Notes under the pieces: generated by a model
What the model saw: the letters and a program-made list of their open reading frames with translations, nothing else
The model's database searches: none
Told to the model about the DNA's origin: nothing
NCBI GenBank assembly: GCA_018715835.1
Contig: DVKV01000153.1
Location: 1 to 45,601 of the forward strand
Source of the DNA: Candidatus Faecousia intestinavium
GTDB taxonomy: Bacteria; Bacillota; Clostridia; Oscillospirales; Oscillospiraceae
Reading direction: 5' to 3'
DNA length: 45,601 nucleotides
Made by a program: the position numbers and the translations under genes
Shown here: positions 1 through 45,601 of the stretch, piece by piece
How positions within the stretch are numbered: position 1 is the first letter of the stretch
How the letters are laid out: each line of letters starts with the position of its first letter

Positions 1-58
1 TTAGAGCCTCCGGCTCATAACCGGATCGTCCCGGGTTCGAATCCCTGAAGGCCCACCA
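1..58 (+). tRNA. tRNA-Met (CAT anticodon), 5' truncated by window edge
   Basis: Anticodon stem-loop TCCGG-CTCATAA-CCGGA, T-arm GGGTTCGAATCCC, terminal CCA at 56-58. CAT could also be tRNA-Ile2. Confidence 0.85.
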
Positions 59-87
59 GTCTTCTCAGGCCTTCGCCTTTCTCATAT

Positions 88-163
<76 letters not shown>

Positions 164-169
164 GAAATT

Positions 170-205
170 CCCCCCTGACTGTTTCGGCAGTCAGGGGGGT
201 TCTGT
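170..205. terminator. Rho-independent terminator, probably shared by tRNA-Trp and the convergent PucR gene
   Basis: CCCCCCTGACTG / CAGTCAGGGGGG stem followed by a T-rich tract. Confidence 0.8.
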
Positions 206-207
206 TT

Positions 208-1743
208 TCAGCTGAAATCTCCGATCTGATAGGAAATCTGCAGATACAGCCGGGTTTCCGGATTGTTCAGATTGCTGGTAATCAGGGCCTCGATTTTGCT
301 CAGCCGCTGGTACAGCGTGTTTCGGTGGATGTACAGCGCCTCCGCCGCGGCTGTTGCGTTCAGGCCGCAGGCAAGGTAGCAGTACAGTGTCTTCAGCAGC
401 TGGGTATGGTTCTCCCGGTCATAGTCCCGCAGGGTCATCAGGTCGGGATGGCACAGATATTTTCCCTCCATCCGGGAGGTGCCGTAGCGAAGGAAATAGG
501 ACATCACGTATTTTTCAAACCGATAGCTCCACTCATCCGGAGACAGTTCTTTTCCCAGATCCAGCGCCGCCAGGGCCTGGTGATAGTAATTGGGCAGGGA
601 TACAAAATCCCGGAAACCGTAGCTTACCCCCACCCGCAGCACCTGATCCCGGATGAATTGGCTGAGGGAATTCAAAAACGCCTCCCGCTCCATCCCCGCC
701 TGGGTCAGATTCAGGATGCACACAATCCGTTCCTCATAGGTAAAGGCACAGCAGCCGGGGAACCGCCGTTCAATCATCCGGCTCAGACTGAATGCCTGGG
801 AATTTTTCGGGTCCCACAGATCCGGTTCCGTCACAAAGCAAACATAATGATGGTCAATTTTCCATTGCTGGGACTGCAGCTGCCGGTTGAATTCCGGCAG
901 CTCTATTTTTTCATTCCGCAGGAGTCTGGTGAGAAACTGAAGAAAAAACAGCGTTTCTGCCCGGGAAAACCGATGAATCACCAGACTCCGGCACAGATAC
1001 CGGGAAAAAAAGAGCAGCAGCTGACGATCCGGCACCGTGATGGGCTGGTCCATCTCCAGTACCGCCAGGTACAGCGTGGCTCCCTCCTCCTGAACCTGCA
1101 GAAACAGGGCGCCGCAGTCCAGGGTATCACTGGACAGATAGAAAAGTCCCTGCCGTTCCCACCGGGTCCGGAACTCCCGGCTCATCCGGATCTGACTGAC
1201 CATTTCCGCAGACAGACTGGGGGTCTGCTGAGGATACCGTCCCGGTTCCCAGTCCAGAGGATTGGTCCGGCGGGGCCTGAGCAGCAGGGAGAAGCTGTTG
1301 TCCATCAGAATGATGGGATTTCCCAGATACTGTTCGCACAGTGCCGCCAGCTCTTCCGGGGGTGCCCCGGCAATCAGCCGTTCCTGAATCCGCAGTTCCA
1401 TCCGGCGGTAGTCCTGAAAAATCTCCTCCAGTTCATTGAACTGCCGGAAAAAATCCATTCCATCCTCCGGCACCCAGATCAGCACATCCGCATCCAGATC
1501 TGCGAACACCGCCGGGTCTGGGTCTCCCAGTACGATCAGGGTAACCCCCGAAGGGCAGGCGGGCTTTTCTTCTCCCCATTTCCCGGGAAGGACATATGCC
1601 GCCGACGCATCCCAGGGTCCTTCCCCACAGTACAATCTCAGTTCCGTCAGTCTCATGGGTTCTTGGTCTGATCTTCCCCGGGCGGCCACCCTGGTTTGCC
1701 CCCGGGTGATTTTTTTTACAATCAGCTCCAGGCTGAGTTTCAT
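208..1743 (-). CDS. PucR-family transcriptional regulator
   Basis: 511 aa; C-terminal PucR HTH pattern (LNATAAAEALYIHRNTLYQRLSKIEAL). Confidence 0.88.
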   Translation of the reverse strand: MKLSLELIVKKITRGQTRVAARGRSDQEPMRLTELRLYCGEGPWDASAAYVLPGKWGEEKPACPSGVTLIVLGDPDPAVFADLDADVLIWVPEDGMDFFRQFNELEEIFQDYRRMELRIQERLIAGAPPEELAALCEQYLGNPIILMDNSFSLLLRPRRTNPLDWEPGRYPQQTPSLSAEMVSQIRMSREFRTRWERQGLFYLSSDTLDCGALFLQVQEEGATLYLAVLEMDQPITVPDRQLLLFFSRYLCRSLVIHRFSRAETLFFLQFLTRLLRNEKIELPEFNRQLQSQQWKIDHHYVCFVTEPDLWDPKNSQAFSLSRMIERRFPGCCAFTYEERIVCILNLTQAGMEREAFLNSLSQFIRDQVLRVGVSYGFRDFVSLPNYYHQALAALDLGKELSPDEWSYRFEKYVMSYFLRYGTSRMEGKYLCHPDLMTLRDYDRENHTQLLKTLYCYLACGLNATAAAEALYIHRNTLYQRLSKIEALITSNLNNPETRLYLQISYQIGDFS

Positions 1744-1978
1744 TCTCCCATCCCGCCTTTCTCCCGCTTGTTCAGACTACTATATCCCATAACAGCGGAT
1801 TTGTCAAAGAGAAGATCCGCCCCAGAGTGTGCACAATGCACATTATTAATTCAAAAGAGTGAGACTTTCGCCTCTATCACATTTTGTCGAAAAATGCTAA
1901 ACTGAAGGCATGAAGTTCGTCCGGATTAGACGGACTACCCAATTTGGCATTCTGCCAGATATAGAGGAGGGTTTTCCC

Positions 1979-3166
1979 ATGACCGGTATCAACAAGAAAC
2001 AAATGATAGGTATCTTCGCTTTCTGTGTGGCGGCGATGTCCAGCAACATGACTATGGGCATTATTGCCTACATCATGCAGGCATACTCCAACGTCGCACC
2101 CACCACCGTTTCCCAGATCCTGACCATGCCCGCCCTGGTGGGCACTGCGTATGCCTTCTGCGTGGGCATTCTACACAAGAGAATCCCGGCAAAATATCTG
2201 ATGCTTCTGGCCCAGAGCTGTCTGTTCCTGTACGGTATGATCTTCCTGTTCCTGGGCGGCACGGCCCCCATCTGGGTTCTGATGTGCGCCTCCGGCCTGA
2301 TCGGCATCAGCCAGGGCTCCACCAACACCCTGCTGGCCATCGCTCTGAGCGAAGCAGTCCCCGACGGCAACAAGCGCGGCGGTATCCTGGGCATCTGCAT
2401 GGCAGTTATGAATATCGGCGGTGTGTTCTTCTCTACCGTGGGCGGTATGCTGGCAGTCAACCGCTGGAATGATGCATACTACTTGTACTTCATCGTCCTG
2501 GTGACACTGGTTATTCAGGTGATCTGCCTGCCCAAAGGCGCCATTCAGTCCGCCCCCGCTCCTGAGCATACCGAAACCAAGAAAACAACCGGTAAGCTCC
2601 CGCTGAAGGTGTGGATCATTTCCGCCCATTACTTCATCTTCTTCCTGGCGCTGTATGTCTACGGCACCAACATCTCGGAGTACATCATCACCACCCACCA
2701 GCTGGGCACCTCTGCCGAAGCCGGCATTGCCTCCTCCATGGTTACTGTGGGCGGCATTGCTGCCGGTGCCCTGTTCGGCCTGTACTCCAAATTCCTGAAG
2801 AAGTTTACCGTGCCTGTCCTGATGGGACTGTGCGTGGTGGGACTGGTTATCCCCATTGTGATCACCACCAACGTGTTTGCCCTGTTCTTCTGCGGCCTGA
2901 TTCTGGGCTTTGCCATGTCCGGCTGCAACCCCTACATCATGAGTTACATGGGACAAATTGTACCTGGTGAACAGTATTCCAAGGCGCTGTCCATTTTCGC
3001 CGGCTTTATGAACGGCGGTATGTGCGTGGCCATCACCGTGCTGGCCTTCCTGACTGGGCTGGTCTGCGGTGACCCCGGCCACGTTCCCACCAAGTTTATG
3101 GTGGGTGCTGTCTTGGCGGGAATCGCTTTTGTCACCTCGTTCCCCATTTACGTCACCAAGGATTAA
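1979..3166 (+). CDS. MFS transporter
   Basis: Twelve-TM-like hydrophobic protein. Start set at ATG 1979 (MTGINKKQ) behind SD GAGGAGGG rather than the ORF-track start at 1910. Confidence 0.88.
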   Translation: MTGINKKQMIGIFAFCVAAMSSNMTMGIIAYIMQAYSNVAPTTVSQILTMPALVGTAYAFCVGILHKRIPAKYLMLLAQSCLFLYGMIFLFLGGTAPIWVLMCASGLIGISQGSTNTLLAIALSEAVPDGNKRGGILGICMAVMNIGGVFFSTVGGMLAVNRWNDAYYLYFIVLVTLVIQVICLPKGAIQSAPAPEHTETKKTTGKLPLKVWIISAHYFIFFLALYVYGTNISEYIITTHQLGTSAEAGIASSMVTVGGIAAGALFGLYSKFLKKFTVPVLMGLCVVGLVIPIVITTNVFALFFCGLILGFAMSGCNPYIMSYMGQIVPGEQYSKALSIFAGFMNGGMCVAITVLAFLTGLVCGDPGHVPTKFMVGAVLAGIAFVTSFPIYVTKD

Positions 3167-3188
3167 CATTCTGAAAAAGGAGGAAATT

Positions 3189-4274
3189 ATGAAACCCACT
3201 GCATTTGACGAAAAAGAGCTGCAAGCGATCCGCACGGAAAAGAACTTTATGGGAGCAGAATTTCCCATCTTCAACACCCCCATCTCCCTGAAGGAGGGCT
3301 GTGTCAGTGCCATGCGGGACAAGGAGCCCTGGTGGGTTCTGAACGGTACAGAGCAGATTCTCTTCTGCCCCTCTGTCATTCCCGATCATGTGGCCCGGGG
3401 CTTCTGCTTCGAGGCGGTTCCCGTTCCCCGGGAGCGGTTCGGCGGCAAGGATATGTTCGGTGTGGAATGGGAGTACATTGACGTTGCCGGCGGCTCCATG
3501 GTCAAGCCAGGCGCCCCCCTGCTGGAAGACGCCAATGACTGGAAAGAGGTCGTCCATTTCCCGGACATTGACAGCTGGGACTGGGAAGGCAGCGGCGAGA
3601 TGAACCGGGAGTACCTGTCCGGCGACAAGGCCGCCGCTATGACACTGCTCAATGGCTGCTGGTTTGAGCGGCTGATCTCCTTTATGGACTTTGAAGGCGC
3701 TGCCATGGCCCTGATGGATGAGGACCAGGAGGATGCACTGAAAGAGCTGATTCACGAAATTACCAGCCTGTACATCCGGATCATTGACAAGGCCTGCTCG
3801 GTGTACAAGCTGGACGGTTTCCAGATTCATGACGACTGGGGCAGCCAGATGGCCCCCTTCTTCTCTGAGAAAATTGCCCGGACCTTCTTCCTGCCGGAAA
3901 TGAAGCGGCTGGTGGATCATGTCCATGAGAAGAATATGTTCATCGAACTGCACAGCTGCGGCCATGTGGAAAAGCGCTGCAACATCTTTGTGGAAGCCGG
4001 CTTCGATGCCTGGTCCCCCATGCCCATGAACGATACCGCCGCCCTGGTGGAAGCCTACGGCGACAAGATCGTGATCGGTGCCATCAACGACAAGCCCTTC
4101 CCTGCCGGCGCCTCCGAGGAAACCCAGCGCGCCTGCGCCCGGGATTTTGTCCAGCGTTTCTGCAAGTCCGGCAAGCCGGTATCTCTTTCCTTCTACAATG
4201 ATCCCAAGCAGTCCACCCCCGCTTTCCTGGAAGAACTCTACCGGGCCAGCCGGGAACTGTACGCAAAAGGATAA
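3189..4274 (+). CDS. Uroporphyrinogen decarboxylase family protein (MtaA/CmuA-like methyltransferase fold)
   Basis: UroD-family architecture with HxCG motif (ELHSCGHV). Start ATG 3189 behind SD AAGGAGGA. Confidence 0.85.
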   Translation: MKPTAFDEKELQAIRTEKNFMGAEFPIFNTPISLKEGCVSAMRDKEPWWVLNGTEQILFCPSVIPDHVARGFCFEAVPVPRERFGGKDMFGVEWEYIDVAGGSMVKPGAPLLEDANDWKEVVHFPDIDSWDWEGSGEMNREYLSGDKAAAMTLLNGCWFERLISFMDFEGAAMALMDEDQEDALKELIHEITSLYIRIIDKACSVYKLDGFQIHDDWGSQMAPFFSEKIARTFFLPEMKRLVDHVHEKNMFIELHSCGHVEKRCNIFVEAGFDAWSPMPMNDTAALVEAYGDKIVIGAINDKPFPAGASEETQRACARDFVQRFCKSGKPVSLSFYNDPKQSTPAFLEELYRASRELYAKG

Positions 4275-4290
4275 TCTGCCGATACAAAAT

Positions 4291-4324
4291 GGGCAGCCCC
4301 GCTGGGGGCTGCCCAAGTTTTTTT
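4291..4324 (+). terminator. Rho-independent terminator after the MFS-UroD operon
   Basis: GGGCAGCCCC-GCT-GGGGGCTGCCC followed by TTTTTTT. Confidence 0.88.
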
Positions 4325-4327
4325 CTG

Positions 4328-5218
4328 TCAGCTAGCCTGCCGAAACCCAACCCATAGGACAAACACAACAATCAGCAGATAGATCAGGACCACCAGGGTA
4401 TAGTTCCAGAAACCGACTTTCCTAAAAATGAGCTGCGTATCTTTCTCCCAAGGGAGCAGTTCCCCATCCTCGGCCTTTCCAAGGCAATCATAGATCCGCA
4501 TTTCTTTCAGCAGCGGTGCATGGAATCCCAGTCCATAAATCAGGACATTTATGGTGCGGTCTGTGGCTTGCTGGAAGGTAAGTCTCTCTCCGTTCCGGTT
4601 GGTCACCCGAATCCCCAGCAGAAGCTTCCCCGGGGTCCAGCCCACCGCCCACAGCAGCAGCGGTTCCAGTGCGGCATTATACAGAACCAGCACTGCCCAT
4701 TGCGCAAGATGGACATTCCACCCCGCCCGCAGCTGCATCCATAGACCCGGGAAGGCGGCGTATGCCATCGCCAGAATCAGCACCCCATCCACGCCTCTGG
4801 CCCAGTACCGCCGCCAGGGGTGACGGTCGGAAATCAGGGCATCCTGGGTTTCCCGTCCCTTCAGGCGCTCCAGATACGGTTCCGGCTCCAGGGACGGATA
4901 TTCCTCCCCATTCTGCCGGATTTGCCGGATAACCTGGGTCACGTCGCTCAGCCGTTTCTTCTCCTCCTGAATCCGAACCAGCTGCCCGGCCAGCACCCCA
5001 TCCAGGGATGCCTTGCCCTGCTGTAAGGCCTTCACCTGCTCCATAGGTACGTCCAGCAGGCGCAGCAGCCGCACCCGCTTCAGTTCCTCCACATCTTCGG
5101 CGCTGTAACTTCGATAGCCGCTGTCGGTCCGCCCCGGCTGAATCAGCCCCTGGGCCTCGTAGAAGCGGATATTGGCCTTGGTGATTCCCGTCTGTCTTTC
5201 CACATCCTTGATGGTCAT
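4328..5218 (-). CDS. MerR-family regulator fused to a C-terminal RDD-like membrane domain
   Basis: N-term MerR HTH (MTIKDVERQTGITKANIRFYEAQGLIQPGRTDSGYRSYS); C-term TM segments with RDD-type WRRYWARGVDGVLI...GWTPGKLLLGIRVTNRNGERLTF. Confidence 0.85.
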   Translation of the reverse strand: MTIKDVERQTGITKANIRFYEAQGLIQPGRTDSGYRSYSAEDVEELKRVRLLRLLDVPMEQVKALQQGKASLDGVLAGQLVRIQEEKKRLSDVTQVIRQIRQNGEEYPSLEPEPYLERLKGRETQDALISDRHPWRRYWARGVDGVLILAMAYAAFPGLWMQLRAGWNVHLAQWAVLVLYNAALEPLLLWAVGWTPGKLLLGIRVTNRNGERLTFQQATDRTINVLIYGLGFHAPLLKEMRIYDCLGKAEDGELLPWEKDTQLIFRKVGFWNYTLVVLIYLLIVVFVLWVGFRQAS

Positions 5219-5323
5219 GGAAAACCCTCCTTTCTTACCTCCAGTATAAGGGGTAAAGCAGGTTGAATGTCAAGTTCTTTTTCTTTTTTCGGAAAAAAGC
5301 AGGTTCTTTTTCTTCCCCGGAAA

Positions 5324-5352
5324 TTGTAAATGCTTGACAGGTGTGCTATAAT
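5324..5352 (+). promoter_or_regulatory. Putative sigma-A promoter of proS
   Basis: TTGTAA (5324-5329), 17 bp, TATAAT (5347-5352). Confidence 0.6.
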
Positions 5353-5451
5353 AGGGAGCACGAAACGTGCCCTCCGTCCTGGTTTTCCCGGGGAAGGCAC
5401 CTTATTTCCGGAAATTTTTTCAATTTTCCACCAAGAGAGGTTTTATCAGGT

Positions 5452-6888
5452 ATGGCAAAAGAAAAGAAGGTCGAGCAGATCACCGATATGGAGGTGGATT
5501 TTGCTCAGTGGTTCACTGATGTGTGCAAAAAAGCCCAGCTGATTGACTATTCGTCCATCAAGGGCGTGTTCATCTACCGGCCCTATGGCTACGCCATCTG
5601 GGAAAATATCCAGAACATCCTGGACAAGGAATTCAAGAAAGTAGGCGTGGAGAACGTCTATATGCCCCTGCTGATTCCCGAAAGCCTGCTGCAGAAGGAG
5701 AAGGACCACATTGAGGGCTTTGCTCCGGAGTGCGCCTGGGTCACCATGGGCGGCAGTGAAGAGCTGGAGGAGCGCTACTGCATCCGTCCCACCTCGGAAA
5801 CCCTGTTCTGCGATCATTTCGCCCAGATCATCCAGTCCCACCGGGATCTGCCCCTGAAGTACAACCAGTGGTGCAGCGTGCTGCGCTGGGAGAAGACCTC
5901 CCGGCCCTTCCTGCGTCACCGGGAGTTCCTGTGGCAGGAAGGCCACACCATGCACGCCACTGCGGAGGAAGCCCAGGACTTCACCCGGCAGATGCTGAAC
6001 ATCTACGCCGACTTCTGTGAAAACGTGCTGGCCATGCCCGTCACCCGGGGCCAGAAGACCGACAAGGAGAAGTTCAACGGCGCCGAGGCCACCTATACCA
6101 TCGAGTGCATGATGCACGACCGGAAGGCCCTCCAGGCCGGCACCTCCCACTATTTCGGTGACGGCTTTGCCCGGGCTTTTGACATCGCCTACACCGACAA
6201 GAACAACCAGAAGGTCACCCCCTTCGAGACCTCCTGGGGCGTGTCCACCCGGCTCATCGGCGGCATTATCATGACCCACGGCGACAACAACGGCCTGATG
6301 CTGCCCCCCAAGGTGGCTCCCATCCAGGTGGTGGTTCTGCCCATCGCCCAGCACAAGCCCGGCGTTCTGGAAGGCGCCAGCGCCCTGCGGGACCGTCTGA
6401 TTCAGGCGGGCTACCGGGTGAAGATGGACGACTCCGACAACTCCATGGGCTGGAAGTGCGCCGAGTACGAAATGAAGGGCGTGCCCCTGCGGGTGGAGTG
6501 CGGCCCCCGGGATCTGGAAAACGGCCAGGTGGTCCTGGTTCGCCGGAACGACGGCGAAAAGACCGTGGTCAAGCTGGAGGAACTGGAGTCTGCCGTTGCC
6601 CAGCAGCTGGAGCTGGTTCACCAGGGAATGTACGACCGGGCCAAGAAGAACCTGGAAGAGCACATCTACGAGGCCCACACCCTGGAAGAGGCCAAGGAAA
6701 TTCAGCAGACCCAGGGCGGTTTCGTCAAGACCATGTGGTGCGGTGACGAGGCCTGCGAGCTGAAGATGAAGGAAGTGGCAGGAATGTCTTCCCGCTGCAT
6801 CCCCTTTGCTCAGGAGCATCTGGGCGATACCTGCCCCTGCTGCGGCAAGCCCGCCAGCAAGATGATCTACTGGGGCGTAGCATACTAA
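5452..6888 (+). CDS. proS: Proline--tRNA ligase, short archaeal/eukaryal-type
   Basis: Class II aaRS motifs ([42 protein letters not shown]). Start ATG 5452 after AGAGAGG. Confidence 0.95.
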
Positions 6889-6901
6889 GATTCAGTCATC
6901 C

Positions 6902-6941
6902 GGGCCGCAGGCGTGCCTTTCGGCGCTCCTGCGGCCCTTTT
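6902..6941 (+). terminator. Rho-independent terminator after proS
   Basis: GGGCCGCAGG...CCTGCGGCCC followed by TTTT. Confidence 0.75.
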
Positions 6942-6959
6942 CAGCGAATTGGGGGAATT

Positions 6960-7466
6960 ATGAATCGGATTCTGATTATCGGCTGCGGCGGCAGCGGAAA
7001 GTCCACCCTGGCCCGGTCCTTGGGAAAACGGCTGCGGCTTCCGGTGGTGCACCTGGACCAGCTGTGGTGGCGCAGAGGCTGGCAAAACGTCAGCATTCAG
7101 GAATTTGACCGTCAGCTGGGGGAAGTCCTGGCCACCGACGCCTGGATCATTGACGGCAACTACAGCCGGACCATGGAGCGCCGGCTGGAGCGGTGCGACA
7201 CCATCGTATACCTGGATTTCAGCCGCTGGGCCTGCCTGTGGGGCGTCTTCCAGCGAGTGTTGAGCAATCGGGGGCAGACCCGTCCGGACATGGCTCCCGG
7301 CTGTCCGGAACGACTGGACTGGGCTTTTTTCAAGTGGATCTGGAATTTCAACCGGGAGAACCGGACCCAGAACTACCTTTGGCTGGCCAAGGCCCGGCAT
7401 GCCCGCAGCATCGTCCTGCGCAGCCGGAAAGAAGTTCAGGCCTTCTTGCAGCAGCTGCCTGTATAA
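6960..7466 (+). CDS. P-loop NTPase, adenylate kinase-like / topology-modulation-protein family
   Basis: Walker A GCGGSGKST near N-terminus; HLDQLWWRRGW and WIIDGNYSRT motifs typical of the family. Confidence 0.8.
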   Translation: MNRILIIGCGGSGKSTLARSLGKRLRLPVVHLDQLWWRRGWQNVSIQEFDRQLGEVLATDAWIIDGNYSRTMERRLERCDTIVYLDFSRWACLWGVFQRVLSNRGQTRPDMAPGCPERLDWAFFKWIWNFNRENRTQNYLWLAKARHARSIVLRSRKEVQAFLQQLPV

Positions 7467-7470
7467 CCCG

Positions 7471-7500
7471 CCGCGCAAGCATTTTGCTTGCGCGGTTTTC
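7471..7500 (+). terminator. Rho-independent terminator
   Basis: CCGCGCAAGCA / TGCTTGCGCGG followed by TTTT. Confidence 0.8.
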
Positions 7501-7651
7501 CCGTTTTCCGAAAAATTTTTTGTAGGAGTACCCTGATCAAAACCCATTCAAACCCCCGGCAATCCCCCGGATTTTCGGAAATGACACGCTTTTTTTCTTC
7601 TCTTTCTTTCCTCCCTGGGTTTCCCTTGAATCGGACGGAAATCTTCCCCTC

Positions 7652-7680
7652 TTGACAAACCGATGCACTTGTGGCAATAT
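7652..7680 (+). promoter_or_regulatory. Putative nrdD promoter, -10 region overlapped by the first NrdR box
   Basis: TTGACA at 7652-7657; 17 bp later CAATAT (7675-7680) inside the NrdR box. Confidence 0.55.
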
Positions 7681-7687
7681 ATTGTGG
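7672..7687 (+). promoter_or_regulatory. NrdR box 1
   Basis: TGGCAATATATTGTGG, matches the NrdR palindrome core. Confidence 0.8.
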
Positions 7688-7703
7688 AGGTTTTTAAGAA
7701 CAA

Positions 7704-7719
7704 ACACAATATATAGTGT
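7704..7719 (+). promoter_or_regulatory. NrdR box 2
   Basis: ACACAATATATAGTGT, near-perfect NrdR consensus; 32 bp start-to-start from box 1. Confidence 0.9.
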
Positions 7720-7779
7720 TATGTCATCTTGCCGCGCCCAGCGCCCCCTCAATTTCCTAAGAAAGGCAGGACCAAGCCT

Positions 7780-10062
7780 ATGATTCAGAGCATTATCAAG
7801 CGGGACGGCCGGGTGGTTTTGTACGATCAGAATAAAATCGCCGCCGCCATTCTGCGTTCCATGGAGGCAAGTCACGATGGAAACGCCGCCGACGCCGCCC
7901 GGGTTGCCAACGACGTCCAACGGGATCTGGAGGGCCAGTTCCATAATACATCCCCCAACATCGAAGCCATTCAGGACAGCGTGGAGCGTCAGCTGATGAA
8001 CCATGGCTTCAACGCCGCCGCCAAGGCCTATATTCTCTACCGGGCCAATCGGACCCGGGCCCGGGAGGCCAACACCTCCCTGATGAAGACCATCGATGAA
8101 ATCACCAACATCGATGCCCGGGTCAGCGACATGAAGCGGGACAACGCCAACATCGACGGCAACACTGCCATGGGCGCCATGCTCCAGATCGGGGCCGCCG
8201 GAGCCAAGGCCTACAACGAGATGTACCTGCTCCGCCCGGAGCACGCCAAGGCCTACCGGGAGGGCGACATCCACATCCACGACTTTGACTTCTATTCCCT
8301 GACCACCACCTGCTGCCAGATCGACATCCTCAAACTGTTCCACGGCGGCTTCTCCACCGGTCACGGCTACCTCCGGGAGCCCAACAGCATTCAGAGCTAC
8401 GCCGCTCTGGCCGCCATCGCCATCCAGAGCAACCAGAACGATCAGCACGGCGGCCAGTCCATCCCCAACTTCGATTACGGCATGGCCGAAGGGGTGGCCA
8501 AGACCTACCGCAAGGCCTTCACCCGCCGGCTGAAGGAGGCGGTGGAGGACTATCTGGATCTGCCCGACGAGGATGCCGCCATTCGGGAGCTGATTACCCA
8601 GGCCGAAGAGAGCAGCGGCAAGACTGCCCGTCTGGAAAGCGATCCGGCGTATCTGCAGACCGTTGCGAGTCTGCTTTGCAGCCGCTATGGTCTGGATGCT
8701 TCCAAGGCGGACAAACTGGTAAAGCGGGCCGCTGCCCGGGCTTACGCCAAAACCGACCGGGATACCCAGCAGGCCATGGAGGGCTTCGTCCATAACCTGA
8801 ACACCATGCACTCCCGTGCCGGCGCCCAGACCCCCTTCTCCTCCATCAACTATGGCACCGATACCACTCCCGAAGGCCGGATGGTCATCCGCAACATTCT
8901 GCTGGCGCTGAATGCCGGTCTGGGACACGGGGAGACCTGCATTTTCCCCATCCATATTTTCAAGGTGAAGGAAGGGGTCAACTACAACGAGGGCGACCCC
9001 AACTATGATCTGTTCCGGCTCAGCTGCAAGGTCAGCGCCAAGCGCCTGTTCCCCAACTACACCTTCCTGGACTCCCCTTTCAACCTGCAATACTATGTCC
9101 CCGGTCATCCGGAGACCGAGGTTGCCACCATGGGCTGCCGCACCCGGGTCATGGGCAATGTATACGACCCCACCCGGCAGATCGCCTACTCCCGGGGCAA
9201 CCTGTCCTTCACCTCCATCAACCTGCCCCGGCTGGCCATTGAAAGCCACGGGGACGAGCAGAAGTTCTACCAAGGTCTGGAGGCCATGCTGGAACTGGTG
9301 GCCCAGCAGCTGCTGGACCGGTTCGAAATTCAGGCCAGCAAGCACACCTATAACTTCCCCTTCCTGATGGGACAGGGCGTGTGGCTGGATTCCGACAAGC
9401 TGAGTCTGCAGGATGACCTGCGGGAAGTGCTGAAGCACGGCACCTTGTCCATCGGTTTTATCGGTCTGGCGGAAACCCTCACCGCTCTTTATGGCCATCA
9501 CCATGGAGAGGGTGAGGAGTACGAAAAGAAGGGCCTGGAAATCATCGGCTTCATGCGGGACTTCTGCGATAAGAAATCCCAGGAGATGAAGATGAACTTC
9601 ACCCTTCTGGCCACCCCCGCCGAGGGCCTGTCCGGCCGGTTTATCCGGATGGATCAGAAGCGCTACGGCAAGATCCCCGGCATCACCGACCGGGAGTACT
9701 ACACCAACTCCTTCCACATTCCCGTCTGGTTCCCCATCTCCGTGTACGATAAGATCCGGCTGGAGGCTCCCTACCACGCCCTGTGCAACGCCGGTCACAT
9801 CAGCTATGTGGAGCTGGACGGCGACACCGCCCGGAATGTGGAGGCCTTTGAATCCGTGGTCCGTTGTATGCACGACTTCGGCGTGGGCTACGGCAGCATC
9901 AACCATCCCGTGGACCGGGACCCCATCTGCGGCTATGTGGGCATCATCGGAGACGTATGCCCCCGGTGCGGCCGTCGGGAGGGCGAGCAGATTCCGCCGG
10001 AACGGGTGGACGAGCTGCGAAAGATGTACCCGGAGATGCCTGCTTTCCAGGGCATCCAGTAA
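7780..10062 (+). CDS. nrdD: Anaerobic (class III) ribonucleoside-triphosphate reductase large chain; lacks the terminal glycyl-radical segment
   Basis: N-terminal ATP-cone (MIQSIIKRDGRVVLYDQNKIAAAI), NrdD core, C-terminal CGYVGIIGDVCPRCG zinc-type motif. Ends ...AFQGIQ with no RxxGY motif. Confidence 0.95.
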   Translation: MIQSIIKRDGRVVLYDQNKIAAAILRSMEASHDGNAADAARVANDVQRDLEGQFHNTSPNIEAIQDSVERQLMNHGFNAAAKAYILYRANRTRAREANTSLMKTIDEITNIDARVSDMKRDNANIDGNTAMGAMLQIGAAGAKAYNEMYLLRPEHAKAYREGDIHIHDFDFYSLTTTCCQIDILKLFHGGFSTGHGYLREPNSIQSYAALAAIAIQSNQNDQHGGQSIPNFDYGMAEGVAKTYRKAFTRRLKEAVEDYLDLPDEDAAIRELITQAEESSGKTARLESDPAYLQTVASLLCSRYGLDASKADKLVKRAAARAYAKTDRDTQQAMEGFVHNLNTMHSRAGAQTPFSSINYGTDTTPEGRMVIRNILLALNAGLGHGETCIFPIHIFKVKEGVNYNEGDPNYDLFRLSCKVSAKRLFPNYTFLDSPFNLQYYVPGHPETEVATMGCRTRVMGNVYDPTRQIAYSRGNLSFTSINLPRLAIESHGDEQKFYQGLEAMLELVAQQLLDRFEIQASKHTYNFPFLMGQGVWLDSDKLSLQDDLREVLKHGTLSIGFIGLAETLTALYGHHHGEGEEYEKKGLEIIGFMRDFCDKKSQEMKMNFTLLATPAEGLSGRFIRMDQKRYGKIPGITDREYYTNSFHIPVWFPISVYDKIRLEAPYHALCNAGHISYVELDGDTARNVEAFESVVRCMHDFGVGYGSINHPVDRDPICGYVGIIGDVCPRCGRREGEQIPPERVDELRKMYPEMPAFQGIQ

Positions 10063-10098
10063 CAACCATTTTGTATTTTCTGACAGGAGGTTTTGAAT

Positions 10099-10260
10099 AT
10101 GACTGTGAAATCGAACAGCGAAAAGTTGGGTCAGGGCGTTGGCTTTGAGCGGATCCGCCGGATCACCGGCTACCTGGTGGGCACCATGGACAAATGGAAC
10201 GACGCCAAGCGGGCCGAGGAACGGGACCGGGTCAAGCACAGCATGAACGGCCATGCTTGA
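10099..10260 (+). CDS. 53-aa protein carrying the NrdD-type glycyl-radical motif (absent from supplied ORF track)
   Basis: Translation MTVKSNSEKLGQGVGFERIRRITGYLVGTMDKWNDAKRAEERDRVKHSMNGHA; SD AGGAGG 8 nt upstream; RITGYLV + NDAKRAEERDRVKH matches the NrdD C-terminus. Confidence 0.9.
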   Translation: MTVKSNSEKLGQGVGFERIRRITGYLVGTMDKWNDAKRAEERDRVKHSMNGHA

Positions 10261-10765
10261 TTTAAGCGGCATCGTCAGCGACAGCATTGTGGACGGTCCG
10301 GGCATCCGGCTGTGTGTGTTCAGCCAGGGATGCCCCCACCACTGTCCCGGCTGCCACAACCCGGAGACCTGGGCCTTCGGCTGCGGCACCCCCATGGAGG
10401 AGGAAACTGTGGTGGAAATCGCCCGGTCCAATCCCCTGTGCCGTGGGGTAACCTTCTCCGGCGGGGAACCCTTTGCCCAGGCGGAGGGCTTTGCCCGGCT
10501 GGCAGGGCTCCTGAAGGACGCAGGCTTTGAAGTAGCCTCCTATACCGGTTACACCTTCGAGCAGCTTTTGAAGGGCACACCGGAGCAGCGGCGGCTGCTG
10601 GAGGCCATTGACATTCTCATTGACGGCCCCTTCCTTCTGGAAAAAAAGAGCCTGGAAGTTCCCTTCCGGGGCAGCACCAACCAGCGGATTCTGGACGTTC
10701 CCAAGAGTCTGGCCGCAGGCCGGGCGGTGGAGACCGCCTCCGGGCGCTGGCTGGGAGAATATTGA
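10253..10765 (+). CDS. nrdG: Anaerobic RNR-activating radical SAM protein
   Basis: SIVDGPGIRLCVFSQGCPHHCPGCHNPETW with CxxxCxxC radical-SAM motif; start overlaps the 53-aa ORF by 8 nt. Confidence 0.95.
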   Translation: MLDLSGIVSDSIVDGPGIRLCVFSQGCPHHCPGCHNPETWAFGCGTPMEEETVVEIARSNPLCRGVTFSGGEPFAQAEGFARLAGLLKDAGFEVASYTGYTFEQLLKGTPEQRRLLEAIDILIDGPFLLEKKSLEVPFRGSTNQRILDVPKSLAAGRAVETASGRWLGEY

Positions 10766-10769
10766 CAAA

Positions 10770-10810
10770 ATCCCGTCTGCCATATCTCCGGCGGACGGGA
10801 TATATTTTTA
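10770..10810 (+). terminator. Rho-independent terminator after nrdG
   Basis: ATCCCGTCTGCC / GGCGGACGGGAT followed by an AT-rich T tract. Confidence 0.7.
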
Positions 10811-10838
10811 GCAAAAGAAATGACCCGGTAAAACAGAA

Positions 10839-10870
10839 AAGCAGTCATCCTTTTGGATGACTGCTTTTTT
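10839..10870. terminator. Bidirectional terminator hairpin between nrdG and tRNA-Asp
   Basis: AAGCAGTCATCC-TTTT-GGATGACTGCTT with T tract on plus and T-rich run on minus. Confidence 0.75.
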
Positions 10871-10946
10871 GGCGACCCGGAACGGACTCGAACCGTCGAC
10901 CTCCAGCGTGACAGGCTGGCGTGCTAACCGACTGCACCACCGGGCC
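10870..10946 (-). tRNA. tRNA-Asp (GTC anticodon)
   Basis: Reverse complement GGCCCGGTGGTGCAGTCGGTTAGCACGCCAGCCTGTCACGCTGG...GGTTCGAGTCCGTTCCGGGTCGCCA. Confidence 0.93.
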
Positions 10947-10958
10947 AGAACAGGAGGT

Positions 10959-10987
10959 ATTATAACATGAATTTCAGGTTTTGTAAA
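10959..10987 (-). promoter_or_regulatory. Putative tRNA-Asp promoter
   Basis: Minus strand TTTACA, 17 bp, TATAAT. Confidence 0.7.
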
Positions 10988-11018
10988 GACCCAAAATTCG
11001 GTTTTTTCCGGGAAGTTT

Positions 11019-11537
11019 TCAGAATTCGATGCCCTTCCGGGCGGGAATTCCATTGTCAAAGGGATGCTTGCGCTTGCACATCTCCGTCACATAGTCCGCC
11101 GCATCCACAAGGCTGGGCGCCGGATTCCGGCCGGTGAGCACCACTTCCAACCCTTCCGGTTTGGTTTTCAGGAAAGCTTCCACATCTTCCAGCGGAACCA
11201 CACCATTGTTGCAGGCGGAAAGCATCTCATCCAAAACCAGAAGATCCGCTCCGGCGGCTTCCAGCGTCACCTGGCGGAACCACTGGGTATAGTCCCGGCG
11301 GCACTGCTCCTTCTGCTCCGGGGTCATCCGAAAGAAAAATCCCGGCACGGTTTTACAGTGCATCACCCGGATGCCCGGAATCTGCCGGAGCATGGCAATT
11401 TCCGAGGAGCTGCCGTCCTTGAAAAACTGGGTCAGCACCACGTCCTTTCCCGCTCCCGCGGCCCGGAGGGCCAGGCCTACTGCGGCGGTGGTTTTTCCCT
11501 TGCCGTCGCCGCAGTAGATGTGTATCAGCCCCGCCAT
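11019..11537 (-). CDS. cobO: Cob(I)yrinic acid a,c-diamide adenosyltransferase
   Basis: CobA/CobO/BtuR P-loop IHIYCGDGKGKTTAAVGLALRAAGAG; last gene of the B12 cluster. Confidence 0.93.
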   Translation of the reverse strand: MAGLIHIYCGDGKGKTTAAVGLALRAAGAGKDVVLTQFFKDGSSSEIAMLRQIPGIRVMHCKTVPGFFFRMTPEQKEQCRRDYTQWFRQVTLEAAGADLLVLDEMLSACNNGVVPLEDVEAFLKTKPEGLEVVLTGRNPAPSLVDAADYVTEMCKRKHPFDNGIPARKGIEF

Positions 11538-11539
11538 GG

Positions 11540-13003
11540 TCAGACCTCCCGGTTGAGAATCCGGTACACCAGATCCATATCCAGGCCGTCCCGCACCGCC
11601 TGAGCCAGTTTGTCGTACTGCTGCTCTTTATATGCCACGGGGTCGAAGGACTGAAGGCTTCCCGGGTCCACGCCCTTCTCCCGGCACAGCACTTTCACGA
11701 TGGTGTCCGCCACACCGGGGGCGTCAAATATTCCATGGACGTAGCTGCCGTACACATTATCCCGGCAAAGGACCGGATTCTGCCGCTCTCCGCTGCGGCC
11801 CATGTGAATCTCGTAGCCCAGGTAGTCCAGGCCGTTCAGCTCCGCCAGCCGCCCGGGAATATCCCGGAAGGTACCGCTGGTCTGGGTCTGGACTTTTTCT
11901 CCGTGAAACACCGTCTCCACCGGCAGAAGGCTCATTCCGGCAATCTCCGTGACCCCGGCAGCCTCCACCTGATCCGGGTCGGAGACCCGCTGCCCCAGCA
12001 TCTGGTAGCCGCCGCAGACACCGAAGACCAGGGTTCCGGCGCTGGCTGCCTTGAGGATGGCCGCCTCCATGCCGCTTTGCCGCAGCCACATCAGATCGGC
12101 AATGGTGCTCTTGGTACCGGGCAGGAGAATCAGATCCGCTCCCGCCAGTTCCTCGGGAGACTGGACGTAGCGCACCGACACGCTGTCGTAGCGCTCAAAG
12201 GGGGCAAAGTCCGTAAAGTTGGAAATCCGGGGCAGCCGCACCACCGCAATGTCGATGAGCTTCCGGCCCTGAGACCGGTGGAACCGCTCGGACAGACTGT
12301 CCTCGTCGTCAATGTCCACAGTGACGTAGGGTACCACCCCCGCCACCGGGCAGCCGCACAGCTCCTCCAGGGTCTTGAGCCCCGGCTCCAGGATGGCCTT
12401 GTCTCCCCGGAACTTGTTGACAACGGTGCCCTTCACCCGGGCCCGCTCCTCCGGCTCCAGCAGGGCCACCGTGCCGTAGAGCTGGGCAAACACCCCGCCC
12501 CGGTCAATGTCGCCCACCAGCAGCACCGGTGCGTCCACCAGCTTGGCCAGGCCCATGTTCACAATGTCTTCCTGCTTCAGGTTGATTTCCGCCGGGCTTC
12601 CGGCTCCCTCAATGACGATGATGTCATAAGCTTCATCCAGAGCCTTGTACGCCTCCATGACAGCAGGCAGGAACTCCCGCTTGCGCTGATAGTACTCCAT
12701 AGCCTTCATGTTGCCCTGAACCTGACCGTTCACAATCACCTGGCTGCCCACGTCCGTGGTGGGCTTCAGCAAAATGGGATTCATCCGCACATCCGGGGCA
12801 ATTCCGGCAGCCTCCGCCTGAACCACCTGGGCCCGGCCCATCTCCCCGCCATCGGCAGTGATAAAGGAGTTCAGCGCCATATTCTGGCTCTTGAAGGGGG
12901 CCACCCGATAGCCGTCCTGCTTGAAAATCCGGCACAGTCCGGCGCACAGCAGGCTCTTGCCCGCGTTGGACATGGTCCCCTGAATCATAATATTCTTCGC
13001 CAT
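11540..13003 (-). CDS. cbiP: Cobyric acid synthase
   Basis: CobQ/Cbi[48 protein letters not shown]. Start trimmed to 13003. Confidence 0.95.
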
Positions 13004-13005
13004 GG

Positions 13006-14058
13006 TTACTCCTTTCCCAGCACTTCCCGGATGGTCTGAATCAGCACCTGGTTTTCCTCCCGGCGGCGCACCGCCGTACGGTACCATCCCGGGCCCAGGC
13101 CATAATAGTTGTCACAGTTGCGGATGGTGATTTTCCGGGCCTTCAAATCCCGGTGGAGGGTTTCCGGCCCCTGGAACAGCAGATAGTTGGTCTCCGAGGG
13201 GCATACCCAAAAGCCCAGCTGCTCCAGCTGTCGTTTTAGCCAGACCCGTTCTGTCTGAATCAGGCTGCGGGTGGTCTTAAGGAAATCCCCAGCCTCCAGG
13301 GCCGCCACTCCCGCCGCCTGGGCCAGGGAAGACACATTCCAGGGCTGCACCGTGTGGGCCATCCGGGTCAGAAGGGCCTCGTCGGCACACAGGCAGTAGC
13401 CCAGCCGGATGCCTGCCATGCCGTAGCTCTTGGTAAAGGCTTTCAGCAAAAACAGATGGGGATTATCTTCCAGCAGGTCTTTCAGGCTTTCCTCCCGGTC
13501 GGAAAGATCCGCAAAGCATTCATCCACGAACAGCCGGATCTGGTGTTCCCTGCAGAAAACCAGGACTTTTTCCAGCAGCTGCCGGGGAATGGTCTTTCCG
13601 GTGGGATTGTTGGGGTTGCACAGGAACACTGCGTCAGGCTGAACCTTTCCTACAAAGTCCAGGAAGCCTTCCTCCAGGGAAAATTCCGTCTCCCGGGACA
13701 GACTGTAACGCTCCATCCGTCCGCCCATCCGGGTCAGACCCAGCGCGTACTCGGAGAAGGTGGGGGCCAGCTCCACCCCCAGGCGGATATTTGCCGCCTC
13801 GCAGTAGGAGTAAATCAGCTCCGCCGCCCCGTTGCCGCAGAGAATCCGCTCCGGGGCGACTCCTTCAAAACGGGAGATGGCCTGCACCAGTCGGCGGCAG
13901 TAGGGGTCCGGATAGCGATCCATCTGTTCCAGGCTGTCCCGCACCGCCTGGCGCACCGCCTCCGGGGTACCCAGAGGGTTGGTATTGGCGGAAAAGTCCA
14001 GCAGCACTTCCCTGCCGTAAATATCCCCGCCATGGGGGTTGTTTGTCTGATAGAGCAT
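13006..14058 (-). CDS. cobD: Threonine-phosphate decarboxylase-like PLP aminotransferase (CobD type)
   Basis: Class I/II aminotransferase fold ([47 protein letters not shown]) within the cobalamin operon. Confidence 0.9.
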
Positions 14059-14062
14059 CGTT

Positions 14063-15031
14063 TCACCAACCAATCACAAACAGCAGTTTTACAGCCGCGC
14101 ACAGCACCAGTGCCAGCGCCGCACTGGCATAGAGCAGCTTGCAGGCCAGAGGAATGTCATCCACCCCAATTTCCCGCACCGGATCACCGATGTAGGGCTT
14201 CTTGTGAAGCACGCCATGGTACCAGGCGTCTCCCGCCAGCCGCAGCCCCAGAAGTCCGGCGCACACCGACTCGGTCTGGGCAGAGTTGGGACTGGCGTGG
14301 TTGAACCGGTCCCGGCGGAAAATCCGCCAGCCGTTTCCGGCATCCAGGCCCAGCAAGCCCCCCGCCGCCAGCATCACCAGGGCGGACAGCCGGGCGGGCA
14401 GGAAATTGAACACATCGTCCATTTTGGCGCTGACCAGCCCGATGTCTTTATAGGGCGGCTCCACATAACCCAGCATGGAGTCCATGGTATTCACCGCCTT
14501 GTAGAAAAAGCCCAGAGGGGCGCCGCCGATGGCCAGGAACACCAGGGGCGCAATGATGCCGTCAGAGGTGTTCTCCGCCACGGTCTCCACCGCCGCCCGG
14601 GTTACCCCGTCCCGGTCCAATCGGGCCACATCCCGGCCCACAATCATGGACACCGCATACCGGGCATCCTCCAGGGTGCCGGTTTTCAGGGCGGTATAGA
14701 CCTTCATGCTTTCGGTTTTCAGGGATTTGGTGGCCAGAATCTGGGCGCAGAACACCGTCTCCACCGCCAGTCCCAGCCAGGGGGTCAGGCGGTAGCACAG
14801 CCAGAGGATGCCCCCCGGCACCGCCGTGGAAACACTTACCACAATCAGCCACAGCACGCCCCCGGCAATATTCTCCCCCAGCACTGTTTTGGGAAAAATC
14901 CGGCGCACCAGCTTCTCCACCCCACTGATCAACTTTCCAATGAGCACCACCGGATGAGGAATGCCGTGGGGGTCTCCCACAATCAGATCCAGGCAGAAGC
15001 CCAGAACCAGGGCAATCAGCGACCACATCAT
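14063..15031 (-). CDS. cbiB: Adenosylcobinamide-phosphate synthase
   Basis: CbiB: LDLIVGDPHGIPHPVVLIGKLIS; AENTSDGIIAPL; FNHASPNSAQTE. Confidence 0.95.
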   Translation of the reverse strand: MMWSLIALVLGFCLDLIVGDPHGIPHPVVLIGKLISGVEKLVRRIFPKTVLGENIAGGVLWLIVVSVSTAVPGGILWLCYRLTPWLGLAVETVFCAQILATKSLKTESMKVYTALKTGTLEDARYAVSMIVGRDVARLDRDGVTRAAVETVAENTSDGIIAPLVFLAIGGAPLGFFYKAVNTMDSMLGYVEPPYKDIGLVSAKMDDVFNFLPARLSALVMLAAGGLLGLDAGNGWRIFRRDRFNHASPNSAQTESVCAGLLGLRLAGDAWYHGVLHKKPYIGDPVREIGVDDIPLACKLLYASAALALVLCAAVKLLFVIGW

Positions 15032-16998
15032 GGGCAGATTCCTCCCTGCATGGTGAAAATATAGATGGGATTCTGGCCGGTCATCAGATGATACGGCCCC
15101 GCCTTCCGGGCCTTGGACACGTTCAGGCAGACCACCTCCGTCTCCCGGAAGGAGAAGCGCTTCATACACTCGGTCAGTTCCGCCTGAGATTCCAGGGCGA
15201 TGGCGGTGGCTACAATCCGGGCTTCGGGATTCTTTTCCAGAATCACCCGGAGAATTTCATTCAGATTGCCGCTGGTTCCTCCCAGGAACACATGGGTGGG
15301 GGCGGGCAAATCGTTGCAGGCTCCCGGTGCCATTCCCGGCACCACTTCCAGATTGGAAAGGCCGAACCGGGCGGCGTTCTCCCGGAGAATGTCCAGAGCC
15401 TCGTCCTTGCGCTCAATGGCGAATACCCTTCCCGCTTCCGCCTGCAGGGCCATTTCAATGGACACGCTGCCGGTACCGGCACCCACGTCCCAGGCCACCG
15501 CATTCCGGGTCAGACGAAGTTTGGACAGGCAGACGCTGCGCACCTCGCTCTTGGTCATGGGCACCTTCTCCGCCCGGGTGAAAGCCTCGTCCGGCAGACC
15601 ATGGGTTACCACAGCCCCGGGATTTGGATTCTCCATCAGGGCGGAACTCAGGCTGTGAAACTGCTTGTGAGACAATTCTTCCGCCGTACCCACGGTGATC
15701 CGCTCCTCGGGATAGCCCAAACGCTCTCCCACCGTGACCTTTACGGTGCCCAGACCGCCTTCGGTCAGGCGGCGGCAGAGCTGTCCCATGCCGTTTTCTC
15801 CCCCGGCCAGGACAAACATCCGGGGATGTTTCTCTGCCTCCCGGCAAATATCTCCTTCCCGGCCGTGAAAGCTCACCGGCACCACATCTTCATAGGAAGT
15901 GCCCGCTTTGGCGCACAGATAGCTCAGGGAACTGATGCCCGGCAGCACCTGCACCTTGCAGTCCCGAAGCAGGGGCAGCAGCTTCTTGGTGCCGCTGAAA
16001 AATCCGGTGTCTCCGGACATGACCACGGCAAACCGGGTATACTGCCGGCTGGTGTGAATAAAGTCTGCAATGTCTCCCGGGGCGATGGCGGTATGCACCG
16101 TCTGGCCGGGCCGGGCGGTTTCCAGCATCCGGCTGGCTCCCACCAGGCAGTCCGCCTGTTCCAGGGCATTCAGTACCTCCAGGGTCATGCCCTCCCGGCT
16201 GCCCGGGCCGATGCCCACAATGCTTACCCGGGGCTGCCAGGAAAAGCCGAACCGGGCACAGAGTTTCTCCAGAACCTGCGCCATGGTCAGCCCCGCCACC
16301 TGGGGGGGCCGTCCGATGACCACCAGCTGCGCCCCCGCCTCCCGGGCGGCGGCAATTTTTTCGTCAAACCCTCCGGCGGTGCCGGAGTCCTTGGTCACCA
16401 GGAATTTCCCCTCCACGCTGCGAAGCATTGCCACATTCAGCGCCCGGCTGAAGGGCCCCTGCATGGCAATGATATGGGCCGGAGGCAATTCCGCCTCCCG
16501 GCACAGCCGCAGAGAGTCCTCCATGGGCAGCACCCGGGCGTACACCCGCTGGGCAAACTCCCGGATGCCCCGGAAGGATGCCAGTTCCTTGCTGCCGGTG
16601 GTGAGCAGAATGTTCCCCTCCCGGGTGTTCAGGTAGTCCACCGCCCCGGCAAGATCCGGCACAAAGACACTGTCCTCCGGTGCCTGTGCCCCGGAGCGCA
16701 GCAGCCGCAGATATTCCGTCTGCGTGTCGGCGCAGGCAGCGCAGATGTTCTGGGTTACCACACTGGCGTAGGGATGGGTGGCGTCCACCACCAGGGAGAA
16801 TTGCTCCCGGGCAAACAGCGCCGCCATCTCCTCCCGATTCAGCCGCCCGGCGTGGATGGTCAGATTTTCCGCCGGTTCCAGCAGAGTCTGACCGTATTCC
16901 GTGGCTACACAGGCGGTAATCTCCACCGGCTGGGCGCAGAGAAATTCCACCAGTTCCCGGCCTTCCGTGGTGCCCGCAAACACGCACAGCTTATCCAT
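15028..16998 (-). CDS. Triple fusion CbiJ (precorrin-6A reductase) - CbiE - CbiT
   Basis: 656 aa: CbiJ (CVFAGTTEGRELVEF...VDATHPYA), CbiE (VSIVGIGPGSREGMTLEVLNAL), CbiT (AWDVGAGTGSVSIEMAL). Confidence 0.92.
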   Translation of the reverse strand: MDKLCVFAGTTEGRELVEFLCAQPVEITACVATEYGQTLLEPAENLTIHAGRLNREEMAALFAREQFSLVVDATHPYASVVTQNICAACADTQTEYLRLLRSGAQAPEDSVFVPDLAGAVDYLNTREGNILLTTGSKELASFRGIREFAQRVYARVLPMEDSLRLCREAELPPAHIIAMQGPFSRALNVAMLRSVEGKFLVTKDSGTAGGFDEKIAAAREAGAQLVVIGRPPQVAGLTMAQVLEKLCARFGFSWQPRVSIVGIGPGSREGMTLEVLNALEQADCLVGASRMLETARPGQTVHTAIAPGDIADFIHTSRQYTRFAVVMSGDTGFFSGTKKLLPLLRDCKVQVLPGISSLSYLCAKAGTSYEDVVPVSFHGREGDICREAEKHPRMFVLAGGENGMGQLCRRLTEGGLGTVKVTVGERLGYPEERITVGTAEELSHKQFHSLSSALMENPNPGAVVTHGLPDEAFTRAEKVPMTKSEVRSVCLSKLRLTRNAVAWDVGAGTGSVSIEMALQAEAGRVFAIERKDEALDILRENAARFGLSNLEVVPGMAPGACNDLPAPTHVFLGGTSGNLNEILRVILEKNPEARIVATAIALESQAELTECMKRFSFRETEVVCLNVSKARKAGPYHLMTGQNPIYIFTMQGGICP

Positions 16999-17722
16999 GC
17001 CGGTATCCTCTGGGAGTCACCATTTTGCCGCCGATGCTTTGGGTCATGGCGTTGCCGATGAACACGGTGCAGAACATATCTACCTCCTGCTCCGGCAGCT
17101 GTTCCAGGGTACAGGTCAGCCAGCTTTCCCCTTCCCGGCCGATGTTCCGGGCCACGGCGCACAGCCGGTCCCCGGGCAGCACCCGGCCCAGAATCTCACA
17201 GGCGTGGCGCAGATGGTCGGGGCGGCCATGGCTGGCCGGGTTGTAGAGCACCATGGACAGGTCGGACTGGGCCGCTGCAGTCAGCCGGGCTTCAATTTTC
17301 TCCCAGGGGGTCAGCCGGTCGCTGAGGCTGATGACAGCGAAATCGTGGGTCAGGGGAGCCCCCACCAGGGCGCCGCCGCTGCAGGCCGCGGTCAGGCCGG
17401 GGATCACCTCAATCTCCGGCTGGATGTTCTCCCCCCGGAGTTCGTAAATCAACGCCGCCATGCCGTAAACCACGCTGTCGCCGGAGCAGACCATGGCAAC
17501 GTTCTTGCCCTTCATGGCCTCATCCAGGGCCATCTGGCAGCGCTGGGTTTCCCGGGTCATGGGGGTGGTCAGAAATTCCTTGTCCGGATACCAGGGCTTC
17601 ACCAGATCCACATACACATGATAGCCGATGATGGTATCACAGCTTTGCAGCGCCCGGTCTGCCCGGATGGTCATGTTCTCATAATTGCCGGGGCCAATGC
17701 CCACCACATACAATTTAGCCAA
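16991..17722 (-). CDS. cbiH: Precorrin-3B C17-methyltransferase
   Basis: MAKLYVVGIGPGNYENMTIRADRALQSCDTIIGYHVYVDLV; GDSVVYGMA. Confidence 0.95.
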   Translation of the reverse strand: MAKLYVVGIGPGNYENMTIRADRALQSCDTIIGYHVYVDLVKPWYPDKEFLTTPMTRETQRCQMALDEAMKGKNVAMVCSGDSVVYGMAALIYELRGENIQPEIEVIPGLTAACSGGALVGAPLTHDFAVISLSDRLTPWEKIEARLTAAAQSDLSMVLYNPASHGRPDHLRHACEILGRVLPGDRLCAVARNIGREGESWLTCTLEQLPEQEVDMFCTVFIGNAMTQSIGGKMVTPRGYRHG

Positions 17723-18731
17723 AGTCTACCTCCCAATGTTCCGCCGCCAGGGCAACGGTGACGCCCCCCAGGGCTGTTTTCTCTATCAGCAAATGCTCCG
17801 CTCCCGCCAGGGCCGCCCGCTCGCAGACATTGTCCACGCCGGTAACGCTCCGGACGAAAGCAGAAGAAGCCGTGGTTCCCTCCACCGCCAGCAATTGGTC
17901 AGCGGTGTAAAAAGTCACAGGCCAATGGTTTTCCTCGCAAACTTCCAGCAAGCCCGTTTCCTGGGCCTTCAGGTCAATGGACGCCGCCCGGGCAATGGCC
18001 CGGCGGTCAATTTTGTGATCTTCCAGCACGGCGGACACCGCATTCTCCACCGCCTGGGCAGAAATCCCCTTCCGGCAGCCGATGCCCAGATGCAGTGCCT
18101 TGGGAATCAGCCGGAGGGTCACGTCAAAAGGCTCTTCCGTGCCCCAGGTGAGATAAATGCCCACCTTTCCCGTCTCCCCGGCAATCACCCCCGGGGGCAG
18201 TTTGCCCCGGATGGGGAAGTCACTTTTCAGCGGCACCGGGCCTTCCAGAATGGCGGCGGAAACGGCTTTCGCCGCTTTCAGGTCGGACAGGACATAGCCT
18301 TTTTCCGTGGCCCAGGTGTCCACGGAGAATTTCCGGTTCACATCCGTAGCGGTGGTGATCACCGGGGTGGCCCCCAGAGCTTCCGCCAGCCGCCGGGTCA
18401 GGGCGTTGGCCCCGCCAATGTGCCCGGAGAGCAGGGAAATCACAAAGTTCCCCCCTTCATCCAGGCATACCACCGCCGGGTCCGAGGTTTTGGACGCCAC
18501 AAAGGGGGCAATCTCCCGGACGGCGATGCCGCAGGAGCCTACGAAAACCAGCAGTTCCGACTCCCGGAATTTCTCTCCGTAAAAATCCCGGGAGGGCTTG
18601 GGAATGGGGGCGTACCCCTCTCCCGCCAGCCGCTCCGGGGCATAGCAGGAAATCTCGTCCGTCAGCGCCCGGCAGACCTTCCGCCCGGTTTCCATCCCCC
18701 GGCGGCTGTAGGCAAACAGGGCTGCCTTCAC
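17715..18731 (-). CDS. cbiG: Cobalt-precorrin-5A hydrolase
   Basis: CbiG core (VFVGSCGIAVREIAPFVASKTSDPAVVCLDEGGNFVISLLSGHIGGANALTR). GTG start at 18731 overlaps the cbiF stop. Confidence 0.92.
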   Translation of the reverse strand: MKAALFAYSRRGMETGRKVCRALTDEISCYAPERLAGEGYAPIPKPSRDFYGEKFRESELLVFVGSCGIAVREIAPFVASKTSDPAVVCLDEGGNFVISLLSGHIGGANALTRRLAEALGATPVITTATDVNRKFSVDTWATEKGYVLSDLKAAKAVSAAILEGPVPLKSDFPIRGKLPPGVIAGETGKVGIYLTWGTEEPFDVTLRLIPKALHLGIGCRKGISAQAVENAVSAVLEDHKIDRRAIARAASIDLKAQETGLLEVCEENHWPVTFYTADQLLAVEGTTASSAFVRSVTGVDNVCERAALAGAEHLLIEKTALGGVTVALAAEHWEVDFG

Positions 18732-19483
18732 TGGGTGGCCTCCCGGAATTCTGTGGTGAATCCGGGGTGATACAGCAGCGAACGCAGGTAGTGCTCGCCC
18801 ATGCACTGACCCACCACAATCAAAGAGGTTTTGGTCAGGCCGTTTTTCTTCACCGTCTCGTGGAGGGTGTCCACGGTGCAGCGGAAAATCTTCTCATCCG
18901 GCCAGGTAGCCTTATACACCACCGCCACCGGGGTATTGCCGGGGTAGCCCCCTTCCAGCAGTTCCTTTTGCAGCTTCTCCGTCAAAGAGGTGCTGAGGAA
19001 CAGCACCATAGTGGCCTGGTGGGCTGCCAGGGAACGGATGGACTCCCGCTCCGGCACCGGAGTCCGGCCGGCAGCCCGGGTGATGATCACCGTCTGGCTT
19101 ACGTCCGGCAGAGTATACTCGGTTTTCAGAGACGAGGCAGCCCCGCAGAAGGCGCTGACGCCGGGGCAGACATCATACTCGATGCCCCGCTGGATCAGTT
19201 CGTCAAACTGCTCCCGCACCGCGCCATAAATGCTGGAGTCTCCCGTGTGGAGCCGGACGGTGGTCTGCCCCGCCTGCTCCGCCTGCTCGATGACGGCAAT
19301 CACTTCTTCCAGAGTCATTTTTGCGCTGTCGTGAATCTCGCAGCCTTCCTTGCAGTTTTCCAGCAGCGCCGGATTCACCAGGGAACCGGCATAGATCACC
19401 ACATCCGCCTGCTGGAGCAGCCGCTGCCCCCGAACCGTTATCAAATCCACGGCGCCGCTTCCCGCGCCTACAAAATGCACCAT
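18728..19483 (-). CDS. cbiF: Cobalt-precorrin-4 C11-methyltransferase
   Basis: MVHFVGAGSGAVDLITVRGQRLLQQADVVIYAGSLVNPALL; HTGDSSIYGAVREQ. Confidence 0.94.
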   Translation of the reverse strand: MVHFVGAGSGAVDLITVRGQRLLQQADVVIYAGSLVNPALLENCKEGCEIHDSAKMTLEEVIAVIEQAEQAGQTTVRLHTGDSSIYGAVREQFDELIQRGIEYDVCPGVSAFCGAASSLKTEYTLPDVSQTVIITRAAGRTPVPERESIRSLAAHQATMVLFLSTSLTEKLQKELLEGGYPGNTPVAVVYKATWPDEKIFRCTVDTLHETVKKNGLTKTSLIVVGQCMGEHYLRSLLYHPGFTTEFREATQ

Positions 19484-20616
19484 GATGCACCCTCCTTACA
19501 CTTTTCCAGCAATTCCCGGGCATTTTCGCTCATACCCAGAATGCCGTATTCTTTGGAATAAACAATGGTTCCCGTTTCCAGGGATTCTCCCCCGAACCGG
19601 GCCAGATGCTCCCCGATTTTGCCGGTAAGGCTTGCCAGCGCCGGTTCCCAGCAGCCGCCCTCCCGGAGCAGCCGCAGCGCTTCGTCACAGGCAACACACT
19701 GAAGCATTCCGGCGATGCGCTCCCGGTCCAGCCCCGCCGCTCCGGCGTGGGCCGCCAGGATTTCCATCCGGCAGTCGCCGTATTTGGAGTGGGTGTTGCC
19801 CATGCCCCCGGCCACCTTCACCAGCTTGCCGATGTGTCCGATGAGCAAGGCTCCACGGAATTCCAGTTCCCGGCAGATTCCCAGGGTTGTCTGGATATAA
19901 TTGGAACACTGCACCGCCAGGGCGGAATCAATTCCCAGCTCCTGCCGGATAAAGTCCGAGCCATAGTTGCCCGGAGTCAGCAGCACGAAGTCTGCCCCGT
20001 TTCTCCGGCGCTGGGTCAGCTCCACCCGGATGGTGTCCACCAGGGCTTTCTCGCTCATGGGCTCCACAATGCCGGTGGTGCCCAAAATGGAGATGCCCCC
20101 CACAATGCCCAGCCGGGGATTAAAGGTCTGCTTCGCCAGCCGCTGCCCCTCGGGCACGGAAATCTCCACCCCCAGGCCGCCGTGGTAATCCGTCAGGGCC
20201 ATGACCTGAGCCACATTCTCCCGGATCATCTTCCGGGGTACGGAGTTGATGGCCGCTTCCCCCACCGCCTGGTCCAGACCCGGCTTGGTCACCCGGCCCA
20301 CCCCGGCACCGCCGTCAATGGAGATGCCGGGGATCTCCTGCCGGAACACCCGGGCATAGATCAGGGTTCCGTGAGTCACATCCGGGTCGTCCCCGCCATC
20401 CTTGCGGATGGCACAGGACACCTGGGTTTGCTCCCGATGGATATCCTCCACTTCCAGCTTCAGTTCCATGCCCTTGGGGGTCAGCAGAGAAATCTCCCGT
20501 TTTTCCGTTCCCGTCAGCAGCATCCAGGCCGCCGCCTTGGCAGCCGCCGCAGCACAGGAGCCGGTGGTGTAGCCCAGCCGCAGCCGCTTTCCGTCTTTTT
20601 CGATGTACGCTTCCAT
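19468..20616 (-). CDS. cbiD: Cobalt-precorrin-5B C1-methyltransferase
   Basis: LRLGYTTGSCAAAAAKAAAWMLL; GKLVKVAGGMGNTHSKYGD. Start trimmed to MEAYIEK. Confidence 0.95.
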   Translation of the reverse strand: MEAYIEKDGKRLRLGYTTGSCAAAAAKAAAWMLLTGTEKREISLLTPKGMELKLEVEDIHREQTQVSCAIRKDGGDDPDVTHGTLIYARVFRQEIPGISIDGGAGVGRVTKPGLDQAVGEAAINSVPRKMIRENVAQVMALTDYHGGLGVEISVPEGQRLAKQTFNPRLGIVGGISILGTTGIVEPMSEKALVDTIRVELTQRRRNGADFVLLTPGNYGSDFIRQELGIDSALAVQCSNYIQTTLGICRELEFRGALLIGHIGKLVKVAGGMGNTHSKYGDCRMEILAAHAGAAGLDRERIAGMLQCVACDEALRLLREGGCWEPALASLTGKIGEHLARFGGESLETGTIVYSKEYGILGMSENARELLEKCKEGASWCIL

Positions 20617-20620
20617 AGTT

Positions 20621-21244
20621 TCAGCGCAGAATCTGATACAGCAGGGCGTTGCAGATGGCCGCCGCCACGTTGCTGCCGCCCTTCCGTCCCCGGGCCACAA
20701 TGTAAGGGACGTCCAGGGGAAGAATCATTTCCTTGCTCTCCACCACGTTCACAAAGCCCACCGGCACCCCGATGATCAGCGCCGGATTCAGTTTTCCCGC
20801 CAGAATCTGCTCCTGGAGGGAGATCAGCGCCGTGGGAGCGTTGCCGATAGCGAAGATGCAGGGCTTTTCCAGCCGGGCTGCGTGTTCCATGGACACCACC
20901 GCCCGGGTGATGCCCCGTTCCTTGGCCTCCGCCGCCACCTCCGGGTCGGACATGAAGCAATGAACCTGTCCCCCCAGCCGGGCCAGAATGGCCTTGTTGA
21001 TGCCCGCTTTGGCCATCTGGGTATCGGTTACAATGTCGCAGCCGTTTTTCAGAGCCTCCAGGCCCTTCTCCACGGCGTGGTCAGAAAACACCAGATTCTC
21101 CACATAGGAAAAATCTGCGGTGGTGTGAATCACCCGCTTGATTACAGGGGCCTGGACCGGGTCCAGTTTGGTGTCCCCCAGCAGCTCGGTGATGATTTCA
21201 AAGCTTCGTTTTTCAATCTCTCCTGGTTTCATGGTCTCCAGCAT
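20621..21244 (-). CDS. cbiC: Precorrin-8X methylmutase
   Basis: MLETMKPGEIEKRSFEIITELLG...VIHTTADFSYVENLVFSDHAVEKGLEALKNG. Start trimmed to 21244. Confidence 0.95.
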   Translation of the reverse strand: MLETMKPGEIEKRSFEIITELLGDTKLDPVQAPVIKRVIHTTADFSYVENLVFSDHAVEKGLEALKNGCDIVTDTQMAKAGINKAILARLGGQVHCFMSDPEVAAEAKERGITRAVVSMEHAARLEKPCIFAIGNAPTALISLQEQILAGKLNPALIIGVPVGFVNVVESKEMILPLDVPYIVARGRKGGSNVAAAICNALLYQILR

Positions 21245-22595
21245 GACGATGTTTCTCCTTTCGGCAAGCCGTATAGAAATTCCGGACAAACGCCGGATTG
21301 GCATAAAAATGGAAATGGGGGAATCCGGCGTACAACGTGGGGGTCGCCACGGCGCAGGCCCAGGACTTTCCGCTGACCTTTTCCGCAGTAAAATCCGTCC
21401 CGGGGATCGTACAGTCCCAGTGGTGGAACTCATGGGCCGGAATGGATTCCCCGGCATGGCACAGAAGATTATCCTTCCGGGCCGTCAGGGTCACATACCC
21501 GAAGCGGGTGAGCTTTCCATTGTCGTAGCATTCTCCTTCCAGCGCCCCCGCCATGGGCGTTCCAGCGATGGCCTGGGTCAGATACATGAATCCGCCGCAC
21601 TCGGCGATGCAGGGCAGCCCCGCCGCCAGCGCAGTCCGGATGGATTCCAGCATGGTTTGGTTCTGCCCCAATTGAGGGGTATAGAGTTCCGGATAGCCGC
21701 CCCCCAGGTACAATCCCTGGCAGTTCTCCGGCAGTTTCTCATCGGCCAGGGGGCTGAAATACACCAGCTCCGCCCCCAGTTCCTCCAGGGCTTTCAGGTT
21801 GTCCCCATAGTAAAAGCAGAAGGCTTTGTCCATGGCAACGGCAATCCGCACCGGCTCCTGCCGCTCCATGACAGCCGGTTCAAAGGCAAGCGGCGGAGCC
21901 GACCGGGCCAGGGCCAGCAGGCCCTCCAGGTCCAGGCTCTTCTCCGCCTGGGCTGCCAGCAGGTTCAGCTTCTGCTTCAGGCCCTCCACCTCCTGGGCGG
22001 TGACCAGCCCCAGATGCCGGCTTTCCAGGGCGCATTCCTTCATGGGCGGCAGGTATCCCAGAGGAATCACCCGCTCCCCGAACCGCTCCCGGATGGCTTG
22101 GGCCAAGGCGGGGTAGCTCATGGGGCTGCACTGGTTCAGAATCACGCCTTGGATGCCGTTTTCCGGTTCCAGTTCCAGAAAGCCCTGGATGGTAGCCAGT
22201 ACCGAATAGGCCGCTCCCCGGGCATTCACTGCCAGCACCACAGGGCTCCCGGTTTCCCGGGCCACCGCATAGGTGCTGGCCCGGGTGGAGGTCAGGCTCA
22301 GTCCGTCATAGAACCCCATGACCCCCTCCACAATGCTCACATCACAGTCCCGGCTGTTTCGGGCCAGCAGGAACTTCAGGGTATTGGGAGAAAAAAAGAA
22401 CAAATCCAGATTGGCGCTGTGGGCGCCGATGACCCGGCTGTGAAACATGGGGTCAATGTAGTCCGGGCCGCACTTGAAAGCCCCCACCCCCAGCCCCCGG
22501 TTTACCAGGGCCTGCAAAATGGCACAGGTCAGGGTGGTCTTTCCGCAGCCGCTGTTGGTTCCCGCCACTACCAATCTGGGCACGGTCTGCATCAT
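21213..22595 (-). CDS. cbiA: Cobyrinic acid a,c-diamide synthase
   Basis: PRLVVAGTNSGCGKTTLTCAILQALVNRGLGVGAFKCGPDYIDPMFH; amidotransferase region YLGGGYPELY. Confidence 0.95.
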   Translation of the reverse strand: MMQTVPRLVVAGTNSGCGKTTLTCAILQALVNRGLGVGAFKCGPDYIDPMFHSRVIGAHSANLDLFFFSPNTLKFLLARNSRDCDVSIVEGVMGFYDGLSLTSTRASTYAVARETGSPVVLAVNARGAAYSVLATIQGFLELEPENGIQGVILNQCSPMSYPALAQAIRERFGERVIPLGYLPPMKECALESRHLGLVTAQEVEGLKQKLNLLAAQAEKSLDLEGLLALARSAPPLAFEPAVMERQEPVRIAVAMDKAFCFYYGDNLKALEELGAELVYFSPLADEKLPENCQGLYLGGGYPELYTPQLGQNQTMLESIRTALAAGLPCIAECGGFMYLTQAIAGTPMAGALEGECYDNGKLTRFGYVTLTARKDNLLCHAGESIPAHEFHHWDCTIPGTDFTAEKVSGKSWACAVATPTLYAGFPHFHFYANPAFVRNFYTACRKEKHRHAGDHETRRD

Positions 22596-22622
22596 ACACC
22601 GTACCTCCTTACACGAAACGTA

Positions 22623-22648
22623 CCCACGGGACAGCCCGGTCCCGTGGG
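22623..22648 (-). other. Intercistronic hairpin between cbiK and cbiA
   Basis: CCCACGGGA / TCCCGTGGG inverted repeat, no T tract. Confidence 0.55.
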
Positions 22649-22658
22649 CGAAACAGCG

Positions 22659-23858
22659 TTACTGGTCTTCCGCCTGGTTGGTCCCCTCCCGGCAGAAGGT
22701 CAGCTCCCGGTCATACCAGGTATCTCTGCCCACGCTCCAGGCCGCACAAAGCGTCGGAGTGTCCAGCGCCGCCACCGGCAGGGAAAACACCTGTCTGCCC
22801 TGGCTGTCGGTATGGGGCTGAATCCAGCTGCCGGAATCTGCCTGCCGGGCCTGGGCCGCCGTTCCCGGATAGAGTTTGCCGTAGCCGTCGCCGCTCAGAA
22901 TCAGGTCCGCCGTCATGACGCCCTGTTCCACCCGGAGCTGACACGCCTTCACCCGGAACATGGGAGAACTGGAACGCACTTCCAGGTTGTAAACGCCGTC
23001 CGCCAGAGTTTCCGGCAGCAGCTGCACATCCTGGGGACGAAGCGCAAACTCCGGCCCGGTCATGGCGTCCGACGCATGACCCACCAGCATTTTCTGCACG
23101 CCGGGGTACTGGCCCAGACCCTTCAGCACGCATTCCACCGGATACCCGGCCTGCTGGAACAGGGCTTTCCAGGAGTCCTCCTCGGTTCCGGCCATGTCAT
23201 TGTTGGCATGGTCTCCCGCCACCAGCATCAGAGGAATCAGCACCACCCGGCGGGCGTCGGTTTTCTTCACCAGCTCCAGCACGTTTTCCACCGTGGGTTC
23301 AGCCTCCACAGTGCCCACAAAATAGTTAACATAACCCTCATTCCACAGTTTGTGCTGCAGCTTCTCATAGGTATCGTTGGCAGCGTGTTCCGTGCCATGG
23401 CCCATATAGACAACGGCGGTGTCCTTGCCATATTCCTTGGTATCCTCCGCCAGAATGGAAATCAGGGTATCATAGTCCCGGTCCAGGGTCAGCAGCGCCC
23501 GGCCCACTTTGACGGAATGAAACTTCTCCGCAAATTCCGCCACTTCTTCCAGCACGTCGTGGTATTCACTGCCGGTAATCACATGAGTCGGCTGAATCAC
23601 CACATCCCGGACGCCGTCATGCACCAGCCGCTCCAGGGCCTGGCGCACATTGTCAATTTCCAGTCCGTCACGCTGTTTCAGAATGTCCAGGATCACCTGG
23701 CTGGTAAAGGCCCGGCGCACCTGATAATCCGGGTATGCCGTTTGCAAAGCCGTCTCCACGGCGCCAATGGTCAGCTCCCGGGATTCGGGGTAACTGGTGC
23801 CAAAGGAAACCACCATCAAAACCGGCTTGGAATTGAATTGGGACATAAACTGTTTCAT
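22659..23858 (-). CDS. cbiK: Sirohydrochlorin cobaltochelatase CbiK with extra C-terminal domain
   Basis: CbiK core (VLMVVSFGTSYPESRELTIGAVE...VIQPTHVITGSEYHDV...VYMGHGTEHAAN) followed by ~130 aa absent from minimal CbiK. Confidence 0.9.
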   Translation of the reverse strand: MKQFMSQFNSKPVLMVVSFGTSYPESRELTIGAVETALQTAYPDYQVRRAFTSQVILDILKQRDGLEIDNVRQALERLVHDGVRDVVIQPTHVITGSEYHDVLEEVAEFAEKFHSVKVGRALLTLDRDYDTLISILAEDTKEYGKDTAVVYMGHGTEHAANDTYEKLQHKLWNEGYVNYFVGTVEAEPTVENVLELVKKTDARRVVLIPLMLVAGDHANNDMAGTEEDSWKALFQQAGYPVECVLKGLGQYPGVQKMLVGHASDAMTGPEFALRPQDVQLLPETLADGVYNLEVRSSSPMFRVKACQLRVEQGVMTADLILSGDGYGKLYPGTAAQARQADSGSWIQPHTDSQGRQVFSLPVAALDTPTLCAAWSVGRDTWYDRELTFCREGTNQAEDQ

Positions 23859-23913
23859 TCCTTCCGTTGCAGCATTTTCCGGCAATGAGCCGGTAGACAA
23901 GAACAGCCGGAGC

Positions 23914-23948
23914 CTGTCTCAATGGACAGCTCCGGCCGTTTTTCCGTA
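23914..23948 (-). promoter_or_regulatory. Candidate expression-platform hairpin of the cobalamin riboswitch
   Basis: Near-perfect 15-bp inverted repeat CAGCCGGAGCCTGTC / GGACAGCTCCGGCCG between aptamer and cbiK; T tract weak on minus, stronger on plus. Confidence 0.45.
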
Positions 23949-23989
23949 AGCGATGGAACCGCCCGTTTCCGTGGGCAATCCCCTTTTCT

Positions 23990-24225
23990 CATCTCAGCAG
24001 GTCTCCTGACTCGCGCCTCACCGGTTCGGGCGCTCCTTCTCAGACCCATGGTCCAATGGCTGACTTTCGTCCTGCGCCCGGCCTCCGCGCTTACAGTGGC
24101 GGTACCGCTCCGGATTTGCACCGGATTCTCTATTCTCCGCCCATCCCTTCCGGGTCTGGGCCGGCACTGAAATGTCTGTGGAAGCTCTGATTCCGTCGGC
24201 GAGCACCAGCGCCCAGCCGAAAGCA
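23990..24225 (-). ncRNA. Cobalamin (adenosylcobalamin-type) riboswitch
   Basis: Minus strand B12-box region GAATCCGGTGCAAATCCGGAGCGGTACCGCCACTGTAAG and downstream GAGTCAGGAGACCTGC. 5' boundary approximate. Confidence 0.93.
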
Positions 24226-24258
24226 ATTGATTCAAAGGTTCCAATTTTTACTATCCAT

Positions 24259-24287
24259 AGAATACTCGCCTTTGTCAGGTTTGTCAA
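24259..24287 (-). promoter_or_regulatory. Promoter of riboswitch/cobalamin operon
   Basis: Minus strand TTGACA, 17 bp, TATTCT. Confidence 0.75.
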
Positions 24288-24320
24288 GAAAAAATCCCCC
24301 TGCATTTTCCCTGGGGTGTA

Positions 24321-24349
24321 TTGACAGTTTTCCGGGGGAACGGTATAGT
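24321..24349 (+). promoter_or_regulatory. Promoter of DUF2284 gene
   Basis: TTGACA (24321-24326), 17 bp, TATAGT (24344-24349). Confidence 0.75.
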
Positions 24350-24369
24350 AACAGCAAGAGGTGATTGCC

Positions 24370-24909
24370 ATGACACAGCAGGAAATGCTGGCCCTGGCAG
24401 CGGAAGAAGGCTTTGCCGCCGCTGCTGTTATTGATACCAAAGACATTGTGTTTGACCCCATGTTCCGCCCCTATTGTGAGGAAAATCTCTGTGGGCAGTA
24501 TGGCGCCAACTACTCCTGTCCCCCGGACTGCGGCTCCCCGGAGGAGATGAAGCAGCGGGTTCTGGCACACCGCCATGCCCTGGTGCTGCAAAGCATCTGG
24601 GAGATCTCCGATTTTTCCGATGCCGCCGCCATCAAGCAGGCCAAAACCGCCCACAACACCGCAGAAATCCAGCTGGTGAAAAAGCTCCGTGCCCAGGGGC
24701 ATCCCGGGTTCATTGTGGGCGCCAGCGGCTGCGCCCTGTGCCATCCCTGCAAGCAAACCCTGGGGCAGCCCTGTGCCTTCCCGGACTACCGTTACAGCTG
24801 CATGTCCGCCTACTGCGTTTTCGTCAAGAAGCTGGCAGACGCCTGCGGCATGGAATATGACTGCGGGGAGGGTCTGCTGGCCTTCTTCGGAATGTATATC
24901 TTCGATTGA
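24370..24909 (+). CDS. DUF2284 domain-containing predicted metal-binding protein
   Basis: Cys-rich motifs CGQYGANYSCPPDCGSPEEM and GCALCHPCKQTLGQPCAFPDYRYSC typical of DUF2284. Confidence 0.88.
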   Translation: MTQQEMLALAAEEGFAAAAVIDTKDIVFDPMFRPYCEENLCGQYGANYSCPPDCGSPEEMKQRVLAHRHALVLQSIWEISDFSDAAAIKQAKTAHNTAEIQLVKKLRAQGHPGFIVGASGCALCHPCKQTLGQPCAFPDYRYSCMSAYCVFVKKLADACGMEYDCGEGLLAFFGMYIFD

Positions 24910-24923
24910 TTTTCAAATGCAGA

Positions 24924-24958
24924 CAGGGCCTGTGCGAAAGCACAGGCCCTGTTTTTTA
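24924..24958. terminator. Bidirectional terminator between convergent DUF2284 and transketolase genes
   Basis: CAGGGCCTGTGC-GAAA-GCACAGGCCCTG followed by TTTTTT. Confidence 0.88.
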
Positions 24959-25897
24959 TTTGCCCAGGAATTCCCGGGTAACCTCTACAATGTGCTCCGC
25001 GCACAGGCCAAAGGCCTTCAGCACCTCGGCCGCAGGGCCGGAGAAACCGAACTGGTCATTGACACCGATGCGCTTCACCGGCACGGGATAATTCTCGCTG
25101 AGGAAGCTGCAAACTGCCTCGCCCAGTCCGCCGATGATGGAATGCTCCTCGCAGGTGATGATCTTGCCGCATTCCTTGGCCGCCTTCAGCACCAGTTCCT
25201 CATCCAGGGGCTTGATGGTAGACATGTTGATGATCCGGGCGTGGATGCCCATGCTCTCCAGGGTGTCCGCCGCCTGAATGGCCTCGTAAACCATCAGGCC
25301 GTTGGCGATGATGGCGATGTCGCTGCCGTCACGCATCACTTCGCCCTTGCCGATCTGGAAGGTGAAGCCCTCCTCGTGGAACACCGGCACTGCCAGACGT
25401 CCCATCCGCAGGTACACAGGGCCCTTGTGCTCGTAAGCGGCCTTTGTGGCAGCCTCCGCCTCCACCCCGTCAGCGGGACAGATCACCACCATGCCGGGGA
25501 TGGAGCGCATCAGGGCAAAGTCTTCGCAGCACTGATGGCTGGCGCCGTCTTCGCCCACGGACATACCGCCGTGGGAAGCGCCGATCTTTACGTTCAGCTC
25601 GGGATAGCCGATGGAGTTGCGGATCTGCTCGTAAGCGCGCCCGGAAGCGAACATGGCAAAGGAGGAGGCAAAAGGCACCAAACCGGTGGAGGCCAGACCC
25701 GCCGCCACGCACATCATATCCGCCTCGGCAATGCCGCAGTTGAAGTGCCGGTCCGGATAGGCCTTGGCAAACATTCCCGTCTTGGTAGAGCCAGCCAGAT
25801 CCGCATCCAGAACCACGATGTCGTCATGTTCCTTACCCAGTTCCACCAGGGCTTTTCCGTAACCTTCCCGGGTGGCCATTTTCTTTACATCTGCCAT
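24956..25897 (-). CDS. Transketolase C-terminal (pyrimidine-binding + C-terminal) subunit
   Basis: ATREGYGKALVELGKEHDDIVVLDADLAGSTKTG; RHFNCGIAEADMMCVAAGLA. Confidence 0.93.
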   Translation of the reverse strand: MADVKKMATREGYGKALVELGKEHDDIVVLDADLAGSTKTGMFAKAYPDRHFNCGIAEADMMCVAAGLASTGLVPFASSFAMFASGRAYEQIRNSIGYPELNVKIGASHGGMSVGEDGASHQCCEDFALMRSIPGMVVICPADGVEAEAATKAAYEHKGPVYLRMGRLAVPVFHEEGFTFQIGKGEVMRDGSDIAIIANGLMVYEAIQAADTLESMGIHARIINMSTIKPLDEELVLKAAKECGKIITCEEHSIIGGLGEAVCSFLSENYPVPVKRIGVNDQFGFSGPAAEVLKAFGLCAEHIVEVTREFLGK

Positions 25898-25898
25898 A

Positions 25899-26744
25899 TT
25901 ACATGCCCTCCAGTGCGGTGAGTTTTTCCTTCAGTTCGGCCATCGCCTGCTCATACTGGGCATCGTTGGGGGCCACGCCGTGCCAGCCGGCGTTGTTTTC
26001 CATGAAGGACACATCCTTGCCCTTGACGGTGTGCATCACAATGGCGCTGGGCTTGCCGGTGATGGTTTTCGCCTCATCCATGGCCTGCTCAATGGCATCA
26101 AAGTCGTGACCGTCAATCATCCGGACATGGAAGCCGAAGGCCTCCAGCTTGGCGTCGATGGGATAGGGGCTCATGACCTTGGCCACGTCTCCGTCGATCT
26201 GCAGGCCGTTGTTGTCCACAATCACACACAGATTGTCCAGGTGATAATGGCTGGCAAACATGCAGGCCTCCCACACCTGGCCCTCCTGAATCTCGCCGTC
26301 ACCCAGCAGGGTATACACCCGGTAATCCTGCTTTTTCAGCTTGCCCGCCAGCGCCATGCCGCAGGCGGCAGAAATGCCCTGGCCCAGAGAGCCGGTGGAC
26401 ATATCCACACCGGGGACGGAGTTCATGTTGGGGTGGCCCTGAAGATAGCTGCCCACCTTCCGCAGCGTCAGCAAATCCTCCACCGGGAAGAAGCCCCGAT
26501 GGGCCAGAGCCGCATACAGCCCCGGAGCGCAATGCCCCTTGGACAGCACGAAACGATCCCGATCCGCCCACTGGGGATTGGACGGGTCTACCCGCAGTTC
26601 CCGAAAATACAGATACGTCAGCATGTCCGCAGCGGACAGACTGCCGCCGGGATGACCGCACTTGGCTGCGTGGGTACTCTCAATGATTCCCATGCGCACT
26701 TTGCAGGCAGTAACCTGCAGCTGCTTCTTTTCCTGGGCTGTCAT
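25899..26744 (-). CDS. Transketolase N-terminal (TPP-binding) subunit
   Basis: HPGGSLSAADMLTYLYF, FVLSKGHCAPGLYAAL, LLGDGEIQEGQVWEA. Start at MTAQEKK. Confidence 0.93.
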   Translation of the reverse strand: MTAQEKKQLQVTACKVRMGIIESTHAAKCGHPGGSLSAADMLTYLYFRELRVDPSNPQWADRDRFVLSKGHCAPGLYAALAHRGFFPVEDLLTLRKVGSYLQGHPNMNSVPGVDMSTGSLGQGISAACGMALAGKLKKQDYRVYTLLGDGEIQEGQVWEACMFASHYHLDNLCVIVDNNGLQIDGDVAKVMSPYPIDAKLEAFGFHVRMIDGHDFDAIEQAMDEAKTITGKPSAIVMHTVKGKDVSFMENNAGWHGVAPNDAQYEQAMAELKEKLTALEGM

Positions 26745-26797
26745 AGAATCCTCCTTATATCTTTGGCAAATTGCCATACCTCCGCTAGTATAACATC

Positions 26798-26827
26798 ATT
26801 ATACATGGATTCGACTTTATTTGTCAA
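26798..26827 (-). promoter_or_regulatory. Promoter of split transketolase operon
   Basis: Minus strand TTGACA, 18 bp, TATAAT. Confidence 0.7.
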
Positions 26828-26872
26828 TGTCCGGACTGGCGAAAAGCCGGCGCTTTTCCCAAAGCCTTTTGT

Positions 26873-27865
26873 TCATCCTATAAAATCGGCAGCGCTTTTC
26901 CTGGATCTTCTCCCCAGGGACCGGATCACCAGAGCCAAAGCCACCACCGCCAGCAGGCAGGCGCTCATGACGCTGTAGGCAAAAACAGCCTCGTTGCCCC
27001 GGCGCTGGACATAGTATTCCATATATCCGGCGGCGCCCACCCCGGCGGCCTGAAGCAGCCATAGAAGGACATACCACCACCGCAGGCCCGTGCGCTTTAC
27101 CAGCCGCACCGAGAACAGCACCGCGGCAAAGGCCATGACCACCGCCGCCAGCACCTGCACCATGCTTACAAAGCCATTGCTCCGGAAAAACAGGGAGTCG
27201 TAGCGGGTGCTGTCCAGCACCACCTGGGAAGCCCCGTAGAACAGCAGGAAGATCAGGCAGGTATCTCCGTCCTGTTTTCTCCCCCGGCTGCGCCATTCAA
27301 AAATGGCCAGTCCCACAAACAGCGCCCCCGCCACCATGGCCTGAATCACAAAGGTTGCCAATCGGTATTCCAGCTGGCCGGAAACCGCATTGGTCACCGG
27401 GTACACAAAGGGCAGGGACTGAACTTTTTCCACAATCTGCCCCCGGTCAGAGCTATTGAAAAAGGAAGCCAGCCGTCCCACCGCCATCCCGGCGCAGCCG
27501 GCAATGGCCATACAGTCCAGCATCTGGGGCAGATTCCGGTTCAGAAACAGCACCCGGACAATCCCTGCCCCCAGCAGGCATCCTGCAAATGCTCCCAGCA
27601 GGGCAAACCCGCCGGAAGTATGGTCCGTCATGGCAGCCCAGAAGCTTTCATAGCTGTCCGCCCGGCAGTACCAGTGGACAAACCGTGCCAGAATCAGGCT
27701 CAGCACCAGACACACCGGCACCGCCACGAACCCGGCAATGGCGTTTCCTGTTTTTCCCAGGTAGAAGGCCAGGAAAAAGCAGATGCTCACCGCCGCCGCT
27801 GCCGTGAGAATCAGGGCATTCCAGGACAGGAAGGTCTCTCCCATAATCATGGCATATTGTTCCAT
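26873..27865 (-). CDS. Divergent prolipoprotein diacylglyceryl transferase (Lgt)-like membrane protein
   Basis: Multi-TM; AVGRLASFFNSSDRG resembles Lgt GRLGNFINGE; FYGASQVVLDSTRYDSLFF...GFVSMVQVL resembles the Lgt C-terminal region. Confidence 0.65.
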   Translation of the reverse strand: MEQYAMIMGETFLSWNALILTAAAAVSICFFLAFYLGKTGNAIAGFVAVPVCLVLSLILARFVHWYCRADSYESFWAAMTDHTSGGFALLGAFAGCLLGAGIVRVLFLNRNLPQMLDCMAIAGCAGMAVGRLASFFNSSDRGQIVEKVQSLPFVYPVTNAVSGQLEYRLATFVIQAMVAGALFVGLAIFEWRSRGRKQDGDTCLIFLLFYGASQVVLDSTRYDSLFFRSNGFVSMVQVLAAVVMAFAAVLFSVRLVKRTGLRWWYVLLWLLQAAGVGAAGYMEYYVQRRGNEAVFAYSVMSACLLAVVALALVIRSLGRRSRKSAADFIG

Positions 27866-27868
27866 GTC

Positions 27869-29128
27869 TCAGCCCCCCCCCGGCACCGCCGTGGCAAAGT
27901 AGATGATATCGCTGATTTTCCGCTGCTGACCGTACACCGGCCGGTTCACCAGCTCATCGTTCATGACAATGGTAGCCGTCTGACCGCCGTCCAGGCAGTA
28001 GGCATTCTGGCAGCCGGTGGCGGCAATGTTTTTGGCGAACATGGCCACCGTGGGAATCTCCTGATAGATGCCCTGGGTATTGGCCGTGGCCACAATATAG
28101 TGCAGAGGGCCCATCTGGCACAGGGCGGCCCGGGCATAGCCCTCGTTGATTTCGCCCACACCGTACCACTGGGGATTCTTCACCTCGTAGTTATCCACCA
28201 GCACCGGTCCGAAAGCCAGGGAGAAGGAAATGTTGTTCTCATCCACGAACTTCTGAACATCCTCCACCGTCAGCACCTCTCCGCCGTAGGTAAAGTGCAT
28301 ATTGCCGTCGGTGTCAATATAGCAGGTCTCGGCATAGGTGCCCTCCACCCGACGGGCCACGCCTTCATAGACCACGGCGCCAAAGTCCCGGAACCGGTAA
28401 AAGTCTCCCGCGGAGGCCACCACCGCATTGACGCTGGCCGCCATCTCCGTGGTCAGATACTGCATTTCCGAACCGTACTCTCCCCCGGCCAGATGCCGGC
28501 GGAACTGGGACGGGTGGGATACCTTGATTTCCGAGAAGGTGTACACCGAGCCATCGTGGACTTCCTTCCAGGTGATGGCAAAAATGCTGTCGTCCAGATA
28601 ATACTGCACGGTGCTGTCCTCATACCGCTCCCCATCCGGCTGAAAATACACCGGCTGATCTTCCAGCAGCCAGGCAGCGTCTTCCAGCACCTGAGCCAGT
28701 TCTTCAGGATCGTTGGACTGTCCGTAGCACGCCGGGTTTGGCTCCGGGGCCACCTGAACACCGTCTTCAATCCAGTATTTTTTCCGAACCGGCTCCACTT
28801 CCACCTCTTCAATCTCCGGCTTTTCCCCGGATGCCAGCGCGACTTTCACCGCGTCATGGCGCAGTGTGACATATTGTTCAAAATCCGCCAGCACATTCTG
28901 GTCCTGAATCTGTTTCACCTGGGCGGGTTGATTCTGTCCAATGGTCACGACCATCCGGTACAGCAGGGCAGCCGTTGCAAAGCAGGAGGCCGGGATGATC
29001 ACCAGGCCCAGCAGAATCAGCAGCGCCCAGCTTCCGGCGCTCCGCTTTTTCCGGGGTTTTTCCGGCTGGGGCGCCGTATTTCTGGGAGGGTTGCCAGGTT
29101 TTCTGGCAAATTTCGGTTGATATGCCAT
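27869..29128 (-). CDS. Membrane-anchored phosphodiester glycosidase (NAGPA-domain) family protein
   Basis: Pro/Lys-rich N-tail, one TM, then NAGPA-like MAASVNAVVASAGDFYRFRDFGAVVYEG...SLAFGPVLVD...NAYCLDGGQTATIVMND. Confidence 0.85.
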   Translation of the reverse strand: MAYQPKFARKPGNPPRNTAPQPEKPRKKRSAGSWALLILLGLVIIPASCFATAALLYRMVVTIGQNQPAQVKQIQDQNVLADFEQYVTLRHDAVKVALASGEKPEIEEVEVEPVRKKYWIEDGVQVAPEPNPACYGQSNDPEELAQVLEDAAWLLEDQPVYFQPDGERYEDSTVQYYLDDSIFAITWKEVHDGSVYTFSEIKVSHPSQFRRHLAGGEYGSEMQYLTTEMAASVNAVVASAGDFYRFRDFGAVVYEGVARRVEGTYAETCYIDTDGNMHFTYGGEVLTVEDVQKFVDENNISFSLAFGPVLVDNYEVKNPQWYGVGEINEGYARAALCQMGPLHYIVATANTQGIYQEIPTVAMFAKNIAATGCQNAYCLDGGQTATIVMNDELVNRPVYGQQRKISDIIYFATAVPGGG

Positions 29129-29140
29129 GACTTTTCCTCC

Positions 29141-29776
29141 TTAGGCCAGCCCCGCCGAAAAGGCGCTGAGCAGCTCTTCATCCGGGATCACCCACCATTG
29201 GTCCTCCCGGCACACCAGGCGCCAGGTGCTGTTCCACGTCCGGGTGGTCTGGGCCTGGTCCAGGGCCTCCTGACAGGCCTGTTCCAGCACCTGATCAATG
29301 AGATCCTGCCGGAAATTGTTGTTCTCATCATAAAGCTCCGCCATTTCCGTGGCTGCCTCCACCCGCTGATTCATCAGATCATGGCTGCGGGTCTGAAAAT
29401 CCCGGGTCATGGCTTCCACATCCAGAGCGGTGATGACTGCATCCCGGGCAAAGCCGCCGTCCAGGACATAGCATTCCCCGGAAAGCTGGCAGGACATACT
29501 CTCCCGGAACGCATCCCAGAACCGGGCCGCCATGGGGTCGGAGGGTACACTGTCCACCCCCAACGCCGGCTGACCATCCAAAAGCTGGGCCGCTGCCGCC
29601 AGATCTCCCCCGGACAGGGCTTGGGCCAGCTGCTCCGAGCAGTTTTCCGCCTCCTGGGGGATTTCCACCGCCAATGTGGGATGATTCAGGCCGTACAGAC
29701 TGATTCCCACCGTTCCCAGCATCAGTACCAATCCCACGACGGCAAAAATACCGGCAATTACCCTGGCAAATTTCAT
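29141..29776 (-). CDS. Uncharacterised membrane-anchored/exported protein
   Basis: N-terminal hydrophobic segment (MKFARVIAGIFAVVGLVLMLGTVGISLYGL), 212 aa; start trimmed to 29776. Confidence 0.65.
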   Translation of the reverse strand: MKFARVIAGIFAVVGLVLMLGTVGISLYGLNHPTLAVEIPQEAENCSEQLAQALSGGDLAAAAQLLDGQPALGVDSVPSDPMAARFWDAFRESMSCQLSGECYVLDGGFARDAVITALDVEAMTRDFQTRSHDLMNQRVEAATEMAELYDENNNFRQDLIDQVLEQACQEALDQAQTTRTWNSTWRLVCREDQWWVIPDEELLSAFSAGLA

Positions 29777-29841
29777 AGCGATTTTTCTTCCTTCCTCACA
29801 CCTGTCAAAATGCACCGCCCAACGGGGAGCGGTGCAAATGG

Positions 29842-31011
29842 TCACAGTACGGATTCGTAAACGTTTTCAATGGCTTCGCCGAAGGCTTTCTTATCAAAGG
29901 CCGAGGCAATCTGTTCGCTGCGCCTGGCGGCAGCATCCCGCCACTTGGGATTATGGCACATCGCATCGATGGCCTGGAGGAACTCCTCGGCGCTGGTATA
30001 CTCATAGCCGTTCTGGCCCTCCTGAAGCACATCCGCCAGGCAGTCATCCTGCCGGCACAGCAGGGGCAGGCCGTTGGCTGCCGCCTCAATGTAGGTCAGT
30101 CCCTGGGTTTCACTGGTGGAGGCACTGACGAACACATCCCCCAACTGGTAATAATACTGTACTTCAGAGGGGTCCACCATGCCGGTGAAGATCACATATT
30201 GCGCCACTCCCAGCCGCTCTGCCTGTTCCTCCAGGTCCAGCCGGGCAGGGCCGTCGCCTACAATCAGGAATTTCAGATTGGGGTTCTGCTTCCGGGCCTG
30301 GGCGAACAGATTCATCAGCTCTCCCAGGTTCTTTTCTCCGCCCAGGCGGCCCAGGTTCAGCATTACCTGATCCTCGTCGGCAATGCCCAGCGCCCGGCGC
30401 CGTTCCAGGCGCTGCTGCGGGGTCAGCCGCTTGTGGTGCTGCTCCAGGCTGATGCCGCTGGGCACCACGCTGATGGGGGCCCGCATTCCATAGCTTTGCA
30501 GGGTATTCTCCACCTTCTGGGTGGGTGCCACCAGGGATTTCACCTGTTTGAGCCGGTGTCGGGAGAGTACCTTGGCCAGGTAATCCCCCAGGCGTTTGCT
30601 GGGGATCACATATGAGGTCAGATACTGCTCATACAGGGTGTGGTAGGTATGTACGATGGGTGCGCCGGTGATCCGGGAAATCCGGGCAGCAAACTGAAAG
30701 CTGAAAAACTCGCACTGGCTGTGAACCACATCCGGCTTCCAGTCGATGATCTCCTGAATCAGCTTGTGCCGATAAGACACTGGCATCCGCAGGTTGGGAT
30801 ACACCGCCTTCAGGGGGATGGAGCGAATATAATAGACCGCCCCTTCTTTATGGGAATGCAGGTTGTTGGAAATCGTCAGAATCTTCACATCGTGGCCGTT
30901 GGCCGTCAGTTCGTCAAACAAATTTTTCACCGAGGTGACCACACCGTTGGTATCGGTGGTGAACAGATCGGTGGTAATCAGGATCTTCAATTTGGTGTCC
31001 TGGGATGGCAT
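29842..31011 (-). CDS. Glycosyltransferase family 4 (diacylglycerol glucosyltransferase-like)
   Basis: GT4 signatures ITTDLFTTDTNGVVTSVKNL; VVPSGISLEQH; VSASTSETQGLTYIEAAANGLPLL. Start ATG 31011 with GGAGGGAG SD. Confidence 0.88.
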   Translation of the reverse strand: MPSQDTKLKILITTDLFTTDTNGVVTSVKNLFDELTANGHDVKILTISNNLHSHKEGAVYYIRSIPLKAVYPNLRMPVSYRHKLIQEIIDWKPDVVHSQCEFFSFQFAARISRITGAPIVHTYHTLYEQYLTSYVIPSKRLGDYLAKVLSRHRLKQVKSLVAPTQKVENTLQSYGMRAPISVVPSGISLEQHHKRLTPQQRLERRRALGIADEDQVMLNLGRLGGEKNLGELMNLFAQARKQNPNLKFLIVGDGPARLDLEEQAERLGVAQYVIFTGMVDPSEVQYYYQLGDVFVSASTSETQGLTYIEAAANGLPLLCRQDDCLADVLQEGQNGYEYTSAEEFLQAIDAMCHNPKWRDAAARRSEQIASAFDKKAFGEAIENVYESVL

Positions 31012-31071
31012 GCATTCTCCCTCCGTCATTGCCAAAATTCCTTTTTCCTGGAAATACAACTATGTTCTTTT

Positions 31072-31080
31072 ATTATATCA
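31072..31080 (-). promoter_or_regulatory. Extended -10 promoter of GT4 operon
   Basis: Minus strand TGATATAAT. Confidence 0.5.
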
Positions 31081-31164
31081 GATTCCCGCTAAATTTCTAT
31101 GGGCAAACTTCTTAAGTTTTCTTTAGATTTTCCCTGGGGCATTGTTAACCCTTGGGAAGAATTG

Positions 31165-31193
31165 TTGGCTTTTTCCAGAATTTGTGCTACAAT
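31165..31193 (+). promoter_or_regulatory. Promoter of cell-wall-binding carboxypeptidase gene
   Basis: TTGGCT, 17 bp, TACAAT with extended TG (TGCTACAAT). Confidence 0.5.
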
Positions 31194-31221
31194 GACGAAA
31201 ATAACCCCTTGGAGGTTCGCC

Positions 31222-32625
31222 ATGAATGTCAAAGTCCGTTGGATTCTGCCCGCTGCCGGGCTGCTGCTGTTTCTGGCCGCAGTGGGCATGGGTATCTGGC
31301 ACTGGTATGACAACAACGTCGACCGCAGCGGCTGGATTGAAAAAGACGGGCAGCGGATTTATCGGGACTTTTATGCAGACCCGGTTTCCGGATGGCTGGA
31401 GCTGCCGGAGGGCACCTACTATTTCCCTTCCGACGGCATTCCCTGCACCGGCTGGCAGAAGCTGAACGGGTTTACATACTATTTTGGTGACGACGGCGTC
31501 ATGACCACCGGCTGGCTGGAGCAGAACGGCAAGCGCTACTACTTTGGAGACAACGGGGCCATGGTTCCCGGCTGGCTCTGGCTGGGAGAAGATCGATACT
31601 ACTTCCGGGATGGTTATGCCGTCACCGGCTGGCAGGAGATTGAGGGACAAACCTATTATTTTGATGATGAGGGCATCATGGCCGCCGGATTTACCAATAT
31701 TGAGGGAGACCGTTACCACTTCAGCGAAGACGGCATTCTTACCATTGGTTTTGCGGACATTGACGGCAGCCGGTATTACTTTGGAGAGGACGGCGTTCTG
31801 GTCACGGGACTGACCGAAATTGAGGGACAGACCTATCAGTTTGGAACAGACGGGGCAATGTTCACCGGCTGGGAAATTACGGACTCCGGGCGGCGGTATT
31901 TCCTGGCCGATGGGCCCATGGCCCTGGGCTGGCAGAGTGTGGAGGGTCAGACCTGTTACTTTGGAGAGGACGGTTTTCTGGTCTCCGGCTGGGTGAACCG
32001 GGGAGAATACCGCTGCTACCTCTACCCGGAGGGGGGCTGTGCCATCGGGCCCGCGCAAATTGACGGGGAAACCCACTACTTCTCCCCCGGAGGACTGGAA
32101 GTGATTCTGGTCAACGCCCTGAATCCGGTGCCGGACTATTTTAAGCGGGATCTGGTAAATGTGGTGGATTACCACGATGTGGACCGGCGGTGTTACGACG
32201 CCCTGGTGCAGATGCTGGACGACTGCACCGCCGCCGGTATTGAATACGACTTCAACTCCGCTTATCGCACCGTGGAAGAGCAGGCCCAGATTCTGGCCCA
32301 GCGCACCCAGGAGTACATGGACTACTACGAGTGGGAAGAAGAAAAGGCCCGGGAAAAAGCCTTGGAAACCGTGGCCCTGCCCGGCACCAGCGAACACAAC
32401 CTGGGGCTGGCGGTGGATCTGCTGGGCAGCCAAGCGGTGGCCTGGTTCCAGGAGCACTGCTGGGACTATGGCTTCATCGTCCGCTACGCCGCGGACAAGC
32501 AGGACTACACCGGCATCACCAATGAGCCCTGGCACTTCCGGTATGTGGGAAAGGAAGTAGCCCTGGAGCTGAAGGACTCCGGGCTGTGCCTGGAGGAATA
32601 TCTGGGGGCACCCCCGGCCGGATAA
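31222..32625 (+). CDS. Membrane-anchored cell-wall-binding-repeat protein with C-terminal VanY/M15B D-alanyl-D-alanine carboxypeptidase domain
   Basis: About a dozen GW...YYF...G repeats, then FNSAYRTVEEQ, GTSEHNLGLAVDL and EPWHFRYVG of M15B peptidases. Start ATG 31222 after GGAGG. Confidence 0.92.
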   Translation: MNVKVRWILPAAGLLLFLAAVGMGIWHWYDNNVDRSGWIEKDGQRIYRDFYADPVSGWLELPEGTYYFPSDGIPCTGWQKLNGFTYYFGDDGVMTTGWLEQNGKRYYFGDNGAMVPGWLWLGEDRYYFRDGYAVTGWQEIEGQTYYFDDEGIMAAGFTNIEGDRYHFSEDGILTIGFADIDGSRYYFGEDGVLVTGLTEIEGQTYQFGTDGAMFTGWEITDSGRRYFLADGPMALGWQSVEGQTCYFGEDGFLVSGWVNRGEYRCYLYPEGGCAIGPAQIDGETHYFSPGGLEVILVNALNPVPDYFKRDLVNVVDYHDVDRRCYDALVQMLDDCTAAGIEYDFNSAYRTVEEQAQILAQRTQEYMDYYEWEEEKAREKALETVALPGTSEHNLGLAVDLLGSQAVAWFQEHCWDYGFIVRYAADKQDYTGITNEPWHFRYVGKEVALELKDSGLCLEEYLGAPPAG

Positions 32626-32631
32626 AACAAA

Positions 32632-32660
32632 AGCCGCCGAATCTTCTGATTCGGCGGCAA
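32632..32660. terminator. Terminator between convergent carboxypeptidase and HD genes
   Basis: GCCGCCGAATC-TTCT-GATTCGGCGGC. Confidence 0.75.
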
Positions 32661-32662
32661 AT

Positions 32663-33238
32663 TTATTGGTTTTTCTGCTCCGATGCTGCAATTTTCTCCC
32701 GGGTCCACTGGTCAATTTCCTGTTTCAGTTCCCGCAGATAGGGAGAAAACCGCACGTTTTCCGCCCCATAGGTCAGCTGGAGGCTGTATTCCAGGGGAAG
32801 CCAGGAATCAATGTCCGATTCATTGTGCTGGATCACCGCTTCCAGCCGGTCCAGTGCCTTGTAAAGCTTTGCCTCTCCGGTTTTCTGGGCGTTCATCTCT
32901 TCCAGAAGACTTTCCCACTCTCCCCGGACGTCCGCCGGGAGGGTCTGAATCCAGCGGTCAAACAGATCGTCCTCCCGCCGGGAATCGGCATCGGTTTTGA
33001 CAAAAGTGGGGATGTCCCCGGTAAAAGCCTCCCCCAGGTCATGGATCAGGCACATCCGGATCACCCGGTTCAAATCCAGCTCGGGAAACTCCCCGGTAAG
33101 AAGCATGGCCATCAGTGCCAGCCGCCAGGAATGCTCCGCCACGCTTTCGGGTCTTCCTGTGGAAGTGACACAGTGACGGGTATTGCATTTGAGTTTCTCC
33201 GCCACCCGGAGAATCTTCAGAAGTTGCGCAGGTTGCAC
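32663..33238 (-). CDS. HD-domain phosphohydrolase (YfbR-like)
   Basis: RHCVTSTGRPESVAEHSWRLALMAMLL...MCLIHDLGEAFTGDIPTF. Confidence 0.88.
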   Translation of the reverse strand: MQPAQLLKILRVAEKLKCNTRHCVTSTGRPESVAEHSWRLALMAMLLTGEFPELDLNRVIRMCLIHDLGEAFTGDIPTFVKTDADSRREDDLFDRWIQTLPADVRGEWESLLEEMNAQKTGEAKLYKALDRLEAVIQHNESDIDSWLPLEYSLQLTYGAENVRFSPYLRELKQEIDQWTREKIAASEQKNQ

Positions 33239-33253
33239 AGGTTATCTCCTTTT

Positions 33254-33285
33254 CAAAAAGTCAGCGGGCCGGAAATCCGGCCCGC
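33254..33285 (-). terminator. Terminator after ABC transporter operon
   Basis: GCGGGCCGGA/TCCGGCCCGC hairpin with T run on minus. Confidence 0.75.
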
Positions 33286-33294
33286 ATGGTGTTT

Positions 33295-34089
33295 TCAGGA
33301 CAGAACCATCTTGTCGTCCACTTCGTCGGAGCCGGAAGCCTGGCTGAACAGGCTGAGCAGATGCTCCACCGTCAGATTTTTCTTCTCTTCCCCGGATACG
33401 TCCACCACCACATGGCCGTCATACATCATAATCAGCCGGTTGCCGTAGGCAATGGCGTCGCGCATATTGTGGGTGATCATCAGAGTGGTCAGATGGTCCT
33501 TCTCCACAATCCGCTGGGTGGCGTCCAGCACCTTGGCGGCGGTTTTGGGGTCCAGGGCAGCGGTATGCTCATCCAGCAGCAGCAGTTTGGGCTTCTGCAG
33601 GGTGGCCATCAGCAGAGTCAGCGCCTGCCGCTGTCCGCCGGACAGCAGACCCACTTTGGCGGTCATCCGGTTTTCCAGACCAAGGCCCAGAATTTTCAGC
33701 TGCTCCCGGTAGCTCTCCCGTTCCGCCCGGGTAATGCCGCTGCGCAGAGTCCGGCTCTGCCCCCGGCGGGCCGCCAGGGCCAGGTTCTCCTCAATCTGCA
33801 TGGTGGCGGCGGTGCCCATCATGGGGTCCTGGAAGACCCGGCCGATGTACTTGGCCCGCTTGTATTCCGGCAGGTTGGTCACATCCACCCCGTCAATGAG
33901 AATTTTTCCCGAATCCACCCCGAACACGCCGGCCACAGCGTTGAGCATGGTGGATTTTCCGGCACCGTTGCCGCCGATGACGGTGACAAAGTCCCCTTCC
34001 TCCATGGTCAGGTTCAGGCACTGGAGGGCGACCTTTTCATTGATGGTGCCGGGGTTGAAGGTCTTCCACACATTTTCCAGTTTAAGCAC
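33295..34089 (-). CDS. ABC transporter ATP-binding protein (Trp/Tyr-type uptake system family)
   Basis: Walker A GGNGAGKST, signature LSGGQRQALTL, Walker B LLLLDEHTAAL. Confidence 0.93.
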   Translation of the reverse strand: MLKLENVWKTFNPGTINEKVALQCLNLTMEEGDFVTVIGGNGAGKSTMLNAVAGVFGVDSGKILIDGVDVTNLPEYKRAKYIGRVFQDPMMGTAATMQIEENLALAARRGQSRTLRSGITRAERESYREQLKILGLGLENRMTAKVGLLSGGQRQALTLLMATLQKPKLLLLDEHTAALDPKTAAKVLDATQRIVEKDHLTTLMITHNMRDAIAYGNRLIMMYDGHVVVDVSGEEKKNLTVEHLLSLFSQASGSDEVDDKMVLS

Positions 34090-35017
34090 GGTTCTTCACC
34101 TTCCCCTTCTTGTGGAAATACTGCTGCTGCCAGTAGGGAATTGCCAGGAACAACGCCACAATCAGCGCAGAAATCAGCTTCATATAGTTGGTATTCATCT
34201 TGAACTCGCTGATGACGAACTGAATCACCACATAGTAGATGATGGCGCCCAGGGACACCGCCAGCAGTTTCAGTCCGAAATTGCGGAACAGCTTGCCGAA
34301 GGCCACCTCTCCGATGATGATGGCAGCCAGACCGATGACGATGGCGCCCCGGCCCATGTTGATCTCCGCGAAACCGTTGTACTGGCACAGCAGGGAGCCG
34401 GACAGGGCTACCAATGCGTTGGCCAGCGCCAGACCCAGCACCTGGTTGAAGCTGGTGTTGATGCCCTGGGCCCGGGCCATGTTGGGATTGGCGCCGGTGG
34501 CCCGGATGGAGCAGCCCCGCTCGGTGCCGAAGAACCAGTACAGCACCCCGATCACCGCCAGGGTAAACACGCTGACCACCAGGATGGGATGCTGCCAGAA
34601 AGGACGGGTCCCCTTCTGCACCTCCTGCAGATACCGCAGGGAGATCAGCACGTCATAGTTATTTACGTTCAATGGGATATTGGACTTCATGTCCATGATG
34701 GCCAGGTTCACGGACCACAGTCCCAGCTGAGTGAGAATGCCGGACAAAATGGCTGGGATGCCGCACTTGGTGTGGAAAAAGCCGGTGGCCAGGCCCGCCA
34801 GCATACCGGCCAGGGCCGCCGCCAGCATGGCAACCCACACGTTATAGCCGGCGGTCATCATCACCACGCATACTGCGCCGCCGGTACAGAAAGAGCCGTC
34901 CACCGTCAGGTCGGAAATGCTCAGAATCTGATAAGTCAGGTATACGCCAATGGCCATGATGCCCCAGATCAATCCCTGGGCCACCGCGCCGGGCATGGCG
35001 TTTAGAAAGCTCGTCAT
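34082..35017 (-). CDS. ABC transporter permease
   Basis: Hydrophobic permease, overlaps the ATPase gene by 8 nt; located between SBP and ATPase genes. Confidence 0.92.
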   Translation of the reverse strand: MTSFLNAMPGAVAQGLIWGIMAIGVYLTYQILSISDLTVDGSFCTGGAVCVVMMTAGYNVWVAMLAAALAGMLAGLATGFFHTKCGIPAILSGILTQLGLWSVNLAIMDMKSNIPLNVNNYDVLISLRYLQEVQKGTRPFWQHPILVVSVFTLAVIGVLYWFFGTERGCSIRATGANPNMARAQGINTSFNQVLGLALANALVALSGSLLCQYNGFAEINMGRGAIVIGLAAIIIGEVAFGKLFRNFGLKLLAVSLGAIIYYVVIQFVISEFKMNTNYMKLISALIVALFLAIPYWQQQYFHKKGKVKNRA

Positions 35018-35050
35018 AAAAAAGTCCTCCGAATGGATTTCGCCAGAAGT

Positions 35051-35077
35051 GGGCGAGGTGGCACAGCCGCCTCGCCC
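35051..35077 (-). other. Intercistronic hairpin between SBP and permease genes
   Basis: GGGCGAGGTGGC-ACA-GCCGCCTCGCCC, 12-bp stem. Confidence 0.65.
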
Positions 35078-35098
35078 GCTTGTTGGATTGGTTTGGAA

Positions 35099-36148
35099 TC
35101 AGTCAACGGCAACCGGCTCATAGCCCTCCAGGGGGGTAATGCCCAGGGCTTCGCAGATGGCGGCGTTGTACTTGGGGGTGAAATTGTCGGCGTAGGCGAT
35201 GGGCATGGTAGAAATGTCCGCCTCGCCGGTGAGGATCTGGGCTGCCATCTCGGCGGTCTTCACGCCCAGGTCATAGTAGCTGATGGACAGGGTTGCCACG
35301 CCGCAGCCTTTGCAGATGCCCTCTTCACCGGTAATCACCGGGACACCGGCGGGCTGGCAGATGCCGTCCACAATGCCGGCGGCAGAAGCCACGGTATTGT
35401 CGGTGGGCACATAGATCACATCGGAGTTATCCGCAGCAGTCTGGGTGACGGCCTGCAGGTCATTGGAATCGGCGAAGGGATACTGGGTGCAGGTGAAGCC
35501 CATTTCCTCCAGGTAGCTCTGAACGGTGTCCACCTGGTACTGGGAGTTGGATTCCGCAGAGCAGTACAGCAGACCCACGGTCTTGGCATCCGGGAACCAG
35601 TCCTTCACCATCTGGGCCTGCTGGTCCAGAGGCGCCAGGTCGGAAGTGCCGGAGACGTTGCCGCCTACGGTGCCGTTGAAGTCTTCAATGCCCATGGCCA
35701 CGCCATACTCCGTGATGGAGGTGCCCAGGATGGGGATGTCGGCAGTGGCAGCGGCGGCAGACTGGAGGGACGTAGTGGCGTTGGCCATAATCAGGTCCAC
35801 TTCATCCGCCACAAAGGCGTTTACAATGTTGGCGCAGGTGGCGGAGTCACCAGCGGCAACCTGAACATCAAATTCCACGTTGTCCTCGCCCAGCAGCTCG
35901 GTGAGCCGGTCTACAAACCCCTGGGTCGCGGCGTCCAGGGCGTCATGGGGCACCAGCTGGCATACGCCAACCACATATTTCTCTCCGGCGGCAGCAGCAG
36001 TGGTATCCGCCGCTGCTTCGGTTTCTGCCCCGGCTGGGGTGGTCTCCTGGGCCGCTGCGGTGGTCTGGGCAGCACTGTCGGAAGCGCCGCAGGCAGCCAG
36101 CGTGAACAGCATGGCCATGGCAAGGATTGCGGCAATCAGCTTTTTCAT
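35099..36148 (-). CDS. ABC transporter substrate-binding lipoprotein (ABC_sub_bind/TrpX-like)
   Basis: Lipobox MKKLIAAILAMAMLFTLAAC; VGVCQLVPHDALDAATQGFVDRL. Confidence 0.92.
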   Translation of the reverse strand: MKKLIAAILAMAMLFTLAACGASDSAAQTTAAAQETTPAGAETEAAADTTAAAAGEKYVVGVCQLVPHDALDAATQGFVDRLTELLGEDNVEFDVQVAAGDSATCANIVNAFVADEVDLIMANATTSLQSAAAATADIPILGTSITEYGVAMGIEDFNGTVGGNVSGTSDLAPLDQQAQMVKDWFPDAKTVGLLYCSAESNSQYQVDTVQSYLEEMGFTCTQYPFADSNDLQAVTQTAADNSDVIYVPTDNTVASAAGIVDGICQPAGVPVITGEEGICKGCGVATLSISYYDLGVKTAEMAAQILTGEADISTMPIAYADNFTPKYNAAICEALGITPLEGYEPVAVD

Positions 36149-36215
36149 AATTCTTCTCTCCTTCTGCTGTGATTCCGTGTACAATTGTACGCACATGGAA
36201 TACTGGATGGAAGAT

Positions 36216-36244
36216 ACTATAGCACCCGAAAAAACAGATGTCAA
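36216..36244 (-). promoter_or_regulatory. Promoter of ABC transporter operon
   Basis: Minus strand TTGACA, 17 bp, TATAGT. Confidence 0.78.
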
Positions 36245-36293
36245 CGGATTTCTATGAATCTATTCTAAGCATTTAAAATTTAAATACTCATTC

Positions 36294-36325
36294 TGAAAAA
36301 TGTCGGCTCCGGTCTTCCGGAGCCG
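36294..36325 (-). terminator. Terminator after VWA gene
   Basis: GGCTCCGG-TCTT-CCGGAGCC with T run on minus. Confidence 0.75.
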
Positions 36326-36336
36326 CCAGAGAAGTA

Positions 36337-37614
36337 TTATTGGGCCGTCAGCTTCCGGCAGGCAGCCGCCAGTTCCCGCAGGGTGCTGCAGGGCACCATG
36401 GTGCAGACAGCCGCCACCGCCTGGACGCTGCGCAGATATTGCCACTTGTTCTGGCTGATGGGGTTGAGCCACAGCACCCGTCCTGCCTGCCGTTTGGCCT
36501 CCACCAAGGCCCGGAGGGCCCGGGGCTGGTCGATGGTCTTGGTATCGGACAGAATCAGCAATGTAGTGGCAGAATTGAGGATGGGGGGCTGACTGGTGCA
36601 AAGCACCTCCAGCGCCGTGCCCAGATCCGTTCCCCGGCCATAAATTCCCGTCTGCCCCACATAACTGCGGAACAAGTCCATGTTCTGCAGCTGGAAGGCA
36701 TCCGCCTCCACCATGGCTTCTGAGAACAAAAAAGTTCTGGAATTGTCGGAAACCTGGTTCAGGCTCTGGATAAACCGGAGGGCAAACTCCGAAAACTGCA
36801 CCATGGAGCCGGACACGTCACACAGCAGCACCATATGCCGCCGCTGGTCCCGTTTTTTCTTGTAGCGCAGGTGGTAAAAGCTTCCGCCGGTTTCCAGGCC
36901 CTTGCGGATGGTCTTCCGGAAGTCCAGCTTGCCGGTATGGCCGCCCCGCTTACGCCGGGCGGAGACCTCCCCGTTGATCTGACGGGCGACCTCCTGGATC
37001 ATGGCAATGGCTTTGGGGATTTCCGTGTCCCGGAACTCCGAAATATCCCGGTAGAGGATGCCCAGCTCCGGGTCCAGCTCCTCTGCGCCCACCCCGGCGT
37101 TCTCCATGAGAATCTGCTGCTCCATCAGCGCCCGGGCAAACACGGAATGGATAAACTCGCCATAGAGTTTGGGGTTCCGTTCCGCCGTGCTGCGGTATTT
37201 CTCCATGAAATTTCGCAGCCTCTGGCGGGCCTCCTCCGGCATGGCGGCATAGGTTTCCCGCTGCTTTTCATCCAGGTCCATGGGCTGACCGTTGATTTGC
37301 AGTTCCTCCTCCGCCTCCTGGCGGTGCTGCGCCATCTCCTGCTCCCGCTGCTGCTGCTCCTTCGCCTGCTGGCGCATCCGCTCTTCTGAAATGAAAAAGC
37401 TGTCGAAGCACCGGTCGAAGGTCAGCTGCTCTTCCCGGGACTTGGCATACACCGTCCGCAGGGCGGTTTTGACCCGGTTCCGGTCCGCCAGCCCCAGATC
37501 CACGAGAATCCGGGCGGAGTCCTGGGTTTCCTGGGGGCTGACCGTCAGCCCTTCCAGCCGGAGCATCCGGGAAAAGGCGGAGAGCTTTTCCAGATAAACC
37601 TGGGGATCATCCAT
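36337..37614 (-). CDS. VWA (CoxE-like) domain-containing protein
   Basis: MIDAS motif CDVSGSM; YGRGTDLGTAL; overlaps the upstream MoxR gene. Start trimmed to MDDPQVYLEKL. Confidence 0.9.
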   Translation of the reverse strand: MDDPQVYLEKLSAFSRMLRLEGLTVSPQETQDSARILVDLGLADRNRVKTALRTVYAKSREEQLTFDRCFDSFFISEERMRQQAKEQQQREQEMAQHRQEAEEELQINGQPMDLDEKQRETYAAMPEEARQRLRNFMEKYRSTAERNPKLYGEFIHSVFARALMEQQILMENAGVGAEELDPELGILYRDISEFRDTEIPKAIAMIQEVARQINGEVSARRKRGGHTGKLDFRKTIRKGLETGGSFYHLRYKKKRDQRRHMVLLCDVSGSMVQFSEFALRFIQSLNQVSDNSRTFLFSEAMVEADAFQLQNMDLFRSYVGQTGIYGRGTDLGTALEVLCTSQPPILNSATTLLILSDTKTIDQPRALRALVEAKRQAGRVLWLNPISQNKWQYLRSVQAVAAVCTMVPCSTLRELAAACRKLTAQ

Positions 37615-38497
37615 GGTGGTGTCCCCCGCAGCCGGTACAGGTATTCCCGGCTTCCTCCTCGATGGAGGCAATGTCCTCGTGGTTTTTCAGCACGAAGCCC
37701 GCGGTCTGACGCAGAGCGTCGGGGGTCAGCTCCCGGATGCCCAGGGCGTCCAGCGCCGCCGCCCAGTCCAGGGTTTCGGCAATGGAGGGCTTTTTCAGAA
37801 TGGACTCACTGGAGCGCAGCTTCTGCACCGCCAGGGCCACCTGGGCGCAGAGCCGATCGTCCACGTGGGGCAGCTTGGCCCGGAGAATGGCCAGTTCTTT
37901 CTCCATATCCGGGTACTCAATATACAGGTAGGCGCACCGGCGGCGCAGGGCCTCGCTGAGAGGCCGGGCCCGGTTGGAGGTCAGCACCACAAAGGGGATG
38001 GACTTGGCCTTCACCGTGCCCACCTCGGGAATGGACACCTGCATCTCCGACAGCAGTTCCAGCAGGAAGGCCTCGAACTCCTCGTCGGCCTTGTCGATTT
38101 CGTCGATCAGCAGCACCACCGGCTTTTCCGACCGGATGGACTGGAGCAGGGGCCGCTCCAGCAGGTATTCGTCGCTGAACAGGGATTTGGTCAGGGCGTC
38201 CTTGTCCTGGGTGTTCATGTTCACCTGAATGGACAGCAGCTGCTTCTGATAGTTCCACTCGTACAGGGCCTTGCTCTCGTCCAGTCCCTCATAGCACTGC
38301 ATCCGCACCAGGTCCCGGTCCAGGGCATAGGCCATCACCTTGGCGATCTCCGTTTTGCCCACGCCGGCGGCGCCCTCGATCAGCAGGGGGCGCCCCAGGG
38401 AGAGGGACACATACAGCACGGTAGCCAGGGTTTCATCATAAATATAATGGGCTTCGTCCATTTTTTGCTTCAGTTCTTCAAAGGTCATGGCAGACAC
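37607..38497 (-). CDS. MoxR-family AAA+ ATPase
   Basis: PLLIEGAAGVGKTEIAKVMA Walker A, LLIDEIDKADEEFEAFLLELLSE Walker B. Confidence 0.93.
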   Translation of the reverse strand: MSAMTFEELKQKMDEAHYIYDETLATVLYVSLSLGRPLLIEGAAGVGKTEIAKVMAYALDRDLVRMQCYEGLDESKALYEWNYQKQLLSIQVNMNTQDKDALTKSLFSDEYLLERPLLQSIRSEKPVVLLIDEIDKADEEFEAFLLELLSEMQVSIPEVGTVKAKSIPFVVLTSNRARPLSEALRRRCAYLYIEYPDMEKELAILRAKLPHVDDRLCAQVALAVQKLRSSESILKKPSIAETLDWAAALDALGIRELTPDALRQTAGFVLKNHEDIASIEEEAGNTCTGCGGHHHG

Positions 38498-38570
38498 TCC
38501 TTTGTCTGTTGTTTTTGACCATTATACCATACCCCCCTGAAAATGGGAAGAAAAATCTCTCAAAACGCAT

Positions 38571-38598
38571 CAATCCCCCGGCGAAAGCCAGGGGATTG
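38571..38598 (-). terminator. Terminator after LRR gene
   Basis: CAATCCCCCGGC-GAAA-GCCAGGGGATTG, T-rich downstream on minus. Confidence 0.65.
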
Positions 38599-38617
38599 GG
38601 TTGGATTTTCGGTTGGC

Positions 38618-40291
38618 TCAGTCTGCTTCTTCCGTCTCCTCTTCCAGATACCAGCCGGTATTATTGGGGGCATGGGGATATTGGAAGGCCTCCTGAATCA
38701 GAGCGTACTGGGGCAGCGGGGTGATCTCATCCTCGTCATACCGCCAGCCAACACCATAGGGCTGGGAACCGGTAAAGCTGGCCCAGCAGTCCGGGTGCTG
38801 CTCGATAAAGCGCTCCTGCTCCTCCTTGGGAACCCGGCTGCCGCCGGCGGGATTCAGCCGGGCACACAGATGGGTCAGGGGCAGATCGTCCAGCGGGGAC
38901 AGGTCGGTGACGTGGGTGTTGCTGATGTTCAGCATTTCCAGGCTCTCGCAGCCCGCCAAAGGACTCAGGTCCTCAATATACTCACAGAAGGCGATTTCCA
39001 GGAATTTCAGCTTCTTGCAGTTTTCAAAGGGTGTCAGGTCCTTGATGGGGGCACCGGAGGCGATGATATACTCCAGATTGGGCATTCCCGCCACGAAAGG
39101 CACCCCATCCAGGTACTCGTTGTGGCCGATGTCCATGAAGCGCACGTCCTCACAGTAGATCAGATCTTCGCAGTTGTCGTCCACCAGGTCATAGGTGCAG
39201 CGGATCACCTCCGCATCCGTCAGGGTGCTGCCGCCGCCGAACCAGACCCGCCAGACCACCTTGATCCGGTCCCGGTAGTCATCCCGCAGCTTAGAAAGCA
39301 CCTCATTGGAAAGCTTGCAGTTGTCCAGCACAATTCGTTTGCAGTTGGTCAGAAGGTCCAGCACCGAGCGCAGTTCCTCTTCTCCCTCGTCGCCGATGTT
39401 CTGGTTCTTGATCTCCACTTCCTCATCGCCGGTGGACAGGGTCAGGCCGCAGTACTCAAAGGTGTAGTTGAACACCACATCCGGCGCCGTCTGCATCAGC
39501 AGTTTTACATTTTCCTTGGACAGCTGGCTCTCCCCATTTTCGTCCATCAGTTCCACGTTGGTCAGGTTTTCCAGCATAGCCAGTTTCTCCGCCACCGCTT
39601 CCACAGCGTCGGGGGTCAGATCGGAAAGATCCAGCTGGGTGGTCTGGGTATCGTATTCCTTTCCCAGCAGCTCCACGGTGCACTGGACAGCCACGGTTTC
39701 ATAAGCGGCTTTCAGCTGCTCCACCTGATCCAGAGACAGCTCCGGGGTGTGCAGGGTCAGGCTCTCCAGATTGGGCAGGTAGGCCAGGTTGGTCATCAGG
39801 GTGTCAAATCCATAGTCCTGGGGCTGCAGTTCCAGGCTCTGGCTCTGCCAGTCAAAGGACGAGCCTCCCAGGTCCACCTGATAGATCACCTGGCAGTCCG
39901 GCTTGCTTTCCCGGAAGGATTCCAGCAGAGCGTATTCCTGGCAGCCGGTGGCATCCAGGGTCTTCAAGTCGGGAAAATAATTCAAAAGAATTTCCAATTC
40001 CTGTTGGGTCAGGGAAGACACGGTAATGGTGTCCGCATCGTTGGGGATTTTCCCGTTCTGGAAGGGAACCTGCCAGGAAATCTCACAGTTTGGCAGCTGG
40101 CTGCGCAGGCTGTCATACTCCCCCACAGACAAGTCCTCTTCCCGCAGATCCAGGCTCGCCGAGTGAATGGAGTAGGCTTTTCCCCCCACAAAGACATGGT
40201 TGTCCCGGTACCACAGAAAGCCAATGGCGCTTCCCATGCCCAGGCAGATAATCAGTATTGCCACCAGGAGGGTGACCAGAATTTTTTTCAT
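38618..40291 (-). CDS. Membrane-anchored repeat/leucine-rich-repeat surface protein
   Basis: N-terminal TM (KKILVTLLVAILIICLGMGSAIGFLWY), degenerate repeats, then LRR-like LEYIIASGAPIKDLTPFENCKKLKFLEIAFCEYIEDLSPLAGCESLEMLNISNTHVTDLSPL. Confidence 0.85.
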   Translation of the reverse strand: MKKILVTLLVAILIICLGMGSAIGFLWYRDNHVFVGGKAYSIHSASLDLREEDLSVGEYDSLRSQLPNCEISWQVPFQNGKIPNDADTITVSSLTQQELEILLNYFPDLKTLDATGCQEYALLESFRESKPDCQVIYQVDLGGSSFDWQSQSLELQPQDYGFDTLMTNLAYLPNLESLTLHTPELSLDQVEQLKAAYETVAVQCTVELLGKEYDTQTTQLDLSDLTPDAVEAVAEKLAMLENLTNVELMDENGESQLSKENVKLLMQTAPDVVFNYTFEYCGLTLSTGDEEVEIKNQNIGDEGEEELRSVLDLLTNCKRIVLDNCKLSNEVLSKLRDDYRDRIKVVWRVWFGGGSTLTDAEVIRCTYDLVDDNCEDLIYCEDVRFMDIGHNEYLDGVPFVAGMPNLEYIIASGAPIKDLTPFENCKKLKFLEIAFCEYIEDLSPLAGCESLEMLNISNTHVTDLSPLDDLPLTHLCARLNPAGGSRVPKEEQERFIEQHPDCWASFTGSQPYGVGWRYDEDEITPLPQYALIQEAFQYPHAPNNTGWYLEEETEEAD

Positions 40292-40310
40292 ATGGGTATT
40301 GACCTCCCGA

Positions 40311-40331
40311 AATTCGTTACAAATTCGTTAC
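40311..40331. repeat. 10-bp direct repeat AATTCGTTAC x2 in the LRR gene leader
   Basis: AATTCGTTAC at 40311-40320 and 40322-40331. Confidence 0.7.
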
Positions 40332-40380
40332 TGGGTATCATAGCATATCCCGGCAGAAAATGCAACATTTTCAAGAAATT

Positions 40381-40407
40381 CGGCCGCGGACCGTTGGTCC
40401 GCGGCCG
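40381..40407 (-). terminator. Terminator after MacB-like permease gene
   Basis: CGGCCGCGGACC-GTT-GGTCCGCGGCCG; T-rich downstream on minus (AATTTCTTG). Confidence 0.65.
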
Positions 40408-40419
40408 AAAACTGCCGGA

Positions 40420-41676
40420 TCAGTCCCGACGCAGGGCTTCGATGGGGTTCAGGTTGGCCGCCTGAACAGCAGGCAGCATGCCGAACACCACGCCGATCAG
40501 GGTGGAGAACACCACCGCCACGGCAATGGCAGGCAGGCTGATGGACACGGGTATCTGGACCACGCTGGAGATCAGCTGGGCCATGATCACGCCGGTAATC
40601 ACGCCCACCAGTCCGCCCAGACTGGTCAGCACCGCGGATTCCGTCAGGAACTGAAGAAGAATCCGTTTTTTCTTGGCGCCGATGGCCTTTTTCAGTCCGA
40701 TTTCTCCGGTCCGTTCCGTTACGGAAACCAGCATGATGTTCATAACGCCGATGCCGCCCACCAGCAAGGAGATGCTGGCGATCCAGATCAGCTGGGTATT
40801 GGTGGATTCCGACATTTTCTGCAGCTGCTCCGCCTGCTCCAGCATATCCTGGCTGCGGTAGTCGAAATTGCTCTTATCCGGATTGACGATCTGGCTGTCC
40901 GTCAGCAGCTTTGCTGCCTCCTGTCCTACTGTGGTCATGGTATCGGTGTTTTCCACCTTGATGGCCACACTCTGGGGCTCGTCAAACCGGTACACCGTGG
41001 GCCAGGCCGTCCCTGGAAGATAGATTGCCCCGGAGGAGGTATTCATATACATATAGTAATCCTGCATGTTCTGAATGGACGGGGCGAATTCCTCCGAAAG
41101 CGTCACAACTCCCACCACCACGAACACGTCACCGTTGATTTCCAGGGTTTTGCCCACCGGATCTTCCCCGGCGAACAGGTTTCGCTGGGTGTTGGTGTCC
41201 ACAAGGGCCACCTTCCGGCAGCGGTCATAATCCGCCTGGGTAAACCCCCGGCCGTTTTTCACCTGAAGTCCATATACATTCAGGTAGTACGGATCAATGC
41301 CGAACACCTCGCCATTGTACTGAGTGTTCAGATAATACACGCTGTCGGCGTAATTCCGGGAATAGTACAGGCTCACCTGCTCCACCCCCCGGATCTGGGT
41401 CAGCTCCTGGCGGGTCTTCTCGGTGATGGTGCGCACGCCTTCCGGAATATCGTTCCAGCTCAGATCGTAGGAGTGGCCGTCCTGGTTCAGCTGGACGGTA
41501 ACCACGTTGTTTCCCGCGCCGATCAGGTTTTCCTTGATCTGCTCATTGGTGCCCTGGATGGTGGAAACAATGGTAATAATGGCCGCAATGCCGATGATGA
41601 TGCCCAGCATGGTCAGCAAAGACCGGAGCTTATGCCCCCAAATGCCTTGGAAGGCAAGCCGAATATTTTCTGTCAT
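40420..41676 (-). CDS. MacB/FtsX-family ABC transporter permease
   Basis: MTENIRLAFQGIWGHKLRSLLTMLGIIIGIAAIITIVS; C-term GVVFGMLPAVQAANLNPIEALRRD. Confidence 0.93.
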   Translation of the reverse strand: MTENIRLAFQGIWGHKLRSLLTMLGIIIGIAAIITIVSTIQGTNEQIKENLIGAGNNVVTVQLNQDGHSYDLSWNDIPEGVRTITEKTRQELTQIRGVEQVSLYYSRNYADSVYYLNTQYNGEVFGIDPYYLNVYGLQVKNGRGFTQADYDRCRKVALVDTNTQRNLFAGEDPVGKTLEINGDVFVVVGVVTLSEEFAPSIQNMQDYYMYMNTSSGAIYLPGTAWPTVYRFDEPQSVAIKVENTDTMTTVGQEAAKLLTDSQIVNPDKSNFDYRSQDMLEQAEQLQKMSESTNTQLIWIASISLLVGGIGVMNIMLVSVTERTGEIGLKKAIGAKKKRILLQFLTESAVLTSLGGLVGVITGVIMAQLISSVVQIPVSISLPAIAVAVVFSTLIGVVFGMLPAVQAANLNPIEALRRD

Positions 41677-41688
41677 TGGGTGCCCTCC

Positions 41689-43626
41689 TCAGTAATTGTA
41701 CAAGTCGTTCCGGTCGCCCTCCACCGTGGGAGCGCCTTCCTTCACATTTTTGCCGTAGGGGAATGCGATATAGTCCGTCTCCGACAGGCCGCTGCGGATT
41801 TCCGTATAGCTGCCCCACAGGGACTTGCCCACGGTGACATAGCGTTTTTCCAGCTTGTCGTTCTTACCCCGGACAAACACATAGGATTGGCCCTTTTCCG
41901 TGCGGAGGAAGGGATTCTCCAGGTAAATGCCGCTTTCTCCGGAACCGGTGGTGTAGGTCATGCTCACATAGCGTCCGGCCTGAAGATCAGCGCTGCCGTC
42001 CACAAAGGCTGTGAAGGGATAATAAGAGGAATTGGGATTTTCCATGCCGTTCCAGTTGCTCTCGGCACTGGGGAAATCCCCGATGCTCTGCACCGTTCCG
42101 GTATAGGTTGCGCCGGTTTCCCAGTCGCTGATGGTGACCTCCTGCCCCACGCGCAGATTGTCCTTTTCCAGCTCGTTCACCGTGCCCTGGACGTAGAATC
42201 CGCCGCCGCCGGACACCTTGATCAGCGGGCTCTTGGTATCCCGTGCTTCTTCCTCCGTCAGCACGGAAATCACTTCGCCGTCAATTTCGGAATAGACATT
42301 TCCGTCATTGAACTCCGTCTGCTTGATCTTGTAGTCCGCGTCCGCCATCTTGATCTGGAACTCCAGATCCTTGATTTTCTTCTGCTGCTCAGACCGCATC
42401 TGGGCGATCTGCTCCGCGGTAAATCCACTGCCAAAGTCGAAGTCCGGGATGTCCATACCGGCATCGCCTTCCTCATCCATCAGGGTGTAATCCGGAAGGT
42501 AGGTGGCATCAAAGAAGCGCATAGCGTTGTTCCCCGTCACATAGACGCCCTGCCAGACGGTCTTCTGGCCCAGGGACATATTCCCCTGGGTCACCTTGAA
42601 CACCACATAATAGTCCGTGACCACCACCGGCTCAGATCCCTCGGTGGGGTTATCGGTGGGGTCAGGCTCCTCCGGTGTCGCAGAAGCGTTGGACCTTTTT
42701 TTGCTGATTTCCTGCCCATCTTTGGAGGAATCTTTGTCCGTATTTGTAATATCATCCTCCGCAGCGGGAACTGTGGTGGGGGGTGTTGTGGGTTCCGTCG
42801 CAGGAGGCTCTGTGGGCACCGTCGCGGGGGGCTCTGTGGGCGCCGTCGTAGGGGGCTCTGTGGGTGCCGTCGTAGGAGGCTCTGTGGGTGCCGTCGTAGG
42901 GGGCTCTGTGGGCACCGTCGTGGGAGTTGTCGTAGGAACGGTCGTTTCCGTGGTCGGGACCGTTGTCGGCTCGGTGGTAGGCTCCGTGGTAGGTTCGGTG
43001 GGCTGATTTTCCTCCCGGATTGTCTTGGCCTGGAGCCGGATGGCCTCCAGAAGCGTATCGTCAATGGCGGTGGTATCCTTCAGCCAGCAGATCAGTGCCG
43101 TTTCCGGGGTACTTCCGTCATAGTCCGGATTGTCGGAAATCAGGTAGTTCTGGGTCAGTTCCGTGCCCATTTCCTCGGTGGAATCCCCCGGGTTGTCGTC
43201 AATATCAGGCAGCTCCATGGGTTTCATACCATTGATTTCCGCCAGATAATTCTGGGCATCTGTCAGTTCCAGCTTCAGCTTCTCCACTTCCAGCCGTTTG
43301 CGCTCCAGTTCCAGTTCCGACAAGGTGGTGTCGAAGGTCATCAGAAGATCCCCTTTTTTCACGGTATCTCCCTGGGAGACCAGGACTTCCGTCACAATCT
43401 GGGTATCCGACAGGAAAACGGTCTGGATTTTGTCCGTGGTGACCGGGCCGTAGCTTTCCTTGGAGTCACCCCAGAATTCCGTCATGCCCACGGTGGAAAA
43501 GGGGTACACCCCCACCGGCTCTGCGCCGCCCCGGACACCTGCCCAGATGCCAACGCCCAGCGCCGCCACCAGCACGCCGGCAGTGGCCATCACCAATCGC
43601 TTTTTATTCTTTGGGTTCCAATTCAT
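41689..43626 (-). CDS. HlyD/MFP-family periplasmic-adaptor-like protein with long Pro/Thr-rich insertion
   Basis: TM N-term, lipoyl-type VTEVLVSQGDTVKKGDLLMTFD, coiled coil, PTEPTT linker, second helix, beta-barrel YVQGTVNELEKDNLRVGQEVTI. Start trimmed to MNWNPKNKKR. Confidence 0.88.
   Translation of the reverse strand: MNWNPKNKKRLVMATAGVLVAALGVGIWAGVRGGAEPVGVYPFSTVGMTEFWGDSKESYGPVTTDKIQTVFLSDTQIVTEVLVSQGDTVKKGDLLMTFDTTLSELELERKRLEVEKLKLELTDAQNYLAEINGMKPMELPDIDDNPGDSTEEMGTELTQNYLISDNPDYDGSTPETALICWLKDTTAIDDTLLEAIRLQAKTIREENQPTEPTTEPTTEPTTVPTTETTVPTTTPTTVPTEPPTTAPTEPPTTAPTEPPTTAPTEPPATVPTEPPATEPTTPPTTVPAAEDDITNTDKDSSKDGQEISKKRSNASATPEEPDPTDNPTEGSEPVVVTDYYVVFKVTQGNMSLGQKTVWQGVYVTGNNAMRFFDATYLPDYTLMDEEGDAGMDIPDFDFGSGFTAEQIAQMRSEQQKKIKDLEFQIKMADADYKIKQTEFNDGNVYSEIDGEVISVLTEEEARDTKSPLIKVSGGGGFYVQGTVNELEKDNLRVGQEVTISDWETGATYTGTVQSIGDFPSAESNWNGMENPNSSYYPFTAFVDGSADLQAGRYVSMTYTTGSGESGIYLENPFLRTEKGQSYVFVRGKNDKLEKRYVTVGKSLWGSYTEIRSGLSETDYIAFPYGKNVKEGAPTVEGDRNDLYNY
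42806..42925. repeat. 24-bp tandem repeat (5 units) encoding TEPPTTAP-type octapeptides
   Basis: GGCTCTGTGGG-starting units at 42806, 42830, 42854, 42878, 42902. Confidence 0.88.
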
Positions 43627-44320
43627 GCCTGTCACCTCCCGGTTTTCCCTCGCCTGTATGCAGCTCTCCGTCCAGAATCCGGTAGGTCTTGTCTGCGCAG
43701 GCAGCGATTGCCGGTTCATGGGTAATCATAATAATGGTCATGCCCTCCTGGCTGAGCCGGTGGAAAATATCCATGATCTGGTTTCCGGCCTTGGTATCCA
43801 GAGCGCCGGTGGGCTCATCCGCCAGCAGCAGGTCCGGCTTTCCCACCATGGCCCGGGCAATGGCCACCCGCTGGCACTGTCCGCCGGAGAGCTGGTTGGG
43901 CAGGAAATGAATCCGCTCTGCCAGCCCCACCGCTTTCAGGGCCTCCGCCGCCCGCTCCCGCCGCTCCTTTACCGGCACGCCGGCATAGAGCAGAGGCAGC
44001 GCCACATTGTCCAGGGCGTCCATTTTGGGCAGCAGGTGGAAGCTCTGGAACACAAAGCCCAGATGCTTGTTCCGGATCTCCGCCAGATCGTCATCGCTCA
44101 TATCCTTCAGATTCCGGCCGTCCAGCTCATAGCTGCCGGAGGTGGGCACATCCAGGCAGCCGATAATGTTCATCAGGGTGGTTTTTCCCGAACCGGAGGG
44201 GCCCATGATGGCCAGGTAGTCCCCCCGTTCCACGGTCAGGTTGATGTTTTTCAGCACCCGGACCGGCTCCTTGCCCTGGATGTAATCCTTGCAGATGTCT
44301 GTCAGCTTCAAAATGGGCAT
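43604..44320 (-). CDS. MacB/LolD-type ABC transporter ATP-binding protein
   Basis: MGPSGSGKTTLMNIIGCLDVPTSGSYELDG; LSGGQCQRVAIARAMVGKPDLLLADEPTGALD. Start trimmed to MPILKLTD. Confidence 0.94.
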   Translation of the reverse strand: MPILKLTDICKDYIQGKEPVRVLKNINLTVERGDYLAIMGPSGSGKTTLMNIIGCLDVPTSGSYELDGRNLKDMSDDDLAEIRNKHLGFVFQSFHLLPKMDALDNVALPLLYAGVPVKERRERAAEALKAVGLAERIHFLPNQLSGGQCQRVAIARAMVGKPDLLLADEPTGALDTKAGNQIMDIFHRLSQEGMTIIMITHEPAIAACADKTYRILDGELHTGEGKPGGDRHELEPKE

Positions 44321-45501
44321 TATGATACCTCGCCTTCCGCCATGGGCATCTCCTCCGGCTCCGAGGCCACAGGCTCCTCCCGGGTGGTGGGTGCCCCTTC
44401 CCGGCACAGCGCCGCATCCGGGAAGGCGATGTAATCCTCCAGAGACAGGCCTTCCACAACTTCCTGGGTATCTGTCATGGGGTTATACTCGCCCAGGGTC
44501 ACTTCCCGTTTCTCCAGCTTGCCGTTCTTCTCCGCCCAGACAAAGGTGGTGCCGTCATCATCATAGCAAATAAATCCGCTGCTGATGCTGGGGCCGCTGG
44601 TCTGGCCTTCCTCGGTGAAGATTTCCAGATACAGATGCTGGCCCAGGATCAGGCCGTCGGTGCTCTCCAGATCCACATAAAAGGGATATTTGCTGGAAGA
44701 GGTCATCTCATCCACGGACCCGCTGTAGCTGTTGCCACTGCCCTGGGTGGGGTTCTCATAGTCCACCAGGGCCACGGTTCCCGTCCAGGTCTGGGTGGCA
44801 TCCGTGCGGGAAATGGCCTTGATCCGGGTTCCTTCCGTGATGCTGCCCCGCTGCAGCTCTCCAATGGTCCCCTTGATCCGGTAAGAACCAATCTGCTGGA
44901 TGGTGATAAAAGGCAAGGGGTTGCCATAGTTGTCCGTCCCATCTTCGCTGACGTTCTGCACCCGACCGTCAATGGGAGAGGTAACCACTGCGTTTTTCAG
45001 CAGATCTTCGGACTTCTGAACCTCGTTTTCCTTGGTCTTGACATTCAGTTCCGCTTCCTTCAGATCCACCTGGGTGGTCTGAATCTGCACGGTGTATTGG
45101 AGCTTGTCCGTGCCGCTGACCGTCTCCCGCTCCCGCTCCAGGGTGGCGATCTGACTTTTATAGTTTTCAATGGACGCATTCAGCTGCTCCAGCTCCAGGC
45201 GCTGCTTGTCCAGGGTCAGCTGCAGCTGCTCGGTGTCATAGGCGAAGAGCTTCTGTCCTTTTTTCACATCATCGCCGGACTTGACGTACACTTCCTCAAT
45301 GTTCTTTTCGCTGTCCTTTTCGATTTCCGTCACATTCTCGGAAACCACCAGGCCGGCAAACCGCTCACCTGGGGCGATGCCGCTCATACCCGCCAGCACC
45401 TCGACAGATTGAACATACACCGCGCTGTCCGAGCCGCAGGCTGTCAGGCTCAGACTCAGGCACACTGCTGCCGCCAGCGCCAGCCATTGTTTTCTTCTCA
45501 T
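44320..45501 (-). CDS. HlyD/MFP-family adaptor lipoprotein
   Basis: Lipobox LSLSLTACGSDS; long coiled coil LDKQRLELEQLNASIENYKSQIATLERE; VVTSPIDGRV lipoyl half-motif. Confidence 0.9.
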   Translation of the reverse strand: MRRKQWLALAAAVCLSLSLTACGSDSAVYVQSVEVLAGMSGIAPGERFAGLVVSENVTEIEKDSEKNIEEVYVKSGDDVKKGQKLFAYDTEQLQLTLDKQRLELEQLNASIENYKSQIATLERERETVSGTDKLQYTVQIQTTQVDLKEAELNVKTKENEVQKSEDLLKNAVVTSPIDGRVQNVSEDGTDNYGNPLPFITIQQIGSYRIKGTIGELQRGSITEGTRIKAISRTDATQTWTGTVALVDYENPTQGSGNSYSGSVDEMTSSSKYPFYVDLESTDGLILGQHLYLEIFTEEGQTSGPSISSGFICYDDDGTTFVWAEKNGKLEKREVTLGEYNPMTDTQEVVEGLSLEDYIAFPDAALCREGAPTTREEPVASEPEEMPMAEGEVS

Positions 45502-45548
45502 ATGGGGGAACCTCCTTGTGTGGTGTGTATTCCTTGGCATTGTGTTTC

Positions 45549-45577
45549 ATTATACGGGTTTTCCTCAAAGGAATCAA
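45549..45577 (-). promoter_or_regulatory. Promoter of MacB-like export operon
   Basis: Minus strand TTGATT, 17 bp, TATAAT. Confidence 0.75.
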
Positions 45578-45601
45578 CCTTTCCCCGTTTAAGGATTTAT
45601 T

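Follow-up and report, generated by a model that had tools for sequence, protein, structure and literature searches.

In current descriptions of class III ribonucleotide reductase (RNR), the NrdD catalytic chain itself ends in the glycyl radical domain (PMC9669993, PMC12662201), and the radical glycine has been structurally established as Gly711 in Prevotella copri NrdD (PMC11226230). In a stretch of 45,601 nucleotides from a draft genome of Candidatus Faecousia intestinavium (hereafter, the window), the NrdD chain ends without an RxxGY motif, which raises the question of where its radical glycine is encoded. A preliminary description of the locus had claimed that the motif lies on a separate 53-aa ORF between nrdD and nrdG and that this small protein gives the radical glycine in trans. 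The first claim held. The second was supported by the conservation of 97 split pairs, selection, genomes with no other RNR, the alignment to Gly711, and phage copies, and is by far the best reading; we consider it very likely (probability about 0.9) that the locus encodes a two-subunit class III RNR. This reading is inferred from sequence alone, without protein or activity data, and docking, the radical on the glycine, and catalysis are inferences.

Organization of the nrdD operon

All features described here lie on the forward strand. Profile and fold matches identified nrdD (7780..10062) as the gene for a class III RNR catalytic subunit with an ATP-cone, a barrel, and a Zn ribbon, and without the glycyl-radical loop. 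The expected thiyl-radical cysteine, Cys453 (codon 9136..9138), lies in the MGCR finger loop, was invariant in two alignments, and corresponds to Cys416 of P. copri NrdD. The Zn-ribbon cysteines C717, C727, and C730 (CGYVGIIGDVCPRC; 9928..9969), also invariant in alignments, remain on the NrdD chain and are followed by a C-terminal tail (9976..10059), which a comparison of split and fused tails showed to be specific to split NrdDs. A role of this tail in docking is an inference.

The stop codon of nrdD (TAA, 10060-10062) is separated by 36 nt from the ORF for the 53-aa protein (10099..10260), which was recognized as a stand-alone glycyl-radical-domain subunit by profile matches, conservation, and structure alignment. 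Its predicted radical glycine, Gly24 in RITGYLV (codon 10168..10170), corresponds to Gly711 of P. copri NrdD. A second in-frame stop (TGA, 10081-10083) and a Shine-Dalgarno sequence serving the small ORF, AGGAGG (10085..10090, read from the sequence), lie in the gap. The start of nrdG (10253..10765) overlaps the small ORF by 8 nt; the product is a radical-SAM activase with CPHHCPGC, that is, CX3CX2C, and scored 134 bits with TIGR02491 (cut-off 126.1). On re-reading, the preliminary coordinates of NrdD, the stops, AGGAGG, the 53-aa ORF, the gap, and the nrdG overlap all held.

Upstream of nrdD, a pattern scan found an NrdR-box-like palindrome (ACACAATATATAGTGT; 7704..7719) matching an NrdR-box consensus without mismatch; 0.41 chance matches were expected in the whole window at up to 3 mismatches. 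A weaker second AT palindrome (CAATATATTG; 7675-7684), read by eye, lies 32 bp further upstream, centre to centre. Directly 3' of nrdG is an intrinsic-terminator-like hairpin (10770..10801; 12 pairs, 8 GC), which possibly closes the nrdD-small ORF-nrdG operon, although this simple consensus scan is suggestive at most.

Position of the cut in the class III RNR chain

The two proteins matched complementary parts of the same family model. PF13597 (NRDD) covered NrdD at model positions 1-531 of 562 (602.8 bits) and the 53-aa protein at positions 533-562 (E 1.4e-8); therefore, the pair corresponds to one class III RNR cut once, between the Zn ribbon and the radical loop. NrdD was also matched by NF005497 (1059 bits). 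In NCBIfam, the matches of the small protein were confined to the final 32 to 35 positions of NrdD models, such as positions 586-617 of 618 in NF011292 (E 3e-15), and these matches place the separation of NrdD from its RxxGY motif far beyond chance. NrdD thus terminates just past the Zn ribbon, and the small protein carries the missing last ~30 residues. When the latter was aligned to P. copri NrdD (8p23), it fell on chain positions 707-738, with Gly24 on position 715 (Gly711 in the published numbering); in 8p23 numbering, the cut lies between the end of the Zn-ribbon match (704) and the start of the loop match (707-708).

Fold searches with NrdD matched P. copri NrdD (8p2s/8p23) and T4 NrdD, which confirms a class III RNR and no more. 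According to the alignments, the split NrdD retains Cys178, Cys453, the N122xN124 flap, and the Zn cysteines, the first of the four canonical Zn cysteines being Asp both here and in fused relatives. It thus shows the barrel, the finger-loop cysteine, the second catalytic cysteine, and the NxN flap of class III enzymes, together with Zn-binding cysteines ahead of the radical loop and a dedicated NrdG with CX3CX2C above the curated TIGR02491 cut-off. The one class III feature that failed was a radical motif on the same polypeptide.

Conservation of the split

Among the loci collected, we found 97 distinct pairs of split nrdD and small ORF, which are not independent events. The small proteins were 44-75 residues long. 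The spacer between the nrdD stop and the small-ORF start ranged from 0 to 411 nt, and the three frame relations occurred 38, 37, and 22 times, so that the small ORF was out of frame in 59 of the 97 pairs. A Shine-Dalgarno match of at least 4 nt preceded 99% of the small ORFs and 12% of control ATGs; with at least 5 nt, these values were 72% and 3%, respectively.

Across 96 pairs from all clades, approximately 21 of 38 core columns of the small protein, counted by eye from the alignment output, were fully invariant, and 27 of 38 were conserved at 95% or more. The invariant residues included all of RIRRITGYLVGT, and RITGY(L)VG was present in every one of the 96 proteins. A conserved start, G[EQK]G[VI]xF, precedes FERIRRITGY. 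On the large chain, the tail [RHK]xGEx[VI][PS]xE[KR][LIV] was common to most split NrdDs of all clades and absent from fused NrdDs. In a genus-like set (234 pairs), the median dN/dS was 0.007 at a pS of 0.51; the split is thus under very strong purifying selection.

Conservation in related genomes, proposed earlier as a check, was examined at several ranks. The genus sample contained 15 further genomes with a full-length or near-full-length NrdD of the split type (82-95% identity) and one more with partial copies, and every genus genome with a readable downstream region was split identically. The split form was present in many families of the order, including named genomes such as Massiliimalia timonensis, Gemmiger sp. 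An87, and Oscillospiraceae bacterium MH27-2, and extended to Bacilli and to one MAG labelled Campylobacterota. The tally for the order comprised at least 128 genomes: at least 60 with the short split ORF, 43 with a fused NrdD, 16 with a fused NrdD plus an extra domain of ~95 aa, and 9 with only the ~95-aa ORF. Among these 128, none had both the short split ORF and a fused NrdD of the RITGY type. The tally and the surveys of the order and the class covered best matches only. A quick maximum-likelihood tree built from 84 NrdD cores required 7 switches between the split and the fused form, at least 3 of them forced by starred branches; therefore, the split arose or reverted more than once, or was transferred.

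These data bear on two rival explanations. The first regards the locus as an ordinary one-chain nrdD that has been misassembled or frameshifted or is decaying as a pseudogene. In its favour, sister families have the fused gene, and a second NrdD in the genome (see below) could make the copy in the window dispensable. Against it, 97 distinct pairs, drawn from many independent assemblies and varying in spacer and frame, show the identical split, dN/dS is about 0.007, and the split pair is the sole recognizable RNR in several near-complete genomes. We regard this explanation as all but ruled out. Fused relatives, which had been named as a refuting observation, occur as a conserved sister architecture and not as evidence of decay or misassembly.

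The second explanation is that the two ORFs yield a single chain after all, through read-through of the stop, frameshifting, fusion linked to reinitiation, or splicing. The ORFs do share a frame in the window, as they do in 38 of the 97 pairs. Against this stand the 59 out-of-frame pairs, the spacers of up to 411 nt, and the dedicated Shine-Dalgarno sites; moreover, no RNA structure was found in the spacer between nrdD and the small ORF (z 0.13). In phages, the small ORF lies upstream of nrdD (L306, L332) or ~0.75-1.3 kb downstream of it (L314, L316, L317), and a fused product is therefore excluded as a general case. We see almost no room left for this explanation.

The split pair as the sole recognizable RNR in several genomes

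In six genomes, the split pair was the only NrdD, and no class I/II catalytic subunit (PF02867) was present: G300 (100% complete), G138 (99%), G325 (99%), G039 (98%), G051 (95%), and G445 (91%). Likewise, in Massiliimalia timonensis Marseille-P3753 the pair was the sole recognizable RNR, with no other NrdD and no class I/II enzyme found. Completeness values are estimates, and a gene may be missed in any one draft, but less plausibly in all seven. Since cells need an RNR and only the split NrdD is present, the small protein must serve NrdD in those genomes.

The genome of the window itself (82% complete) differs. Another of its contigs (C91) encodes a second NrdD, complete at 706 aa, of the RTCGY subtype and ending ...VARRTCGYIGTQ..., and no match to PF02867 was found in this draft. 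Because of this complete NrdD, the split enzyme is possibly an accessory one in its own genome. The preliminary statement that the small protein would be the only radical domain thus held for this NrdD and failed for the genome. A further NrdD that itself carries RxxGY had also been named as refuting the reading; such an NrdD is present, yet it does not refute the reading, because relatives exist without any other RNR.

A third rival explanation is that the small protein is merely a repair or accessory piece, and that NrdD uses another radical source or the radical domain of another glycyl radical enzyme. This is supported by the precedent of YfiD, the spare part of pyruvate formate-lyase (PFL; PMC8683613), and by the ~95-aa NrdD-type spare part found beside complete NrdDs. 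On the other hand, the split NrdD itself lacks a radical domain, which leaves nothing to repair; Massiliimalia timonensis and several near-complete genomes yielded neither another NrdD nor a class I/II RNR; and RITGY(L)VG is invariant across 96 pairs. We therefore consider this explanation very improbable.

Phage copies and related architectures

The ~50-aa radical domain also occurs in temperate phages, with no nrdD nearby. Among the best 80 IMG/VR hits, 57 had the small ORF and no recognizable nrdD in the fetched stretch, as judged by a motif search of up to 5 kb on each side of the small ORF. PHROGs assigned integrase, tail, endolysin, or terminase proteins to the neighbours on the four contigs scanned (L213, L224, L247, L279). 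Other phages have nrdDs that are themselves split, in the displaced arrangements described above; Eggerthella phage EL753P1 is also among the phages with a split nrdD. Separately, tblastn matches in 'Bacteriophage sp.' MT83xxxx records were considered as tiny phages and rejected: the sole record read fully (L063) contained a fused NrdD and ordinary bacterial genes, and these records were left out of the phage evidence.

Two other architectures were observed in bacteria. At two loci (L198, L199), a fused nrdD is followed by an ORF of ~95 aa, which has the same radical loop and is extended at the N-terminus, and then by nrdG; similar ~95-aa ORFs, unlinked, accompany fused NrdDs at five further loci (L205-L209). 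Judging from these sequences, the ~95-aa ORF of other Clostridia is likely to be a spare part for a complete NrdD. Furthermore, a tandem pair of small ORFs was found inside one split operon (L201, G148).

Proposed two-subunit mechanism

What has been demonstrated is the anatomy, the conservation, the selection, the separate translation signals, and the existence of genomes with the pair as their only recognizable RNR; the following steps are inferred. NrdD would contribute the barrel that holds the substrate site, Cys453 as the thiyl-forming residue, the NxN flap, the Zn ribbon, and the ATP-cone. The glycyl-radical loop, detached as the 53-aa protein, would dock onto the end of NrdD so that Gly24 reaches Cys453. 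The docking surfaces are presumed to be the NrdD tail and the G[EQK]G[VI]xF start of the small protein, with Gly24 entering the barrel opposite Cys453. NrdG, translated from its overlapping start, would generate the radical at Gly24 before or after the small protein has joined NrdD, and the radical would then move from Gly24 to Cys453 as in one-chain enzymes. In the latter, the radical domain swings out to reach NrdG (PMC12662201); the small subunit could instead simply dissociate to meet it.

The modelling of the complex proposed earlier was approximated by AlphaFold2 prediction of a read-through pseudo-chain. With 56 alignment rows, the pTM was 0.84, the linker was disordered, and the small domain reached only moderate confidence, with pLDDT block means of 65-82; with 33 rows, NrdD was predicted well and the glycine loop had a pLDDT of 43-57. 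An alignment with small-only rows misplaced those rows and was discarded. The prediction was biased by the read-through linker and by fused relatives in the alignment, and no Gly-Cys distance was obtained. The model is thus compatible with the docking idea but does not place the glycine decisively and is not a test of it.

Discussion

The split system resembles one-chain class III RNRs (P. copri NrdD, 8p23; phage T4 NrdD, 1H7A) in its barrel, ATP-cone, MGCR finger loop, NxN flap, Zn ribbon, NrdG partner, NrdR-type box, and radical loop RITGYLVGT. Unlike them, it has the radical loop on a protein of ~50 aa with its own start, and NrdD has a new conserved tail past the Zn ribbon. The PFL spare parts YfiD/GrcA and T4 Y06I (PMC8683613) are likewise small free-standing radical domains of bacteria and phages, and the 53-aa protein would similarly complement in trans. 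However, it is of the NrdD type and not of the PFL type: its Pfam and NCBIfam matches were to NrdD families only, so that it lacks the YfiD/GrcA trait of a domain resembling the PFL C-terminus. Its large partner also lacks a radical domain, so that the small protein would be obligatory. It therefore fails the YfiD/GrcA trait of being a spare beside a complete parent, a trait that the ~95-aa ORFs beside fused NrdD (L198, L199) do meet.

Other RNRs in pieces are known. NrdJa and NrdJb of Pseudomonas aeruginosa are two operon-encoded subunits with a small C-terminal part separate, both of which are required in vivo (PMC4520616), and Crona et al. (2015) described NrdJab as the only split RNR in a non-viral organism (PMC4520616). 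In contrast to the present pair, NrdJab belongs to class II (B12), and NrdJb has 229 aa and serves thiol exchange, not the radical; the split NrdD is class III by profile and not a B12-dependent catalytic subunit of class II. Phage RNR genes, nrdD included, also occur in pieces (Aeh1 nrdA-a/nrdA-b; phiAS4 nrdD fragments), and these have been attributed to introns, inteins, homing endonucleases, or unexplained fragmentation (PMC3653736). Here, by contrast, every cut falls at one and the same domain border, conserved in many families and without an insert.

Taken together, these comparisons point to a new form of class III RNR, as inferred from sequence alone, in which one defining feature, the glycine on the same chain, is failed and which resembles the YfiD pair functionally while standing outside that family. 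We found no description of a split class III RNR or of a split NrdD radical domain in the open-access literature searched; subscription journals and most preprints were outside this scope, and a prior report is possible. As to its origin, NrdD may conceivably have lost its domain after a spare-part stage in which a complete NrdD coexisted with an extra domain. A bolder reading, which could as well prove wrong as right, is that many gut Clostridia have an obligate two-component class III RNR in which an inexpensive, exchangeable subunit of ~6 kDa serves as the oxygen-sensitive radical cofactor, that an oxygen-cleaved domain would be replaced without losing the 85 kDa chain, and that temperate phages would carry the subunit to activate or take over the host NrdD.

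For annotation, a functional nrdD can look truncated through gene callers, and a frequent phage gene of evident purpose is called hypothetical or possibly missed. Spare-part proteins for glycyl radical enzymes other than PFL have been a matter of speculation only (Andorfer et al., PMC8683613), and this published question is answered, at least by sequence. If the two-subunit reading is confirmed, the 6 kDa protein would allow NrdG activation, radical transfer, and oxygen damage to be studied in isolation, and an essential enzyme of many gut anaerobes would run with a detachable radical subunit.

Small radical-domain ORFs within and outside the split operon

The small open reading frame (ORF) encoding a stand-alone NrdD-type glycyl-radical domain was also found in additional copies. 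In genome G148, one split nrdD and nrdG enclosed two tandem small ORFs (L201:2941-3553). Genomes having the split operon also carried extra copies at L200:3485-3631, L202:3133-3318, L203:2989-3153, and L204:3036-3416, in surroundings that were judged by eye to be prophage-like on the basis of tail-like proteins, DNA methyltransferase, and SSB.

Cobalamin-pathway-like genes (11019-14073, minus strand), resembling those for cob(I)alamin adenosyltransferase, cobyric acid synthase, and threonine-phosphate decarboxylase as named by eye, adjoined the nrd operon of the window. A PF02867 search of the window's genome did not find the catalytic subunit of a B12-dependent class II ribonucleotide reductase (RNR).

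Occurrence on viral contigs and in phages

Class III radical-domain ORFs of 45-60 aa were frequent on IMG/VR viral contigs with no nrdD nearby (L210-L289). In the contigs whose neighbouring genes were scanned (L213, L224, L247, and L279), the small ORF lay close to integrase, tail, endolysin, or terminase genes, a position that can be described as moron-like. In the phage loci L306 and L332, the small ORF was located upstream, not downstream, of nrdD.

In Eggerthella phage EL753P1 (L062, OP172808.1 1039-13169; match at 6001-6131), the nrdD had no radical motif at its end and was interrupted at the position of the active-site cysteine by an insert resembling an intein. The downstream small ORF was broken at RRI/TGY by an apparent 5-nt insertion, which could be a sequencing error, a real mutation, or a frameshift site. 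Another record, L063 (MT837933.1), is labelled "Bacteriophage sp." and reads as a bacterial chromosome fragment, in which the neighbours of a fused nrdD encode a C_GCAxxG-like protein and one resembling short-chain dehydrogenases.

Radical-domain proteins accompanying complete NrdD

Stand-alone NrdD-type radical-domain proteins of approximately 95 aa, with the sequence pattern M.I.V.GGE...IDGD.VD..YTF..VPFERIRRITGYLVGT..., accompanied complete NrdD. Their ORFs were flanked by complete fused nrdD and nrdG in two loci (L198:4166-4447 and L199:4776-5063, both in minus orientation) and were located elsewhere in genomes having fused NrdD in five others (L205-L209). The approximately 95-aa protein is a candidate class III RNR spare part.
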